Assembly: GCF_003947435.1 (NCBI RefSeq) | Contig: NZ_RCOS01000137.1 | Location: 1 to 64,000 of the forward strand | Reading direction: 5' to 3' | From: Candidatus Methanodesulfokora washburnensis | GTDB lineage: Archaea > Korarchaeota > Korarchaeia > Korarchaeales > Korarchaeaceae | Length of the DNA stretch: 64,000 nt | Program-made: the position numbers and the translations under genes | Notes under the pieces: generated by a model | Told to the model about the DNA's origin: nothing | Database searches by the model: none | The model's input: only the letters and a program-made list of their open reading frames with translations | Shown: positions 1 to 64,000 of the stretch, piece after piece | Layout of the letters: every line of letters begins with the position of its first letter | Numbering within the stretch: position 1 is the first letter of the stretch

Positions 1-115
1 TTGCTATAGAGGCTAGGGGAGGTATTGTTGCCACTATTTTTACCTTCTCATCTGCTTTCAGACTTAAAGGGGTTAATATCAACAACATGAGAATGAGAAG
101 GATAAACTTCCTCAT
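1..115 (-). CDS. Truncated metal ABC transporter substrate-binding protein (ZnuA-like), N-terminus only
   Basis: Minus-strand reading gives MRKFILLILMLLILTPLSLKADEKVKIVATIPPLASIA..., a signal peptide followed by a ZnuA-like N-terminus. ATGA overlap with the DtxR gene. Runs off the window. Confidence 0.6.
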   Translation of the reverse strand, partial: MRKFILLILMLLILTPLSLKADEKVKIVATIPPLASIA

Positions 116-516
116 GATCTCGCCTCAGGTATTATCTTTCCATGAGGGCACATTTTAGGCCTTCCAATTGCATCACATATCCCCTCAACAACCTTTCTGC
201 TCATGAAGAGATCGAATCTAGATGCCTCACAACATGCCTCATCTGCCCTCATTCCCAGCTGAAAGAGAAACGTTTCTACTATTCTATGCTTTCTTACAAT
301 CTCTAATGCAAGCGCCTTTCCTTTCTCCGTCAACTTATACTTTCCTCTGTATTTATAATATATTAATCCGTCTCTTTCCATTGACCTGAGAAGCTTTATC
401 ACGGCCGGTTTACTAATTCCAAACCTATCAGATATCTTATTCATCGGTATAATCTCGAACCCTTCCTCAAAGGCTATTCTTAGAACTTCATATCTCCTTC
501 TGCTGATGTCTTTCAC
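112..516 (-). CDS. DtxR/MntR-family metal-dependent transcriptional regulator
   Basis: N-terminal wHTH and dimerisation region with HRIVETFLFQLG...ACCEASRFD; overlaps a ZnuA-like gene. Confidence 0.85.
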   Translation of the reverse strand: MKDISRRRYEVLRIAFEEGFEIIPMNKISDRFGISKPAVIKLLRSMERDGLIYYKYRGKYKLTEKGKALALEIVRKHRIVETFLFQLGMRADEACCEASRFDLFMSRKVVEGICDAIGRPKMCPHGKIIPEARS

Positions 517-653
517 AAGCTAACCTGAGGATAACTTATATATAATCTTTACTTATACTACAATGCTGATGTATTAACTCAAAAGTGCCCTCCAGAAGTT
601 ACCGAAGACTTTATTCTATTCTTATACGAAGATAAATATCCTCCCTTAAGTTT

Positions 654-1388
654 TTAAGAGGCTAATATACTGGCAATTTTTGCACGTAGCCTCACAAACT
701 CCTCCGAAAACCTATCTCTTGGTCTCTCGAGCTCAACTTCAAGTATATCTTTTATTTTTGTAGGTCTTTTAGAAAAAATAACAACCTTATCGGAGAGAAA
801 AACAGCCTCTTCTATATTATGCGTCACATAAACTATTGTCTTTCTTGTCCGCTGCCATATATTCACCAGCTCCGCTTGCATCATATTTCTCGTTTGAAGA
901 TCTAAAGAGGCTAGAGGTTCATCCATTAACAATACCTCTGGATTGCAAACTAGAGCCCTGGCAAGAGCTACTTTCTGCTTCATTCCTCCAGAAAGCTCGT
1001 GAGGATAAGCGTTCTCAAAGCCATCCAGTCCAACGAGTTTTATGTACTCCCTAGCTTTTTCAATAGCCTCCTCCATTCTCATGCCTCTTACTTCTAGACC
1101 AAAAGTTATATTTTTTAGAACCGTTCTCCAAGGAAAGAGTGCGAAATCCTGAAATACCATTGTCGTGCTAATTCCGGGCTTTGTCACCTTCTCTCCTTTA
1201 AGGTAGACTTCCCCCTCATACTGGGTATCTAAACCGGCTAGGATTCTGAGGAATGTTGTCTTTCCGCAACCACTTGGTCCTACTATGCTCGTGAATTCTC
1301 CCCTTGTAATATCAAGATTGATACCATCAAGTACTTCCAATATTTTTCCATTCTGACCTTTGAAGTATTTTTTAAGATTTCTTACCAT
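654..1388 (-). CDS. ABC transporter ATPase, nitrate/sulfonate/taurine type (SsuB/TauB-like)
   Basis: Walker A GPSGCGKTT, signature LSGGMKQKVALARAL, Walker B VLLMDEP. Start MVRNLKKYF overlaps the permease stop (the ORF track extends to 1454). Confidence 0.9.
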   Translation of the reverse strand: MVRNLKKYFKGQNGKILEVLDGINLDITRGEFTSIVGPSGCGKTTFLRILAGLDTQYEGEVYLKGEKVTKPGISTTMVFQDFALFPWRTVLKNITFGLEVRGMRMEEAIEKAREYIKLVGLDGFENAYPHELSGGMKQKVALARALVCNPEVLLMDEPLASLDLQTRNMMQAELVNIWQRTRKTIVYVTHNIEEAVFLSDKVVIFSKRPTKIKDILEVELERPRDRFSEEFVRLRAKIASILAS

Positions 1389-2179
1389 TAAGAGCTTCTC
1401 CCCCAAGTTATCCCCCTCCTCCATTTGAGCAAAGTTTCTTCTAGTTTTGTCCACATCCTGTCCAGTATGAGACCAACTACTCCTATCATTAGCATATATG
1501 ATATCACAATATCTGGAGAGTGATACATCCTGCCGAGCTCTATCTTGTACCCCAGCCCGTAGCTTGATACTCCGAATAACTCAGCTGCCACCACACACAT
1601 CCAAGCTACTCCTGATCCTACTCTAACTCCTGTTAGAAATGAAGGTAAAGTAGCAGGAATCACAACTTTAAGCAATATCTGGGATGTTTTTGTTGCCCCT
1701 AAAGTCATAGCTGCTTCTATATATTCTTTTTCCACAGAAGAAGCTCCAGTTGATGTATTCAAAAGAACTGGGAAAAATGCACCAATAAAGATGATGAACG
1801 CTGCTGCCTCGTGAGTTAGTTTAAACAAAAGAATCGCTATAGGTATCCATGCTATTGGAGGGATAGGTCTTATAATTTCTACTAGTAAGTAGATGCTTTT
1901 TCTAAAACTTTCGATATATCCAGCTAAAATACCTAGAGTAAAACCTGAGAGTGTCGCAATAGAAAATCCCATTAGATAGTGATAGAGACTATAAAGCGCA
2001 TCCAATGGCATGAAAAAGTTGGCCACTCTGCCTGAAAGCAATATTATAAATGTAATAAAAACTTTGGAAGGAGGTGCTAGGACAAAGGGATTCCTGATGA
2101 AGATGTCGTAGTATAGCTCCCATCCTAAAATGAATAAAAGAGGGGATGCTAAGTAGAGAAGCATGTCCCTGAGCTTCAT
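1388..2179 (-). CDS. ABC transporter permease, SsuC/TauC-like
   Basis: Multi-TM; EAAMTLGATKTSQILLKVVIPATLPSFLTGVRVGSGVAW loop typical of this permease family. Confidence 0.9.
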   Translation of the reverse strand: MKLRDMLLYLASPLLFILGWELYYDIFIRNPFVLAPPSKVFITFIILLSGRVANFFMPLDALYSLYHYLMGFSIATLSGFTLGILAGYIESFRKSIYLLVEIIRPIPPIAWIPIAILLFKLTHEAAAFIIFIGAFFPVLLNTSTGASSVEKEYIEAAMTLGATKTSQILLKVVIPATLPSFLTGVRVGSGVAWMCVVAAELFGVSSYGLGYKIELGRMYHSPDIVISYMLMIGVVGLILDRMWTKLEETLLKWRRGITWGRSS

Positions 2180-3237
2180 GGTAATCCCAATTCCTTCTTT
2201 ATCTGAGGCACCAGTTTTAATGCTTCCCCATACAATGCTGAATCCACTATGTCCTTAGGGGCCAATCGCACGGGGTTTCCATTGCTGTCCTTCGTAATTC
2301 CCAACTTATAAAGCTCATCGCATAGCAGATCCATGCCATTCAACCAATTTTTATTCCTTGGGTCTGTCTGAAAGTTTGTGGTCCCTGGAAAGTTCTCAGC
2401 TACCTCCCTACTTATCCCTAAGTACTTAACTAACAAGCTGACAACCTCCTCCTTGTTTCTCGGGTCACTGATGTACTCCTCGGCAATTATATGAAGAGCT
2501 AAAAATTTCACGGCAACTTCTTTGTTCTCTCTTATAAAGTCCCCGCGCATTAGAACTACACAACAGGGATGTCCGGGCACCATATCCTTAGAGCTAATCA
2601 CTATCTTTCCATAACCATTTACCACTGCATTATATGGAGTAGGATCGGGTGCAAAACCCAAGTCAACGGCCTTAGCCCTTAGGGCTTCAAGTATCTCCGC
2701 GGGCCCGCCAGATTTAACATTAACTTTTGATACGTTTACCCCATTATCAGTTAGCCACTTCATCAGCACGGTGTACTGAATCGAGCCGGGGGGATATGTC
2801 ATTATGGTCTTCCCCTCGAGAGAGGATGGTCCGGTATATTGAAATTCCGGAACAGCGATTATAGAGGAGCCCTCTGTATTTGCTACCGCAACTATTTTGG
2901 CATCCATTCCCTTTGCAAGCAAAGGAAGAGGAGGAGTTGCACCTACATATGCTATTACGTGTTGTCCAGCACCGAAAGCTTCCATCTGAGGGGGACCTGA
3001 TGGAAAAACTGTTAGCGTTATATTCACTCCTAGAATCTTTACATCCCATCCCTTTTCCTTTATTAAGTAAATAGCTGTATGATGCCAGCTAGGCTGACAA
3101 CTGACTGGTATCTGCTTAATGGCTTTCTTCCCTGCAGAAAAGTATAGATAATAGGACAGGAGGGCTGCCGCGAGAGCTATAATTAACAGCACAACAAAGG
3201 TACCCTTTCTTATTTTGATCACCTCCCTCGAACTCAA
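2176..3237 (-). CDS. ABC transporter substrate-binding protein, SsuA/TauA/NMT1-like
   Basis: Signal-anchor N-terminus, NMT1/SsuA-like body (PPQMEAFGAGQHVIAYVGATPPLPLLAKG); operon with permease and ATPase. Confidence 0.85.
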   Translation of the reverse strand: MSSREVIKIRKGTFVVLLIIALAAALLSYYLYFSAGKKAIKQIPVSCQPSWHHTAIYLIKEKGWDVKILGVNITLTVFPSGPPQMEAFGAGQHVIAYVGATPPLPLLAKGMDAKIVAVANTEGSSIIAVPEFQYTGPSSLEGKTIMTYPPGSIQYTVLMKWLTDNGVNVSKVNVKSGGPAEILEALRAKAVDLGFAPDPTPYNAVVNGYGKIVISSKDMVPGHPCCVVLMRGDFIRENKEVAVKFLALHIIAEEYISDPRNKEEVVSLLVKYLGISREVAENFPGTTNFQTDPRNKNWLNGMDLLCDELYKLGITKDSNGNPVRLAPKDIVDSALYGEALKLVPQIKKELGLP

Positions 3238-3354
3238 GAAAGGGAATTTAAAGATTTTTATTCCTTTTTAAAAATATCCATTTTCCATCCTTTCACATAT
3301 TTAATCAAATAAACTTAGAAACATAGCTTGCTTCTAGCATCTATTTTACTCACT

Positions 3355-5037
3355 TCATCCTCCAGTGATCTCAGATTTTTCTATACTGATCTCCCTTTCT
3401 TTCTCAGAAGCTGCTTTTATCATGTCAAGCGGCACTCCGATGACTTCAGCTCTCAGCTCAACAAGTCTCTTAACTATTTCCTCAGTATCGCCTATATGCA
3501 ATATTTTACCGTTTAGCATGAGAGCCGCCCTTTCACAGGTCATTAAAGCGAAATCCATGTCATGAGAGACTATTATTATCGTGGTGCCAAACTCTCTCTT
3601 AATCTTCACCAGACTTTCAGCGACCTCCCTTTTTGTTATGGGATTCATTGTACCGGACGGCTCATCCAGTATGAGTATCCTGGGTTCCCTTATCATAACC
3701 TGAGCTAGTGCAACTCTATGCTTTTCTCCCTCACTTAACTCATCGGCATTTTTCTTTAAAAGTGCTTCTGCCTCTTTTTCACTAAAACCAATGCCTGTAA
3801 GGATATCTATTGCCCTTAATTTGGCAAATTCAGCTGGTAGATTCAACCCTATGCTATCCGTAAGATTGTACAGCACACTTCTGTATGGATACAGGGAGAA
3901 CTCCTGATGGAGAATTCCTATATAGGGCGTAGCCCTTCCTCTTCCCAAGGGTCCAGGCTGTTTCATATCTATCCATTCGTCTCCCACTCTCACAAGTACT
4001 TCACCCTCTGTTGGCTCTGTTATCCCCGCTATTATCCTCGAAAGAGTTGTTTTACCTGAACCGCTAGGTCCAAGTATCCCGAATATTTCGCCCTCATTTA
4101 CTGTGAGCGATACTCCATCTACAGCCTTCACTATACCTCTTGTTATAGAATAGTAATATTTCTTTACATTCTTTAAATTTATTATTTCATTTTTCGATAT
4201 AACTTCTATGCTTATTTTCTTCCTCTCAGGCAATCCAAATTTCTCTAAAACAATCCTTTGAGGCTCTCCTTCGCTCTCAATTCTGCCCTTTTCAAGCCAT
4301 ATAACTCTATTTGAAAGCTCCTGGATTATTTCTGGAAAGTGTGACGTTAGAATCATTGCTTTCTTTCCCTTGACGAAATTTCTGAGTATCTCCACGATCA
4401 ATTGTGTGTTATGAGGATCTAACGTTCCAGTGGGCTCGTCTAAGAGTAGCATGATTGGATCTAGAGCAAGCTGTCTAGCAAGAATTATCCTTTGCTTCTC
4501 ACCTCCGCTCAAATCCCTTGCCGGAGTAAGAGCCCTATGATTCATGTTGACTATCTTTAACAGTTCCATGGCCCTATTGAGGATAATATCACCGTTATAC
4601 ATATCTAGGGAACTCAGTGCCTCTACTACATTCTCAAATGCACTCTTCTCACCGTATAATGCAAAAGTTCTTTGAAGCATTATTCCAATTCTTTTTCTGA
4701 GATTATAGAAAAGTTTTCTATCATCTGTTTTCCATATATCGACCTCTCTATATTCTAATCTCTTTCCGCATCGTGGGCATTTTTCTCCATCCTTAGAAGG
4801 AATATCCAGCCAGTAACAGCTGTTACATGCCGAAACTGAGTAAATAATATTCCCCTCATCAGGCTCATATCCCCTGAAGCCTCTTATTACATGTATGAGC
4901 ACTGATTTGCCGCTGCCACTTTTCCCAAGAATTCCTAATGATTCTCCCTCGCTTAAACTGAAACTTATGTCTTTCAGGACGTATTCCCCTCCAAATTTCT
5001 TGGAAACACCTTTAAGTTGAAGTATTTTCTCTTTCAT
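3355..5037 (-). CDS. atwA: Methyl-coenzyme M reductase system component A2 (AtwA), tandem ABC ATPase with Zn-motif insertion
   Basis: Two ABC domains; insertion [24 protein letters not shown] as in canonical A2; adjacent to mmp3. Confidence 0.9.
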
Positions 5038-5111
5038 CAGAGGTGTGACTATCCCTTAAATTGATAAAGTTTTTCCTAAAAGTTTTAATAACCCTCTATC
5101 AGGGTTACACT

Positions 5112-6623
5112 ATGATGAGGATTAAGCTAAATGGAAAGGAAATAACTGTTCCTGAAGAAAGCAGAATCGAGGAAGTGCTGAAAAGCTGTGGAATTTCTTA
5201 TGATCCACGTTGCCTATTGGCAGTGGTCAGAGGCAGGGGGCCTTCTCAAGTAGCTACAGATAGATACATAATAAAAACTAATAAGGGCAAAATCATGGTA
5301 AAGGTGGATGATAATTTTCTGTGGGAGAAGATTAGGAGAAGCATAAACGGATTGAAAGTAGCTTGGAGGACAAGGAACAGCCTATCAGTAGGTCCCTTTA
5401 GCCTCGATCTCAACTGCTTAAATAAGTCGTATCAATATGAACAGAATAGAATTATTTTAAGTATAGTAGAAGGAAATGGTTATCTAGTTTTCACCCTTAG
5501 CAGAGCACGAATTGAGCATTGCACATTGAATTCAGGCATAGTAGGAAGGGTAATAACAGGCTCGGATGTATTAGGTGCATTGGATGTAGATGATTTCATA
5601 AAAGAGGTGGAGCCAGTCCTTGAGCAAGGATACATTTCTGGTAATATAAAAAGAGCAAGCCTAATGGATGAGGTAATTGATGGCGATGAGATATACTCAG
5701 AGATAAAAATAGATCTAAATACTGAATTACCTTGGGCATGCGAACACGCTCTAATTACCCTAGAGCAAAATAACTCACTTGATGAGGTTTCTGGGACATT
5801 TGTCAGAATATCTGGTGCAATGAGGGCATGGAAAATCGAGGAAAACTCTGGGAAAAGGGTTAGAGGGGCTGTCACAGTGAGGACATCAGGCAAGAGGGAG
5901 GGAGATATCTACATATATAAGAGGGAATGTATGCCCAGCAAGAATCACTCCGTGATAGGCTTTGTAAAATATGGTTTGGAGCTTCTAGAAGTTGCTGAAA
6001 GAGGAGACAAAATCCATATAGTCCTAAATCCGAGAAGAATAAATCTAATTGGCCTTACACAAGTGCAAGCCGGAAATTTACTCGAGAAATTGAATATAAG
6101 GCATGTAAGAGATGGGGATAAATCCGACGATGCGGTTGTAGTCCTCCAATATCCTAAGACGACTTCAGAAATTCTCAAGAAAAAAGAAGTTGCTACATAT
6201 GGAATTGATCAATCTAAAATTGTTAAAATAAAGTTATTTAATGATAAGGCGCCAAAAACATCACTGTACTTCAGAGCTGCTGCAGAGCTTTTTGGAAAGA
6301 GGGTAGGCATTCTCAAAGTATTCTTCAAGACAGACGACTCCGTTATCTTCAAGCCTGATATCTCTTATAAGGACCCATTAGTCCCAGAAAACATACCAAA
6401 GGATTCTGTGAGGCCAGGGGAAATTGGCGTAACCAACATGTCAAGAAAATATGCAGGAATTATTGGAATTCGCTTCACCGAAAGCAAGGAGTTTGGTCCT
6501 ACTGGTGAGCCATTTGAGTCAACTAACATAGTCGGGACTGTCACAGATAACCTCGGAGTACTAATGAATTCAAAGGAGGAGGAGGAAGTATATTTAATGG
6601 AGGTTGATGAAAATGAAAGTTAG
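5112..6623 (+). CDS. Methanogenesis marker protein 3 (Mmp3, UPF0288)
   Basis: MRIKLNGKEITVPEESRIEEVLK N-terminus; GEIGVTNMSRKYAGIIGIRFTESKEFGPTGEPFESTNIVG C-terminus; first gene of the mmp3-6-5-15-17-7 order. The ORF track starts at 5061. Confidence 0.88.
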   Translation: MMRIKLNGKEITVPEESRIEEVLKSCGISYDPRCLLAVVRGRGPSQVATDRYIIKTNKGKIMVKVDDNFLWEKIRRSINGLKVAWRTRNSLSVGPFSLDLNCLNKSYQYEQNRIILSIVEGNGYLVFTLSRARIEHCTLNSGIVGRVITGSDVLGALDVDDFIKEVEPVLEQGYISGNIKRASLMDEVIDGDEIYSEIKIDLNTELPWACEHALITLEQNNSLDEVSGTFVRISGAMRAWKIEENSGKRVRGAVTVRTSGKREGDIYIYKRECMPSKNHSVIGFVKYGLELLEVAERGDKIHIVLNPRRINLIGLTQVQAGNLLEKLNIRHVRDGDKSDDAVVVLQYPKTTSEILKKKEVATYGIDQSKIVKIKLFNDKAPKTSLYFRAAAELFGKRVGILKVFFKTDDSVIFKPDISYKDPLVPENIPKDSVRPGEIGVTNMSRKYAGIIGIRFTESKEFGPTGEPFESTNIVGTVTDNLGVLMNSKEEEEVYLMEVDENES

Positions 6624-7413
6624 AATCTTCGTCATCTCACCGGATTCTGGGATAACACCCGAGGAGCTCACAATTACAATAGAAAGCACTAGCTTCAAGG
6701 GTGTTGTCAAGGAGACCTGCTTTGGAGCGATGGTGGAGGGAGATGATGCTGAGGTGGAGGAGTTGACTGAATTTATCAGAAGCAAATTTGAATATTCCGT
6801 TTTTTCAAAGGAGAGAGGATATCCTATTGGAGATAAGAGGATATGTAGAGCTGAGAGAGGCGGAGGCCCAAGAACAGGTTTATACCAGATACAGTATGAG
6901 GCTGAGCTGTTGCCCCTGATATCAGCAGCTTTGAAAGAGCTGAAAATAAAGCCCGGAAACTCAGTGAGATCAAAAAAAGTCATTATTCATCCATTGAACA
7001 GCCTTATTCTAGCAGATCTCATAGAGAGAAAGGGGCACATTCCACTAACAGCAATGTCTGTGATCGGCAAATTGGTGAGGGATCCTTCAATAGACTCGCC
7101 TACTAGAAATATAACTCCGGAGGACGCTATAAGGGGGCTTAGATACCTATCTGTTGAAATGCCCTCAGGTATAAGGGGGAGATTAGGTGCCTTTAGGGAG
7201 CTAATTGAGGAGGCTGAAGCAGCCATAATCTGCAATTATGATATTTCATTCGGTTGTGGAGGGTGCCATCACACGGATTCTCTGATTTACATAGTGAAGT
7301 CTAAAGGGATACCGTATTTGAAGATATCCCTTCCGAGGAATGTAGAGGAAGCAAAAGATTTTATAACAAAAATAGAGGAGTTTCTTGGGAAAGTCGGTGA
7401 CCAGCAATGGTGA
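6604..7413 (+). CDS. Fusion of methanogenesis marker proteins 6 and 5
   Basis: N-half [17 protein letters not shown]...[11 protein letters not shown]...[22 protein letters not shown] is Mmp6-like; C-half [22 protein letters not shown]...[30 protein letters not shown] is Mmp5-like; one uninterrupted ORF. Confidence 0.85.
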
Positions 7414-8663
7414 AGATAGCGCTTATCTCATGCGGTGCTGAGTACAGTGGAGTATATGGAGAAATACTAAAAGCGGCCAAGATCGTGGGTGCGGATATAG
7501 TGATTCCAGAGGCGAATTTCGATGATATCAAGGGAGTTTGTGATGAATTCGGAGTTGAGGTAAAAGGCGGGGACTTAAAGTTGATGATGGCACGAGCTAA
7601 AACAGCCGCTGAAAAACTTAGTGATGTGGACGCGGCACTTGTTGCCACATGCTTTAGATGCGCAGAGGGTGCTCTTGTGAGGAATGCCGTGAGGAGATAT
7701 CTACAAGATGCTAGAGTTCCAGTTGTTGTCTATTCGTTCACAGAGAAAAGCAAAGCTGGCAGTTTTCTCCTGAGATTGGAGGCCCTGAAAAATATAGTGG
7801 AGAGGAAGAGTTTGCTTATTAGAACTAGACACAAAGGACTAACAGCTGGAATTGATTCAGGCTCCACAACCACAAAAGCTGTTATAATGCAGGATAATAA
7901 GATCATTGGAGCGGCATGGATGCCTACTATTGATATTATCGAGACAGCCAGAAATGTGTTTGAGAAAGCACTTGAAATTGCAGGGATAAAGTCATCAGAC
8001 CTAGATGCCATTGGAGCTACAGGTTATGGAAGATATCTTATTGGTAAGTTTCTGCACGCTGATCTCATCCAAGATGAGATAACGGTGGGTGCCAAGGGTG
8101 CCACCTTCTTAGCAAACAAGCAGGAGGGAGATGCAACGATAATCGACATAGGAGGCATGGATAACAAGGTCATAACAGTTCATAATGGAATTCCAGACAG
8201 CTTCACGCTTGGAGGCATATGTGCTGGCTCCTCTGGAAGATTCTTAGAGACAGCTGCCAGAAGATTGGGGGTAGATATAGCTGAATTTGGCGAGATGGCA
8301 CTAAAAGGAGATTACAATAAGATAAGGATGAACTCCTATTGCATAGTTTTCGGACTGCAGGATCTGACAACTTCCCTTGCTGCAGGAGCCAGAGCAGAGG
8401 ATGTTGCGGCAGCAGCCTGCAGAAGTGTGGCTGATCAGGTTATAGAGCAGCAGCTACAGGAGATATCCATCCGCCCACCGATAATAGAAGTAGGTGGAAC
8501 TTCTCTGGTAAAAGGCCTTGTGAGAGCGCTAAGAGAGGCCTTAAACATGGAGGTCATCGTTCCACAATTCTCTCAGTTTGCCGTTGCAACTGGGATGGCT
8601 TTTGTGACATCTGGAATACTGGAGGAGACCGCATATGAATATAAGAGTAGAGTGTCCGGATGA
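7407..8663 (+). CDS. Methanogenesis marker protein 15 (CoA-activase/BadF-BcrA-type ATPase)
   Basis: [43 protein letters not shown] motifs; syntenic position. Confidence 0.88.
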
Positions 8664-9231
8664 GGAAGCTAAGGCCGCTTTTGAGAGAACCATATCCTCG
8701 GTGATCTCTGACTCGCCCATAAAGAGTGCAATAAAAGATATATACGTATACACTAACCCAGAGGAACCTGTTTTCATACTAATTATAAATTATTCCAAGC
8801 CAACTTGGAAAGTCAAGCTAGTAGATGCTGTCAAAATGAGAAGCACTAAGGATGGGACAATCGTGACATGTGAGAATGATAAATATTTCCCTGGTCTAAT
8901 GAGAGTGCTGTGGGAGAGATTCGGAAGGGAGAACACTGAACAGCTAAGCCGATATGAGGTCATGGTAAGAGGAGAAATTCATGAAGATGTGCTTAACTCT
9001 GTTATCTTCGATCCAGAAAAAGAGCTTGCTAAGGGCCTAATTGATGTGATAATTAGAATTGTTCCAGAGGGATTCAGGATAAGGAAGTACATATGGAAAG
9101 AGGAGGCTGTGATAGTCATATCATCTGAGGATCCAATAAAGGATGAATGGGTCAAAATGGCGATGAATATGTGGGAGGTGGGCTCGTTTGTACATCCCAC
9201 TCCTGTTTACCGGGGGAGTCTACAGGCATGA
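8635..9231 (+). CDS. Methanogenesis marker protein 17
   Basis: Position between mmp15 and mmp7 and size; sequence consistent with Mmp17. Confidence 0.82.
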
Positions 9232-10072
9232 CGAGATAGAGGATTTAGTGGATGACCTAGGCGGGTTCATCATACAGAAAAATTTTGCACAGACAGAGGT
9301 AACCATATCCTTCATTGTTCCGGAGGAGGATGTGGAGAAAATAAGGGAGAAAGCTGCTGAGCTCAAGGGTGAGATAAAAGAGGCACCTCTTGTCGGTACA
9401 GAGATCGCCGTTGTTGTGCCCACAATATCTATACATCACCTTCCCCATCCATCCTGTGACATTGCGGAGTATCTGAGGAGAAAAGGGGCGAAGACCAACA
9501 TGATAGGTCTCTCTCGTGGTGTAGGCAAGAGGATTGCCATGCTGACGCTATTCGAAAAGAAGCTTATAAACGAGCATGACATCGCAGTATTTATATTTGG
9601 AAATTTAAGGGAATGTATAACAAAAAAGTTCGATCTTTTGAAAGATATTTCCATTCCTGTTGTGGTGACGGGGTATCCTCACTTAACTCCCCCAGAAGGA
9701 GTAGAGTATGTTCCCGGCATTGGGAGGATTGTGGGAAAATTCAGCAGGGAGTCGGATATACAGCTTCTTGAGGAGGTAGCACAAAGAGTTCGAAAGCTTG
9801 TGGAGATGAGGAGAAGTATGCTTGGAGATTTCGATTTCCCACCCTTCTATATAAAGGCTGAAATAGAAAAACAGATACCTGAGGTAATTGAGGAGACATG
9901 CCCAGCACCAATCACGGTTAAGCTAGATGGGCTAAGAGTTAAGCTTCCCTACAACAAGTACTCAGAGAGGCTTAGAAAAATTAAACTCATGGATACCTAC
10001 TTGGGAGATATAAGCAGAATCTTTCCTTCAGTTATAGCAAACCATACACTGGTCAAGCTAGCCTTGAAGTAG
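9188..10072 (+). CDS. Methanogenesis marker protein 7
   Basis: [38 protein letters not shown] and PSCDIAEYLRRKGAKTNMIGLSRG; overlaps mmp17. Confidence 0.88.
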   Translation: MYIPLLFTGGVYRHDEIEDLVDDLGGFIIQKNFAQTEVTISFIVPEEDVEKIREKAAELKGEIKEAPLVGTEIAVVVPTISIHHLPHPSCDIAEYLRRKGAKTNMIGLSRGVGKRIAMLTLFEKKLINEHDIAVFIFGNLRECITKKFDLLKDISIPVVVTGYPHLTPPEGVEYVPGIGRIVGKFSRESDIQLLEEVAQRVRKLVEMRRSMLGDFDFPPFYIKAEIEKQIPEVIEETCPAPITVKLDGLRVKLPYNKYSERLRKIKLMDTYLGDISRIFPSVIANHTLVKLALK

Positions 10073-10096
10073 AGCATCTTTATTATAATAAAGTTT

Positions 10097-10888
10097 TCAA
10101 ATGTTTATATCCATTAAGTAGTTTAGCAGTTTTTCATCTTCTATGCCCCTTGCAACCACTTTACAGGAGTTTTTTAAGATCTCCTCTGCCAACTTTATAA
10201 AATACTCTGCTTCATCTGGTCTATCCGAAAAGTGAAATAGTGTTTTTCCCTTAGCTTCGCATTCTCTTATCTTCATAATATAAGGTAAAACACCGATAAC
10301 TCTAGAGCCTATCATCTTCGCAAAAGAGCTTACGATCTCGTATTCCTTCTTCAAGTCAAATCTTGAATTAAGGATAATTCCTCCAAGCTTTGCTCCTATA
10401 TTACCAGCAGCTTTGCAGATGTTGTTAGCAGCATATAGTGAAAGATACTCTCCAGAGGTCACTATGTATACTTCCTCTAGAGCTCTCTTCATAGGCACTG
10501 CGAACCCTCCGCAGACGATATCGCCAGGAACATCGTATATCACTATATCTATATTGTTAAAAACTCCTTCCTTTTCTATATGTTCAAATGCCAAGGTCAG
10601 GCCTCGTCCAGCACACCCAATGCCAGGCTCAGGCCCTCCTATTTCTAAGCATTTTACATTGGCAAATCCATTAATGATACATTCTTTTATATCTTCTTTT
10701 CTCCTAAGAGCATCTAAGACCGTCTTAACATTTCTGTTGCCCACTAACAAAAAAGTGCTGTCTTTTTTGGGGTCGCAACCCACAAGAGCTACCTTAAATC
10801 CTTTTAATCCGAGTGCTGCAGCAGTATGACTTGCTATCGTCGATTTACCTATCCCACCCTTGCCGTATACGGCAATATGCCTAGTCAT
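10097..10888 (-). CDS. cfbC: Ni-sirohydrochlorin a,c-diamide reductive cyclase ATP-dependent reductase subunit (NifH-like CfbC)
   Basis: NifH-type P-loop YGKGGIGKSTIASHTAAAL, CDPKKDST, PEPGIGCAGRGL, DVPGDIVCGGFAVPMK; other cfb genes in window. Confidence 0.9.
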   Translation of the reverse strand: MTRHIAVYGKGGIGKSTIASHTAAALGLKGFKVALVGCDPKKDSTFLLVGNRNVKTVLDALRRKEDIKECIINGFANVKCLEIGGPEPGIGCAGRGLTLAFEHIEKEGVFNNIDIVIYDVPGDIVCGGFAVPMKRALEEVYIVTSGEYLSLYAANNICKAAGNIGAKLGGIILNSRFDLKKEYEIVSSFAKMIGSRVIGVLPYIMKIRECEAKGKTLFHFSDRPDEAEYFIKLAEEILKNSCKVVARGIEDEKLLNYLMDINI

Positions 10889-10950
10889 AAGCTACCCCGG
10901 TGCGATATGGGAGAGCGCTTAAAAACAGTAACAGTAGTATAACCAATCAA

Positions 10951-11616
10951 TTATAAATTTATTTTTAAGCAGTAAATTCTTTTAACAGTTTTTACCACTT
11001 CAATTGCATCAAGCCTCTTCTGATCAATTTTGTTTTTTTGGATTATTGAGTATACTTTGTTTGCTGTAATTTCATCAATAATATTTCTTTTGACTGCTAT
11101 CTCTAATATTGTATTATAATTCCTTTTAGGAAAGTATAGTTCTTTAGCTATATCAAATAAAGAATCTATAGTCTTTTTATCTATTAATTTATTTTCTAAT
11201 ATCCTTTTAAATGTTAACCTTATGTTTATAAGAGGCTCTGATAAAGGTTCCAGTGTCAGAGGATTAAAAATCAATGCGACCTCATCATCGGATTCTATCT
11301 CACCACTTTTGTACATCTCATATATCTTCCCCACGCCGATCATACCAAACTCATCGAGCTCGGCAGCCCTCAGTGCTCCCATACTGCTGCCTCCAACCAC
11401 TATAACACCTTTTTTCAAAACTTCAAATATCTCCCTTGGGGATATCGCTACATCCTGATGAAAGACGCCATCTATTATTCCTATGATCTTTGCTCCTCTC
11501 TCTAAAGCTTTTTCGGCATCTCCTCTCTTTATAGGAGGTAAATAAGTGGCATTCTCAAAGATTAACTTAGCTTCCTCTTTGCTGAGGCTCGGTCCCGTGA
11601 AGATAACAGCTTTCAT
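10951..11616 (-). CDS. tfuA: TfuA-like protein, partner of YcaO for McrA thioglycine formation
   Basis: FTGPSLSKEEA...YLPPIKRGDAEKAL...IIGIIDGVFHQDVAISPREIFEVLKKGVIVVGGSSMGALRAAEL; overlaps the YcaO gene. Confidence 0.92.
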   Translation of the reverse strand: MKAVIFTGPSLSKEEAKLIFENATYLPPIKRGDAEKALERGAKIIGIIDGVFHQDVAISPREIFEVLKKGVIVVGGSSMGALRAAELDEFGMIGVGKIYEMYKSGEIESDDEVALIFNPLTLEPLSEPLINIRLTFKRILENKLIDKKTIDSLFDIAKELYFPKRNYNTILEIAVKRNIIDEITANKVYSIIQKNKIDQKRLDAIEVVKTVKRIYCLKINL

Positions 11617-12848
11617 CTTGCCTTCCTCAGATAACTCAGAGCTCTCTCTCCGATTCTATTCGAATCTATGCCATAGATCTCCATCCCGGGAACAATTACC
11701 CTTACTGTAGGTATGCCCAGCTCAGGCCTTGTTAAATTAACGACAATAACTCTTTGAAATCCTCTACTTTTCAGAAGCCCAAGGGTTCTCCTTATATCTT
11801 CGTCGATGAAATCTGAGGAGAATTTTGGAAGCTTGTCCAGCTCTACTTCATCATCAGCCTCAAACCAATGTCTGTTAATTCTCTTCATTCTCTCATATCC
11901 GATCCTTCTCATTACTTCTGCCCTTACTGTATCCTCTCTAGCTCCTTGAATTTGAACAAGCCTACTCTGAGCTACTTCCAGCAATGCCCTAATGGCGGAG
12001 ATCTCCGGATCCGAATGTGCACCAAAACCCATGGTGAGCAGTGCTGGATCCTTCAATTTGATATCATCTGAGATTGCTGCCACAACAGGAACTCCTATAT
12101 CAGATGTTATGTCCCTTAGGATTACATGCACAGAGCTACTTTCGAACTTGTCAATAAGGCTTTTGACGATATGACTGCCCTCAGCTGAGATTATCCTCCC
12201 CCCTCTCCTGCACACCTCAGCTATACTCCATGCATCTCTCTCTATCACCTCCATAAGACCGTGAAAAATAGCCTCCTCTATTGTGTTCCCAGCAGCTAGG
12301 CCATTGGTATTAGTTTTGAATAAATGAAAGTCTCCATCTGGAGTATAGGGATGGAACACCGAGCTTACAGGAACATATATCTCCTCATCGTTGATCAGAT
12401 CAAATCCTTTGATCCATCTCAAAACCAGATCCTTGGAAGAAAGTGTATCTTTGGGAAGAATAAGTTCATCTGGATCAAGAATGTTGAATTTACTAGATAA
12501 AGAGGCATAAGTTCCTTTTATTGTTATCTCCTTATCGCACTCCTTGAATTCGGCAGAGTACCTTTCGTATCCTTCCATTATAGCAGATATTTTCGCCAAG
12601 GTCTTGTTTATTCCCTTACCCGAGTAAACAGAAACAGCACCCTGTGCAGCGCTGGGCCTAACAGCCGAGTAGACCGGAATTCCGATCCTGTCAAGACCTG
12701 TTATATCTGAAATTCTAGTTATTCCTGCAATTTTTAGCTTCGATTCTATTTGTGAGAGAGTTTCTTCGGGATTCCTTACCCTATGAGTGCCCTCTCTATA
12801 GGCCTTTGCGGATCTCTCTAGCCTTAGCATAACCCTCTGAGTGCGCAT
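11613..12848 (-). CDS. ycaO: YcaO-domain protein (methanogenesis marker protein 1)
   Basis: RVRNPEETL, EGYERYSAEF, GLAAGNTIEEAIFHGLMEVIERDAWSI YcaO motifs. Confidence 0.92.
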   Translation of the reverse strand: MRTQRVMLRLERSAKAYREGTHRVRNPEETLSQIESKLKIAGITRISDITGLDRIGIPVYSAVRPSAAQGAVSVYSGKGINKTLAKISAIMEGYERYSAEFKECDKEITIKGTYASLSSKFNILDPDELILPKDTLSSKDLVLRWIKGFDLINDEEIYVPVSSVFHPYTPDGDFHLFKTNTNGLAAGNTIEEAIFHGLMEVIERDAWSIAEVCRRGGRIISAEGSHIVKSLIDKFESSSVHVILRDITSDIGVPVVAAISDDIKLKDPALLTMGFGAHSDPEISAIRALLEVAQSRLVQIQGAREDTVRAEVMRRIGYERMKRINRHWFEADDEVELDKLPKFSSDFIDEDIRRTLGLLKSRGFQRVIVVNLTRPELGIPTVRVIVPGMEIYGIDSNRIGERALSYLRKAR

Positions 12849-13099
12849 CGAAAACAGAATTAATAATTATCGTGTCGATGTATTATACATTTTATTTGCC
12901 ACTATATTAGTTACATTTCAATATGAAATTTAATAGAAATATGTCCTTATCCTTTTATTAGCCAGGAAACCGGCACATCAGGAGAAGCTAGGAGTCCTCT
13001 TTGGCCAAAGCAGTTGAATGGCATAAAGCTTTTTAGCTGTTATTATTTTTAAAAGTTAATTTTAAATATTCCCCTCTTCTCCTCACAATAAGGAAATAC

Positions 13100-14104
13100 A
13101 TGCAGAGAAGGTTTTTGTTCTTCCTTGAACATCACTTATGCGATAAAGTTCCAGTCATCATTACACTAAGCCCTAATCTGGAAGTCATGTCCAGGGAGAA
13201 GATTTCATTTCCTGAGGCTCATGTCAGCCCGGATAAAATGGCTAAATTAGCGGCTTCTCTTTCAGAATTAGCTGGAATGGATAATGTTAGTGTTCCTTTT
13301 TGTCTAACAGTTGAAGCTGAGAGTCTTGGCTGTCAGGTAGACTTAGGAAGCAATTACAAACTCCCTCTTGTTAAGGTTTCACGCTTTAAGAACATCGATG
13401 AGGTGAGGCTAGGTGGAAATTTCACCAAAAATGGGAGGGTTCCAGTAGTTTTAGAGGCGATTGGTCTGCTCAAGGATATAACAAACTTGCCAATAGTTGT
13501 CCCGATCTGCGGACCATTTACGCTGAGTTCTCATTTATTTGGCTTTGATACTGTGGCTAAGATGACAGTAAGGGATCCTCAAAAATTAAAAGATGTCCTG
13601 GATGAGATCCTTGGCATAAGCCTGGAGTATTCAAAAGAGCTTTTGAAAGCAGGAGCTGATGTCATCTGTGTTAGCGACCCCTATGCAGAACCAGAGGCAA
13701 TAGGCCCTCTGGCTTTCAAATATATACTCTTAGAAAAACTACAGTACCTAGCTAGGAGAATCACAAGCAAAAAGCTCCTTCACATCTGCGGACCTGTAGA
13801 CTCGATTTTTCAGGACATGATGCTATCTGGCTTTGATGGAATAATAGTAGCAGATAAAGTTTTGCAGAGAAATATCAACGTCGTAAAGCAGAGATCGCTA
13901 CGCAAATCTGCCTCACCCAAATTAATCGCAAATATTTCTGTGAGCACTTTGGCTTCGCATAAGCCCCAAGACGTCAAAAGAAGAGTTCTAGAAATTCTTA
14001 AATCCGGTGCTGATACTCTAGCGATATGCAATGCCATTCCTTCCACTCCTCTTGCCAACTTAAAAGCTGTCGTGGACGCAAGAGATGAGTACTCCAACAG
14101 TTAG
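13100..14104 (+). CDS. UroD-superfamily methylcobamide:CoM methyltransferase-like protein (MtaA/MtbA type)
   Basis: FPEAHVSPDKMAKLA, NGRVPVVLEAIGLLK, LLHICGPVDSIFQDMMLSGFDGIIVADKV; paralog of 57549..58553. Confidence 0.8.
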   Translation: MQRRFLFFLEHHLCDKVPVIITLSPNLEVMSREKISFPEAHVSPDKMAKLAASLSELAGMDNVSVPFCLTVEAESLGCQVDLGSNYKLPLVKVSRFKNIDEVRLGGNFTKNGRVPVVLEAIGLLKDITNLPIVVPICGPFTLSSHLFGFDTVAKMTVRDPQKLKDVLDEILGISLEYSKELLKAGADVICVSDPYAEPEAIGPLAFKYILLEKLQYLARRITSKKLLHICGPVDSIFQDMMLSGFDGIIVADKVLQRNINVVKQRSLRKSASPKLIANISVSTLASHKPQDVKRRVLEILKSGADTLAICNAIPSTPLANLKAVVDARDEYSNS

Positions 14105-14109
14105 ACATG

Positions 14110-15150
14110 TTAAGACAAGGTTTCAAGAATTGCAGAACACCCGGTGCATTTAGGACATCCTGCATCGCATTTCTCGATTTTAACATCATACTCAGATCTG
14201 AGATCCCTCAACCTCTCATATATTCTCATGATATATTTTAGATCCGGTCTAGTGACAAGGTCATCCGGAGGCGGTCTAAAGGGTGCGACATACGGTATGA
14301 CCCCCTCTTCAGCTGTCCGCTTGAATCCATCTACTACGCTTTCTTCTCGTTCTCCTAATCCTATCACAATCCATGATGAAACCTTCCATTCACCGAACAG
14401 CTTCACTGCTTCTCTCCAGCATTTCAGGTACTCCTCTATGCTAGGCTTTCCTGGCACCACAGTTCCTCTTATTTTCTCATCGAATGTCTCAATGTGAATT
14501 CCAATCGTGTCAACTCCTGATGAGTACAAAACTTCAAGGTATTTCTCATTAACAGCTTCCACTTGAGCATGGATTTTTATATCCACCTCTTCTTTGACCT
14601 TCCTTGCCACTTCAGAGATCTTCAAAGCTCCTTTGTCGATTAGATTTGTTGTTCCTGTTGTCAAGGTTAGATGTCTTGTTCTGTCCTCTTCATAAGCAAC
14701 TTTCACAGCTTCAACTATATCACCTGGATTTTTATCCAGAATAAAAGGCTCAGTGACGTTTTTCTCTATTGCACAGAAGATGCATTTCTTTCCCGAATCA
14801 ACGTGAACGCACCTTCTGCTAACTGAGGTGACCAAGGCGTTGATCCCGTCAAGTGCAACAATAAAACCAGCTGATACTCCTTTAATGGTGTGCTTATAAT
14901 ACTCCGCTTTTGGAATCTCCACATAACCTATTCTTTCGTCTTCTCTCAGAAGGATGAATTTTCCCTCTCTCTCCACTATCTCGTAGGGCGATTCTTTAAC
15001 ATACCACTGCTTTGTTGGTGCCGAGACGATAGAGCCATTTACTGCAAAGCCGATGCCACCAATAGGCCCTCCTCCTCCTCTTCTACGAGGGGGAATTGAT
15101 GTCCTCACTCCCAGAGTGATCAGCTCTATTTTTGTCTTGTAGTCAAGCAT
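14110..15150 (-). CDS. Radical SAM protein, function unassigned
   Basis: CIFCAIEKNV region, HLTLTTGTTNLIDKG, IHAQVEAVNEKYLEVLYSSGVDTIGIHIETFDE TIM-barrel motifs; C-terminal CDAGCPKCTGC. Confidence 0.8.
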   Translation of the reverse strand: MLDYKTKIELITLGVRTSIPPRRRGGGGPIGGIGFAVNGSIVSAPTKQWYVKESPYEIVEREGKFILLREDERIGYVEIPKAEYYKHTIKGVSAGFIVALDGINALVTSVSRRCVHVDSGKKCIFCAIEKNVTEPFILDKNPGDIVEAVKVAYEEDRTRHLTLTTGTTNLIDKGALKISEVARKVKEEVDIKIHAQVEAVNEKYLEVLYSSGVDTIGIHIETFDEKIRGTVVPGKPSIEEYLKCWREAVKLFGEWKVSSWIVIGLGEREESVVDGFKRTAEEGVIPYVAPFRPPPDDLVTRPDLKYIMRIYERLRDLRSEYDVKIEKCDAGCPKCTGCSAILETLS

Positions 15151-16087
15151 ACACCTTCACCGCTTCTTCTGGGGAGTCTGAGAAAGCCAAAGCAGCTATA
15201 GCCCCTATTATGCCTCTCTCACCTGTTATAGGAATTGTTTCAATTCCAAATTTCTCTGCTATCTCATAGGCATCGCTTAAGCTCACCAACCTAGACTTAA
15301 CTTTAGCTCCATACGCTCTTAATTCATCTGGAATTGTTATTTTCCTGTAAACCGCCATTCCAGTATTCTCGCTCACTGTAAGACGCTCCAATTCCTTCCT
15401 AAATCTCTCTACTAGTTCTTTAGGTCTCTCTGTAGCAAATGTCACTGAAATTGAAACGCAGTTCGTTGTCTTATTTGGGTTATTGGTGTAAAGCTGGGTG
15501 ATCGTGTGCATAAGGTAATGACCCAACTCTTCTTTCTCCATTTTATAAGCTATTTCGTTCATAAGGCTCCAAGTAGCCCCTTTCTCCTTATTATCAGTAT
15601 CATCCACACCTATCACAACTTTTTCGTATTTTTTCAAGACTAACTTTGCCCTGCCCAGTTTACCCCCGCCTCCTAATTCAACTATCTCTATATTATGGCA
15701 GCCCTCGGCCATTCCTCTGCAAACAGTAGCAGCGATTCCTCCACCTGCTAATCCCGCATAAGTTAACTCTATGGTATCTTTAAGAACATGAGCTTCCTCA
15801 ACACCTGCCCCTGCAATTCCTGGTATCAACTTTAGCTCGGTTTTTCCCTGCTTCAGAATGAATATATTTCTTGCTCCCTCCCTTCTGGCAGCAATTATTA
15901 AACCACTAACTCTGGGGTAATGATAAACTTCCCATGCAGCGCCACCTATGCATCTGTTTCTCGCATGAAACTCATGAACCTCAATGAGCTCTCCATCCGT
16001 CATGGCGATTATTCTCTCATAAGGGGAAATCCACTCCATACTTCCGTATCTTTCCAGAACATCCTTTCTACTAAGAATCTCAACCAT
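15143..16087 (-). CDS. Methanogenesis marker protein 11
   Basis: MEWISPYERIIAMTDGELIEVHEFHARNRCIGGAAWEVYHYPR and VVIGVDDTDNKEKGATWSLMNEIAYKM. Confidence 0.85.
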   Translation of the reverse strand: MVEILSRKDVLERYGSMEWISPYERIIAMTDGELIEVHEFHARNRCIGGAAWEVYHYPRVSGLIIAARREGARNIFILKQGKTELKLIPGIAGAGVEEAHVLKDTIELTYAGLAGGGIAATVCRGMAEGCHNIEIVELGGGGKLGRAKLVLKKYEKVVIGVDDTDNKEKGATWSLMNEIAYKMEKEELGHYLMHTITQLYTNNPNKTTNCVSISVTFATERPKELVERFRKELERLTVSENTGMAVYRKITIPDELRAYGAKVKSRLVSLSDAYEIAEKFGIETIPITGERGIIGAIAALAFSDSPEEAVKVYA

Positions 16088-16321
16088 AAATCAAGCTTTT
16101 GGTTATTTCTATAAAAACTTTTTTTTAGTACAAATTTTTTCCAATAGTGTCTTGTACAAGCTTTAGATCCTTAACTAATATTCGAGAAATTCTCAAGCGA
16201 ACCTGATTCCTAGGACTACGTACAATTTTTCTTTTGTTGTAGCGAAATTTTTCTGAGCAACTTTTAAGGCTTTTGCAGTTAGCTTTATATCTTTACACTC
16301 AGGGAGGATTTAGGCGAGTTT

Positions 16322-17407
16322 ATGCAAAAGATACTCCTGCTCTTTCACATGCCAGCTATCTTTGATTCTGGGTGGGCTTGCAAGCTTTTACAGGCACTAA
16401 GAGAATGTGGCAAGGTTGAAGCCGTTGTTACGGGTGTCATGGGTCCGACTGCAATGCTTGACAGCTACCTAGAAAATGAAGTCAGATTCCTCAAGGAGGA
16501 CTGGAAGCAGTGGATAAAATCCTCCATTGGAAAATATGATATCATGATAAGTGCAATGCATGCAACTACTCCAGAGAGATCCAAGGCTTATTGCTGGCAT
16601 TTGTTGAGAATTCTGGGAAAAGATGCACCACTTATAGGTGTTGACACAAATAACAGACTGGTTATTCCTTGGAACAATAAAATAAGAAACTTTGCTGAGG
16701 AAGTAGCCAGAAAAATTGGATTCAGCGTGGAAGAACCTGTTGATTATGGGGAAACCCTATGGATTGAGTCTGGAAGAAAGTACAGGCGGGTTCTCGCTGT
16801 TAGCGCTGGCGATTACATACTGATAAACGGTTTAGTTGTTGGGAAAGCTTTATCGGGAGATGTTATAATAGTTGAAGAAAATGGAAAAATTATAGATATC
16901 AAAGGAGCGCAGGTAAAGAGGCATGGGTTAGACAAGTTGGGAGATATAAAGCTTGAAGAAGCAAAGGTGGATACTATAACTGTGTTGAGGGAATCGCCAC
17001 CTATACGCAGGACATTTAAGCTAGAAAAGAAGGATAAAATAGCATTCATAGATCACGCTGGGTTAAAAATATATAAATTTATAGAAAACAAAATAAGCGG
17101 GGCTGTTTCGGTGGGAGATGACACGACCACAGTGGTGGGAGATATCCTAAGCAGGTATTCCATCCCCATAATCGGGATAATAGATGAGGATCCCGATCAG
17201 TTGCTAAGGGAGGTTAGATATGCTGATGGCTCGCTGATACTTCATGTCACTAGCGATGACCAATTCGGAAAGCTTGTATTTAAAGAGATCTTTAAGAACA
17301 GAGATCTAATAGATGCGGCATTTGACGAGCTTAAGGACTATTTGGTTAGATATGCTAGGGAAAAAGGCTTTTTAAAAGCTGTAGATAATTATTATATTGA
17401 AAAATGA
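16322..17407 (+). CDS. DUF2117-family protein
   Basis: HMPAIFDSGWACKLLQAL...VVTGVMGPTAMLDS...YGETLWIESGRKYRRVLAVSAGDYILINGLVVGKA. Confidence 0.7.
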   Translation: MQKILLLFHMPAIFDSGWACKLLQALRECGKVEAVVTGVMGPTAMLDSYLENEVRFLKEDWKQWIKSSIGKYDIMISAMHATTPERSKAYCWHLLRILGKDAPLIGVDTNNRLVIPWNNKIRNFAEEVARKIGFSVEEPVDYGETLWIESGRKYRRVLAVSAGDYILINGLVVGKALSGDVIIVEENGKIIDIKGAQVKRHGLDKLGDIKLEEAKVDTITVLRESPPIRRTFKLEKKDKIAFIDHAGLKIYKFIENKISGAVSVGDDTTTVVGDILSRYSIPIIGIIDEDPDQLLREVRYADGSLILHVTSDDQFGKLVFKEIFKNRDLIDAAFDELKDYLVRYAREKGFLKAVDNYYIEK

Positions 17408-17767
17408 TGAGTATTTTTGAGGTGTTTCTTGAGCACTTTTTTTTGAAATCTGTGTCTCAGCGAGGATTTTGAGATTATCCTTTATAATAAAGAACGATAA
17501 CTTGAAGGCTTACGTCACTGATCCACATCAGTATGGTTTTCGGGGCGTTATGCGCAGAAAATTAACGAATCTTTAAGACCAGTAACTAAGAATTAATGCC
17601 TTAGCTCTCGTTAATTTCTTCCAAATTGCATCCGTTCGATAAATACATAGCCACGCAGATGTGCACCTTGTGTGAACGGATTTAGTTCTTGCTCATTTAG
17701 GGTCCAAAGAAAGATTTTTTAAAGAGTATTACCTTAAGTTAATTACGAAGAAGATAGAGATTGAAGG

Positions 17768-18880
17768 GTGAGTTTCATGATGGAGGATTATCATAAATTA
17801 GCAGACCTATGCATAGAGTGCGGTGCATGTACTGAGGTCTGCCCATTCTTTATAGCAACGAATGATATAAAGTATGGAGCAATGGCTAAGGTCGAGGCTG
17901 CAAGAAGACTCTTCAAGGGAGATCCCCTGACTGACGAGGATCTGAAGACGATATTCCTCTGTACTAGGTGTGATGAGTGCCACAAGGTGTGTCCCCAAAA
18001 CATCCCAATCTCCGTGGTAATCCAAGGTGCTAGGGCAGAGCTAAGAAGGATGAATAGAGTACCAGAGAAATACAAAACAATAGCAGAGGCGATAATAAAG
18101 ACAGGCTCACCCATGGCGGCCCCTCCCGAGAAGCGCCTAGCGTACATTCCTGAGGATTTCAAACCTCCAGAACGGGCAAAATACCTTTACGTTCCTGGCT
18201 GCTGGTCGGGGATACGCCTGCCAGAGACAGCAAGAGCATCTGTAGAGCTATTAAGGATTTCTGGGCTTGACTTCACTGTTTTAGGAGACAGGGAGCGGTG
18301 CTGCGGGCTTTTTCTTATAGACACAGGAATGCTTGAAGATGCCAAAATGCTTGCTGAGAAGAACACTTTATTGTTTGAATCCACAGGTGCTGAATTTGTC
18401 GTGACCGAGTGCCCTGCATGTCAAGATGTCTTCAAGAGGGTGTATCCTTCACTTTTCAGGGAGCCGAAGTATGAAGTCATTCACATCTCCGAGTTGCTTC
18501 ATGACCTAATTAACAATGGAGCATTGAAGGTCGGGAATTCTGGCAAACACATTATTTACAAGGACCCCTGCCCGCTCGTAAGGAGAAGTAAAGTGATTGA
18601 AGCCCCAAGAGACCTAATCAAGCGTGTGGCTAAACTAGTGGAATACGACAAAAATAGGGAAGATGCTTTGTGCTGTGGTGCTCCTGCCGGAGTAAAACCG
18701 ATCTACCCAGAGATCGCCAACAGACTTGCAGAGATCCTGATAAGTGAGGCAGACAGAAAAGAGGCAGATATCGCTGTCGGATGTGTCTTCTGTATGTACC
18801 ACATGACTGGCGTCATCAAGGAACCCGGTCGTAAGATTGTGACACTCTCTCAGCTTGTACTTGAGAATCTTGCAGATTGA
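17768..18880 (+). CDS. Heterodisulfide reductase subunit D-like (Fe-S)-binding protein
   Basis: Two ferredoxin-type CxxCxxxCP motifs (CIECGACTEVCP, CTRCDECHKVCP) and two CCG motifs (CCGLFL, CCGAPAG). Confidence 0.85.
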   Translation: MSFMMEDYHKLADLCIECGACTEVCPFFIATNDIKYGAMAKVEAARRLFKGDPLTDEDLKTIFLCTRCDECHKVCPQNIPISVVIQGARAELRRMNRVPEKYKTIAEAIIKTGSPMAAPPEKRLAYIPEDFKPPERAKYLYVPGCWSGIRLPETARASVELLRISGLDFTVLGDRERCCGLFLIDTGMLEDAKMLAEKNTLLFESTGAEFVVTECPACQDVFKRVYPSLFREPKYEVIHISELLHDLINNGALKVGNSGKHIIYKDPCPLVRRSKVIEAPRDLIKRVAKLVEYDKNREDALCCGAPAGVKPIYPEIANRLAEILISEADRKEADIAVGCVFCMYHMTGVIKEPGRKIVTLSQLVLENLAD

Positions 18881-19197
18881 AAATCTTCTTAGTTAGATTA
18901 GTCCTAGCTGGCTTGCCACCACGGTACTTTGCTGAAGGGTTTGATAATGCAAATGATGAAAGTAAGAAACTTAGTTTTGATCTAGGTAAATCTGGGCCTA
19001 CTTTTCAGTGAATGGAGTTTAGCTACCAACTCAAAAGGAAAGATCTCATACTCAGGGTTCCTATACCTTCCAGAAAATCAAATACATTTTCAAGTCAGTA
19101 TAAATGCTTAGATTTATTTTATTCTTTAATTCTAGTACACCAAGCAGAACTAACTATAATATTCAAATATACAGTTGGAGGTTTGTAAGAGAACTGA

Positions 19198-19573
19198 ATG
19201 AATGCCCAAGACCGAAAGGTGAGTAAAGCCCACGAAGCACTGATGGGATTAGTTATAGGTGATGCTTTCGGAATGCCAACCACTTCCTACACTCCAGCAA
19301 TTATCAAGAAGCTGTTAGGTGAAGTAGGGGACTTTCTAGATGCACCTTCAGGCCACCCTCTTCATTCTGGGTTAAAAGCTGGAATTGTTACCGATGACAC
19401 CGAAATAGCTATACTAATAGCTAAGATAAAAAATAGTTAAATTATCAAGATCTGACGCCGGAGATCGTCTCTAGCAAATTAGTGAACTGGGTCTAGGGAA
19501 GGGCCTGTTGAAAAATGAAAAGTATTTCGGACCAAGCACTCGTAAAGCTCTAGAGCTCTTATTGGAACCATAG
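19198..19573 (+). pseudogene. ADP-ribosylglycohydrolase-family remnant
   Basis: ORF MGLVIGDAFGMPTTSY...AGIVTDDTEIAILIA is an ADP-ribosylglycohydrolase N-terminus ending after 80 aa; further downstream in another phase, YFGPSTRKALELLLEP* resembles the family GPSTRxAL motif. Confidence 0.7.
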
Positions 19574-19726
19574 GAGGAGCTCTAGGGGAATTGACATTTT
19601 CCTCAAGCTTTTATAAGAACAATCGAGAACGTAAATAAATTAAATCTTAGAAAGCTGGCTCTGGAACTGTTAAAAGTAGGTGCTAAAAAGCTACTAGTAT
19701 AGCCTAGAAATATGCTGAAAGCTCTC

Positions 19727-21094
19727 TTAAGCTTCATGTCTACCTCGAAGTAGAGAGTATAGCTTTTTCACCTCCATGGTGCACTTCCTTATGTCTTCCC
19801 CCTGTTTCTTAGCTTCTTGCAGAAATAGCTTGGCGATATGCACATCCCCTATGATAAGAGGTGACCTGACACGGTAACCCTCTATCATGAGTTGATATGC
19901 CCTTGACTCAGCCACAGATAGACCATAAAGTCTTCCGAATTTTGAATCATCATTTACGAATAAAAGATTCTCGCTTATTCGCATGTCTGCGACTTCCTCT
20001 GCCAAAGGGGTTCCCGGTATAGGTTCTGCTATGCTGACGAAGTGATCCATTAGTGGGAGATTTTTGACAAGTGTCACAGTCTCCTCAAAGTTCTCTTTAG
20101 TCTCTCCAGGATATGCTACTATAAAGGATCCTGCTGGCTTTACTCCTAGCTTCCTTGCCCTGTAAACTGCATCGTAGATTTCTTCTACTTTAATGCCTTT
20201 ACGCATCTTATTGAGTATCTTTTGGCTACCAGACTCCACCCCAAAGAACACCCATCCTATTGTGTACTTAGCTATAGCTTCTAAAATTCCGTCAGTAGCA
20301 GCATCAACTCTTATATCCGGAGCTGAGAGGTTCTTTGGACCTAGAACTCTACTTAAAGACTTGAGAAGCTTGACCACCTCTTTCTCATCCAGCCAAGAGG
20401 AACCACAGCCATAAAATGACGTGGTGCCACCGCTTATCGCAACTCTTAAAGCCCCTTTCTTTTTAAAGAGCTTTACTTCATCGACTATTTTGTTGATAGG
20501 CCTGCTTCTAACTTCTCTTCCAAATAGCCTTGGAACTTGGCAAAAACTGCAGGATCCCTTACAGCCTCTTGAAACCTCTACGTATACATGAGCTCCTCTA
20601 ATGCTCTGCTCACCAATGTCATCCGGTATCTTAGGCATGGGCCTCTTCTCCATGTCAATAGGTTCTCTTGGCTTTGTCTTCACAACCTTGCCCTGGGAGT
20701 TATATGCTATGCCATCGACAGAGTCCAGGTCTTGTTTCGAGATCAGCGCATTGACTAGCTCTACTATGGTTTCTTCTCCTTCACCCACAACAACAGCGTC
20801 TACACAATTCATGTTTGTCAACACCAACTCAGGGATCTGAGTGACGGGCCCGCCTACGATAACTGGTTTGTCACGTGCAGACTTCAGTCTCGAAATCCAG
20901 TCCTTGTACTCTAAGACGTGAAGTGTTGAATAGAGGCCTATGGCGTACACATCAGCTTGAGGTAATAAGTTTACGTCAGCCTTAGCTGTAAACTTCATTA
21001 TAGAGACCCTGAAGCCTGCCTTCTCCAAAGCTCCAGCTATAAGCATAGATCCATAAGAGTAAACTTCGGGTGTTAGCACTAGAACCTTAGTCAT
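19727..21094 (-). CDS. B12-binding-domain radical SAM protein (MJ_0865-like)
   Basis: N-terminal B12-binding-like domain; radical SAM CKGSCSFCQVPRLFGREVRSRP; DAATDGILEAIAKYTIGWVFFGVESGSQKILNKMRKG. Confidence 0.82.
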   Translation of the reverse strand: MTKVLVLTPEVYSYGSMLIAGALEKAGFRVSIMKFTAKADVNLLPQADVYAIGLYSTLHVLEYKDWISRLKSARDKPVIVGGPVTQIPELVLTNMNCVDAVVVGEGEETIVELVNALISKQDLDSVDGIAYNSQGKVVKTKPREPIDMEKRPMPKIPDDIGEQSIRGAHVYVEVSRGCKGSCSFCQVPRLFGREVRSRPINKIVDEVKLFKKKGALRVAISGGTTSFYGCGSSWLDEKEVVKLLKSLSRVLGPKNLSAPDIRVDAATDGILEAIAKYTIGWVFFGVESGSQKILNKMRKGIKVEEIYDAVYRARKLGVKPAGSFIVAYPGETKENFEETVTLVKNLPLMDHFVSIAEPIPGTPLAEEVADMRISENLLFVNDDSKFGRLYGLSVAESRAYQLMIEGYRVRSPLIIGDVHIAKLFLQEAKKQGEDIRKCTMEVKKLYSLLRGRHEA

Positions 21095-21235
21095 TTCCCC
21101 TCAATCTTATCTCAAACGCTTTTCGATATAAAAACACTAAGGAACTTATTCTACAAGTGGAGCTTTGAGGATCTGCCAAGTCCATATAACGCATGTGCAG
21201 AAAATTTAATAAGAACCTCCTAATGAGGAACTCTT

Positions 21236-22240
21236 ATGGAGGAAAGGGAGATTGCTGTTGCTTTGACACCAACTGAGGTGATATCAAGGTTTGGCAAGCT
21301 TTTTTCAAGAGGTCTTCTCACTATCGTAGACGAGAGAAATAAAATAGTGGAAATAGTGGAGGAATGCAGCGCCAGAGGCCCTGTTGAATGGGATTTAGTC
21401 AACAGACTTAGGGCTGGAGGAGCTGTTTATGCCGGATGGACGGAGGGAAGCACGCTTTTTCTTCGTGCGCATATTGGAAGATATGAGGTAAAGTTCGGCC
21501 CCGCCGATGCTGAGAGAGGCGGTCAGGCCCTAGAAGAAGTTGAAATAAAGGAAAATGAAGTTTATACAACTTGGGTTGGCATAGCAGGAGCTGGTTTAGG
21601 AATAGCAGCATGCTTACCTCAAGCTTCTGGTGTCATAAGGGCTGAATATCCGTCAAAAGATGATCTGGAGAAGGTTGGCGGAGCTTTCGTAAATAGAGTG
21701 AGGATAGTTACGCCCAAGTACAGGAAGCTTATAGTAGGGATAGATAACACAGATACAAAGGAGAAAGGAGCGACATGGTCATCCTTCCTGAAATCGGGAA
21801 TAGAACTTAGCTCTAGGAAGGGAGTAAAGCTGATCATACACAGAATTTTCCAGTGCTTCCCCGGCATTGAATGGAAAACAACAAATAATGTTGCATCATG
21901 CTTAGTCTTTGCTATTCCCAGCAATATTGAGACTAAAACAGTTCTAAGAGAGCTGGAGGATATCATGAGGAATTACTGCTACTCCGATGGAGCTTGCATG
22001 GTCGCATATGAGGGCATTGAGGTTCCAGATGAGCTGAAAAACTTCGGAAAAAGGGTAAAAGGGGAAGTTGTAACTCAGGCTGAGGCTTTGGACCTTGCAG
22101 AGAAGTTTCATTTAGAGGTAATGCCAATTACAGGAGATAAAGGAATTGTGGGGGCTCTAGCAGCAGTATCGCTCTATGATATCGGGACTGAATACGCAGC
22201 GTTTAAGGATGATCCTGCAATTCTAAAGGTGAAAATATGA
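21236..22240 (+). CDS. Methanogenesis marker protein 11-like paralog
   Basis: Shares GIDNTDTKEKGATWSSFLKSG, ITGDKGIVGALAA and IPDEL/VPDEL blocks with 15143..16087; diverged N-terminus. Confidence 0.75.
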   Translation: MEEREIAVALTPTEVISRFGKLFSRGLLTIVDERNKIVEIVEECSARGPVEWDLVNRLRAGGAVYAGWTEGSTLFLRAHIGRYEVKFGPADAERGGQALEEVEIKENEVYTTWVGIAGAGLGIAACLPQASGVIRAEYPSKDDLEKVGGAFVNRVRIVTPKYRKLIVGIDNTDTKEKGATWSSFLKSGIELSSRKGVKLIIHRIFQCFPGIEWKTTNNVASCLVFAIPSNIETKTVLRELEDIMRNYCYSDGACMVAYEGIEVPDELKNFGKRVKGEVVTQAEALDLAEKFHLEVMPITGDKGIVGALAAVSLYDIGTEYAAFKDDPAILKVKI

Positions 22241-22989
22241 GAGGCACATTGTATCTTCATGAAAACATTAGAAATAAGATAATAAGAAGGAGAAGGATTG
22301 CCATAGGCCTTTATAGATTTGATCCCACCAGCGAAGAGAGGATACTTAAGGCTGTTGAGCTTGCAGAGGACTTTGCTGATGTTCTAGTGGTGGACAAAGG
22401 AGAAAAGACGGAAGAGGAACTTTTAGAAGTGCTTAAGAGAGGAGATGCATATGCTGCTGTTAGAGGAACTGCGAGGGCCTCTAAGTTTCTTGAAATCCTT
22501 AGGAGAGAGTATGATGTCTGCAGGATTGCAGTACTAGAGACAGTGGATAGAAAGCTCTTTCTTCTCTCTCCAGTAGGAGTTGACGAGGGCAGAGGTGTGA
22601 AAGAGAAGTTGAAACTTATAGAATATTCTAAGCAGTTAGCTGAAAGACTTGGAATGCCTAAGGATGTTGCTGTTCTTGCTGGAGGAAGGTATGGGGACAT
22701 TGGAAGGGATGAGAATGTAGATAGATCGTTGGCAACAGCGGAGCTTGTGGCAAAAATCTCAGGAGGAGAAAACTATGAGATAAAATTGGAAGATGCTGTT
22801 GACAGGGGGATAGTCATAGCACCAGATGGTATCTCTGGAAACTTAATATTTAGATCTCTATGCTATCTAGGAGGTGGAAAGGAGTACGGAGCGGTATTCT
22901 TCGGAACTCCCTACAGAATAGTGGATACAAGCAGAAGCCAGAGCTCAGAGGGCTTCGCGAGAGCTATTGCCCTTGCAACAATAATATAA
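22237..22989 (+). CDS. mtxX: MtxX-like protein / methanogenesis marker protein 4
   Basis: LSPVGVDEGRGVKEKLKLIEYS, LAGGRYGDIGRDENVDRSLATAE, APDGISGNLIFRSLCYLGGG. Confidence 0.82.
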   Translation: MRGTLYLHENIRNKIIRRRRIAIGLYRFDPTSEERILKAVELAEDFADVLVVDKGEKTEEELLEVLKRGDAYAAVRGTARASKFLEILRREYDVCRIAVLETVDRKLFLLSPVGVDEGRGVKEKLKLIEYSKQLAERLGMPKDVAVLAGGRYGDIGRDENVDRSLATAELVAKISGGENYEIKLEDAVDRGIVIAPDGISGNLIFRSLCYLGGGKEYGAVFFGTPYRIVDTSRSQSSEGFARAIALATII

Positions 22990-23044
22990 AAGGGGAAGAT
23001 AAAGATTATAAGTAACCCTCGTGTTCTTTTAAGGGGGATCTCAT

Positions 23045-23608
23045 ATGACGAGTTCCCTCGCTTTTGCCGCGCTTGGTTTACTTGGTCTAGATACAGGGCT
23101 GGCCATATTGTTCCTTCAGAATTTCGGAATAATAAAACCGAAGGAAGGGGCAGATTTAGCAAAAGGACAGGCAGCTTGGTTTCTATGGGTCGCAGGAGTA
23201 GCTGAGCTTTTTGCAAGCTATTACTTTTATGTAGCGGGAGATGCACTAGATGCCATGATATTCGGTGCCTATGGTCTCTTCTGGATGGGTTTATTTGCAC
23301 TCACATACTGGAGCGGAGATGCTAGGGTTCTCGGTCCGGTGGGAATAGCTTATGCAATCTTTACCTTACCCTTAATACCTGTCACAGCAATGATCAGCTT
23401 AACAGTATGCGGAATAATAGTTATGTTGCTCCTCATATTCCTTGCGCTCATTCCTGCGACATGGGGTAAAGCTAATGCCAAGGTTCTCGGGATCCTGCAA
23501 TTAGTATGTTTCGTCATAACTTCAATCGCTATAATAGGGTTGATATTCGCTTCAATGAGCGGAACTCCCCTAGAGGGAATAGGCAAAGCTCTTCTGTTCA
23601 TGCATTGA
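23045..23608 (+). CDS. Small multi-TM transporter, GPR1/FUN34/YaaH (AceTr) or AmiS/UreI-like
   Basis: About six TM segments; AAWFLWVAGVAELFASYYFYVAGDALDAMIFGAYGLFWMG resembles the AceTr family; exact family uncertain. Confidence 0.55.
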   Translation: MTSSLAFAALGLLGLDTGLAILFLQNFGIIKPKEGADLAKGQAAWFLWVAGVAELFASYYFYVAGDALDAMIFGAYGLFWMGLFALTYWSGDARVLGPVGIAYAIFTLPLIPVTAMISLTVCGIIVMLLLIFLALIPATWGKANAKVLGILQLVCFVITSIAIIGLIFASMSGTPLEGIGKALLFMH

Positions 23609-23676
23609 CCCTTCCTAACCTTTTCTTTTTTTGAGAAAATTTAATAAGATGGGAAAGCTTACCTGAGAGGGGGACA

Positions 23677-24393
23677 TTGAAGAGCATTACCCAGTGTTTT
23701 AACATGATCTTGATACTTGGTGGAGGAAGATACGGGACTATTGCCCTCAGAAAGTTGAGCGGAAGATCTGAGAGAGTCATAGTGGTGGACGCGGATCCCA
23801 TGTGCGAAGCAAGCAAGTATGTTGAGAGGGTAACCCTGAACTACGAAATCCCACAGAAAAGCAGTCTTCTTGTGCTGGGGGATGGAATTTCCTTCCTCAT
23901 TTATGTATTGGAGAGGAAAGTTATACCAGATTTTGTGATCTTCACAGTTCCCAGAAATGTTGTGGCTTCGTTTCTCGCATCTCAAATAAATACCTTGGGC
24001 AGGAGAGTTGAGTTTGATGTACCTTCAATGCTAGCAGCTGCTGAGCGAATCCCAGATAGATATCTGGTTGCAAAGGACATGAGGTATGCTGTTATTGTGG
24101 CAAGCTACGCTAAAAATCACATATGCATGAATGGATGTATGCAACCAGACGTGTGTCCGATATCTGGGGAAAAACATGAAAGAACAATGGTAGAGATACT
24201 TAGAGATGCAGTTAAAGGAGATTACGTCAGGATATTTGAGAGCAAATTGCTTGACAAAGGCGTTGGAGGAGTTAGCGGTGCAGAACTTTTCGAATTTTAC
24301 AGAAATATCAAAAATATAGAACACGGTACTCATCTTGCTGTTGGCACTGCATGTAAATGCCATGGTATAGTCAATTTTATGAAGGTTATCTGA
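23677..24393 (+). CDS. Conserved Rossmann-like protein with C-terminal Cys cluster, function unknown
   Basis: ILILGGGRYGTIALRKL nucleotide-binding-like N-terminus; CMNGCMQPDVCPISGEKHERTM and CKCHG at the C-terminus. Confidence 0.6.
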   Translation: MKSITQCFNMILILGGGRYGTIALRKLSGRSERVIVVDADPMCEASKYVERVTLNYEIPQKSSLLVLGDGISFLIYVLERKVIPDFVIFTVPRNVVASFLASQINTLGRRVEFDVPSMLAAAERIPDRYLVAKDMRYAVIVASYAKNHICMNGCMQPDVCPISGEKHERTMVEILRDAVKGDYVRIFESKLLDKGVGGVSGAELFEFYRNIKNIEHGTHLAVGTACKCHGIVNFMKVI

Positions 24394-24414
24394 TTTAAAA
24401 TAAGCAGAGTAGTT

Positions 24415-24453
24415 TCTGATTATATTAGCATATAGTTTATAAATATAATCAGA
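24415..24453. repeat. 12-bp perfect inverted repeat downstream of the Rossmann-like CDS
   Basis: TCTGATTATATT-agcatatagtttata-AATATAATCAGA, ~22 bp after a stop codon. Confidence 0.6.
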
Positions 24454-24672
24454 TATCTAAAAGATCTTATTATATTTCCCTTAGTTTAAACCTATAGCTT
24501 ACTTTACTATTTCTACCTTAGCAAACAAAAGTAGATCGCAAACAGATATCCCCAGAAAAGCTTTCTAAAATACATTTACACCCACCAACAGCAATTTTAT
24601 GGGTATATTGAACACTATAATAATCAAGTCAAGCTCGGAAAACTTTATAGAAAAAGTGCTCCTAGATGTGCC

Positions 24673-25749
24673 ATGCCTTCACTCCTAGAGGAAATCTCTT
24701 ACATGAAGGAGAATAAGGCTTTGATTGTAAAATTGGCTGTTGATCACTTCTTTCTCTCAACAATGCCCTACCAGCCTACCTCAGCAAGGACTATTATATT
24801 CAAACAAGTTCCTAAGGATTTCCAGGAGATCAATCTCCGGGAGTTTTATGGTAGAATCAGGAGCGAACTTGATGCTGCCAACTCCATAGTCTTTTTAACA
24901 GCCGCAAATGTTGAAAATTATATTTATAGTAAAATTGATGAACCCGAGATTCACATCCTTATAACTATGGGATTGAGACCCCCCACTTGTCCGGGAGTTA
25001 AGGAGCTCTTCAGACCTCTGAGTTCAACCATAAATATTGCTGTTATTGTTGATAGGGGTCTTACAAAAAGTGCGATTATAGATCTTATAAGAGTTGTGGC
25101 CGAGGCTAAGACCCTAGCTGCTGTTGAGCTTCTCCTGAGGTGTGATTACAGATCCTCTGGCACTGTAACCGATGCAATAGCTGTTGGAAGGCCGCTTAGT
25201 CTAGATGAAAGCGTCCTCTTTGCAGGAATGTCAACCGATATCGGCAATAAAGTGGCTTACTCTATTTACAGCTCCATTGTGAAGGAGGGTTTAAGAAGGT
25301 TGAGTTTGGATGATTTTATAATCAATACACTGGGGATTCAGCTAGAGGAATTATTAAAGATAATTGCCAAAAGTTATAATGCCATCTTTAATTTAAATAT
25401 AGATGAGAAAATCCTCATAGAAAATGCAACTAGAATAATAAATTATCTATTTAAAGATAGAAATATAATAAACTTTTTAATAACTGCTAGAGAGCTGGAT
25501 CTGCGCACGGCAATAGGTTCCATACCTACCTACGGTAACGTCCGCACAAGCCCCGCTGAGGAGTATCTATCCATCGGGCTTGCAGCGTATTCCGTTGGTC
25601 TTAAGAGCATTCCAATAATCTCTCAGCTGAGAAAAATTGAGGAACTTGGCATCATTAGGATAAACTCCCCCCAATTTGAGAAGGAAGCTGCGCTTGGCAT
25701 TATAGGATCCGCTTTATTGCTACTGCATGAAGCCCTTTCAGGCAAATGA
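24673..25749 (+). CDS. cbiS: CbiZ-type adenosylcobinamide amidohydrolase fused to a CobZ/PgpA-like domain (CbiS-like)
   Basis: CDYRSSGTVTDAIAVG CbiZ-like motif; helical C-terminus; first gene of the corrinoid salvage cluster. Confidence 0.7.
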   Translation: MPSLLEEISYMKENKALIVKLAVDHFFLSTMPYQPTSARTIIFKQVPKDFQEINLREFYGRIRSELDAANSIVFLTAANVENYIYSKIDEPEIHILITMGLRPPTCPGVKELFRPLSSTINIAVIVDRGLTKSAIIDLIRVVAEAKTLAAVELLLRCDYRSSGTVTDAIAVGRPLSLDESVLFAGMSTDIGNKVAYSIYSSIVKEGLRRLSLDDFIINTLGIQLEELLKIIAKSYNAIFNLNIDEKILIENATRIINYLFKDRNIINFLITARELDLRTAIGSIPTYGNVRTSPAEEYLSIGLAAYSVGLKSIPIISQLRKIEELGIIRINSPQFEKEAALGIIGSALLLLHEALSGK

Positions 25750-25758
25750 GGTGGGATT

Positions 25759-26817
25759 ATGGAATCAAGATACCATGGTGGAAGAGCTCCTGACAACTGT
25801 CTGGATTTCAGCAGTCCGATGAACCCATTAGGTCCTCCAGAGGCGCTGGTAAATGCAATAAATGACGTGATAAAGGACAGAATCTATACAAGATATCCGG
25901 ATTATGAGTATAAAAAACTAAGAGAATGTATAGCGGATTTCTATGATTTAAGAGCTGAGATGCTTATACCACTCAATGGAGCTGCGGAGGCACTGCAACT
26001 GATCCTGCCGATATTAAGACCAAAGGCTTTGGTGGCAATAGAGCCAACTTTTGGGGATCACAAGCTTCAAGCCGAGGCACTTGGATTGCCCTTGATCAGC
26101 ATAAGCTATAAAAGACTCTCTTCAAGCTTTGCATTAGATATAATCTCCTATAGCTCTAAAATTCGTGAATTTGAAGACAAAATTCTGCTCTACATGTCGA
26201 ACCCCAATAACCCCACCGGTTGTCTAGCTAATAAAAAGCAGATTGAGGAGCTACTTGAATGCCTGCCATCTAATTCTTATGTAATCCTAGATGAGGCTTT
26301 TATGGACTTTACTGGAAATTCTGAGAGCTTCCTTTGGAATTGTCCGGATAATGTGATTGTTCTCAGGAGCTTAACAAAGATACTGGCGATACCAGGCATG
26401 CGCATTGGATTCATTTATACAAATAATGTTGAGATTTTGGATCTTATAAACAAATTCAGACAAGCTTGGAACGTCAACGCTGTGATAGCTGAGTCCCTCT
26501 CAAAGCTGGACAAAAAAGCTCTGAGAGATTATATAGACCATTCTATTGAGATAGTGAACACCGAGAGAAATTTTTTGGTCAAAGAGCTCAGAAAATGCGA
26601 CCTCAAGGTTTATGAGTCTCAAGCGCCATTTCTTCTGATTGAACATTCCGTAAAGCATCCCGAGATTATGAAAAAACTGATTAGTTTGGGAATCTATGTT
26701 AGAGATGCCTCCACCTTCCCCTATCTGACAGAACATCACAGCAGAGTATCTGTTAGACTCAGAAGTGAGAATGCAAGACTTGTAGAGGCATTCAAGAAGC
26801 TTCTTAAGGGATCTTAA
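25759..26817 (+). CDS. cobD: Aminotransferase class I/II, threonine-phosphate decarboxylase-like (CobD)
   Basis: YHGGRAPDNCLDFSSPMNPLGPPEAL, MSNPNNPTGC, LDEAFMDF, RSLTKILAIPGMRIGF; adjacent to cbiB. Confidence 0.85.
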   Translation: MESRYHGGRAPDNCLDFSSPMNPLGPPEALVNAINDVIKDRIYTRYPDYEYKKLRECIADFYDLRAEMLIPLNGAAEALQLILPILRPKALVAIEPTFGDHKLQAEALGLPLISISYKRLSSSFALDIISYSSKIREFEDKILLYMSNPNNPTGCLANKKQIEELLECLPSNSYVILDEAFMDFTGNSESFLWNCPDNVIVLRSLTKILAIPGMRIGFIYTNNVEILDLINKFRQAWNVNAVIAESLSKLDKKALRDYIDHSIEIVNTERNFLVKELRKCDLKVYESQAPFLLIEHSVKHPEIMKKLISLGIYVRDASTFPYLTEHHSRVSVRLRSENARLVEAFKKLLKGS

Positions 26818-27761
26818 TGGAGAAGATCTTGCTTTTTGATTCCCGATTGTTAAGCATCTCTCTGCTGCTCACCATAATATTGGATTGGATATATCCAGAG
26901 CATAAAGGGATTATGCTGAAAATACACCCTGTTCATACCTCCTATTACCTGTCGTTGAATTTAGCTAAACCTTACTCCAGCAGATGGAGAGGGGTAGCTG
27001 TCTGGCTCTTTGTAGTAACAGTTCATATTGTCCCTGCCCTATTTCTAATGACAATTTCCTACAAATTATCTCCAATATTATATATTATCATATCTGTTGT
27101 TATACTCAAGTTTTCCATATCTCTAAGGTTGCTTCTTGATATATGTCATCAAGTGCTGGAGAATGTGAAACATGGCGATTTAGATGGTGCAAGGAAATAT
27201 GCCCAGCTGATCGTGAGAAGGGATGTCTACAAGCTGGATGAGGGCAGGATTATCTCAGCTACTCTTGAGAGCCTAGCTGAAAGCTCAGTGGATGGATTTA
27301 TCTCCCCTCTGACATACTACTCTTTCTTGGGACCTATTGGTTCCCTTTTACAAAGAATAGCCAACACATTGGATGGTTCTATTGGGTTTAAGACACCAGA
27401 ATTTTCGAAAGTAGGCTGGTTCTCAGCTAAAGCAGATAGCTTGCTGAACTACATTCCTGCACGTATAGCAGCCCTCTTAATGGTCATATTAGCACCGACA
27501 GTTGGTGGCAGCATAAAGGAATCCTTCAGAGTGTGGAGAAAGTGGCACAATGCCACTGAAAGCATAAATGCTGGGCACCCTATGGCTGCAATCGCGGGGG
27601 TTTTACGCATCAGACTGGAAAAGGTAGGACATTACATCATCAATATGGAATCCAGACTGCCGACATCTGAGGATTTAGCCAAAGGGATAAGATTCATGAT
27701 CACAGTTAATTTTACATATATTATGCTAATTATACTGCCTATATTGTTAATTTGTCTTTGA
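26817..27761 (+). CDS. cbiB: Adenosylcobinamide-phosphate synthase (CbiB)
   Basis: HPVHTSYY-like region, ARKYAQLIVRRDVYKLDEGRIISATLESLAESSVDGFISPLTYYSFLGPIGS, NAGHPMAAIAGVL. Confidence 0.88.
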   Translation: MEKILLFDSRLLSISLLLTIILDWIYPEHKGIMLKIHPVHTSYYLSLNLAKPYSSRWRGVAVWLFVVTVHIVPALFLMTISYKLSPILYIIISVVILKFSISLRLLLDICHQVLENVKHGDLDGARKYAQLIVRRDVYKLDEGRIISATLESLAESSVDGFISPLTYYSFLGPIGSLLQRIANTLDGSIGFKTPEFSKVGWFSAKADSLLNYIPARIAALLMVILAPTVGGSIKESFRVWRKWHNATESINAGHPMAAIAGVLRIRLEKVGHYIINMESRLPTSEDLAKGIRFMITVNFTYIMLIILPILLICL

Positions 27762-27839
27762 GCAAAAGAAGGATCCTACTACTTGTATTCAGCTTAAGCT
27801 GTTTAAGAGTTCACCTTCAGATGAAAAGCGGGTCGCTTA

Positions 27840-28325
27840 TTATTTACTCCTTGGTAAATTTTGTGCCTCCCTTAGGGCACGCGTATACATCTTAGAGGAT
27901 ACACCGGCTATTAAAGCTCCTATGGCATCGTTGGAGAACGGTCCGAGTTTCTTTAGGATCCCAGGTTTGTTTTGGTCGAATCTAACATATTCGAATACAG
28001 CTCTAGTTCCTCCTATATAATTAGCAATAGCTATGCCAAGAGCCTCATCAGCCACAGGTCCAGGTCGACCCAGAAGCATCTCCTTTGAGAGACCAGGAAC
28101 AATTCCAGCTTTAGCATCTTCCTCCAAGCGGAGGCAGGCAAATATAAGACATGAAACATTTACATCAGACATTGTATCGAGAAACTCATCCTTTAAGATT
28201 TCCACAGCCTTATCCTTAGTTTCAACACCTGGATGAGGAACGAAAAGCTCTAAAGCTGTATTTATTAGATCTTCTAAGGTGATACCCTTTTCCTCTAAGT
28301 ATTTTAGCAGGGGGGGTTCTCTCAT
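27840..28325 (-). CDS. PgpA/CobZ-like phosphatase family protein
   Basis: LLGRPGPVADEALGIAIANYIGGTRAVFEYVRFDQNKPGILKKLGPFSNDAIGALIAG. Confidence 0.7.
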   Translation of the reverse strand: MREPPLLKYLEEKGITLEDLINTALELFVPHPGVETKDKAVEILKDEFLDTMSDVNVSCLIFACLRLEEDAKAGIVPGLSKEMLLGRPGPVADEALGIAIANYIGGTRAVFEYVRFDQNKPGILKKLGPFSNDAIGALIAGVSSKMYTRALREAQNLPRSK

Positions 28326-28598
28326 CCTCTGGCCACCAGCAAAGCTGTAGTACCTTTAAAAAGGCATATTTAGAAAAATTAAATGCAGATCACCTGTTTA
28401 TAAGAGATCAGACCCATAGTGATTGCGCACATATGTAATAGCGACTCCAATACCAATTGATGGTCCCACCCAATGAGAGCTATTTAGACATTTTTATATG
28501 TTAAGTAAAAAAAGAGGTAGTTTTGAGATTGATATTGCAGTTAAAAGAGACTTAAGAGGGACAGTGCTCTACAGGAGGCGCAACCTTTATATTTATCT

Positions 28599-28643
28599 CA
28601 CCCTTTAGTACTTGATGTCTGGATAATCCAGACATAAAGGGTG
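28599..28643 (+). promoter_or_regulatory. Nested perfect inverted repeat over promoter/start of btuF
   Basis: CACCCTTTA-GTACTTGA-TGTCTGGAT-A-ATCCAGACA-TAAAGGGTG: outer and inner 9-bp arms both perfect; TATA-like CTTTATATTTA just upstream. Confidence 0.8.
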
Positions 28644-30107
28644 AAAAAAATGATCAGGAGGTTGGAGAAGATCACAAACAAGAAGGGCTATTTGTGGCTT
28701 GTAATGCTCTTGCTACTGCTTTTGCCAGTAGTTAGCCCTGTAAATTCTCAGACCACAATCAAAGATGATTTAGGGAGAACAGTAGTAATAACTAAGTCGG
28801 AGAGGATAGTATCAATAGGGCCATCCTGCACCGAGATTCTTTATGCGCTTGGTCTGGGGGATAGAATAGTTGGAGTCGATGTATACTCGGATTATCCGCC
28901 TGAGGCCCGATCCAAGCAGAAGATCAGCAATTGGTGGTCTCCTAATCCAGAGGAGGTCTTAGCTTTGTCTCCAGATATTGTTTTCTACTCTGTTGGCTCC
29001 AGTATAACTGTTGAGAACCTTGAAAAAGCCGGATTAACTGTTGTAGCATTACGTCCATTATCCATAGAAGATATTTTCAAAGATATTAAGCTCATTGGTG
29101 AGATAACAGGGAAATCGAAGGAAGCAGAGGATCTTGTCTCCTCCCTTCGAGCAAGAATAAATGCTGTAGAGGATAAGTTATCCTCTATCACGAAAAAACC
29201 AAAGGTTTACATGGAGTTCTGGTATCCTCCTCCTTGGACTTTCGGCTCAGGTTCGTGGTGCAACCAAATTATCAAGATGGCTGGAGGCGTAAATGTTTTT
29301 GGTGATGTGGCCTCACCAGGTGCTAAAACAACAGATGAAGAAGTAATAGCGAGGAATCCAGATGTTATAATCCTTCTTTATGGTATAATGTACAAAGCCT
29401 CAGCAGACGATGTAAAAAAGAGGCCTGGATGGAACATGATATCGGCAGTAGCAAATAATGCAATATATCAGCTAGACGAAAATCTATTTGTGAGGCCCGG
29501 CCCTCGCTTAGTGGACGGGCTTGAAATCCTAGCTAAAGTATTACATCCTGAGGCATTTGGAGTGAATAGTACATTCGCATTTTCACTGGATACATCAGCA
29601 TTAAGGCAGGGAGTTCAGTCCTTTAACATATCAGATGGTATACAGACCGAGATAACAGTCATGAAAGCGTTGAGTAACAGCTCTTTGATCGTCACACTTC
29701 CTGTATCTGGACCAAGTCCACCGGAAGGTGTTAAGCAGATCAGGTACCTATCTATAAGCTCAAGCGCTCCTGAAGGTTTAACCATGATCCTTAGAGTTTA
29801 CTATCCTCGAGAGGAAATTCAAAGGCTGGCTATTGCTGAGGATTCATTAAAGATCTACAAGTGGGATCAAAAAGAGAATAGATGGGTTGCGCTCACTAGC
29901 GCTGTTAACAAGGACGGAAGATATGTTGAAGCCTTAGTGACCGGCGCAGGAAGCTTGATGCTAGCAGGAAAGCCACTGCCGCCGATATGGGAACAACCTA
30001 TCCCACTATGGCTTTTTATCTCCTCTTTGTTGGTCTGTATAGCAGCGTCTGCAGCTATAGGGGCATATTTTGGTTTAAGGAGTGGTAGGAAACATGCCAC
30101 AGGCTAA
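28641..30107 (+). CDS. btuF: Cobalamin/corrinoid ABC transporter substrate-binding protein with C-terminal beta-domain and TM anchor (BtuF-like)
   Basis: DDLGRTVVITKSERIVSIGPSCTEILYALGLGDRIVGVDVYSDYPPEA; followed by FecCD permease and ATPase. Confidence 0.88.
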   Translation: MKKMIRRLEKITNKKGYLWLVMLLLLLLPVVSPVNSQTTIKDDLGRTVVITKSERIVSIGPSCTEILYALGLGDRIVGVDVYSDYPPEARSKQKISNWWSPNPEEVLALSPDIVFYSVGSSITVENLEKAGLTVVALRPLSIEDIFKDIKLIGEITGKSKEAEDLVSSLRARINAVEDKLSSITKKPKVYMEFWYPPPWTFGSGSWCNQIIKMAGGVNVFGDVASPGAKTTDEEVIARNPDVIILLYGIMYKASADDVKKRPGWNMISAVANNAIYQLDENLFVRPGPRLVDGLEILAKVLHPEAFGVNSTFAFSLDTSALRQGVQSFNISDGIQTEITVMKALSNSSLIVTLPVSGPSPPEGVKQIRYLSISSSAPEGLTMILRVYYPREEIQRLAIAEDSLKIYKWDQKENRWVALTSAVNKDGRYVEALVTGAGSLMLAGKPLPPIWEQPIPLWLFISSLLVCIAASAAIGAYFGLRSGRKHATG

Positions 30108-30140
30108 TGAGCCAGATGGATACACTAAGCGGCTTGCTAA

Positions 30141-31136
30141 ATGGACCTTCTTCCTCACAGTCCTATCTTTTTTTTGATTTTTTCGCTCATATTGGCGATA
30201 TCAATAGGCTCAATTCAGATAAGCTTATCTGATGTCTTCTTCACTATTGTGAAGAAGCTTCTGGGTTCTCAGGCAGGAGGAAATCCAGAATCCATAAAAG
30301 AAACCGTAATCATCGAGCTTAGGCTTCCACGTGCACTTTTAGCAGCCTTAGCTGGCCTTGCTTTGTCCGTGGCTGGTACTGTCTTTCAGTGCATCTTTAG
30401 GAACCCGTTGGCTGATCCGTATGTGCTTGGAGTTGCATCGGGCGCAGGATTTGGTGCATCTCTAGTCATATTTCTAGGAATAGATCTTCTGCTCGGTTCT
30501 ATCTACGTGATACCGCTTTTTTCATCAATAATGGCAATACTAACTGTGTTTTTGGTCCACCTTATAGCAGGAGGAGGAACCGAACTTAGACTATTGCTCG
30601 CAGGAATGGCTGTAAGCAGCTTTTTCTCATCATTAATGAGCATTTTATTAGATTTAGCCGGACCGAGAGCACATGGCGTATTTTACTGGATTTTCGGAGG
30701 ATTTCCCCTAATGGGCTGGGAGTATGTAAATGTGGCACTGCTAGCCGTGCCCTTATCGCTGTTGATATTCATCTTTGCCAGGGATTTGAACATATTGTTG
30801 TTGGGTTATGAGCAAGCTAAGCAATTGGGGGTTGAAGTTGAGAGATTGAGAAAGCACATGATGGTAGTTAGCTCTGTTCTGACAGCGGTGATAATATCCA
30901 TATGCGGTATCATAGGTTTTGTGGGGCTTGTAGTTCCCCACATGATGAGGATTATAGTCGGATCAGATCACCGCATATTGCTACCTTCCTCCGCTTTGGC
31001 AGGAGCATCTATCCTAGTGCTCTGCGATACTGTTGCCAGGAATGTCCTCAGGCCCATAGTCATCCCAACAGGAGTGGTAACTGCCCTGCTTGGTGCTCCA
31101 TTCTTTGTATACCTTCTTCACAAGGGTGTTCGTTAA
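30141..31136 (+). CDS. btuC: FecCD-family ABC transporter permease (BtuC-like)
   Basis: ELRLPRALLAALAGLALSVAGTVFQCIFRNPLADPYVLGVASGAGFGAS; GIIGFVGLVVPHMMRIIVGSDHR. Confidence 0.92.
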   Translation: MDLLPHSPIFFLIFSLILAISIGSIQISLSDVFFTIVKKLLGSQAGGNPESIKETVIIELRLPRALLAALAGLALSVAGTVFQCIFRNPLADPYVLGVASGAGFGASLVIFLGIDLLLGSIYVIPLFSSIMAILTVFLVHLIAGGGTELRLLLAGMAVSSFFSSLMSILLDLAGPRAHGVFYWIFGGFPLMGWEYVNVALLAVPLSLLIFIFARDLNILLLGYEQAKQLGVEVERLRKHMMVVSSVLTAVIISICGIIGFVGLVVPHMMRIIVGSDHRILLPSSALAGASILVLCDTVARNVLRPIVIPTGVVTALLGAPFFVYLLHKGVR

Positions 31137-32428
31137 TGGCAATCCTGAAGGTCTGCAATATTGAATGCTACTATGAGTCTACCAAAGTACTGGATGGAAT
31201 CAGCTTCTCGATAAACCCAGGAGATTTTGTAGGGGTGCTGGGACCAAATGGATCCGGAAAGACCACTTTGCTGAGAGCCCTGAGCAGAGTGCTGAAACCT
31301 AGGATAGGTGCTGTATTTCTGGAGGATTCAAACATCTACTTGATGAAAAACCGGGAGGTCGCTAAGAATATTGCTGTAGTTCCTCAAGATGCAGCGCCTG
31401 CAGGATTCAACTTGACGGTTTTGGACTTTGTGCTGATGGGACGACATCCACACATGAGCAGGTTTAAGATGGAGAGTGAAAAGGATTTCGCTATTGCCAA
31501 AAGAGCAATGGAGATGACAAATACCCTGTATTTAGCGGGAAAAAATATAAATGAACTAAGCGGTGGTGAAAGACAGCGAGTGCTTATCGCAAGGGCACTA
31601 ACTCAAGAGCCAAAGGTGCTGTTGCTCGACGAGCCAACCAGTCATTTGGACGTCAATAACCAGCTGGAGATAATGGAGCTGTTAAAGAGACTTTGTTTAG
31701 AGAGAAAGATGGCAGTTCTTGCAGTTCTTCATGATTTTAATATAGCTTCGCACTACTGCGACTCACTTATACTGTTAAATGGGGGAAGGATAGTGTCGAT
31801 GGGAGCTGTGGATGATGTTTTAACAAGCGAAAATATAAAAAAGGTATTTCAAGTGGATGCAATAGTGAAGAGAAATCCCATAACGGGCTCTCTATATGTA
31901 ATACCTGCTTTAATCAGAAGGAAGGAAACCGATCAGGACTTTTCCATTCACATAATTTGCGGTGCCGGCACCGGAACTGGCCTCATGAAGATCCTTGCAG
32001 AGATGGGCTTTAATCTCACAGTAGGCGTACTTAATGCGCCGGACACGGATTATGAAACAGCACAGCTGCTGAACATACCTTCTGTGATAGAAGCCCCATT
32101 CTCCCCGATATCTGAGGAGAACTACAGAGCAAATCTGGAGATCATACTTAGATCGGATGCTGTCGTCATCTCATCTGTACCATTTGGCTATGCCAATCTA
32201 AAAAACTTAGAAGCCGCAAGGGAGGCAATAAAAAGAGGGATACCTGTGATAGTCCTAGATGATATACCGATAGAGCAGAGGGATTTCACAAAAGGTGAGG
32301 CGACCGAGATTATACGTGAATTGAGGGATAAGGGGGCCGTTTTCGTTAGAAATGAGCAGGATTTACTAAATGCAATTTTTTACATTAAAAAGAATAAGGA
32401 TTCTGTAAAGCAGGAGGTGATCAGGTGA
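31136..32428 (+). CDS. btuD: Corrinoid ABC transporter ATPase (BtuD-like) with ~150-aa C-terminal extension
   Basis: GPNGSGKTTLLRALSRVLKPRIGAVFLEDSNIY, LSGGERQRVLIARALTQEPKVLLLDEPTSHLD; ATG at 31136 overlaps the btuC stop (the ORF track start at 30902 lies inside btuC). Confidence 0.9.
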   Translation: MAILKVCNIECYYESTKVLDGISFSINPGDFVGVLGPNGSGKTTLLRALSRVLKPRIGAVFLEDSNIYLMKNREVAKNIAVVPQDAAPAGFNLTVLDFVLMGRHPHMSRFKMESEKDFAIAKRAMEMTNTLYLAGKNINELSGGERQRVLIARALTQEPKVLLLDEPTSHLDVNNQLEIMELLKRLCLERKMAVLAVLHDFNIASHYCDSLILLNGGRIVSMGAVDDVLTSENIKKVFQVDAIVKRNPITGSLYVIPALIRRKETDQDFSIHIICGAGTGTGLMKILAEMGFNLTVGVLNAPDTDYETAQLLNIPSVIEAPFSPISEENYRANLEIILRSDAVVISSVPFGYANLKNLEAAREAIKRGIPVIVLDDIPIEQRDFTKGEATEIIRELRDKGAVFVRNEQDLLNAIFYIKKNKDSVKQEVIR

Positions 32429-32472
32429 AAGATAAATTAAAAAGTAATATGTTATGTTCGGAGTCTTTTGAG

Positions 32473-32520
32473 GGTAAAACCCTATCGTTGGGAGGTGGTG
32501 AAAATGGAATATGGAAAAAA
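32473..32520 (+). repeat. Copy A of a ~48-bp leader repeat shared with cobT
   Basis: ggtaaaaccctatcgttgggaggtggtgaaaatggaatatggaaaaaa versus the copy at 34222. Confidence 0.8.
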
Positions 32521-32547
32521 TATAGTATATTTCAGGAACAATGCTCC

Positions 32548-33516
32548 ATGAGTTTGGATAAGATTCTCTCGGTCTTGAGATATCTTTTAGATCTTTCGGT
32601 GAGAAGAAATCTTGCTGAGGGCATTCTGCTTTCTGGAGGTCTCGATACAAGTATAATAGCCTCTATAGCATCCAAATACACGTCTCTGAAGGCGTTTACA
32701 GTAGCCTTTAAGGAGGCTCCCGCGCCTGATATAGGGTATGCATCGATTGTCGCAAGGAATCTGGGACTTAAGCACTTTGTGTATTACTTCGGTGAGAGAG
32801 AGCTTTATGAATCCATTCATCAAACTATAGATATATTAAAAACGTTTGATCCTATGGAAGTTAGAAATAGTGCAGCTATATATATTGCATTGAGAAGAGC
32901 AAGGGAGGAAGGAGTGAGCACAGTGCTCACAGGCGATGGTGCAGATGAGATATTTGCTGGATATAGCTTCTTCTTCAATCTGGATAAAATTAGGCTTAAG
33001 CTAGAACTTGAGAGAATTCAGGAGGCAATGTTCTTTTCCTCTATTCCACTGGCGAGAAATCTCTCCATGGAAGCAAGGCTACCGTATCTTGATCCAGATT
33101 TGAGATCTTTTGCTGCAGAGATTCCTCCAGAATATAAAGTGAGGGAGGAGAGAGGTGCTATTTGGGGAAAGTGGATCCTACGAAAAGCCTACGAGGAAAC
33201 TCTGCCTGAGGAGATTGTATGGAGGATAAAGACTCCGATAGAATTTGGCACAGGAACTACAATCCTTCCAGAGCTTTTTAATAGAAAAATCTCGGATGAG
33301 GAATTCGAGAAAAAGAAAAAAGAATATCTTGAAAGAGATAGAGTGACAATACAAAATAAAGAGCAGCTATTTTATTATGAAATTTATAGAAATATAATAG
33401 GTGTTCCCAGACCTCCGAAGGAAGGAAGAGCTTGCCCATACTGCAATTCGGCCATAGGCGAGAGGGCGACGTACTGCAGAACATGTGGAGCGTCAATTCA
33501 GGAGGGGATCAAATGA
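32548..33516 (+). CDS. Asparagine synthase-like ATP-pyrophosphatase (AsnB C-terminal domain, no glutaminase domain) with C-terminal zinc ribbon
   Basis: LLSGGLDTSIIASIASK PP-loop, LTGDGADEIFAGY, MEARLPYLDPDLRSFA; C-terminal CPYCNSAIGERATYCRTCG. Start MSLDK proposed; the ORF track starts at 32425. Confidence 0.8.
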   Translation: MSLDKILSVLRYLLDLSVRRNLAEGILLSGGLDTSIIASIASKYTSLKAFTVAFKEAPAPDIGYASIVARNLGLKHFVYYFGERELYESIHQTIDILKTFDPMEVRNSAAIYIALRRAREEGVSTVLTGDGADEIFAGYSFFFNLDKIRLKLELERIQEAMFFSSIPLARNLSMEARLPYLDPDLRSFAAEIPPEYKVREERGAIWGKWILRKAYEETLPEEIVWRIKTPIEFGTGTTILPELFNRKISDEEFEKKKKEYLERDRVTIQNKEQLFYYEIYRNIIGVPRPPKEGRACPYCNSAIGERATYCRTCGASIQEGIK

Positions 33517-34193
33517 TTCCAGCAGTGGCCTCGTGGAGCGGCGGTAAAGATAGCTGTCTGGCTTACTATAAGGCTATTCAGAGCGGATTTAATGTAAAAT
33601 ACTTGGTGAACTTTGTTGGCAAAGATGGAAGAACCTCTGGACATGGGTTGAGAAGGGAAGTCTTGGCCTTACAAGCTGAGGCTTTGGGAGTCCCTATAAT
33701 TCAGGAAGTAACCACATGGGAGACTTATGAGGAGAGATTTAAGGATGTAATGAGCAGGTTAAAACAAAAGGGAATAAATGCAGCAGTATTTGGGGATATC
33801 TGGATTCCTGAGCATTTGGAATGGGTTGCAAAAGTGTGCAATGAGATTGGCATCGCATACGTGGAGCCCTTGTGGAATCATGATACGCTCGAGCTTCTAA
33901 AAGAGTTTATCAGCTTGGGCTTCAGGGCCATAGTGGTGAGCGTCAGAGCGGATCTCCTCAGCGATGATTGGCTGGGACGGGAGATTGATTACAAATTTAT
34001 AGAGGATATGATTGCTATTAACAAAACGCGTAATATTGATTTATGCGGTGAACGTGGAGAATATCACACACTTGTAATAGATGGACCTATTTTCAGGAAA
34101 AGATTGAGAATAGTAGAAAGGAATAAAATCTTTGGAAAAGATGTAAATAAGTGGCTTTTTGACATCCAGAGATGCGAGCTGGAGGATAAGTAA
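33513..34193 (+). CDS. DUF71/COG2102 (Dph6-like) ATP-pyrophosphatase, likely B12-salvage subgroup
   Basis: SWSGGKDSCLAYYKAIQSG PP-loop; FGDIWIPEHLEWVAKVCNEIGI; ATGA overlap with the upstream gene. Confidence 0.82.
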   Translation: MIPAVASWSGGKDSCLAYYKAIQSGFNVKYLVNFVGKDGRTSGHGLRREVLALQAEALGVPIIQEVTTWETYEERFKDVMSRLKQKGINAAVFGDIWIPEHLEWVAKVCNEIGIAYVEPLWNHDTLELLKEFISLGFRAIVVSVRADLLSDDWLGREIDYKFIEDMIAINKTRNIDLCGERGEYHTLVIDGPIFRKRLRIVERNKIFGKDVNKWLFDIQRCELEDK

Positions 34194-34221
34194 ATTGAGG
34201 TGATAGGATGAGCATTTTTTT

Positions 34222-34270
34222 GGTAAAGCCCTATCTGTTGGGGGGTGGTGAAAATGGAATATGAGAAAAA
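34222..34270 (+). repeat. Copy B of leader repeat, spanning the cobT RBS and first codons
   Basis: ggtaaagccctatctgttggggggtggtgaaaatggaatatgagaaaaa. Confidence 0.8.
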
Positions 34271-35360
34271 GTATGACATCATACTTTTCCATGAGAAAGA
34301 GAAGGGTAAGAATTTTCTGTCGGAAGTAGAGGGCAAAAATCCCTTGTTTATCTGCACTATAGGCAATACTCAAGTTGCTAAAATACCGGGAATATCAGCG
34401 GCAGGCAAGTTTCCGGAGATAACAGATTATACTCCCCCTGCAGACGTTGAGCTCCTGTTGTTAGGCTCATGCAAGTGCATTCAAGGAGTTCCCGTGACCC
34501 CTGAAGGTATACCAACTCCAGCATTGATAACAATGTCGGCGTTGAGGCTCGCTAACATACCCGCCATAGTTGTAAACGGTGGAACAAGGATTAAACCCCA
34601 TGTGCCCTTTATAGATGTTGGAGGAGAACCAGGAGAGGATATTAGAACTGGAAAGGCTGTAAAAAATGTGGAAGAGGTTCTAGAAAGGGCTAAAATTGCC
34701 GGAGAAAATTTCTCAAGGATAGCTGATTATCTAGTGATAGGGGAGAGTATTCCGGGCGGAACGACAACAGCTCTGAGCGTTATGCTCGCCATGGGCATAG
34801 ATGCGAGGGGAAAAGTGAGCAGTAGCATGCCAGATAACCCTCATGACCTTAAAACAAGGATTGCGGAGGAAAGTCTTAGAATCTCCGGAATAAAAGCTGG
34901 CTCGCTGACAAATGATCCGATAAAAGCAGTTTCGTTGGTTGGAGATCCCATGATGCCAGCTTTTGCAGGACTAGTTCTTGGGGCTGCTTCGAGAGTTCCG
35001 GTGTTAATTGCGGGTGGAACCCAGATGGGCGCCATTTTAGCGATAATAAAAGCTTTAAACCCAGGAGTTCTAAAAAATATAGCCATTGGGACGACGAGAT
35101 GGATAATATCGGATGCTAAGTCTGATTTAAGGGGCATTGTCTCTCAGATAGCTGATATTCCAATATTAGCAGCTGATCTAGATTTCAGTTCATCTAGATT
35201 TGAGGGATTGAGAACATATGAGAGGGGATTCGTGAAAGAGGGTGTTGGAGCAGGAGGCGCTGCAATAGCTGCCATGATGAAGTCCAAGGGATCTATCTCA
35301 AGGGAAACTTTGCTCGGAGAAATAGAGAGGAATTATGAGAGACTTGTACAGCTGAGGTGA
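34245..35360 (+). CDS. cobT: CobT-like nicotinate-nucleotide--base phosphoribosyltransferase
   Basis: CTIGNTQVAKIPGISAAGKFPEITDYTPPADVELL; GESIPGGTTTALSVMLAMGIDARGKVSSSMPDNPHDLK. Confidence 0.9.
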   Translation: MVKMEYEKKYDIILFHEKEKGKNFLSEVEGKNPLFICTIGNTQVAKIPGISAAGKFPEITDYTPPADVELLLLGSCKCIQGVPVTPEGIPTPALITMSALRLANIPAIVVNGGTRIKPHVPFIDVGGEPGEDIRTGKAVKNVEEVLERAKIAGENFSRIADYLVIGESIPGGTTTALSVMLAMGIDARGKVSSSMPDNPHDLKTRIAEESLRISGIKAGSLTNDPIKAVSLVGDPMMPAFAGLVLGAASRVPVLIAGGTQMGAILAIIKALNPGVLKNIAIGTTRWIISDAKSDLRGIVSQIADIPILAADLDFSSSRFEGLRTYERGFVKEGVGAGGAAIAAMMKSKGSISRETLLGEIERNYERLVQLR

Positions 35361-36109
35361 GCTATCTGATCAGGGAATTGAGAAATATCATTTCATTTCT
35401 TACAATAATACCTGCTGGGATGACATCAGACTGCCTAGAGGATGTTGCAAAATACATGTATCTATTTCCGCTGGTTGGAGCCTTTATAGGGTTCCTGAGC
35501 GGCATCTTCGCCTACATCCTCCTTAAAGTGATTGGCCCTTTTATCACAGGAGCTCTGACCCTAGGCTTTATTTTATTTATCACAGGTTTTCATCACACAG
35601 ATGGGTTGCTTGACTTCGGAGATGGTTTAATGTGCCATGGATCGCCAGAGGAGAGGATAAGGGTGATGCATGATCCTCACCTAGGTGCTGGAGGCTTTAC
35701 ACTAGGATTGATAATATATTTAATAACCTTATTCTCATTAATAGAACTTGATTTAAATATAATAATTCAAAGCTTGATTATATCTGAAACCTCAGCTAAG
35801 CTCGCGATGGTGTTTATAGCTTGGGCCGGGAGATCCGCACATAAAGGGATGGGCGCGATCGTTGTGGACGTGATGCATGGCAAATACCGCTTTGCCCGCC
35901 TATCAGCCTCCTTACTAATTTCTTTTATCATAATACTGCCGCTTACTTGGCTTGCCGGTCTCATAATCGTAGCAATTGTGTTAGCAACCTCATATATGAT
36001 AGTGCTAATTTCGAATAGAAATTTTGGAGGAGTAACTGGTGATGTAATAGGAGCTGGAAATGAGATCTCCAGACTTATGTCTCTTTTGGCTATTCTGGTG
36101 ATAAAATGA
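35357..36109 (+). CDS. cobS: Adenosylcobinamide-GDP ribazoletransferase (CobS)
   Basis: FHHTDGLLDFGDGLMCHGSPEERIRVMHDPHLGAGGF; GGVTGDVIGAGNEISR. Confidence 0.93.
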   Translation: MSYLIRELRNIISFLTIIPAGMTSDCLEDVAKYMYLFPLVGAFIGFLSGIFAYILLKVIGPFITGALTLGFILFITGFHHTDGLLDFGDGLMCHGSPEERIRVMHDPHLGAGGFTLGLIIYLITLFSLIELDLNIIIQSLIISETSAKLAMVFIAWAGRSAHKGMGAIVVDVMHGKYRFARLSASLLISFIIILPLTWLAGLIIVAIVLATSYMIVLISNRNFGGVTGDVIGAGNEISRLMSLLAILVIK

Positions 36110-36720
36110 ATGTAACTGCCCTCGTGATGGCAGGAGGTAGGGGATCTAGGCTAAATTTAAGTGAAGAAAAACCATTGCTTAAGCTAAGCGGGAGGCCTCT
36201 AATAGAGTATGTTTTAGATGCCCTCAATAATGCTCACATAGATGATATAGTCGTTGCTGTAAGCGACTACACCAGAAAAACAGCAGAGTATATCAAGAAG
36301 AAGGGCTTAAGAGTGATACACACGCCCGGAAGTGGATTTTGCCTTGATGCAAAGTATGCAATAGAGAAACTTAGTCTTGAAACAACCCTGACAGTAAGCG
36401 CTGATCTCCCCTTTATCACAGGTAAATTCATAGATGAAGTTCTAGCGTACTATGAGCAATCTGGAAAGCCAGCCTTGACCGTTGTTGCACCCTTAGAGGT
36501 CTATAGAAAATACAACTCAAGCGAGGGGTATCCCATTACTCTTAGAGGACAAGTGGTGGTCCCAATCGGCGTGAATGTGGTTAATGGGGCAAGAATAAAG
36601 GAGGAATTTTTGGATCAGGATTTTTTTATTATATATGATGAAAAAACTGTTATCAATATAAATAAAGTTGAGGATTTATGGATAGCAGAAAGGCTGCTGA
36701 TAAGAACATCAATACGATGA
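36106..36720 (+). CDS. cobY: Adenosylcobinamide-phosphate guanylyltransferase (CobY-like)
   Basis: TALVMAGGRGSRLNLSEEKPLLKLSGRPLIEYVLDAL NTP-transferase motif; overlaps cobS. Confidence 0.88.
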   Translation: MNVTALVMAGGRGSRLNLSEEKPLLKLSGRPLIEYVLDALNNAHIDDIVVAVSDYTRKTAEYIKKKGLRVIHTPGSGFCLDAKYAIEKLSLETTLTVSADLPFITGKFIDEVLAYYEQSGKPALTVVAPLEVYRKYNSSEGYPITLRGQVVVPIGVNVVNGARIKEEFLDQDFFIIYDEKTVININKVEDLWIAERLLIRTSIR

Positions 36721-36766
36721 TTCTTGTTACGAAAATGTTTTTATTCTTAAGGCCAAGTTTCTAGGC

Positions 36767-38176
36767 ATGCCTAGGCCCTTATCTAACTGTCAAGCGCTCG
36801 TTGTTGACATGACACATGGAGGAGAGGAAATCTGCAGAGAACTTCTGAGGAGAAATGCCACAGTATATGCCTTAGATAACCACAAAACACTGAGAAAAGA
36901 GAGAATAAAAAAGCTTGAGGGTATGGGTGTGAAAGTATTCACCAACGAGGAAGAGCTACTTAGTAACATGGAGGGCTTTGATGTGATAATAGTTCAACAT
37001 GCAAGTCCAAGAATGAGAATTTTCTCAAAAGCTATGGAACTGGGCATACCCGTCATAACGCATGCCAGAGCGGTGGGGATAATCCTATCCGAGGAAAAGG
37101 AGAAGAATGGTATGAAAACTGTGGAGATCACGGGCACAAATGGAAAGACCACAGTAGCAAATATGCTCACGAAGATCTTAACAGATGAGGATTATAAAGT
37201 CTTAGTTCATGATAGTGTTTCAACTAGAGTTGTTGAAAGCTCGGAGGAAAAAGTGTTGTTTGAGGGGATGAGCATAACTCCTGCCAATATCCTGAGGGCT
37301 TACAGAGCTGCCGTCGAGAGCGAGTTGCATATTGACTTTGCAATTTTTGAAGTATCTCTGGGAGGAACCGGTGCTTGCGATGTAGGAATTGTAACCGGTA
37401 TATATGAAAATTATGCTGTCTCTTTCTTGGGAAGTGCGTTTAATAGCAAGCTTCAGATGGCAATTAATATGAGGGATGGGGTACTTGTTCTGAACGGAGA
37501 CAATGATCCAACAAGGAGGTTCGTTCATGTATTTTATGGGAGATCAAATATCTATGGAATAAGAAATGGCAGAGAAGTTCTCGTGAAAAATTTAAAGAAC
37601 AGAAGAGTCATCGGGGAGATAAGATCCCTTCATACATTGAGTGGTAAAGAGCTTTCTGGAGACTTCTCGTTCGAGCTTGATAGAGCTCTTTTTGGAAGAT
37701 TCCAGATAGTAAATGCACTTGGAGCTCTTACTGCTGCTCTATCCCTCGGCGCTGATGTGGAAAATTCCTGCAGATCCTTAGGGAAATTTAGAGGAGTTAA
37801 GGGAAGAGCCATCGCTAAATTCATGGAGAAAGGAATCCTCGTTGATTGTTGTAATAGAGGAGTCAACATTCCTGCTATAATCCAAGCAATAGAGGAGGCT
37901 GAGATCATGAAGGCAGCTGGCGAAGTGGATTCCTTGGTAGTAGTGATATCAGGATCCGAGAGAGCTGCATGCGAGATAATAGATGTAAAAAAATTATCTA
38001 AAGAATTGGAAGCTAAAGAAATAGATAAAATAGTACTCTCAGGTCCCTTGGGAAAAAGACTTATGGAAGCAGGTCTCAAGGGAGAATTCGTAGATAAAGT
38101 AGGGGAGGACTGGATAAGCAATTATATAGCTAAGCACGGGAATCCAATCATCCTCTTCTTCAATAACGAGGCTTGA
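36767..38176 (+). CDS. cfbE: Coenzyme F430 synthetase (Mur ligase-like CfbE)
   Basis: EITGTNGKTTVANMLTKIL Mur-ligase P-loop; directly precedes cfbD and cfbB. Confidence 0.88.
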   Translation: MPRPLSNCQALVVDMTHGGEEICRELLRRNATVYALDNHKTLRKERIKKLEGMGVKVFTNEEELLSNMEGFDVIIVQHASPRMRIFSKAMELGIPVITHARAVGIILSEEKEKNGMKTVEITGTNGKTTVANMLTKILTDEDYKVLVHDSVSTRVVESSEEKVLFEGMSITPANILRAYRAAVESELHIDFAIFEVSLGGTGACDVGIVTGIYENYAVSFLGSAFNSKLQMAINMRDGVLVLNGDNDPTRRFVHVFYGRSNIYGIRNGREVLVKNLKNRRVIGEIRSLHTLSGKELSGDFSFELDRALFGRFQIVNALGALTAALSLGADVENSCRSLGKFRGVKGRAIAKFMEKGILVDCCNRGVNIPAIIQAIEEAEIMKAAGEVDSLVVVISGSERAACEIIDVKKLSKELEAKEIDKIVLSGPLGKRLMEAGLKGEFVDKVGEDWISNYIAKHGNPIILFFNNEA

Positions 38177-38371
38177 TTTAATTTAGTGCTCATACGTTGA
38201 GTTAGACTATGTAGTTCTTAGTAGACATGGATGGTTTTTGGGACTCATCAGCATCTTCGCCTCCTTAAAGTGTATAAGGTCTCTCTACTACATAATCAAT
38301 GACATATAAGTATTTAAATTTTTTATTGAAGAACAATTAACTGTGCTCAACGAATTTTTTAATAATCCTTC

Positions 38372-39463
38372 ATGACAACCCTTCAGATGAGACTGGAGAG
38401 CATTTCTTTTCCGATTCATCCAAGACCTAGTCCTATTGCTGCCGCACTATATACCCTGAGAGATCTAAATTGCAAATACATAGTGCTTCATGGTCCTCCT
38501 AGCTGCAACTTCAGGGCGATGAGGCTGCTGGAGAAGGATGGTGTTAAGGTGTTTACTACGTCAATGAGTGACATGGACGTAATATTGGGGGGAAAGGAGA
38601 AGTTAATTTCTGTTTTGAGGTTAATCTACAGCGAATTTAAGCCGGATCTAATCGGTGTTGTCGGAACATGCTGCACCACTATAACAGGGGAGGATGTTGA
38701 GGCTGAGGTCATAGAGGCCGGAATTAACTCGAAAATAATAGCTGTTAATATCTCTGGCTGCTGGGATAACACGGAAGGTGCAATTAAAGTGGTAGAGGCT
38801 GCATTCAGGATGGGAGTTATAGATGAAAAAGAGTTCAGAAGGCAGATAAGCGTTCTCAGGGCAGCAACAGAAGTGGAGAAGAGCAGAGGAGTTGCAATGC
38901 CTGGGTATATTACACCCTCTAAAGGCGATGATATCAATTATGTTGCTAAGGAAGTGCTGGAGAGGCTCAAATATGGTGTGCTGGTGATACTTAATGCAAA
39001 AAAGGAGACGGCATATCTATACTCAGACATAGTTTTAGCTCTTAAGGAAGCCTCAGATAAAGTGGGGGGCAGAATGTTTCTTACCGCAAATCTCATGAGT
39101 GACAGAGGACTGCCCAAAGTGAGAGAGGATGCAACAAGAATATTGCTGGAGTTAAAACGCAATGGCTTAAAGGTGGATCTACTAAGCGGAGGTTTGGATG
39201 AGTATGCACTAGCTTATAGAATTCTTGAGCTTCCAGGGATACCAGATTTTGATTCAGCTGTAGTAATAGGGGTTCCCCAAGCTCTAGATCCGAGGAGATT
39301 TGACTACTCTGTTGGGGTATCCTCAGGTGAGAGGACAATGACCCGACTTAGAACGCTAGGTTACACAAGAGTCATAAACGAGGAAGCAGCTCACATAAAC
39401 GTGTTAGGAAAGAGAAGAATCGTGAGATCGCAGTTTGGAACTGCAATAAGGAGATTGCTATGA
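38372..39463 (+). CDS. cfbD: Ni-sirohydrochlorin a,c-diamide reductive cyclase catalytic subunit (NifD-like CfbD)
   Basis: PIHPRPSPIAAALYTLRDLNCKYIVLHGPPSCNFRAMRLLEKDGVKVFTTSMSD; GVVGTCCTTITGEDVEAE. Confidence 0.92.
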   Translation: MTTLQMRLESISFPIHPRPSPIAAALYTLRDLNCKYIVLHGPPSCNFRAMRLLEKDGVKVFTTSMSDMDVILGGKEKLISVLRLIYSEFKPDLIGVVGTCCTTITGEDVEAEVIEAGINSKIIAVNISGCWDNTEGAIKVVEAAFRMGVIDEKEFRRQISVLRAATEVEKSRGVAMPGYITPSKGDDINYVAKEVLERLKYGVLVILNAKKETAYLYSDIVLALKEASDKVGGRMFLTANLMSDRGLPKVREDATRILLELKRNGLKVDLLSGGLDEYALAYRILELPGIPDFDSAVVIGVPQALDPRRFDYSVGVSSGERTMTRLRTLGYTRVINEEAAHINVLGKRRIVRSQFGTAIRRLL

Positions 39464-40830
39464 GAATCCCTAGGATTGTGATCTCGGCGTCAAACAGTGG
39501 ATGCGGGAAGACAATGATAGCATGTGGGATCGCAAGAGCTTTGAGGAGAGAAGGCTTAAAAGTCCAGACGTTTAAGGTAGGGCCCGACTTTTTGGATCCA
39601 AAATATCTCACTCTTGCAAGCGGGAGGAAATGCGTGAATTTAGATTCCTGGATAATGAATGAATCAACACTACTTAAAGATTTCGAAAAATACTCGAGCG
39701 ATGCCGACATTGCAATAATAGAGGGAGTCAGAAGCCTTTATGATTCTGCAGATCCCCTCAGACTCAAAGGAAGCACTTTTTCAGTGGCAAAGCTTTTGAG
39801 AGCTCCTATTATACTTGTTGTTGATATAAGAGGTGTTAACTTAGGTGCTGCAGCTATAGTTAAGGGATTTACCTCTTTATTTAACCCAGAGATAAAGGGA
39901 GTGATTCTCAATTTCTCGAGGGGAAAATCTCATGAGTTGAAGACCAAGAAAGCGATAGAAAGACTTCTCGATATAAAGGTAATTGGAACGATACCGGAGG
40001 AGGGATCTCTTTCCGTGAAAATGAGACATTTAGGGCTCACAACTGTCGAGGAGATGGAGAAGGAGGCAGAAAATCTTATTGAGAGATGGAGAGAGATCAT
40101 AGAAAGCAGAGTAAACATAAATAGCATTATCGAGATAGCGGAATCAACAGGTGAACTGCCTCAGATAGAAGCTAGAAGGGAAAAGGAACTTTACACATAT
40201 GACGTAAGCATAGCAGTAGCTTATGATAAATCTTTTAATTTTTATTATACTCAAAATCTTGATATATTGAGAGATCTTGGAGCTAAAATAATATTTTTTA
40301 ATACAATTGCAGAAAGTCAGCTTCCGCAGGTTGATGGTTTTCTCATAGGAGGAGGATATCCAGAGCTTTATGCCAGTATGTTTAGTGAAAGCATCAGCGA
40401 TAATCTGAAGAGGAAAATCGAGGAAGGATATCCTACATATGCTGAGTGTGGTGGTCTGATGTACCTCTGCAGAAGCATCCTTGGAAGAGATGGAAGAAAG
40501 TATAAGGGTGTGGGTGTGATTCCAGCGGAAGCCATATTCGACCTGAACAAAAGATTTCTGGGATATGTTAGGGGCAGAGTGATTGGAGAGAATGTTCTAA
40601 TGGAGAAGGGGAGAACTTTTAGGGGTCATGAGTTTCATTATTCATTTTTAGATATCGAGGGGGATGTAAGATATGCTTATGAGTTGTCAAGGGGATATGG
40701 GATCGATGGAAAGCATGATGGAATAGTGGTTCATAATACGCTTGCATCATACACACATTTATTGTTCTCTGGTAATAAAAAAGCTCTAAAGAGATTTCTT
40801 GATAATTGCATCAAGTTTAGGAGTAAATAG
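39460..40830 (+). CDS. cfbB: Ni-sirohydrochlorin a,c-diamide synthase (CobB/CbiA-type, CfbB)
   Basis: SASNSGCGKTMIACGIARALRREGLKVQTFKVGPDFLDP; GGGYPELYAS; TYAECGGLMYLCRS. Confidence 0.92.
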   Translation: MRIPRIVISASNSGCGKTMIACGIARALRREGLKVQTFKVGPDFLDPKYLTLASGRKCVNLDSWIMNESTLLKDFEKYSSDADIAIIEGVRSLYDSADPLRLKGSTFSVAKLLRAPIILVVDIRGVNLGAAAIVKGFTSLFNPEIKGVILNFSRGKSHELKTKKAIERLLDIKVIGTIPEEGSLSVKMRHLGLTTVEEMEKEAENLIERWREIIESRVNINSIIEIAESTGELPQIEARREKELYTYDVSIAVAYDKSFNFYYTQNLDILRDLGAKIIFFNTIAESQLPQVDGFLIGGGYPELYASMFSESISDNLKRKIEEGYPTYAECGGLMYLCRSILGRDGRKYKGVGVIPAEAIFDLNKRFLGYVRGRVIGENVLMEKGRTFRGHEFHYSFLDIEGDVRYAYELSRGYGIDGKHDGIVVHNTLASYTHLLFSGNKKALKRFLDNCIKFRSK

Positions 40831-40934
40831 CAATATTTCTATTTTTCCTGCTGCTAGAGTTTCTTATCGGCTTATTTTTATAGTATGTGCAAAATATAAC
40901 ACATCACTAAGGCTCTTTAGGTAGAGTCCTTTAC

Positions 40935-41876
40935 TTAGACTAGGCCCAATATGCTTTCATTTCTAAAATCATAGAATACTTTTTCATCCAAGTTAAGCCT
41001 CAATGTGAAAACTCTTGAGCTGTTGACCTCACCGACAACTGCTGCCTCAAGTCCATGTCTTCTGAAGACATCAATTACCTCCTCAGGATAGCTTGTAGAA
41101 ACGCAAAAGCCACAGCCTGGATAGGTCTTCAGCCATTGGATGACTTCCACATTTTTAGGCATAGGTATCTTGCCGATATCAACATACCCTCCCTTCCCGC
41201 TTACCTCAAGCATCATTCCTATAGTCCCGACAATGCCAGCATTGCTCAAGTCTTTTCCAGCATTAACAAGATTTTTCTCTGCTAAGTAGACCATGGACTC
41301 CAACTGCTTTATCAGGATTTCTGGATCCTTTTTAGTCGAATCAAAGTTGTATGGGAGCTTTTCATGAGGTTTTCCATCTGTATCCACAGCTATCACTATG
41401 CTATCGCCCTCTTTGGCAGTATTGGATCTGATAAGAGAGCCCTTTCTAGCTAAACCTATCATGGCTACATCGATGGAGTTATAGTATGAATCAGGATGCA
41501 CATGACCCTTTAAAAATACAACTCTGTACGTTTTTGCACCGTCGATAATCCCTTTTTTCATTATCTCCAGCGATTCCTTATCCTTTGCAGAGATCACATC
41601 TACAGCAAACTTCGGCCTTGCGCCCATAGCATATATATCATGTACATTGACTAGAACAGAGATGAACCCTCCCCAGTAGAGGTCCGCATCGAGGACTTTA
41701 TGCCAGATCCCGTCTATTGTAAAAGCTATGTCGAACTCCCCGAGATTGAAGAATCCAGCGTCCTCTCCAAAGAACTCGCCTACAAGGTCTCTAAAGCTAC
41801 CAGCGGATTTCTTTCTAGTTAACCCAGGGTATTCACGGAGCTCATGAATTATCACATCAAGTGATGGGCTTCTCAT
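40935..41876 (-). CDS. Methanogenesis marker protein 2 (AIR synthase-related)
   Basis: AIR-synthase/PurM-like; VNVHDIYAMGARPKFAVDVISAKD; KDLSNAGIVGTIGMMLEVSGKGG. Confidence 0.85.
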   Translation of the reverse strand: MRSPSLDVIIHELREYPGLTRKKSAGSFRDLVGEFFGEDAGFFNLGEFDIAFTIDGIWHKVLDADLYWGGFISVLVNVHDIYAMGARPKFAVDVISAKDKESLEIMKKGIIDGAKTYRVVFLKGHVHPDSYYNSIDVAMIGLARKGSLIRSNTAKEGDSIVIAVDTDGKPHEKLPYNFDSTKKDPEILIKQLESMVYLAEKNLVNAGKDLSNAGIVGTIGMMLEVSGKGGYVDIGKIPMPKNVEVIQWLKTYPGCGFCVSTSYPEEVIDVFRRHGLEAAVVGEVNSSRVFTLRLNLDEKVFYDFRNESILGLV

Positions 41877-42021
41877 AATCTAGTGATTTCTGAATGGAAT
41901 TTAATGTTTATCCAAGTGGAATTTCTGGTATGATATTCAGATTTTTAGTATAAAAAACATTTTTATGTTAATATTTTAACTAGTTGTCCACCAATTTCGG
42001 TAAATTTTTAGAACACAAAAA

Positions 42022-42915
42022 TTAACCATGAAGCCTCTCAGTGTATCCGGCCATGTATGGCGACTTCTCCTTGCCAGGAATTCCAACAGCATCTGCACTG
42101 CACAGTCTACAAAGCCGAAATATCCTGATATACTTGGATGCCTTTTCTCTGGCCTCATTTAGTTCCTCGCAGGTAGGCCTTCTTATGTTACTAAAGCGGT
42201 AAAGCGGGATCAAAGGAATTATATTCATTATAAATGCCCCTCTCTCCGCACATTCCCTAGCAATGCTTTCTATTTCTTTATCGTTTACTTCTGGAATAAG
42301 AACTGTGTTTATCTTTACCGCCATTCCTGCTTTCCAAGCTTTTTCTATGCCATTTAACTGATTTTCTATTAGAATTTTAGCACCCTCTAATCCTCTGTAT
42401 ATCTTTCCGTCGTACGATACCCATTCGTATATCTTTTCTCCGATCTCTGGGGATATAGCATTTACTGTAACTGTCACAGCCTTCACACCAATCCTCCTCA
42501 GTTCATCAATATATCTTGGCAGTAAAAGCCCGTTAGTAGCGATGCACAGAATAAGCTCGGGATATTTCTCATGAATCATCCTCAAGGTTCTAAATGACTC
42601 CTCGTTCGCTAGGACTTCTCCGGGTCCTGCGATTGCAGCAACCTTAAGCGGGAGTCTTTTTCTAGCATCCTCCACTATATTTAATGCGTCCTCCGCTCTC
42701 ACTATTTTCCTTGCAACTCCTGGTCTGAACTCAGACTTATCAATTTTTCTGCTACAGTAATTGCACTGTATGTTACAAAGTGATGCCACCGGCAGATGAG
42801 CTCTGGCATACCTAAAATGGGCTAGATGGCTATAGCATGGATGAACTGATATCAAATACTCAATTTCAGAGCTCTCATTCTTCACCTTTTTTCCTCCTTT
42901 GCGATAATTGATCAA
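42022..42915 (-). CDS. nifB: NifB-like radical SAM protein
   Basis: HPCYSHLAHFRYARAHLPVASLCNIQCNYCSRK NifB-type SAM motif; AIAGPGEVLANEESF; C-terminal CRLCSADAVGIPGKE. Confidence 0.85.
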   Translation of the reverse strand: MINYRKGGKKVKNESSEIEYLISVHPCYSHLAHFRYARAHLPVASLCNIQCNYCSRKIDKSEFRPGVARKIVRAEDALNIVEDARKRLPLKVAAIAGPGEVLANEESFRTLRMIHEKYPELILCIATNGLLLPRYIDELRRIGVKAVTVTVNAISPEIGEKIYEWVSYDGKIYRGLEGAKILIENQLNGIEKAWKAGMAVKINTVLIPEVNDKEIESIARECAERGAFIMNIIPLIPLYRFSNIRRPTCEELNEAREKASKYIRIFRLCRLCSADAVGIPGKEKSPYMAGYTERLHG

Positions 42916-42919
42916 GTAG

Positions 42920-43633
42920 TCAATGAAGCGAGGCTTTTAAAAAGATTTCCTTCAGCTTTTTGTAGGCGGCTTTCTCCCTGCATCTTGGAATTGCATTTTC
43001 AGAGAAGAATTTAATGAGATCCGCTACCCCTGCAAAGTATGCAAAAGGAATGCCTATTAATGCCTCATTTGGGCCGATATCGGTTGCAATCCTGCAGCCG
43101 TAGCAACCAAAACTTGTATTGATCTTATGCACCTTATAAGGAATTGCGGTGCAATCCAAGCATGCAGCTTGTGTCACTGCTGTGCTTGTCTCAATTCTCT
43201 CCCCTCCAGCTATATTTACACAGGCAAGGAGTAGCCACATTATGCTCTCGACTTCATCCTCCACTATTACAACATCTGGTTCAACAATCGACTCCTCCAG
43301 GGGGAAGAGGTATACATCTTCGATCTCCCCTGGAGAGAATGAAACAGGCTTCTTATACATTCTTGCGCCAATCTCCTTCTCTTTAGCTATTCCTATTCTC
43401 AGTGAGTATTCTCCACTTTTATAGGCTTCTGGTAATGGAGAGAAACCAAAAGTTGCTGCTGCAACAGGGCAACCTATTTCCTCTTTACCCAACAGGATGT
43501 GCTCACCATATCTTGCTCTCATCAACGCTTGGCAGTATCGATGACCTTTAGCCCTTACCGCTGCAACTTCAGCCTTACGAGTGAATATCTTCACACCAAC
43601 AGGGAACGTTCTCAATCCTAATATTCTTCTCAT
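42920..43633 (-). CDS. DUF169-family protein
   Basis: FPVGVKIF, YCQALMRARYGEHILLGKEEIGCPVAAATFGF, CYGCRIATDIGPNEALIGIP. Confidence 0.75.
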   Translation of the reverse strand: MRRILGLRTFPVGVKIFTRKAEVAAVRAKGHRYCQALMRARYGEHILLGKEEIGCPVAAATFGFSPLPEAYKSGEYSLRIGIAKEKEIGARMYKKPVSFSPGEIEDVYLFPLEESIVEPDVVIVEDEVESIMWLLLACVNIAGGERIETSTAVTQAACLDCTAIPYKVHKINTSFGCYGCRIATDIGPNEALIGIPFAYFAGVADLIKFFSENAIPRCREKAAYKKLKEIFLKASLH

Positions 43634-43676
43634 TTCACGGGCTTTTTCCCTTACTTCCTTAAGATCTATATATCAT

Positions 43677-43771
43677 CACCTTACTTATCACGATGCGAGG
43701 ACCAATTTAATAGCTTTCTCCTCTCTTTTTATGGAAAGAGCCGCTCTGGAGTTATAGAACTCACTCGACAA
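43677..43771 (-). repeat. Copy 1 of duplicated promoter/leader region
   Basis: ccttacttatcacgatgcgaggaccaatttaatag...ggaaagagccgctc...ctcactc aligns with 46153..46232. Confidence 0.8.
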
Positions 43772-44891
43772 GCTCATCTAATACCTCAACTAGATCAACT
43801 ACTTTAATCTCTATTCCCTCAGCTTTGGCTGCATCCTTCATATGATACTTGCAGAACGGACAGCAGGATATCAGATACTCTGCTCCAGTTTCCCTAGCCT
43901 CATTTATTCTTATCTTTCCCATGGATAGCGCAAGATCCTTGAACTGCGATTTCACTCCACCGCCAGATCCGCAACAGAAGGAATCTCCTCTATTTCTTTC
44001 CATCTCCACTAAATTGGCGCCCATCGCCCTAATTACCTCCCTAGGCTCTTCATAAACTTTGGCATGCCTTCCCAAGTGACATGGATCATGATACGTTACC
44101 GTAGCATCAAGCTTTCTGGGGCTGATCTTTCCCTCCTTTATGAGCTTGTTGAGGACTTGGGAGGAGTGTAAAACCTCAAAGTTCCATTCATATCCCAGTT
44201 CCTTTGCTATCTTGGGATAATCTAAAAGCAAAGTTCTGTAGCAACCGGCACAGGATGTTATTATTCTCTTCACTCCCCTCTTTCTCCATTCCTCGATATT
44301 CTTCTTGAAGAACTCATATGCTATGTCCCTTTGCCCGGTCCTGAGAAAGGGAGAACCACAGCAGTACTCATATCTTCCTAAATATGCAACCTCAAGACCT
44401 GCTTTATTAAAGAGATTTACAGTGCTTTTAGCTATTTCTGGTGCTCTAAAGCTGGCAGTGCACCCCGCAAAATATATAGTATCTCCACTATCCCTATACT
44501 TGAACCCTCTTATCCATTCCTCTCTTTTCTCCCTTGGCTCTCCATATGGATTATCGAATTTCTCTGCTAGATCTCTTATTCTCTTGTGATGAACTAGTGG
44601 AGCTTTACCATCCTTAACAAGATCATTTCTAACTTTTTCCCACAGATCAACTAAGTTGAGGGAGGTTTGGCAAACCTCTTCACAAGCACCGCATGTTGTG
44701 CATCTGAAGAAATCCTCGACAAGCTCTTGATCGAGCTTTATTACTCCATTCTTTATCCCTCTTAGTGCATAAAGTTTGCCCCTTGGAGAAACGCTTTCCC
44801 ACTTAATCACGGTAAATGCTGGACAAACCCTGCAGTAAAAACACTGGGCACATTTCAGAATTGCATCCTCAACCTCCTTTTCTATTTTCAT
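43761..44891 (-). CDS. Heterodisulfide reductase subunit D-like Fe-S oxidoreductase
   Basis: CAQCFYCRVCP and CTTCGACEEVCQ ferredoxin motifs; CCGSPFLRTGQ and CCGSGGGVKSQF CCG motifs; overlaps GlcD-like gene. Confidence 0.88.
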   Translation of the reverse strand: MKIEKEVEDAILKCAQCFYCRVCPAFTVIKWESVSPRGKLYALRGIKNGVIKLDQELVEDFFRCTTCGACEEVCQTSLNLVDLWEKVRNDLVKDGKAPLVHHKRIRDLAEKFDNPYGEPREKREEWIRGFKYRDSGDTIYFAGCTASFRAPEIAKSTVNLFNKAGLEVAYLGRYEYCCGSPFLRTGQRDIAYEFFKKNIEEWRKRGVKRIITSCAGCYRTLLLDYPKIAKELGYEWNFEVLHSSQVLNKLIKEGKISPRKLDATVTYHDPCHLGRHAKVYEEPREVIRAMGANLVEMERNRGDSFCCGSGGGVKSQFKDLALSMGKIRINEARETGAEYLISCCPFCKYHMKDAAKAEGIEIKVVDLVEVLDELVE

Positions 44892-46156
44892 GCTATCAAC
44901 CCCGCAAGCCTTATGAAGAACGGGATTATCCCCTCAGGAAACACCTTGCCCGGATTAAGAAGACTATTTGGATCCACTTTTTTCTTAAAAGCAAGGATCT
45001 CCGAATAATCCTTTCCCAAAAGAGTTTTGCTCTCATGGCTCAAAAAGAGACCCGTGGAGTAGGAGACTCCTCCCATTCGTTTTGCGATTTTAACTGCTTT
45101 AAGGCTATACCTCCAGGTGAGAGGGTAGGCTATCTTCTTTCTTTCATCCGATAGAATGAAGGTGAGAACAGCCCCTCTGCGATCCTTAATATAGCAGACC
45201 TCGCTCCCATTCGGACTTTTTATTTTATTTTTGAGTAATGTAATATATTCTTCAATTTTATTTGAGGGTAAAATGTTCTCAGCCTCCACCAAGCTTGGAC
45301 CTAGCTTTTTAATTCTCAGAGGATAGAATCTGCCGTTCCATATCTCCTCTCCTATGCTCTCATCCCCCTCAAGTCTCTGGGTTGTGGCTATCATCAGGGT
45401 ATCCTTCTCGGGCATGTTCGTCCCGAAGGCCATATTCTTCAATTTTATGTATCCACTATCCAAAAAGAAGGCTGTGTAATGATCGCCTGAGTAAACAAGT
45501 TTCTCCGCTTCATTAGGAGAGACAAAAAACGCATAATATCTCATATCCTCCTGTTTTTTAACCTTTATCCATGCCCTCACAATAAGGCCTGTGGTTCCCT
45601 CCATTCCCACATACTTCTTGAGCTCCTCTCCTTCCACCTCTCTTACCCCATTGAAGTCCACTATCCTCAACTTCACGACATTATCCCTTATTCCTCCGTA
45701 CTTTAGGCTTCCGTATCCATAGCCATCTTGCGCAATCCACCCAGCAACAGTGGAGGAGAGAGCACTAGATGGATAGACTCTCAATGATAGCCCTTTCTTG
45801 TTGAGTTTTTTCTCTATATCCCACCAAACCGCACCAGGTTCACACTCAATTAGCATCTTGTCTTCATCGACCTCAAAGGCATCCATTCTGGTGAAATCGA
45901 TTATAATTCCCCCTTTAGTTGGCAGAACGCCGCCGTAGCCTGAGGTACCAGCGCCTCTGGGAATCACTGGAGTCTTCCTTTCCTTAGCAATCTTCAGAAT
46001 CTCAAGTACTTCTTGCTCATTTCTAGGTTGGTAGACAGCATCAGGCATCTTGAGAAACAAACCTATGAGCGGAGCATTTGAGACATCATGAGAATATAGA
46101 TATCTCTGGATAGGGGATTCACTAAATGGGATCTCAGCACTGCTCAAATACACCAC
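44888..46156 (-). CDS. FAD-binding (GlcD-type) oxidoreductase
   Basis: PRNEQEVLEILKIAKERKTPVIPRGAGTSGYGGVLPTKGGIIIDFTRM FAD-binding domain; C-term DPNSLLNPGKVFPEG. Confidence 0.88.
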   Translation of the reverse strand: MVYLSSAEIPFSESPIQRYLYSHDVSNAPLIGLFLKMPDAVYQPRNEQEVLEILKIAKERKTPVIPRGAGTSGYGGVLPTKGGIIIDFTRMDAFEVDEDKMLIECEPGAVWWDIEKKLNKKGLSLRVYPSSALSSTVAGWIAQDGYGYGSLKYGGIRDNVVKLRIVDFNGVREVEGEELKKYVGMEGTTGLIVRAWIKVKKQEDMRYYAFFVSPNEAEKLVYSGDHYTAFFLDSGYIKLKNMAFGTNMPEKDTLMIATTQRLEGDESIGEEIWNGRFYPLRIKKLGPSLVEAENILPSNKIEEYITLLKNKIKSPNGSEVCYIKDRRGAVLTFILSDERKKIAYPLTWRYSLKAVKIAKRMGGVSYSTGLFLSHESKTLLGKDYSEILAFKKKVDPNSLLNPGKVFPEGIIPFFIRLAGLIA

Positions 46157-46232
46157 CTCACTTATTGCGGCATGAGGACAAATTTAATAAATTTTCCCCT
46201 TTACCCTTACTGGAAAGAGTTGAGCTCACTCT
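46153..46232 (-). repeat. Copy 2 of duplicated promoter/leader region
   Basis: acctcacttattgcggcatgaggacaaatttaataa...ggaaagagttgagctcactc. Confidence 0.8.
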
Positions 46233-46654
46233 TCCTTCCTATTTTTGGCATTTTCTGCCTTGTTTACTGCTTCTCTTCCTCTTTCAATTAAGATGTCCGC
46301 AATTCTCTCATCAAAGCCTATTGTACTGGCATATATAACCTTTAATTTAATACCGTCTACATCTACGATTTCCTCTTTTTCCCTTCCCTGAACACCCAGC
46401 TCCTTCGGGATATCATGTACTGTGTGGGCTCCCTCCGACAGAAATACAGGTATTGCTACGACCTTTCTGTGTCCTTTTCTAGCTATTTCTCTCAGGGCCT
46501 CCCTTATGCTGGGCTTATTAACATTCATAAAAGAATAGTAGACATCTGCAAACATATTCCTCTTTTTTAGAGCCTCAGTCATCTTTCTTGCGTTCTCCTT
46601 CTGGAAGTCTAACGTGCTCCCATGATATATCAAAAGAGCAACTACATCCTCCAT
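46226..46654 (-). CDS. cfbA: Sirohydrochlorin nickel/cobalt chelatase (CbiX-small, CfbA)
   Basis: YHGSTLDFQKENARKMTEAL; VVAIPVFLSEGAHTVHDIPKELG. Confidence 0.9.
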   Translation of the reverse strand: MEDVVALLIYHGSTLDFQKENARKMTEALKKRNMFADVYYSFMNVNKPSIREALREIARKGHRKVVAIPVFLSEGAHTVHDIPKELGVQGREKEEIVDVDGIKLKVIYASTIGFDERIADILIERGREAVNKAENAKNRKEE

Positions 46655-46707
46655 GGTAAAACCTCCTCACTTTTTAAATATAAAAAGAAAAAAAGAGGGA
46701 TGGAATT

Positions 46708-48372
46708 TTACGGAGGTATTATAGGATCTCTCTCGCCTGCCGGCATGAACTCCCTAAGAGCACCTTTAGCAAAGCACTTTCTCGGCTCTACAAAGTCGAA
46801 TTTGAGATGAGGATCAGCAAAAGCAACTTTTACCAATGGATTGACGCACCAAGCATGCCTGCATGCCATGTGTGCAGCAGCCACTATTCCAGCATATTCA
46901 CCTAGGTGGCCGACGTTCATCGCATAGTTCGGGTAATTGGGTCCTCTCAGCTCCAATGGCAGGCCTTCATCACTCCTGTAGGAGAAGGAGTTTGCTGCTC
47001 CCATCTGATCCTGTGCATCATACCCGAAGAATCCCAGCCTTCCCCAGTGCTCCTTGTGGAGTATCTGGGAGAAGTACCATCCATTAACTCCAGCATTGGC
47101 GTCCCCTGTAGCTATAGCGACTCCTATACCTGAAGCTGCAGCAGCTACTGCCGCTCTCTGCGAACCTCCAAAGTGCGTCTCCATTAACGCAGGATACCTT
47201 TCATACTGCTCCAGACTATAAAGAGTGACCTCCGCAGCAATGTCTTCTATCACATCCAGCGATGGCTTGACTTTAGCAAATCCTCCATATTTTGACTTTA
47301 CGTAATCTGCTGCATAGTAACTATAGTCATCGAGAATATTGTCAGTGTAAACTGGAGTTGCATATTGTGTAAACCCGACACCACCAGACATGTATATCCC
47401 GAACCAGAGCTGGTCATATATGACAGAGCCAGCAGCTAGTGTCTCCAGAGCCACTTTCACAGGGTCATCTGGATAAACTCTGCTTGTCTGAACGATATCA
47501 GCCATATAGCCAAATGGCAATCCTCCCGGCTCATTTGGACCTCTGGCTCTTCTCCAAGGCATCAAGGTGGCCATTTCTATTACTTCAGCATGTTTTGCAG
47601 CAAATGCAAACTCTCCTATTGCTGCCTCTCCGGCCATGAGCTTGTATGCATCTATCATGCTCATGCTTATCTGCATAGCAGACCATCTTGCTATAGTTCC
47701 ACCATCGGCTACTCTTCCCACTATTGTGGGTACCCTCATAACCTGCCATAAGGACTTGCCTATTGCCTTCTTAAGAGCCTCAGCCTGCTCGGGTGGGAAC
47801 TGCTTGTTTATGTCTATCAGGAACCTTTTGTCTATTCTGTCTGCGAGCTCGTCATCTCCAGTAAATACCTTGACATAGGAGTCCTCAACAAGCGCAGGGT
47901 GAATCTCAACCATATGCTCTTGGACAACAGCACCTCCTGGTAATGCATGATTCAGTATCTCAAGGTAATGGTTTATGGACTCGGGAGTCACCTCCTTGCC
48001 CAGCCTTTTCTCTAGGATCATGTGAGGTGCATCAAGGCCGACTATAACGGTCCTTCTTATGTCGTCCCACAGCTGTTGCATTGCTGCATTGTTTATAAAG
48101 TGAAGATCATCTCCCTCCACATATACCCCAGTTCCAGAAACTTCATAAGGCATCAGAACTCTTTGGCCAAGAGGTACCCCTAGATGAAGCTCAGGATTGT
48201 ATCCCGGTATTCCTCTCTCTTTAGCCATCTTCTGAGCATATTCATAGAATTCCGTTTTTCTCTTTGATTGTCTCCATGCCCCGAATACATAGAACTGGGT
48301 GGATCTTTCTGCAGGATCCTCCTTAAATTTCTTTCTCAGGGCATCTATAAACAACTTCTTCTTCTCACTCAT
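46708..48372 (-). CDS. mcrA: Methyl-coenzyme M reductase alpha subunit
   Basis: [111 protein letters not shown]. Confidence 0.99.
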
Positions 48373-48401
48373 AACACCACCTCCTTCTTCTTGTACATCT
48401 T

Positions 48402-49193
48402 TTATACCCCCTCCGCTTTGGAGGGATTAAACCCAGCAAGAGTTCTTAAACTATGGATTCTCTTTACGAAATCCAAAAGTTCCTTGTCATTTCTAGTTGA
48501 TATTCCATCGTGTCTGTAGGTTGTAGTGATCTTCTTTAGCTCCTCCTCTGGAAGAGGCTTACCCATCCTAACTGGTGTTTCAAGCGGAGTTCCCAGCTGA
48601 TCCTTAACATATACTACTTCTCCAGTTTTCTCATCGTAGACGTATCTTCTGAGCATGTCGAACATTAAACCATGCTCATCAAGCCTTAAGGCATGTCCAT
48701 GAACAGTAGCACCCCTTATACCTGTGCGAGATGGGTCAAAGAACTCTGTTTCTATGAAATCCTTAGCTATGATCTCCAGATCCCTCTCTCTTGCTTCAAT
48801 AGGGTTCCTTCCAGATAATGTCCCAGTGTCAACACCGCGGTATCTCCAGAGGAGCGTCCAACTCCTTATATAAGGCATAAGAGGAGCGAAGTAAACAGAG
48901 TCTGTGAATTGGATGAATCTAATTCTGTCGCCTGCTTTTGCCCCTGGAGTTGGTTCCACCAACTCCCTTATTGGGCATTCTGGTTCGCCTAGCTCCTCAA
49001 GCGGAGGATGGACCGATTTATAAGCTTCGCCAGGCTTTCTATGACCTAGAATCTTTATGAGATCCTCATCTGATATAGACCTCAGCTTTCTTGGTTTATA
49101 GGATGGATCCATATATCTCCTTCTATTTTCAGCTATAACAGTTTCTCCAGGATATGCAGGTTTGTAGGGCATACCTTCCACTCTCACACTCAT
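48402..49193 (-). CDS. mcrG: Methyl-coenzyme M reductase gamma subunit
   Basis: [44 protein letters not shown]. Confidence 0.98.
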
Positions 49194-49197
49194 ACTT

Positions 49198-49830
49198 TCA
49201 CCCCATAACCTTTTGTATATTCAAAAAAAACTTCACTTTTTTGCATATTTCATCCACCTTCTCAGGAGGGCAGCTCTCCCCCCTCACTACATCAGTAACT
49301 ACTTCGATGACCTCCCCCAGGGTTTCAGGTCTCTCCGGCTTAACCGATGCAGTTCTTATGCCAGCTTTTGCAAAGTCCTCAAGAGTCACAGGACATTGAC
49401 ATACAATTATTGCTTTTATTGGTATGTATTTTAATATAGCTTTTGCCTTCGCTACAACATGATGCTTAACATTTCCTAGGTGAATTATGCAGAGTTTATG
49501 TCTTGAGATCACATCGATCTCCTCTACTTTTATCCCAAAATGCGATCCATACCCGCCTTTTATTGTAGATGCGTCAGGAGGAGGACTAGATCCTGCATCC
49601 AGTATTAAAACAGAGGGGTTGATGCCTTCTCTTCTCAGACCTGCGGTAATTTCGCACACAGGTTTTGTAACATGCCTAGGACCAGGAGACATTCCGACAA
49701 CGATAACATCAGATTTTGATCCCCCGCTGTATCCATCTGATATCGTCCCTCTTTGAGCTAGACCTCCGCCAAGACCTATGCCCATAGTTTCTCTGCAATC
49801 AACAAACTGCGTTTCTCTGCCTATTTTCAT
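49198..49830 (-). CDS. mcrC: Methyl-coenzyme M reductase operon protein C
   Basis: [45 protein letters not shown]. Confidence 0.96.
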
Positions 49831-50219
49831 TTAAGATCCTCCTCTCTCTCAGGAGCAACAAGCAAGTACTGCATTATTGAGTCATGAATTGTAGGACGGT
49901 CTTTCAGGAACTTCCCAACTCTTATGGAGTATCCAAAGGGTAAAAGCTCGTCACATATCTCCCTAACCTTCTCTACTAAGGAATTCGGATTATTAGTTCT
50001 CATTATTATTCTGCCAACAGCAACTCTAAGCTCAACCTCCTTGCCATGCAGACTTATTATCTCCCTTCTCTCCCTGCCCAATGAAGGACCATGCACTACA
50101 ATCTCTTGCACATCCTCCAGCTCCTCTATTGCATTGAGAAGTTTCTCAGCAGTTTTTGCACTTAACAATCTGTTGGGAAATATCTCAACATCACTTATAC
50201 TGGGGGAGGCCTGCATCAT
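49827..50219 (-). CDS. mcrD: Methyl-coenzyme M reductase operon protein D
   Basis: DVEIFPNRLLSAKTAEKLLNAI; VHGPSLG; position between mcrB and mcrC. Confidence 0.94.
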   Translation of the reverse strand: MMQASPSISDVEIFPNRLLSAKTAEKLLNAIEELEDVQEIVVHGPSLGRERREIISLHGKEVELRVAVGRIIMRTNNPNSLVEKVREICDELLPFGYSIRVGKFLKDRPTIHDSIMQYLLVAPEREEDLK

Positions 50220-50221
50220 CC

Positions 50222-51550
50222 TTACACAGCTCCCTTTATGCTTGCTGCTGCCTTAGCTACATGTACTATGGGCTCCCTGAGCACTGGTATTGTGCTGAAT
50301 GTGCGACCTAGCACCCCAGCTATTGCCTCTGGAGTGTAGTGCACAGTTCCTGCGTCGAGAGCTATTGCAGCAGCTATGCAAGGTGCAACAAATCCCTTGC
50401 TATGTCTAGTCACGATGTGATTTCCGTGAAATACAACAGGACTTCCACCCCCATAGATTGAGTGACTAAAGAATGAGAACTCAACTCCAGTTCCTTGGAC
50501 TCTTCCAAAATCGACAGCTGGTAAGCCTACCTGCCTCTCCAGAAGATCATTGTAGTATACACTGACTGCGGAAACACTTTGCATTGCTCTCTGAGCTCCA
50601 CAATTCACCATTGTAGCTGCAAGATATCCCGCTGCTGCATATGCATTCCATAGGGCCATATCCTTAGCTTTATATGTCCTATAACCCGATTTAGAGGTTC
50701 CATTCGGCTCAATTACTCCATCTTCTATGGCTCTCTTCACAAGACTTGCAACAACTGTCCCAACAGAACCGTTCTTGCCATTCTCCTTGACAAGTTCATA
50801 TACTAAGTTGTTTGCGTTTAACGCTTGGAACGCTAAGCCTAATAGATGCAGCCTCTCAAAGGATCCTACAGCATCGCCCATCTCTACCATAGCGGACTGT
50901 TCAAGGATACCTGCAAGAGCGGCAGCATTTATCGCATTCCTTCTGGTGATCACAGTAATATAAGACACAGGGATGTTCCTCATCACATAACCAAGACCCT
51001 CATTTTCCTGAGGCACTGAGAGGAGGGATTTAATATATGCTCCCATCAGGTTCATTGTCTGTGGATATCTTCCCCAAACGGCGGCCTTGACCATTGGTGC
51101 TTGAAACATGTCCAAGTTGAACAGGTTGATTATAGTCTCAGTCAGCGCAGCCGCAGTAGCAGTTATGGGCGCAGTGTACTCGATCGAGTTGAGCACCCTT
51201 ATGGTGGGAACCTTTACTAGCAAGCTCTTTCCATTCTCAAGTACCTGTACCTCAGTATCGTCATCCTTCTTTACCTGAACTATCTTCTTGATTCCATCGG
51301 CAATAGCATGGGCATTGCCAACTAAGTCCAATTTCAGGGATTTTCCAGGAATGACGCATTTAGAGCCTCCTACTGCTCCTCTCTCCAAGGCCCTTTGCAT
51401 TCCCTCTAAGTCTACTGCAACGGATCTAGCAATTGTCATCTTGATTTCGATGATGGCAGGGTTCAATAGGGGATGAACTGCCCTCAGGGGCACATCGGAT
51501 TCAACTAATCGGCCCCTGTCGTCATATAGATCGATTTTGTCCTCCTTCAT
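50222..51550 (-). CDS. mcrB: Methyl-coenzyme M reductase beta subunit
   Basis: DLYDDRGRLVESDVPLRAVHPLLNPAI; FFSHSIYGGGSPVVFHGNHIVTRHSKGFVAPCIAAAIALDAGT. Confidence 0.98.
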   Translation of the reverse strand: MKEDKIDLYDDRGRLVESDVPLRAVHPLLNPAIIEIKMTIARSVAVDLEGMQRALERGAVGGSKCVIPGKSLKLDLVGNAHAIADGIKKIVQVKKDDDTEVQVLENGKSLLVKVPTIRVLNSIEYTAPITATAAALTETIINLFNLDMFQAPMVKAAVWGRYPQTMNLMGAYIKSLLSVPQENEGLGYVMRNIPVSYITVITRRNAINAAALAGILEQSAMVEMGDAVGSFERLHLLGLAFQALNANNLVYELVKENGKNGSVGTVVASLVKRAIEDGVIEPNGTSKSGYRTYKAKDMALWNAYAAAGYLAATMVNCGAQRAMQSVSAVSVYYNDLLERQVGLPAVDFGRVQGTGVEFSFFSHSIYGGGSPVVFHGNHIVTRHSKGFVAPCIAAAIALDAGTVHYTPEAIAGVLGRTFSTIPVLREPIVHVAKAAASIKGAV

Positions 51551-51629
51551 AGTATCACCCTAGGGCCCATTACTCTCCTATCTTCCAAAATAAAAACTTT
51601 ACGTCCTAATTAAATGAATGATTCCTAAA

Positions 51630-51654
51630 TTAGTTAAAAAGGTAGCCTTTTTGC
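51630..51654 (-). promoter_or_regulatory. Element shared with RACo upstream region (promoter or terminator hairpin)
   Basis: ttagttaaaaaggtagcctttttgc versus ttggttaaaaaagtagctttttttg at 62093; contains AAAAAGG-tag-CCTTTTT. Confidence 0.5.
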
Positions 51655-51664
51655 TAAGTATTTA

Positions 51665-53347
51665 TTAAGATTCTTCATACAACTTACCTTCCTTAATAAC
51701 TAAGATTCTGTCTGCCATCTCCCTCACTAAATCATGTTGATGACTTATTATTATAATTGTGGTACCATTTATAGAGTTAAATTTCTTGAGAAAGTTAGAA
51801 ACTTTCCTGAGCGTTACAGGATCTATATCGCCAAATGGCTCGTCTAAAATCAGGATATCAGGCTTTGTCATGACAGCCAGTGCTATGCCCAGCCTTACTG
51901 CTTCTCCACCTGAAAGCTCGTGGCTGTACCTATCCAAGATCTCCAATGAGAGATCTAATCCTTCTAATATTTCATGAATTTCATCTGTTATGCTTTCCTC
52001 AGCTTCCGGAAAGAGCTCCTTTATTATATTATAGGAAAGTCCCAATCTCATAAGCCTGATTTCAGCCTCCTCTTTTGGCAGATCTGTCATTCTATAAATT
52101 GCATCAAACAGTTTCTCGCTTATACCGAGCTCTGTTGCCCTTTTTTCGGCCTCTCTGACAACTTCCTCCCTCTTTATTCTAATTCTATAGGATATTAGGT
52201 CCCTCACCTTTGCCCAGTATGGAAGAGCGAACTCCTGATGAAGGATCCCTATTTTCCTTCTAGCATTCACGCTCTCATTTCCAAAAGTGCTCCAATCAAC
52301 CCACTTTTCATCTGTTCTTACCAGAACCTTTCCCTTATCGGGCAGTTCTAATCCAGCTATAATTCTGGAGATTACAGTTTTTCCACTGCCACTTCTTCCC
52401 AGTATGCCCACTATCTGTCCTCTCTTTATGGAGAATACTACATCTTCCAGCTCAAGCGTTTTGCCCCCTGGAATAACATAATAGCTTTTATAAACTCTGT
52501 CAGCTCTCACATTGTCTTTTCCTATTTTGCTTCTCTTGGAAAAAGAAGGCTCCATTTCAGAAAGAAACTTTCTGAGAACATCCTCAGTTTCCCCGCTCGC
52601 TATGACTTTCCCTTTATCGAGCAGAACTACTCTTTTTGCAAGCTCCTTATGGATCTCCGGCATGTGAGAGGAGAATACTAAGGTAACTCCCATTTCCTCA
52701 TTCGCCCTTCTCAGGATTTCAATGCATTTTCTCCTGGTTTCAGGGCATGTCATCGTTCCAAATTCATCAACAAGCAGAATTGATGGATTCTTCGCCAATT
52801 GCCTAGCTAATACCAATCTCTGCTTCTCTCCACCGCTCAGGACTTCTGCCCAGCATTCAGCTTTGTGCTTTAGATCCACCAGTTCAAGTAGCTTCATTGC
52901 CTTCTCATAGAGCTCCTCATAAAGTGAGGTGTCCTCCTCAGGCAACACTTCATCTCCCCATATCGTGTAGTAAAGAGCTCTTATCACGTTTTGTACAACC
53001 TTCTCCGACCATAATCCAAAGGATCTCTGCAGATGAATAGCTGTTCTCTTTCTAACCTCTCTGAACTTATCCCTCTCTGAATTCGGCGTCAACTCTATCC
53101 CATCTATGATAACCTTTCCTTCGTCGAAGTGCTCTACACCCCTGAGTATCCTGAGCAGAGTTGTCTTGCCACTTCCGCTTTTTCCAAGCAAACCCACCCT
53201 TTCCCCCTTTTTTATCTCAAGTTCGGAGATATCAAGAGCTTTTATGGAGGATCCCGATTTAAGAGGAAAATACTTGACCAAATTTTCTATCTTTATCATT
53301 CTCTCACCCCTTAAATCAAGGGGTATGGTTGATCTGATTCTGTGCAT
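51665..53347 (-). CDS. AtwA-like tandem ABC ATPase (component A2 paralog) lacking the Zn-motif insertion
   Basis: Two ABC domains with the A2 arrangement; no CxxC...CxxC insertion; upstream of mcrB. N-terminal ~16 codons overlap mmp8; start MIKIENLVKYFPLK likely. Confidence 0.85.
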   Translation of the reverse strand: MHRIRSTIPLDLRGERMIKIENLVKYFPLKSGSSIKALDISELEIKKGERVGLLGKSGSGKTTLLRILRGVEHFDEGKVIIDGIELTPNSERDKFREVRKRTAIHLQRSFGLWSEKVVQNVIRALYYTIWGDEVLPEEDTSLYEELYEKAMKLLELVDLKHKAECWAEVLSGGEKQRLVLARQLAKNPSILLVDEFGTMTCPETRRKCIEILRRANEEMGVTLVFSSHMPEIHKELAKRVVLLDKGKVIASGETEDVLRKFLSEMEPSFSKRSKIGKDNVRADRVYKSYYVIPGGKTLELEDVVFSIKRGQIVGILGRSGSGKTVISRIIAGLELPDKGKVLVRTDEKWVDWSTFGNESVNARRKIGILHQEFALPYWAKVRDLISYRIRIKREEVVREAEKRATELGISEKLFDAIYRMTDLPKEEAEIRLMRLGLSYNIIKELFPEAEESITDEIHEILEGLDLSLEILDRYSHELSGGEAVRLGIALAVMTKPDILILDEPFGDIDPVTLRKVSNFLKKFNSINGTTIIIISHQHDLVREMADRILVIKEGKLYEES

Positions 53348-54168
53348 GGGATCTTTTCACGGACTATAAGAAGGTTATCGAGATCCATTGCCCTTTCGAG
53401 AAGGGCCTCCTTTCCAAAATCTGATACAGCAATCACTGGAATCTTTCTTCCTGCCTGAGCCTTAGCAATGCCCGATAGCCTCTCCCTTAGGATCCTAGAT
53501 GCACAGAGAGTTATTAGATCAAAGCAGAGGATTTCTTCTAAGTTCCACTGAACTCCGGTTGTATGAACAGCTATTTTCAGGATTTTTATCCCCTTATCCC
53601 CCTCTTCTAGGAGCTTGCATGCCCTGGCATCATCTGAAGAGGTGAGAGTAACGCCAATCCTTTTATATCCCTTTTCCATGGCCAATTTCACACCTTTTAC
53701 TTGATCTATTTCAGCATTCATCCTGTCAACTATAATTCCACCTGCTTGCTCAATTCTCCTCATGACCTCAGGAATAGGAGATGTTTTGATAATGCCTGAG
53801 ATCCTTCCACCCAACCCCTGCACTAATCTGGGGTTGGAGGTAATAACAGAGCCAGCACAGTCCGCTGCTATCACGGCAGCATCTAGGAAGTTCCTCCTCA
53901 GACAGCTGAATAGAATCTCCGAGATGCCAAATGCAGCAAGAGGTCTTTCATCTTCAACTATCCTCTCTACACTAAATAATCCAAAGCTCCTCATCCTATG
54001 TTCTATATTTTTCAGGACCTCCTCCTTTGTTATCTCCTTTATCCCGCATAGCTCGTGAAAAAGAGGGCAGTACTTTATCAGAGGCTCACCTATTTCTATA
54101 ACTTTACCATTTCTTACTTTGACACGAGTTTTTCCCAGCATCTCCATTATGTGCTCTCCGCTATCCAT
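53311..54168 (-). CDS. Methanogenesis marker protein 8 (DUF2099)
   Basis: KYCPLFHELCGIKEITKEEVLKNIEHRM...AADCAGSVITSNPRLVQGLGGRISGIIKTSPIPEVM. Confidence 0.85.
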   Translation of the reverse strand: MDSGEHIMEMLGKTRVKVRNGKVIEIGEPLIKYCPLFHELCGIKEITKEEVLKNIEHRMRSFGLFSVERIVEDERPLAAFGISEILFSCLRRNFLDAAVIAADCAGSVITSNPRLVQGLGGRISGIIKTSPIPEVMRRIEQAGGIIVDRMNAEIDQVKGVKLAMEKGYKRIGVTLTSSDDARACKLLEEGDKGIKILKIAVHTTGVQWNLEEILCFDLITLCASRILRERLSGIAKAQAGRKIPVIAVSDFGKEALLERAMDLDNLLIVREKIPCTESDQPYPLI

Positions 54169-54202
54169 TCACAAAGTCCCCCTATAAAAAAGAAGAAAGG
54201 GT

Positions 54203-54775
54203 TTACTTACCAGTTAGGTATTCAGCTATCTTCTCAGCAAGCCTTACACATGTTTTTAATCCTATTTCGTCCTTTTTGGCGGCATCAAGCTCCTTTAGCG
54301 AAGAGACAACAGTACCTCCAAATCTAAGAGGAACAACTCTCATCTCGTGAGCCATCATCCAAAGGACTATTTGCTCACAGGTGAACTCCTGTCCTCCATT
54401 CCTAGACTGCCCCACAGCTATTGCTCCACCCACCTTTCCCTTAAGCTTCCCTCTTATCATTATGCTTCTGTCAAAGAGAGCCTTCAACTGGGCGGTAACT
54501 CCAGCGTAATAAACTGGGGATGCTACAACAATGCCATCAGCACCTATCATTTTCTCAAAGATGCCCATGGCATCATCTTTTATTGGGCAGCTTTTCTTAT
54601 CCAAGCAATCTCCGCAATGATTGCAGTACTTAACATCCTTTTCAGCAAGCAGTATTGCTTCGGTCTCAAAGCCTTTCTCCTTCAGTGCATTTAAACAGGT
54701 ATGGAGAGAAAACTCTGTATTGCCCCCTTTTCGAGGGGATCCGCAAATACCTAGGATCTTCATCAAGCCCCCCAA
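54203..54775 (-). CDS. NADPH-dependent FMN reductase / iron-sulfur flavoprotein-like
   Basis: ILGICGSPRKGGNTEFSLHTCL; CNHCGDCLDKKSCPIKDD; VVASPVYYAGVTAQLKALFDRS. Confidence 0.85.
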   Translation of the reverse strand: MGGLMKILGICGSPRKGGNTEFSLHTCLNALKEKGFETEAILLAEKDVKYCNHCGDCLDKKSCPIKDDAMGIFEKMIGADGIVVASPVYYAGVTAQLKALFDRSIMIRGKLKGKVGGAIAVGQSRNGGQEFTCEQIVLWMMAHEMRVVPLRFGGTVVSSLKELDAAKKDEIGLKTCVRLAEKIAEYLTGK

Positions 54776-55229
54776 AAAAGGAGTTTCTTATATAAATGTT
54801 TCTAGTAAACTTTTTAGTGAACTTTAACTATTGTCAGGCTTTCTATTACTTTTAAAGGGAATTGCAATAGTCATTGATATTGCTACTCTGAATAAGTACC
54901 TGCCTATTAAAATCTAGTTTTAGGGGTAATTTATCATTATAAAACCTTTCTAGACTAAGAATATCCCACAAATTAGCCAAGAAAACAGTAGTGAAGGAGG
55001 ATGCAAAGGAGTGAAAGAAGGGAAGGCAGCCGAAAAATTAACTAGCTCAGTATTTTTCTCTACCAACCCAATATCCCAATACATTACCAAAAAGGTAGGA
55101 ATTTCATCAGTAGTATCTACCGCATTCTTCTACAACCTCCGTGAGCACCAGCAAGTTAGATGCGCGCGCCTGTATCATCAGACCCCAAGACTCACCACAT
55201 CAGTATTAACTTCTTTGCCTTCTCAACAA

Positions 55230-55456
55230 ATTTAAGAGAGGAGCACCTTTTCCGGAAACACACAGTAATCCGGATAAGATGGCGGGAGGGGAGAGTACCA
55301 GTAGTCCTAAAGGCAATAGAGCTCTTGAAGGAGGAAGGCTTAGATGCGCCACTTATAGTTTCGATTGTTGGACCTTTCATGCCGTGCGCACTGCAACAGC
55401 AACCTTTTTTGTTAAGCTCTGCACTTATTTTCTGCAAGAGTGATATTATATGTTGA
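55230..55456 (+). pseudogene. Remnant of a UroD-superfamily methylcobamide methyltransferase
   Basis: In one frame FPETHSNPDKMAG (compare FPEAHVSPDKMAK at 13100) and shortly after, in another, GRVPVVLKAIELLKEEGLDAPLIVSIVGPF; intervening ~60 aa missing. Confidence 0.75.
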
Positions 55457-55558
55457 GGTTTTACCACTTCCCAGAAAACCATATATTGTGATAATTTTCA
55501 ATTTCTAGATACTCCCTACCGTTAATTTAAAAAAGAAAAAGTGATGAATGAGCGAGCT

Positions 55559-56632
55559 TCAGATGTATGATCCATACTCCCGCGATGCCTTAATCATCGC
55601 ATATACGTTGATAGGGATTGCATTTGGAGGCATTTCACATCCAACGCCAAGGATATAACCCGAGGGATTCTTCATCCCACGCTCTATGTTATCCTTACAG
55701 AGTAGGAGTATCTCCTCGAAACTCTTGAACTGGAACGATGGAGGATCTACGTTCCCCATTATCACATCATGATCTCCAAACAGAGATATCTGATTCTCTA
55801 GTGGGGTCTCAGGACCGAAAACCCAGATGTATTTTCCTTTCCACCCACATTCCTCCCTGAGTTTCCTGTACCATGGGAGATTCTTGTTCTGATCAGCGCA
55901 TGGGTGCTCTAGAATTATCTGGACTCCCATTTCTAAGACCTTTCTGTGGACTCTTAGCATGTATGGATATACGAACTCCCCGAACTGATTTGGGCTGATG
56001 AGTTTGTTGGACTCTACGGGACCACCACCAAAGGCCATACATTTGTCAGCACCGAAAGTTGATACGAAGTATTCTGCACAGGCTACAAAAAACTCTTCGA
56101 TTTTTTTGTTGAGCTTGTGAACCAACTCTGGCTTCCTTTTCATCCAGACAAGCAGTCTTTCGGGACCCGCTATATTTGCTGCAGTAGTCAGAACTTCGCC
56201 GCATTGGAAAACTGCAGGAAGCCCTATGGCATAGCACTGGCGCGCAATCTCCATCATAATAGGGATCGAGCCAGCAGTCTTTGGATCCGGGACCTCGAGC
56301 TTGTCAACGTCCTCCTCGCTCTTTACAGGCTCTTCTATGACATAGGGGGCAGACTGTCCAGGCTCATATGGGAAGCCTACTTTCCCGCCGAATTCCCAAG
56401 CACCAAAAGATGCATAGCCGTACATAGGAGACGAGTCATAACCATACATTTCGGCGCATAATAGCTGCGCCCTGAAGCTCTTCTTCGGGTCAGTGTATAG
56501 GTCGCCTATGGGTACACCGACTATCTTAGCGGCAAAACCTAGGATGAACGGGATTACTGGAACTCGGTCTGGCTTCTGGCCCATAAGGACTGCAGCTAGA
56601 CGCTCACCCGGCTTCATTCGATCTATCATCAC
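55559..56632 (-). CDS. UroD-superfamily substrate:corrinoid methyltransferase-like protein
   Basis: MKPGERLAAVLMGQKPDRVPVIPF UroD N-terminus; ends adjacent to a corrinoid-protein gene in the same operon. Confidence 0.75.
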   Translation of the reverse strand: MMIDRMKPGERLAAVLMGQKPDRVPVIPFILGFAAKIVGVPIGDLYTDPKKSFRAQLLCAEMYGYDSSPMYGYASFGAWEFGGKVGFPYEPGQSAPYVIEEPVKSEEDVDKLEVPDPKTAGSIPIMMEIARQCYAIGLPAVFQCGEVLTTAANIAGPERLLVWMKRKPELVHKLNKKIEEFFVACAEYFVSTFGADKCMAFGGGPVESNKLISPNQFGEFVYPYMLRVHRKVLEMGVQIILEHPCADQNKNLPWYRKLREECGWKGKYIWVFGPETPLENQISLFGDHDVIMGNVDPPSFQFKSFEEILLLCKDNIERGMKNPSGYILGVGCEMPPNAIPINVYAMIKASREYGSYI

Positions 56633-57279
56633 GCACCACCCCTCTTAATCAAGAGCTCTTTTGCAACTCTTACAGCTGCAGCTGCATCCTTTGCATAGCC
56701 GTCTGCGCCGTAAGCTCTTGCCAATTCCTCGCTTAGAGGGCCTCCACCTACCATTGTTATCGTCTTAGGCGCCTTTTTCTTGAGTTCGCTTATTATCTCA
56801 GGCATGGCTATCATAGATGTTGTCATCAACGCAGACATGCCACAAATGTCCGCCTGCTCTCTCATAACAGCCTCCACAAACTGCTCATTTGGAACATCTC
56901 TACCCAAGTCTATAACTTGGAACCCTGCAGCCTCCATCATTATCTTTACTAAGTTCTTCCCAATGTCGTGTATATCCCCTCTAACGACCCCAAGAACAAT
57001 TTTTTTGGGCGTTTCAACTCGCTCAGCCTTAAGATATGGTTTAAGAACACCTATAGCGGCATACATAGCCTCTGCCGAGCAAAGTATCTCGGGAACAAAC
57101 ATCTCCCCCTTCTCATATTTTTCACTCACGATATTCATACCGGCAGCACAGCCCTCCATAATTGCTTCATATGCATCGATACCCTCGGCAATTGCCTTCT
57201 TTGCAAACGATACTACTTTATCGACATCTCCCTCAACAGTTGCATCTCTAAGTCCTTCCAAAATCTCTTTTTTTCCCAT
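56629..57279 (-). CDS. Corrinoid (B12-binding) methyltransferase protein, MtaC/MtbC-like
   Basis: Cap domain plus VVRGDIHDIGKNLVKIMMEAAGFQVIDLGRDV (D-x-H-x-x-G motif). Confidence 0.93.
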   Translation of the reverse strand: MGKKEILEGLRDATVEGDVDKVVSFAKKAIAEGIDAYEAIMEGCAAGMNIVSEKYEKGEMFVPEILCSAEAMYAAIGVLKPYLKAERVETPKKIVLGVVRGDIHDIGKNLVKIMMEAAGFQVIDLGRDVPNEQFVEAVMREQADICGMSALMTTSMIAMPEIISELKKKAPKTITMVGGGPLSEELARAYGADGYAKDAAAAVRVAKELLIKRGGA

Positions 57280-57298
57280 TTTTCTTCACCCTATCTTT

Positions 57299-57318
57299 CG
57301 GCGCACAGATGTGCGCCG
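57299..57318 (-). promoter_or_regulatory. Perfect 9-bp inverted repeat in leader of corrinoid-protein gene
   Basis: CGGCGCACA-GA-TGTGCGCCG, 20 bp upstream of the ATG; GC-rich in an AT-rich intergenic region. Confidence 0.8.
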
Positions 57319-57548
57319 TAATAAAAAGCAAGCTTTTCTAATAAACTTTTTTCGACAAAAAATAAGAAAAAAATAGGATGGATTATCCATCCTTTTCTTA
57401 AAAAAAAGTGTAATCGCCCTAATTAAGCGGAAAGCAAAGAAGCAGACGTCGATAAGCAAAACAATAAATGCCAATCTGCTTGGAAAAATTTTTAACATTT
57501 TGCACGCACCTCTACTTATCAATTAAAAATAATATAAGAGAAAGTAAT

Positions 57549-58553
57549 TCATTTAGCACATTTTTTAGCAATATCTACAAGCACCTTTATGTTAGCTAGA
57601 GGAGTGCGCGGCGCTATCCCACATCCCGGTGCTAATACATCAATTCCAGCCTCTATTGCAGCCCTTGCCTCTTTCTCGACATCAGCAGGAGTTCCCATGA
57701 ACAGGGTCTTGGCTGCAGATACATTGCCCACCAAAACAGGTTTGGAACCTATTGTGGCCTTTGCTTCCCTAACATCGACCTTCTCCTCAATGCTGAGGGC
57801 ATGAAATCCGGTCTCAGCCATGTCCTTGATGATTCTTTGAGCCCTACCACAGATATGAAGTACACCTATTGCTCCTTTTCTTTTTATCACATCAGCAAGT
57901 TCCTTCAATTTCGGCTTAACCAGTGATGCAAAATCCTTCTGACTTATGAGATCAGGCGAGGCTGTTGGGTCACAGGGAACGATTACTTCAGCCCCAGCAT
58001 CTATGAGAGCTTTTGCATACTCTACGTTTGCCTTAGTGCACAAATCTAAAGCCTTAGCAACAGCATCACGCTGTTTCATAATCATTATCATCATTTTTTC
58101 AACGCCCAGAATATGCCCAGCCAGCGTCATAACTGCCTCAAATCCAGCCATTTTGGGGAGATTTTCGTATTTCTTCCTCATCAACTCCACTGCCTTTATG
58201 ACAGCTGGTATCCTACCTCTTTCTAAAAAATCAGAAGGTAGGTTTTCCGGGATGGATGGCAGAGATTTCCTCACCGATGGCTGTTTATCCATTGTTCCCA
58301 TATCCACTCCGCATCCAAGAGCCTCTGCCTGTACTGTAAGGCAGAAAGGCACCCTGCAGGTCTCTAACCCTACAAGTTTATAGAGCGAGACACCGAGCTC
58401 AACCATTTTCTCAGGGTCTTTGTGGGCCTCAGGCCAGAAAACACCAAGCTTTTGCATTGCCTCGACAATGCCAACCTGTGTTACGCAGGAAACTACGACT
58501 TTCTCCTTTTTCTCTCCCAAAAGGGCGCCCAAAACTCTCTCTCTGGGAGTCAT
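57549..58553 (-). CDS. Methylcobamide:CoM methyltransferase (MtaA/MtbA-type UroD family)
   Basis: MTPRERVLGALLGEK; FWPEAHKDPEKMVELG; VLHICGRAQRIIKDMAETGFHALSIEEKVDVREAKATIGSKPVLVGNVSAAKTLFMGTP. Confidence 0.9.
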   Translation of the reverse strand: MTPRERVLGALLGEKKEKVVVSCVTQVGIVEAMQKLGVFWPEAHKDPEKMVELGVSLYKLVGLETCRVPFCLTVQAEALGCGVDMGTMDKQPSVRKSLPSIPENLPSDFLERGRIPAVIKAVELMRKKYENLPKMAGFEAVMTLAGHILGVEKMMIMIMKQRDAVAKALDLCTKANVEYAKALIDAGAEVIVPCDPTASPDLISQKDFASLVKPKLKELADVIKRKGAIGVLHICGRAQRIIKDMAETGFHALSIEEKVDVREAKATIGSKPVLVGNVSAAKTLFMGTPADVEKEARAAIEAGIDVLAPGCGIAPRTPLANIKVLVDIAKKCAK

Positions 58554-58683
58554 ATAGGGTCCTTTTTCTGGAGAAGGAGATCAATATAAAATTTTTCCTA
58601 GTAAGAGTGACATAAGCTTCTCTCGCTATCTTAAGAGAAAAAATTTAAATTTGACTCATTGCCAGAAATTCGGTGAATAATTT

Positions 58684-59355
58684 ATGCCTGACAATCGGAA
58701 CCTTCCTAATGGTTTAATAAAATTCTTCTCGTCTTTACACAAGCCAGAGGATTCGATGACATTTAGAGATAGCAATCGCGCCCAGAAAGACGAGAAAATA
58801 AAGGATGTTCTGAACTTTATGCTCTCGATAAAGGGGATATATAAAGTTAAACTATTAAATGAACAGGAAAAAAAGTACATCTTAGAGTTGGAGGAACAAG
58901 CTGAGAAAAAAGTCCTCATGGGTTTAATGCCGGGAGTAAACCAGGGAGTAAGAGATGCTCTATCTAGAAATTTTACAGCCGCCGCTATAACTCAGAATGA
59001 ATTTGAATGGCCCAAGAAGGGTTTGATTAGGATAGTACATGATAATGAGGTATTGGGAGAAGATGTTAGGGATCAGGAGGAACTGGAAAAATTAAAGAGG
59101 GAGGGCTACAAAGTTATTGCAAACTATATCGTAATATATAAGTACGACAGGCTAAAGGAGCTAGGAGGATTTAAGAATACAACCTTAGTTGTGGCCTCCC
59201 TTGATCTTGCATGGACTAGGGAGGTTCCCCATTCCTGCAGGGTGGTTGTCGGAAGCCCCTCACTGCCTGCTGATATTTTTATAAAAAAGATTATGGGCAT
59301 TGAGACCGAGAGCGGCTTTGGATCTATATTAGTAGGATTCGATTTAATTCTTTAA
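58684..59355 (+). CDS. Hypothetical protein
   Basis: 223-aa ORF with plausible archaeal codon use; no motif recognised. Confidence 0.5.
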   Translation: MPDNRNLPNGLIKFFSSLHKPEDSMTFRDSNRAQKDEKIKDVLNFMLSIKGIYKVKLLNEQEKKYILELEEQAEKKVLMGLMPGVNQGVRDALSRNFTAAAITQNEFEWPKKGLIRIVHDNEVLGEDVRDQEELEKLKREGYKVIANYIVIYKYDRLKELGGFKNTTLVVASLDLAWTREVPHSCRVVVGSPSLPADIFIKKIMGIETESGFGSILVGFDLIL

Positions 59356-59447
59356 TTCTAAAATAAATCTCGATTAATAAAAGTACACACGCAATTTTAA
59401 AAATAGGGCGATAATTTTTTTTTAAGTGTCTGGAGCCTAAGTAACTT

Positions 59448-59633
59448 ATGGCCAATAAATATGAAGAGGAGTTGATTAAGAAAGCAGGTTTCTGTAAGGA
59501 GAAATGCCCCATATGCACACGTGCAAGGAAAGGAAATAGACTGGCAAGAGCTTTTGTAAAATATGTTGACAGAAAGATTTGCCCATACTGCAAGGCATAT
59601 GAGAGGATTTACGGGAAAAAAGCATACGAATAA
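59448..59633 (+). CDS. Small Cys-rich putative zinc-binding protein
   Basis: MANKYEEELIKKAGFCKEKCPICTRARKGNRLARAFVKYVDRKICPYCKAYERIYGKKAYE: CxxxCxxC...CxxC. Confidence 0.55.
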   Translation: MANKYEEELIKKAGFCKEKCPICTRARKGNRLARAFVKYVDRKICPYCKAYERIYGKKAYE

Positions 59634-59738
59634 GAAGTTTTAGGAAATATCACCTACGCCTGCAACTTCAAAAGGAGGTTAAAACTTTTGAAAATAAAGT
59701 TTATAAGGGGAAAAGGTTATCGGTAAAGGGGGGAATAA

Positions 59739-60062
59739 TTGACCACTAGTTATGTTGTGAATTCTGGACCATGTGCTCATAAAACTTGCGTCGAAGCTGA
59801 GCTTGTGCAAGATATTATAAAGCTTCGTATTACCTCGACTTGTCCCCATATTCAGAAATATGCAGAAAAGCTGAAGGAAATCAGCATTAAGGATATATCA
59901 AAACCTATGTCAGATAATCCAGCTTATTCATTAGCACGCGATCTTACAGTAAACTGTGCAGTCCCCTGTGCCGTCTTATATGCCTGTTGGGCTGAAGCTG
60001 GATTGATTTCCAAAAACTTGCTGAAGCAGCATCCAACTGTAACAATAGAATATAAAGAATAA
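59739..60062 (+). CDS. DUF6951-like small Cys-rich protein
   Basis: Paralog of 63242..63568 (ITSTCPHIQKYAEKL...SKPMSDNPAYSLA...CAVPCAVLYACWAEAGLISKNLLKQHPTVTIEYKE). Confidence 0.65.
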   Translation: MTTSYVVNSGPCAHKTCVEAELVQDIIKLRITSTCPHIQKYAEKLKEISIKDISKPMSDNPAYSLARDLTVNCAVPCAVLYACWAEAGLISKNLLKQHPTVTIEYKE

Positions 60063-60087
60063 ATAAAACAAAGTAGGTGTTTTACCG

Positions 60088-62067
60088 CTACGCCTTGAGC
60101 TCGAGTGCCCGCTTTATCTCCGGATGGGTTCCCAACCTTATTATCAGTTCAATGGTCTCTGGGAATCTCTTTAGATCCTTATGGGGAAGATACATCGAGG
60201 ATACATACTCGTCGTTGAACTTTGGATATGCAGCTATCTCAAAGTGCCTTATTCTTCCCTCCTTTATGGCCTTAGTTATATATTCCCTCTCATCCACAGA
60301 GATGAGAGCCATTCGTGCCCCAGTTCCAGCGGAATTTCCGACGAACTTGATTCTATCTATGGGAACTTCAGGGTACATCCCTATCGTCCTCGCGCTCTCT
60401 GGATCGATATAATTTCCGAAGGCACCTACAACATAAAGGACATTTATGTCCTTCTCTGTCACATTGTGGAGCTTGCACAAAATTGATGCTACTGCATGTA
60501 TTGCAGCCTTCGCCTTCTGGATCTCCCTGACATCTTTCTGTGTAAACACTATATCATGCTCCCCCGATGCCGTCTCCTCCTTCCATGCAATAACATACTC
60601 CCATCCATCAGGTCCAAGTCTTATTCTCCTTGTCCTTTCGGCCAGCTCTTTGTTGAAGCGCCCGCTCCAATCTATTATCCCTGACTTGAAGAGCTCTGCC
60701 ATTATATCCACAATTCCGGAGCCACAAATTCCAACAGGCTTTGTATCGCCTATAACCCTGTATGACGGCTCAAGCGTCTCGGGATCTATTGCTATCTTCT
60801 CTATTGCGCCATCAGCTGCTCTCATACCGTATTTGATCATCATTCCCTCGAAGGCAGGCCCTGAAGCACATGAACTATACCACACACCCGTGGCCTTACA
60901 GCCTATCCCTATTTCAGTGTTTGTTCCAACATCGATGCACATTCCAAGCTTCTCACTATCAAATAGTTTTGTAACAATCATATTCGCAACGTTATCTGCA
61001 CCCACCCATCCGCCTATCGTATCCAGAAAGTATAGATTGGCCCTTGGATGGCATTTGATTCCCGCTTCCCTAGCTGGCAGGTTCACTCCGCCCATTCTTG
61101 GAGGCTGAAATGGTGATTTGGCAACGAATTCAGGCCATATCTTGAGGAAGTACATCATCATCGCGGTGTTTCCAACAAAAACTGTCTCATATATCTCCTC
61201 CGGCTTGACTCCAGCTTTTTCGCAGCACTCCTCTATCATCTCATTTATGCCATTGACAACTGCTTTTTGGAGATCCTCAAGACCTTTCCAGCCGTTGAGC
61301 AGGACATATGTCAACCTTGTCAGGATATCCTCGCCATATGATATTTGGGGGTTCATCCTTGCAGCTACTGAAAGTACTTTTCCTGTGTTCAGATCCATTA
61401 GAAATCCGGCTAGTTTTGTGCTGCCTATATCGCAGGCAAAGCCAAAGCACCTGTTCGTTGTATCACCGGGTTCTACATCTATTATTGTATTTTTCCATAC
61501 AGTTACCGTGATCTTCCAGTTTGAATCTCTTAGCACTTTTGGCAGAAAGCGAAGAACTTCATAGTGAAAATCCACATCAAGCAAATTGTAATGCTGGGCT
61601 AGTGCTTTTATCACCATTTCATCGTCGAATGTTGCATTTTCTAATGTAGGTGGACTCATTTCAATGAAATATTTTCGCACAGCTGGGTTGAAACGCATCA
61701 CAGGAACTTCAAAGCCTTCTGTCTGAAGACGCTGCTTGCCGACCCTGCTCCTCTCTGGAACAAGTACCAAAACCTCACATGGAGCAAATATCTTAGCACA
61801 ACAGGCAAGCCTATAGCCAGCTTCGATCTCCTCTTTCGTTAGGAATTTAAGCTCTGAGGGATCTGCAGGGCTTAAATAATCACTGCCTTTTACGATCTTA
61901 ACCTTGCATTTCCCGCACAAGCCTCTTCCACCGCATACTGATGAGATATCAACCCCTAGCTCTTTTGCGGCATCGAGTATGCTTGTCCCCTTTTTAAAAG
62001 AGCCCCTTCTCCCATGAGGCTGGAAAATTACCATCGCATCATCTTCATGATCCCTTCTTTCAAACAT
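60088..62067 (-). CDS. RACo-type ATP-dependent corrinoid reductive activator (2Fe-2S ferredoxin + ASKHA domain)
   Basis: CGGRGLCGKCKVKI 2Fe-2S motif; FACDIGSTKLAGFLMDLNTG; MCIDVGTNTEIGIG; GSGIVDIMAELFKSGIID. Confidence 0.9.
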   Translation of the reverse strand: MFERRDHEDDAMVIFQPHGRRGSFKKGTSILDAAKELGVDISSVCGGRGLCGKCKVKIVKGSDYLSPADPSELKFLTKEEIEAGYRLACCAKIFAPCEVLVLVPERSRVGKQRLQTEGFEVPVMRFNPAVRKYFIEMSPPTLENATFDDEMVIKALAQHYNLLDVDFHYEVLRFLPKVLRDSNWKITVTVWKNTIIDVEPGDTTNRCFGFACDIGSTKLAGFLMDLNTGKVLSVAARMNPQISYGEDILTRLTYVLLNGWKGLEDLQKAVVNGINEMIEECCEKAGVKPEEIYETVFVGNTAMMMYFLKIWPEFVAKSPFQPPRMGGVNLPAREAGIKCHPRANLYFLDTIGGWVGADNVANMIVTKLFDSEKLGMCIDVGTNTEIGIGCKATGVWYSSCASGPAFEGMMIKYGMRAADGAIEKIAIDPETLEPSYRVIGDTKPVGICGSGIVDIMAELFKSGIIDWSGRFNKELAERTRRIRLGPDGWEYVIAWKEETASGEHDIVFTQKDVREIQKAKAAIHAVASILCKLHNVTEKDINVLYVVGAFGNYIDPESARTIGMYPEVPIDRIKFVGNSAGTGARMALISVDEREYITKAIKEGRIRHFEIAAYPKFNDEYVSSMYLPHKDLKRFPETIELIIRLGTHPEIKRALELKA

Positions 62068-62092
62068 TAAATCCCCCCACTGTCTATTTATC

Positions 62093-62117
62093 TTGGTTAA
62101 AAAAGTAGCTTTTTTTG
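62093..62117 (-). promoter_or_regulatory. Element shared with the mcrB upstream region
   Basis: ttggttaaaaaagtagctttttttg; see 51630. Confidence 0.5.
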
Positions 62118-62154
62118 GTATATTGATAATATTTCCAAAAATAGGCTAATGCTC

Positions 62155-63168
62155 TCACTTGATGATATACTTTTGAGCTTCTTCTCTGGAGAAGGGCTCT
62201 GCTTCTATGAGTTCATCGAAGCCATTTTTGCTCCAATACCTCACTTTAGCCTTTTCTCCTCGTGGAACTTTGGAATATGAGGCTATAATCGAGGCTGCTT
62301 TTTTCAAGTAATCCTCCTTTAAAACACCAAGATAGACGCCGATAGGCCCCTTAAGCCCAACTACATTGAAGATAATGTCATCTCCTCCTATAAGCTCGAT
62401 TATTTTTCTATTTTCATTTTCATTTCTTCCTATGACTATCTTGCAGTCATTTTCTAGGCGAAAATGTCTGCCCAGCTTGAGAAGCAAGAAATCCTTTAAA
62501 GTGAAATCAGGGTTGTATTTCCTCATGTCATTGAATCTTCTTGCAAACGCAGGATCTGTTAAAATGCAACCACCGGCAGGCTGAAGAAAGGAGGATATAC
62601 CGAGGTTCCTTGCAAGCTCTAGCTGTCTTTTCCTGCTCCTCCCTCTTATGTCCAGAAGATCCTCGGTTATTGCTCTAGTCATAAGGCTTCCCTTTCTGGA
62701 TATTGATGAGGGAAGCAGAGCGTATGAAGTAATAATGAAGAACGTTAAAAAGCTGAATATAAAAATTAGGTTCGTGAACATCCTTGATGATTATCTGCCA
62801 CTTCTAAAAAATCCAAAATATGGATTTGGAAGTGCTGTGAACCCGTGCATTGACTGCAAGATCCTGATGCTGAAAATAGCAAAGAAGGTCATGGAGGAGG
62901 AAGGAGCTGACTTCGTAGTTACAGGGGATGTTGTGGATGAGAGGCCCTTCTCTCAAAGAAGAAGGGTACTCAGCATTGTGGATAGAGAAGCTGGAGTTGA
63001 GGGGCTAGTTCTCAGACCCCTCTCCGGAAAGCTTCTGCCTCCCACAGTTCCGGAGAAAGCTGGCCTGATAAGGAGGTCCACTCCTACACGCCTCATGATG
63101 TGCAGAGCTAGGGTACTGTCCAGTCCTCCTGAATAGAGGACAATCCCTTTTGCCTTCTTCTGCATCAC
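62155..63168 (-). pseudogene. PP-loop (MnmA/ThiI-like) ATPase gene with inverted central segment
   Basis: Minus N-part KAKGIVLYSGGLDSTLALHIMRRVGVDL; plus central RLPFLDIDEGSRAYEV...NPCIDCKILMLKIAKK...PEKAGLI; minus C-part TRAITEDLLDIRGRSRKRQLELAR...KIVIGRNENENRKIIELI. N- and C-parts share one frame. Confidence 0.88.
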
Positions 63169-63241
63169 CTTATCAACTAGTAAGATCTATAAATCTTACC
63201 GGAGATTGACTAAATTTTTAAAAAGGATAAGTCAGCTTCCT

Positions 63242-63568
63242 ATGACCACGACATTTACAATTACATTCGAGAGGAAATGCTTTTCCCGCATTACGGCAGA
63301 GCTTGAGCGGAATGATCAGATAAGAATCAGCATAGCATCCACATGCCCTTCCGCCGAGCTTTTGGGTAAAAGGATAAATAAGATCAAGAAAAAGGATCTA
63401 TTGAAGCCGATTCATGAAAACCCGGTATGTATAACAGCAAGCGATATGGTGTGCACGGCTTGCGTCATACCTTTAGTCATAGTGAATGCCTGCTGGGTCG
63501 AGACAAAGCTGATCCCGAGAAGTATGTTCGAACAACATTCAACTATAACAATAAAATTTGAATCTTGA
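63242..63568 (+). CDS. DUF6951-like small Cys-rich protein (paralog)
   Basis: MTTTFTITFERKCFSRITAEL...IASTCPSAELLGKR...KPIHENPVCITASDMVCTACVIPLVIVNACWVETKLIPRSMFEQHSTITIKFE; the ORF track starts at 63206. Confidence 0.65.
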   Translation: MTTTFTITFERKCFSRITAELERNDQIRISIASTCPSAELLGKRINKIKKKDLLKPIHENPVCITASDMVCTACVIPLVIVNACWVETKLIPRSMFEQHSTITIKFES

Positions 63569-63789
63569 CTTTATGAATTTATTAATTATATTCAAGTCTT
63601 TCCAGCTCCTACGTTGCCCTCCTAGGCACACGCCCCAGAGAAAGTCGTGGTAAACTTATTTCTTCGCAGATAAAGGATGAATCTCGCTAATAGCGTGCAA
63701 AAATAAGACAAATTGTAGAGAGGCCTCCTGGTTTCTTTTTGTAACAGAAATTTTTTAAGTATAGCACCCTTTATAATAAGGGGTGTAAC

Positions 63790-64000
63790 ATGACTATTAT
63801 TGACGAAGTTATACGACTTAAAGGAGATATCGGGAGAATTCCTGTTGCTCCAGTAATAACATCAAGGAGGGAGCTGTTCGAAGACCTTATAAGAAATAAC
63901 AGGAGCAAATTAGAGGGGTTTGATGGATTTTTGCTCCATCCAGCAGTTTTCGATTCAGGATGGGTTTATTTGCCTTCTAAGCCCTCGCTTCAGGAGCCAA
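63790..64000 (+). CDS. Truncated CDS of unknown function, runs off window
   Basis: ATG with TATA-like TTTATAAT upstream; MTIIDEVIRLKGDIGRIPVAPVITSRRELFEDLIRNNRSKLEGFDGFLLHPAVFDSGWVYLPSKPSLQEP..., no stop. Confidence 0.6.
   Translation, partial: MTIIDEVIRLKGDIGRIPVAPVITSRRELFEDLIRNNRSKLEGFDGFLLHPAVFDSGWVYLPSKPSLQEP

Follow-up and report, generated by a model that had tools for sequence, protein, structure and literature searches.

The corrinoid gene cluster and the btuF promoter

The window (the whole stretch of DNA that was analysed, 64 kb in length) carries a corrinoid gene cluster in the order cbiS, cobD, cbiB, cobZ (divergent), btuF, btuC, btuD, two other genes, cobT, cobS and cobY, and its content agrees with an earlier note on this DNA, made from the letters alone, which had placed a corrinoid uptake and salvage operon downstream of the promoter considered here. 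The genes lie as follows:

24673-27761, plus strand: cbiS-cobD-cbiB, the remainder of the corrinoid cluster
27840-28325, minus strand: cobZ, alpha-ribazole phosphatase, divergent from btuF (TIGR03161, 5.8e-41)
28650-30107, plus strand: btuF-like corrinoid-binding protein (Peripla_BP_2)
30141-31136, plus strand: btuC permease
31136-32428, plus strand: btuD ATPase with a C-terminal extension (corrinoid ABC transporter ATPase match, 3e-97)
34251-36720, plus strand: cobT, cobS and cobY, the downstream salvage genes

Between btuD and cobT are asparagine-synthase-like and diphthamide-synthase-like (PF01902) genes (32425-34190). A 12-bp perfect inverted repeat, TCTGATTATATT...AATATAATCAGA, lies upstream of cbiS (24415-24453) and is without the TGGATNATCCA core described below, and a perfect 10-bp inverted repeat, AAAAGTATGA-CA-TCATACTTTT, is found at the 5' end of the cobT reading frame (34267-34288). 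Farther along the window, at 46708-51550 on the minus strand, are ORFs that by eye resemble methyl-coenzyme M reductase (alpha, gamma and beta subunits). They are set among numerous methyltransferase and methanogenesis-marker-like genes, and the organism would appear to be a methanogen of the methyl-reducing type.

The region ahead of btuF contains these elements:

28586-28595, plus strand: TATA-like element TTTATATTTA of the btuF promoter
28598-28607, plus strand: left outer arm TCACCCTTTA, real, probably non-functional
28599-28607: CACCCTTTA
28615-28635: inner 21-bp perfect palindrome ATGTCTGGATAATCCAGACAT (arms ATGTCTGGAT-A-ATCCAGACAT), the proposed operator
28616-28624: TGTCTGGAT, followed by the central A at 28625
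28616-28630, plus strand: first overlapping box, TGTCT-GGATA-ATCCA, 8/10 to TGGAT-N5-ATCCA
28620-28634, plus strand: second overlapping box, TGGAT-AATCC-AGACA, also 8/10, offset by 4, symmetry mate of the first, with core TGGATNATCCA
28626-28634: ATCCAGACA
28635-28643: TAAAGGGTG
28635-28644, plus strand: right outer arm TAAAGGGTGA, holding the Shine-Dalgarno sequence GGTGA (28640-28644)

Direct reading of 28598-28644 bore out the two perfect arm pairs that the earlier note had described, with arms of 10 bp each rather than 9. The TATA-like element that it had put at ~28585-28595 is a good archaeal TATA box, from which general archaeal promoter spacing predicts a transcription start near 28613-28620. 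Counted from the TATA 8-mer, the inner palindrome is 22 nt away, compared with 19-21 nt in most btuF promoters of one other archaeal family (f10, see below). The right outer arm does include a Shine-Dalgarno sequence, but the GTG at 28641 that had been suggested as a start codon falls within it and was rejected; the btuF start codon is likely the ATG at 28650, with GGTGA upstream.

The whole 64 kb holds five inverted repeats whose arms reach 10 bp or more with a spacer of at most 30, some of them within genes, so a single one is unremarkable. The chance of a 10-bp palindrome with a spacer of at most 8 in the 325-bp btuF intergenic region is ~0.0035, and that of a second 10-bp arm abutting the inner palindrome ~5e-5; two abutting 10-bp repeats in one promoter are unlikely to arise by chance. 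Neither strand has a T-run at the element that would mark an intrinsic terminator, and AAAGGGTGAAAAAAATG comes next on the plus strand.

Related sites in the same genome

The TGGATNATCCA core was found in eight copies in the genome, with none for the backward control pattern. One copy (C166:21913) lies between two divergent genes, one for a DUF4443 winged-helix protein (PF14544, 2.3e-30; domain at C166:21257-21544) and the other for a DUF4430 protein (PF14478, 4.6e-9). The DUF4443 gene of this genome carries the box in its own promoter. This DUF4443/DUF4430 promoter has a 15-mer, TGTCTGGATAATCCA, in common with the btuF promoter, which argues that the btuF contig and C166 belong to one organism; the genome is a MAG with 5.5% contamination and larger than its relatives, and C123 (the contig of the window) and C166 are linked to one organism only through shared site sequence. 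A further copy, at C99:15369, covers the start codon of a gene for an anaerobic ribonucleotide reductase of the nrdD type (PF13597, 1.1e-73); the class II enzyme NrdJ, which is B12-dependent, is encoded in this genome as well (736 bits, cut-off 400). Exact cores on two other contigs (C62 and C127) are inside genes and were treated as chance.

In addition, a second site in the window and its counterpart farther along the same contig (C123) consist of near-identical intergenic segments:

57375-57393: AGGATGGATTATCCATCCT, ~95 bp upstream of a corrinoid-protein gene (56635-57279, minus strand)
C123:67145-67163: near-identical segment carrying AGGATGGATTATCCATCCT, upstream of an MtaB gene

On the minus strand both show the dyad followed by a T-rich run, and each may be either an operator or a terminator hairpin. 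The same genome encodes a second binding protein for corrinoid or siderophore, which is BtuF-like and has two domains in tandem within a single frame of 659 codons (G000, C155:9950-11686).

A 19-bp form of the box in the window's own family

Genomes of the same family carry a 19-bp form, TGGATGGATNATCCATCCA, which consists of two boxes overlapping at an offset of 4. The window palindrome seems to have the same design with symmetric changes (TGtcTGGATaATCCAgaCA); it agrees at 14/18 positions and is fully symmetric. Sites scoring 14/18 to TGGATGGATNATCCATCCA, symmetry not being demanded, number four in the window compared with 0.37 expected. The 19-bp sequence was present at the promoter of DUF4443, beside the DUF4430 gene, in 17 of the 20 family genomes that bear DUF4443, always 351-400 bp ahead of the DUF4443 C-terminal domain. 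Counting other family sites with at most one mismatch to the 19-bp box, we found it in front of nrdD in five genomes (G000, G002, G005, G009 and G011) and of another nrdD in G021, in front of ECF S-component-like membrane genes with weak Pfam support (G010 and G011), and, in G003, at a promoter common to a RACo corrinoid activator and a corrinoid protein. From these gene contexts the 19-bp box appears to mark a coherent B12 regulon in the window's family, and a link between box and corrinoid is well supported, if indirectly, by what that regulon contains.

The box at other archaeal btuF promoters

The btuF region had no close orthologue by DNA in the genus, family or phylum genomes examined, nor by peptide patterns in the genome contigs searched, and two same-genus genomes, both incomplete, gave no close btuF match. 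A search of 394 archaeal genomes with the exact palindrome TGTCTGGATNATCCAGACA returned scattered two-mismatch matches, somewhat above the backward control and patternless; TGTCTGGATNATCCAGACA was superseded as the relevant motif, the recurring one being shorter and differently spaced. This emerged from the promoters of distant btuF homologues (75 archaeal promoters, with shuffled promoters giving the expectation). TGGAT-N5-ATCCA was perfect in 12 of the 75 (0.04 expected) and present with one mismatch (9/10) in 17 further promoters (0.94 expected). Boxed promoters span about ten families (f4, f5, f10, f19, f27, f54, f86, f94, f97 and f98), and symmetric variants of the box occur in two more, GGGATAGGGTATCCC in f3 and AGGATAAATTATCCT in f65.

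The window site itself matches TGGAT-N5-ATCCA at 8/10 positions in each of its overlapping frames, below the 9/10 applied to the other promoters, and forms a 21-bp perfect dyad at the core promoter ahead of btuFCD-cob; it reads as a diverged copy in which perfect half-sites are spaced by 1 and not 5. In btuF promoters the box has two layouts: it either sits right on the TATA box or follows it at a distance of about 19-22 nt. The site in the window has the downstream layout, like that of the f10 genomes (TATATA, 19 nt, TGGACAAATAATCCA, GGTGG, ATG). In the on-TATA layout the box lies between the TATA box and the predicted start and would be absent from the RNA, which favours a DNA operator. Of the features that the earlier note had proposed to look for in related genomes, a palindromic box recurs in other archaea; the outer arms were absent around the other copies of the box in the genomes compared. 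As the outer arms do not recur, and as the left one would be untranscribed from the start predicted by the TATA box, they are probably incidental.

DUF4443 proteins in other phyla and their predicted structure

DUF4443 genes of other archaea are also associated with the box. In f8, DUF4443 is divergent from the cobalt transporter genes cbtB-cbtA, with a perfect box between them in four genomes (G237, G254, G288 and G305) and a 9/10 match in a fifth (G031). In f34, f110 and f19, DUF4443 and an operon that comprises a membrane gene and DUF4430 run towards each other, the operon promoter having a TATA box and the box, and in f97 a perfect box covers the start of DUF4443 itself. Over 47 DUF4443 loci (154 kb) there were 22 perfect boxes compared with 0.30 expected, and control loci (62 kb) had one. 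Long DUF4443 proteins (~320-330 aa) occur at L130, L131 and L146 (f97) and L152 (f37), divergent from an ABC ATPase gene; the box lies over the start of these long genes or just ahead of it.

By genome, DUF4443 was present in 25 of 30 with a boxed btuF promoter and in 13 of 40 otherwise. By family, the co-occurrence of btuF box and DUF4443 gave p = 0.27 at the strict cut-off and p = 0.03 when symmetric variants were counted; it is only suggestive, and we do not use it as main evidence.

The predicted structure of the DUF4443 protein, a confident model (pLDDT 93.6), comprises a winged helix and an alpha/beta domain. The model aligned with PH0730 (PDB 2P8T) with TM scores of 0.72/0.81, and its alpha/beta domain could hold a ligand.

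The proposed operator and its alternatives

The earlier note had left the choice between an operator at the core promoter and an RNA hairpin. Its operator alternative is favoured, as the core recurs at archaeal btuF and B12-linked promoters, often where it would be untranscribed, and the inner palindrome is best explained as the landing site of a repressor, that is, as a DNA operator and not an RNA switch. We give a probability of about three in four to the fuller reading that the btuF palindrome is an operator bound by a DUF4443 repressor that responds to corrinoid, in which the motif, its recurrence and promoter positions, the neighbouring genes and the linkage to DUF4443 are observed, and binding, dimer formation, repression as opposed to activation, and signal are all deduced. 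Under this model the inner palindrome (28615-28635) would act as double-stranded DNA at the transcription start of btuFCD-cob, and the DUF4443 winged-helix protein encoded on C166 beside the DUF4430 gene would bind it as a dimer. When corrinoid is plentiful, bound DUF4443 would cover the btuF start site and block initiation; in corrinoid shortage it would leave, and the uptake and salvage genes would be expressed. Besides its own promoter, DUF4443 would regulate the DUF4430 protein and nrdD; the latter, which is B12-independent, is a sensible target for a B12 signal since NrdJ needs B12. More broadly, we think it somewhat more probable than not that DUF4443 proteins are widespread among archaea as repressors that sense corrinoid and are related neither to riboswitches nor to CarH; they would bind TGGAT-N5-ATCCA and, in several phyla, govern a B12 regulon that takes in the B12-independent nrdD, cobalt import and the capture of corrinoid.

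The box could be a real operator and yet be bound by a protein other than DUF4443, the latter being merely a regulon member or neighbour. This would fit the genomes with a boxed btuF promoter in which DUF4443 was not detected (G192, G212, G028, G113 and G338), as well as f10, where pyrF (OMP decarboxylase, confirmed at L135) directly follows DUF4443 (L135-L138 and L171) and the DUF4443 genes have no box at their own promoters, an arrangement that may point to a second role of the family. However, the winged-helix DUF4443 protein has the box at its own promoter in f1, f8 and f97, its gene adjoins the boxed DUF4430 operons of f34, f110 and f19, and genomes without a box at the btuF promoter mostly do not have it (4 of 26 do); we regard a different binder as unlikely. 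A little less likely still is that the regulon answers to cobalt, or that the box-binding protein senses a metal, as the box-linked cbtBA genes of f8 and the resemblance of the winged-helix part to DtxR/MntR-type domains might suggest; btuFCD, the DUF4430 gene and nrdD are linked to B12, not to cobalt.

An RNA switch, in which the transcribed element would fold, hide the Shine-Dalgarno sequence in its right outer arm and be opened by corrinoid or a protein, draws on the hairpin of the full element, which at -24.4 kcal/mol is more stable than shuffled sequences (z -3.45), and on a second TATA-like stretch near 28490 that could start a longer leader. This branch of the earlier note found no support: a cmscan of the whole window gave no Rfam family at gathering score, the cobalamin riboswitch included; the start predicted at 28613-28620 falls downstream of the left outer arm; and in relatives only the box is conserved, without outer arms and often ahead of the predicted start. 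The inner palindrome alone, if transcribed, could form a small 5' hairpin (-12.4 kcal/mol) that would leave the Shine-Dalgarno sequence free, and we consider an RNA switch very improbable. That these are functionless chance repeats of an AT-rich promoter, as the other repeats of the same arm length in the window might suggest, is the least credible reading, given the core-promoter position, the perfect 21-bp symmetry and the recurrence of the same half-site at the btuF and DUF4443/DUF4430 promoters.

Comparison with known systems

Bacteria mostly regulate B12 genes by riboswitch, and the bacterial cobalamin riboswitch represses B12 uptake, cobalt transport and B12-independent isozymes. The regulon proposed here would follow the same regulatory logic, but the bacterial switch is RNA and has no match in the window. 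Archaea are not known to have B12 riboswitches, and a DUF4443 repressor, if real, would answer how they control their B12 genes. Since one family of solved structure (2P8T) is named, the operator is clear and the targets are listed, the question becomes directly testable in laboratory archaea; the archaeal regulator family DUF4443 would gain a function, and the unexplained DUF4430 surface protein would be tied to corrinoid capture.

For the archaeon Pyrococcus, Rodionov et al. reportedly predicted a regulon with a cobalamin box (CBL-box) in 2003. It likewise has a palindromic operator upstream of archaeal B12 uptake genes, and the f10 genomes behave alike. Compared by description, the present case differs from the CBL-box in covering about ten families, in its 19-bp double form and in having a named factor; for the predicted cobalamin regulon of Pyrococcus furiosus, a 2023 paper lists the factor as unknown (PMC10746257). 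The same paper names RbkR and ThiR as archaeal cofactor regulators (PMC10746257); these are also archaeal protein regulators of vitamin genes, but of different protein families, with different operators, and for riboflavin and thiamin. The uncharacterised PH0730 (PDB 2P8T) shares the DUF4443 family and fold with the proposed regulator, and its f10 homologues are those with pyrF next to them and no box at their own promoter. DUF4443 was not mentioned by name in the literature library searched, and the single relevant match for PH0730 merely lists it as a family (PMC6316755). Within the literature searched, the idea of such an operator is thus known in kind; what appears to be new is how broadly it occurs, its 19-bp form, the targets in nrdD and cobalt transport, and the factor assigned to it.

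Follow-up and report, generated by a model that had tools for sequence, protein, structure and literature searches.

Segments flipped within a coding region are known from invertons, intragenic ones included, i.e., reversible switches whose boundaries carry inverted repeats of 10-40 nt (PMC11892184). Inverted sequence also arises in multiple displacement amplification (MDA), where inverted joins made up 85% of 475 chimeras; these chimeras join sequences less than 10 kb apart in inverted orientation and carry intervening deletions (PMC1855051). At the protein level, the closest described systems are the tRNA 4-thiouridine synthase ThiI (PDB 2c5s, 4kr6) and MnmA, whose PP-loop ATPase domain is related in sequence to that of the gene studied here. 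The metabolism of the host, Ca. Methanodesulfokora (Methanodesulfokores) washburnensis of the Korarchaeia, has been described (PMC10469681). The species has also been recovered anew by metagenomics, with enrichment in mesocosms at Yellowstone (PMC10033731).

Like an intragenic inverton, the locus reported here has a short DNA segment flipped within a coding region. Unlike the invertons, however, it has no flanking repeats of about 10-40 nt at its two ends, no recombinase match on its contig, and only a single orientation in the assembly. With the MDA chimeras it shares the inverted joining of sequences that lie less than 10 kb from each other; whereas those show an intervening deletion at a single join, comparison with 32 orthologs reveals two reciprocal joins here, at which nothing was lost.

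A PP-loop gene in three pieces

The window, i.e., the whole stretch of 64,000 nucleotides analyzed, comprises bases 1-64000 of contig C123 (71,968 bp) in a draft assembly of 2.94 Mb and 179 contigs, which is estimated to be 98.2% complete with 5.5% contamination. One gene in it, encoding a PP-loop ATPase that ends in an RNA-binding NFACT-R_2 domain, has its middle flipped. The gene, its pieces and its neighbors are the following:

62155..63168, minus strand: full extent of the broken gene; 337 codons and a stop once the middle is re-inverted; GTG start
63077..63168, minus strand: N-terminal piece, codons 1 to ~30 (VMQKKAKGIVLYSGGLDSTLALHIMRRVG..), original orientation; from the ORF and ortholog alignment
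62665..63076, plus strand: flipped middle, 412 bp; from ortholog alignment, breakpoint enumeration and codon-usage parse
62155..62664, minus strand: C-terminal piece (..EDLLDIRGRSRKRQLELA..) to the stop, NFACT-R_2, original orientation; from PF18297 and alignment
60088..62067, minus strand: RACo-type corrinoid-protein reductive activator, intact, downstream on the same strand; PF14574/PF17651/PF17650
63206..63568, plus strand: DUF6951 small protein, intact, upstream and divergent; PF22263

As assembled, the coding sequence is spread over two strands. The N-terminus is borne by a minus-strand ORF (62953-63168) that encodes 31 aa of the protein and then runs antisense, the middle by plus 62648-63136, and the C-terminus by minus 62155-62781. 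The split cuts the PP-loop domain internally, and the flipped middle encodes the remaining PP-loop/ThiI-like domain on the opposite strand. One continuous open frame, a trait of the PP-loop + NFACT-R_2 family, is obtained only when the middle is re-inverted in silico, which yields a single frame of 1014 nt and a protein of 337 aa; the chance of such a length staying open in one given frame is approximately 0.0005. A first-pass annotation of this DNA had already read the three ORFs on alternating strands as parts of one protein, and had described the continuous frame. We could reproduce the latter, and the ORFs, the Pfam matches of the pieces, the re-inversion and the ortholog alignment agree on the former.

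Among 151 genomes, all 35 matches, which come from another phylum, are single open frames without internal stops. 32 intact orthologs align without gaps over both junctions of the re-inverted protein, and the comparison, which had been proposed as a check, found all orthologs intact, uninterrupted and in one orientation. The ortholog L035 (archaeal MAG CALHLD010000005.1), for example, is an intact PP-loop + NFACT-R_2 protein with 52% identity. Proteins of this type share length, domain order and the motifs SGGLDS, NPCxDC and AGGC, and are gap-free at the re-inverted junctions; they are encoded by an uninterrupted frame, whereas the washburnensis gene has its middle 412 bp inverted. The three-piece arrangement was seen in no relative found. 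No full-length relative of the broken gene was found in the other genomes searched of its own phylum, and two genomes of the same genus gave no match to it or to the neighboring RACo gene.

Protein family and genomic context

Taken separately, the three pieces give a weak PP-loop match (E 0.0027), a ThiI match (E 1.5e-4) and an NFACT-R_2 match covering the full profile (PF18297, 1-104/104, E 6.6e-23) in Pfam. In the joined protein, ThiI (PF02568, residues 6-148) improves to E 2.5e-8, accompanied by NFACT-R_2 at E 1.7e-22 and PF03054 (MnmA) at E 9e-5. The N-terminal piece (minus 63077-63168) carries the PP-loop signature SGGxDS in the form SGGLDS; NPCxDC and AGGC are the conserved cysteine motifs of the family. 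The search against PP-loop thiolation families, likewise proposed beforehand, relates the 337-aa protein to ThiI and MnmA, and the ThiI structure 2c5s matches the ortholog L035 at E 3e-7. However, the re-inverted protein scores 37.7 bits, far under the NCBIfam equivalog cut-off of 264.5 bits for ThiI, and Pfam reports no THUMP domain in it, NFACT-R_2 being present instead. Identity as ThiI itself is rejected on these grounds. Judging from its relation to ThiI and MnmA, the gene product is probably a tRNA sulfur-transfer (thiolation) enzyme.

Two small DUF6951 paralogues (59739-60062 and 63206-63568, both plus) enclose the RACo gene together with the broken PP-loop gene. The gene content of C123 includes mcrA, mtaB, an mtaC-like corrinoid protein, two RACo proteins and URO-D methyltransferase-type proteins; these genes, at 47035-47415 and 60088-70685, make up a methanol-dependent methanogenesis set. 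On contig C168, two adjacent sulfite-reductase-type genes (PF03460) are located at 43377-44645. The mcr and dsr-type genes are consistent with a methanogenic, sulfite-reducing member of the Korarchaeia. The assembly size of 2.94 Mb, against 0.7-1.9 Mb in the listed family relatives, points either to a genome that is really larger or to a bin of mixed content.

Breakpoints and state of the gene

The breakpoints 62680 and 63073, given by the first-pass annotation, had to be revised. Compared with the orthologs, they leave the joined protein 4 residues short at the first junction and with 4 surplus residues at the second, and thus place twelve bases on the wrong side; according to the ortholog alignment, the left end is about 12-15 bases off and the right end 0-3. 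Enumeration of in-frame breakpoints with the right spacing gave four solutions, 62665-62668 paired with 63073-63076, which abolish both the gap and the insert, while one base beyond them a stop codon appears. Each end of the segment is therefore given with an uncertainty of up to 3 bp. The best solution, 62665/63076, produces the junctions GVEVIALVIRLPF and AGLIRREDLLDIRG, which are closest to the pattern of the 32 orthologs: G-x-[DE]-V-x-[AG] for the first junction; for the second, an R that hardly varies, with E, S, K or D as the usual next residue. A homology-free Viterbi parse based on codon usage lets plus-strand coding stop at 63076 and, after re-inversion (at 62668/63073), returns one minus-strand coding run, 62176-63177.

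The joints are blunt and balanced, with zero residues gained or lost at either junction relative to the 32 orthologs. Within 60 bp of the ends, no inverted repeats of at least 7 bp were found, the longest match being 6 bp and out of register; the earlier observation that a long inverted repeat is lacking holds at this resolution. The ATAAGG direct repeat, formerly assigned to the breakpoints, does exist (62681 and 63068), but is not a breakpoint feature: both copies lie within the corrected segment and are in direct orientation, which rules them out as mediators of the inversion.

Not a single stop interrupts the 337 re-inverted codons. Of the 52 invariant columns, defined as identical in at least 97% of the other sequences, two are changed, both conservatively (E119D, I136V). 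Under random substitution, a stop is expected with a probability of 95% once divergence reaches about 7%; since no stop has accumulated, the event lies below roughly 7% neutral divergence. Consequently, the flip is either evolutionarily recent or absent from the organism's DNA. Translation from the native start now gives 31 residues of the protein, after which it runs through antisense sequence to a stop; the gene is thus broken, and at best an internal start could still yield the NFACT-R_2 part.

Origin of the flipped segment

The flip site lies 8.8 kb inside contig C123. The assembly contains the gene once, in one orientation; a second copy was not found. No N bases occur in the 344 kb sampled, C123 included. 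A codon-usage scan of 661 kb, drawn from 31 stretches or contigs and equal to 22% of the assembly, revealed no second flip, so the assembler did not flip segments routinely. The other flip candidates inspected turned out to be ordinary genes, low-complexity stretches or TnpB genes, among the latter one inserted in an AlbA_2-like gene (C30) and one beside a gene (C135). The C30 case (L043, 5107-6590) is a real transposon insertion and offers a contrast: an IS605-type TnpB (5110-6369, plus) is flanked by the halves of an AlbA_2/Schlafen-like gene (6201-6593 and 4731-5033, both minus), both names being assigned by sequence reading.

Three options had been put forward by the first-pass annotation, of which natural inversion and assembly error both still stand, while the phase switch finds no support. 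A reversible intragenic switch turning a tRNA-modifying enzyme on and off would account for the segment being clean, balanced and undecayed, as an OFF state would be, and serine and tyrosine recombinases are encoded on other contigs of the genome. We nevertheless hold it to be very improbable: inverted repeats of at least 7 bp are absent at the ends, resolvase and integrase matches are confined to those other contigs, and the orthologs are all intact in one orientation. C123 itself has zero recombinase family matches, as the earlier remark on the lack of a recombinase gene nearby had indicated. An even smaller chance is given to a repeat-free intragenic switch that would toggle a tRNA sulfur-modification enzyme in an uncultured methanogenic archaeon by means of a recombinase that is encoded elsewhere in the genome and would act without obvious inverted repeats. 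That the pieces are three separate functional genes, or include a plus-strand gene of its own, and merely resemble one split protein could be argued from every piece being open (71-208 aa). However, this reading is refuted by the ortholog alignment, in which the pieces are consecutive, non-overlapping and ordered parts of one family; the PP-loop domain is cut inside, the codon-usage parse merges the pieces into one gene after re-inversion, and no relative found shares the arrangement, so that its probability is close to nil.

More weight, if somewhat short of an even chance, is due to an artefact in which a unitig of about 412 bp was misoriented, or chimeric molecules were assembled, and the organism's own gene is intact. 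It would explain why decay is absent from all three pieces and why every known relative is intact; the assembly is a draft of 179 contigs, and inverted joins are the commonest type of MDA chimera. Against it stand the two reciprocal joins without deletion, the lack of an inverted repeat that would offer a de Bruijn assembler the typical route to flipping a segment, the absence of N gaps from the sample, and the absence of any further such flip across the 22% of the assembly that was scanned. A unitig misplaced with exact ends is possible. We give slightly better than even chances to a single recent loss-of-function micro-inversion in the organism's DNA, which would not be a programmed switch. 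The 412 bp (62665..63076) would have been inverted once, in a balanced and essentially blunt manner, leaving the gene in three pieces; it may have arisen from two breaks whose ends were joined the other way round without homology, and the inversion would be recent, present in the organism's DNA, and inactivating. Both junctions share one pair of cut points to within 3 bp, with no gain or loss, which argues for one balanced event: a reciprocal event predicts such sharing, unlike two independent chimeric joins. The absence of inverted repeats of at least 7 bp near the ends, moreover, takes away the usual basis for both site-specific inversion and repeat-driven misassembly. Counting against a natural inversion, a decay-free gene is also expected from an assembly error; furthermore, no Ku homologue was found, so there is no evident route by classical end joining to a blunt inversion. 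Altogether, the evidence leans towards a genuine one-off inversion rather than a mistake of the assembly.

Whichever origin applies, automatic annotation would report fragments at this locus that do not correspond to real genes. If the flip is an artefact, a real gene has been split into false ORFs by a local inversion that is missed by checks limited to repeats, N gaps or contig ends. If the flip resides in the DNA of this archaeon, it would represent a clean, repeat-free micro-inversion in a host without detectable Ku, and a tRNA-modification gene observed shortly after its disruption and ahead of decay.
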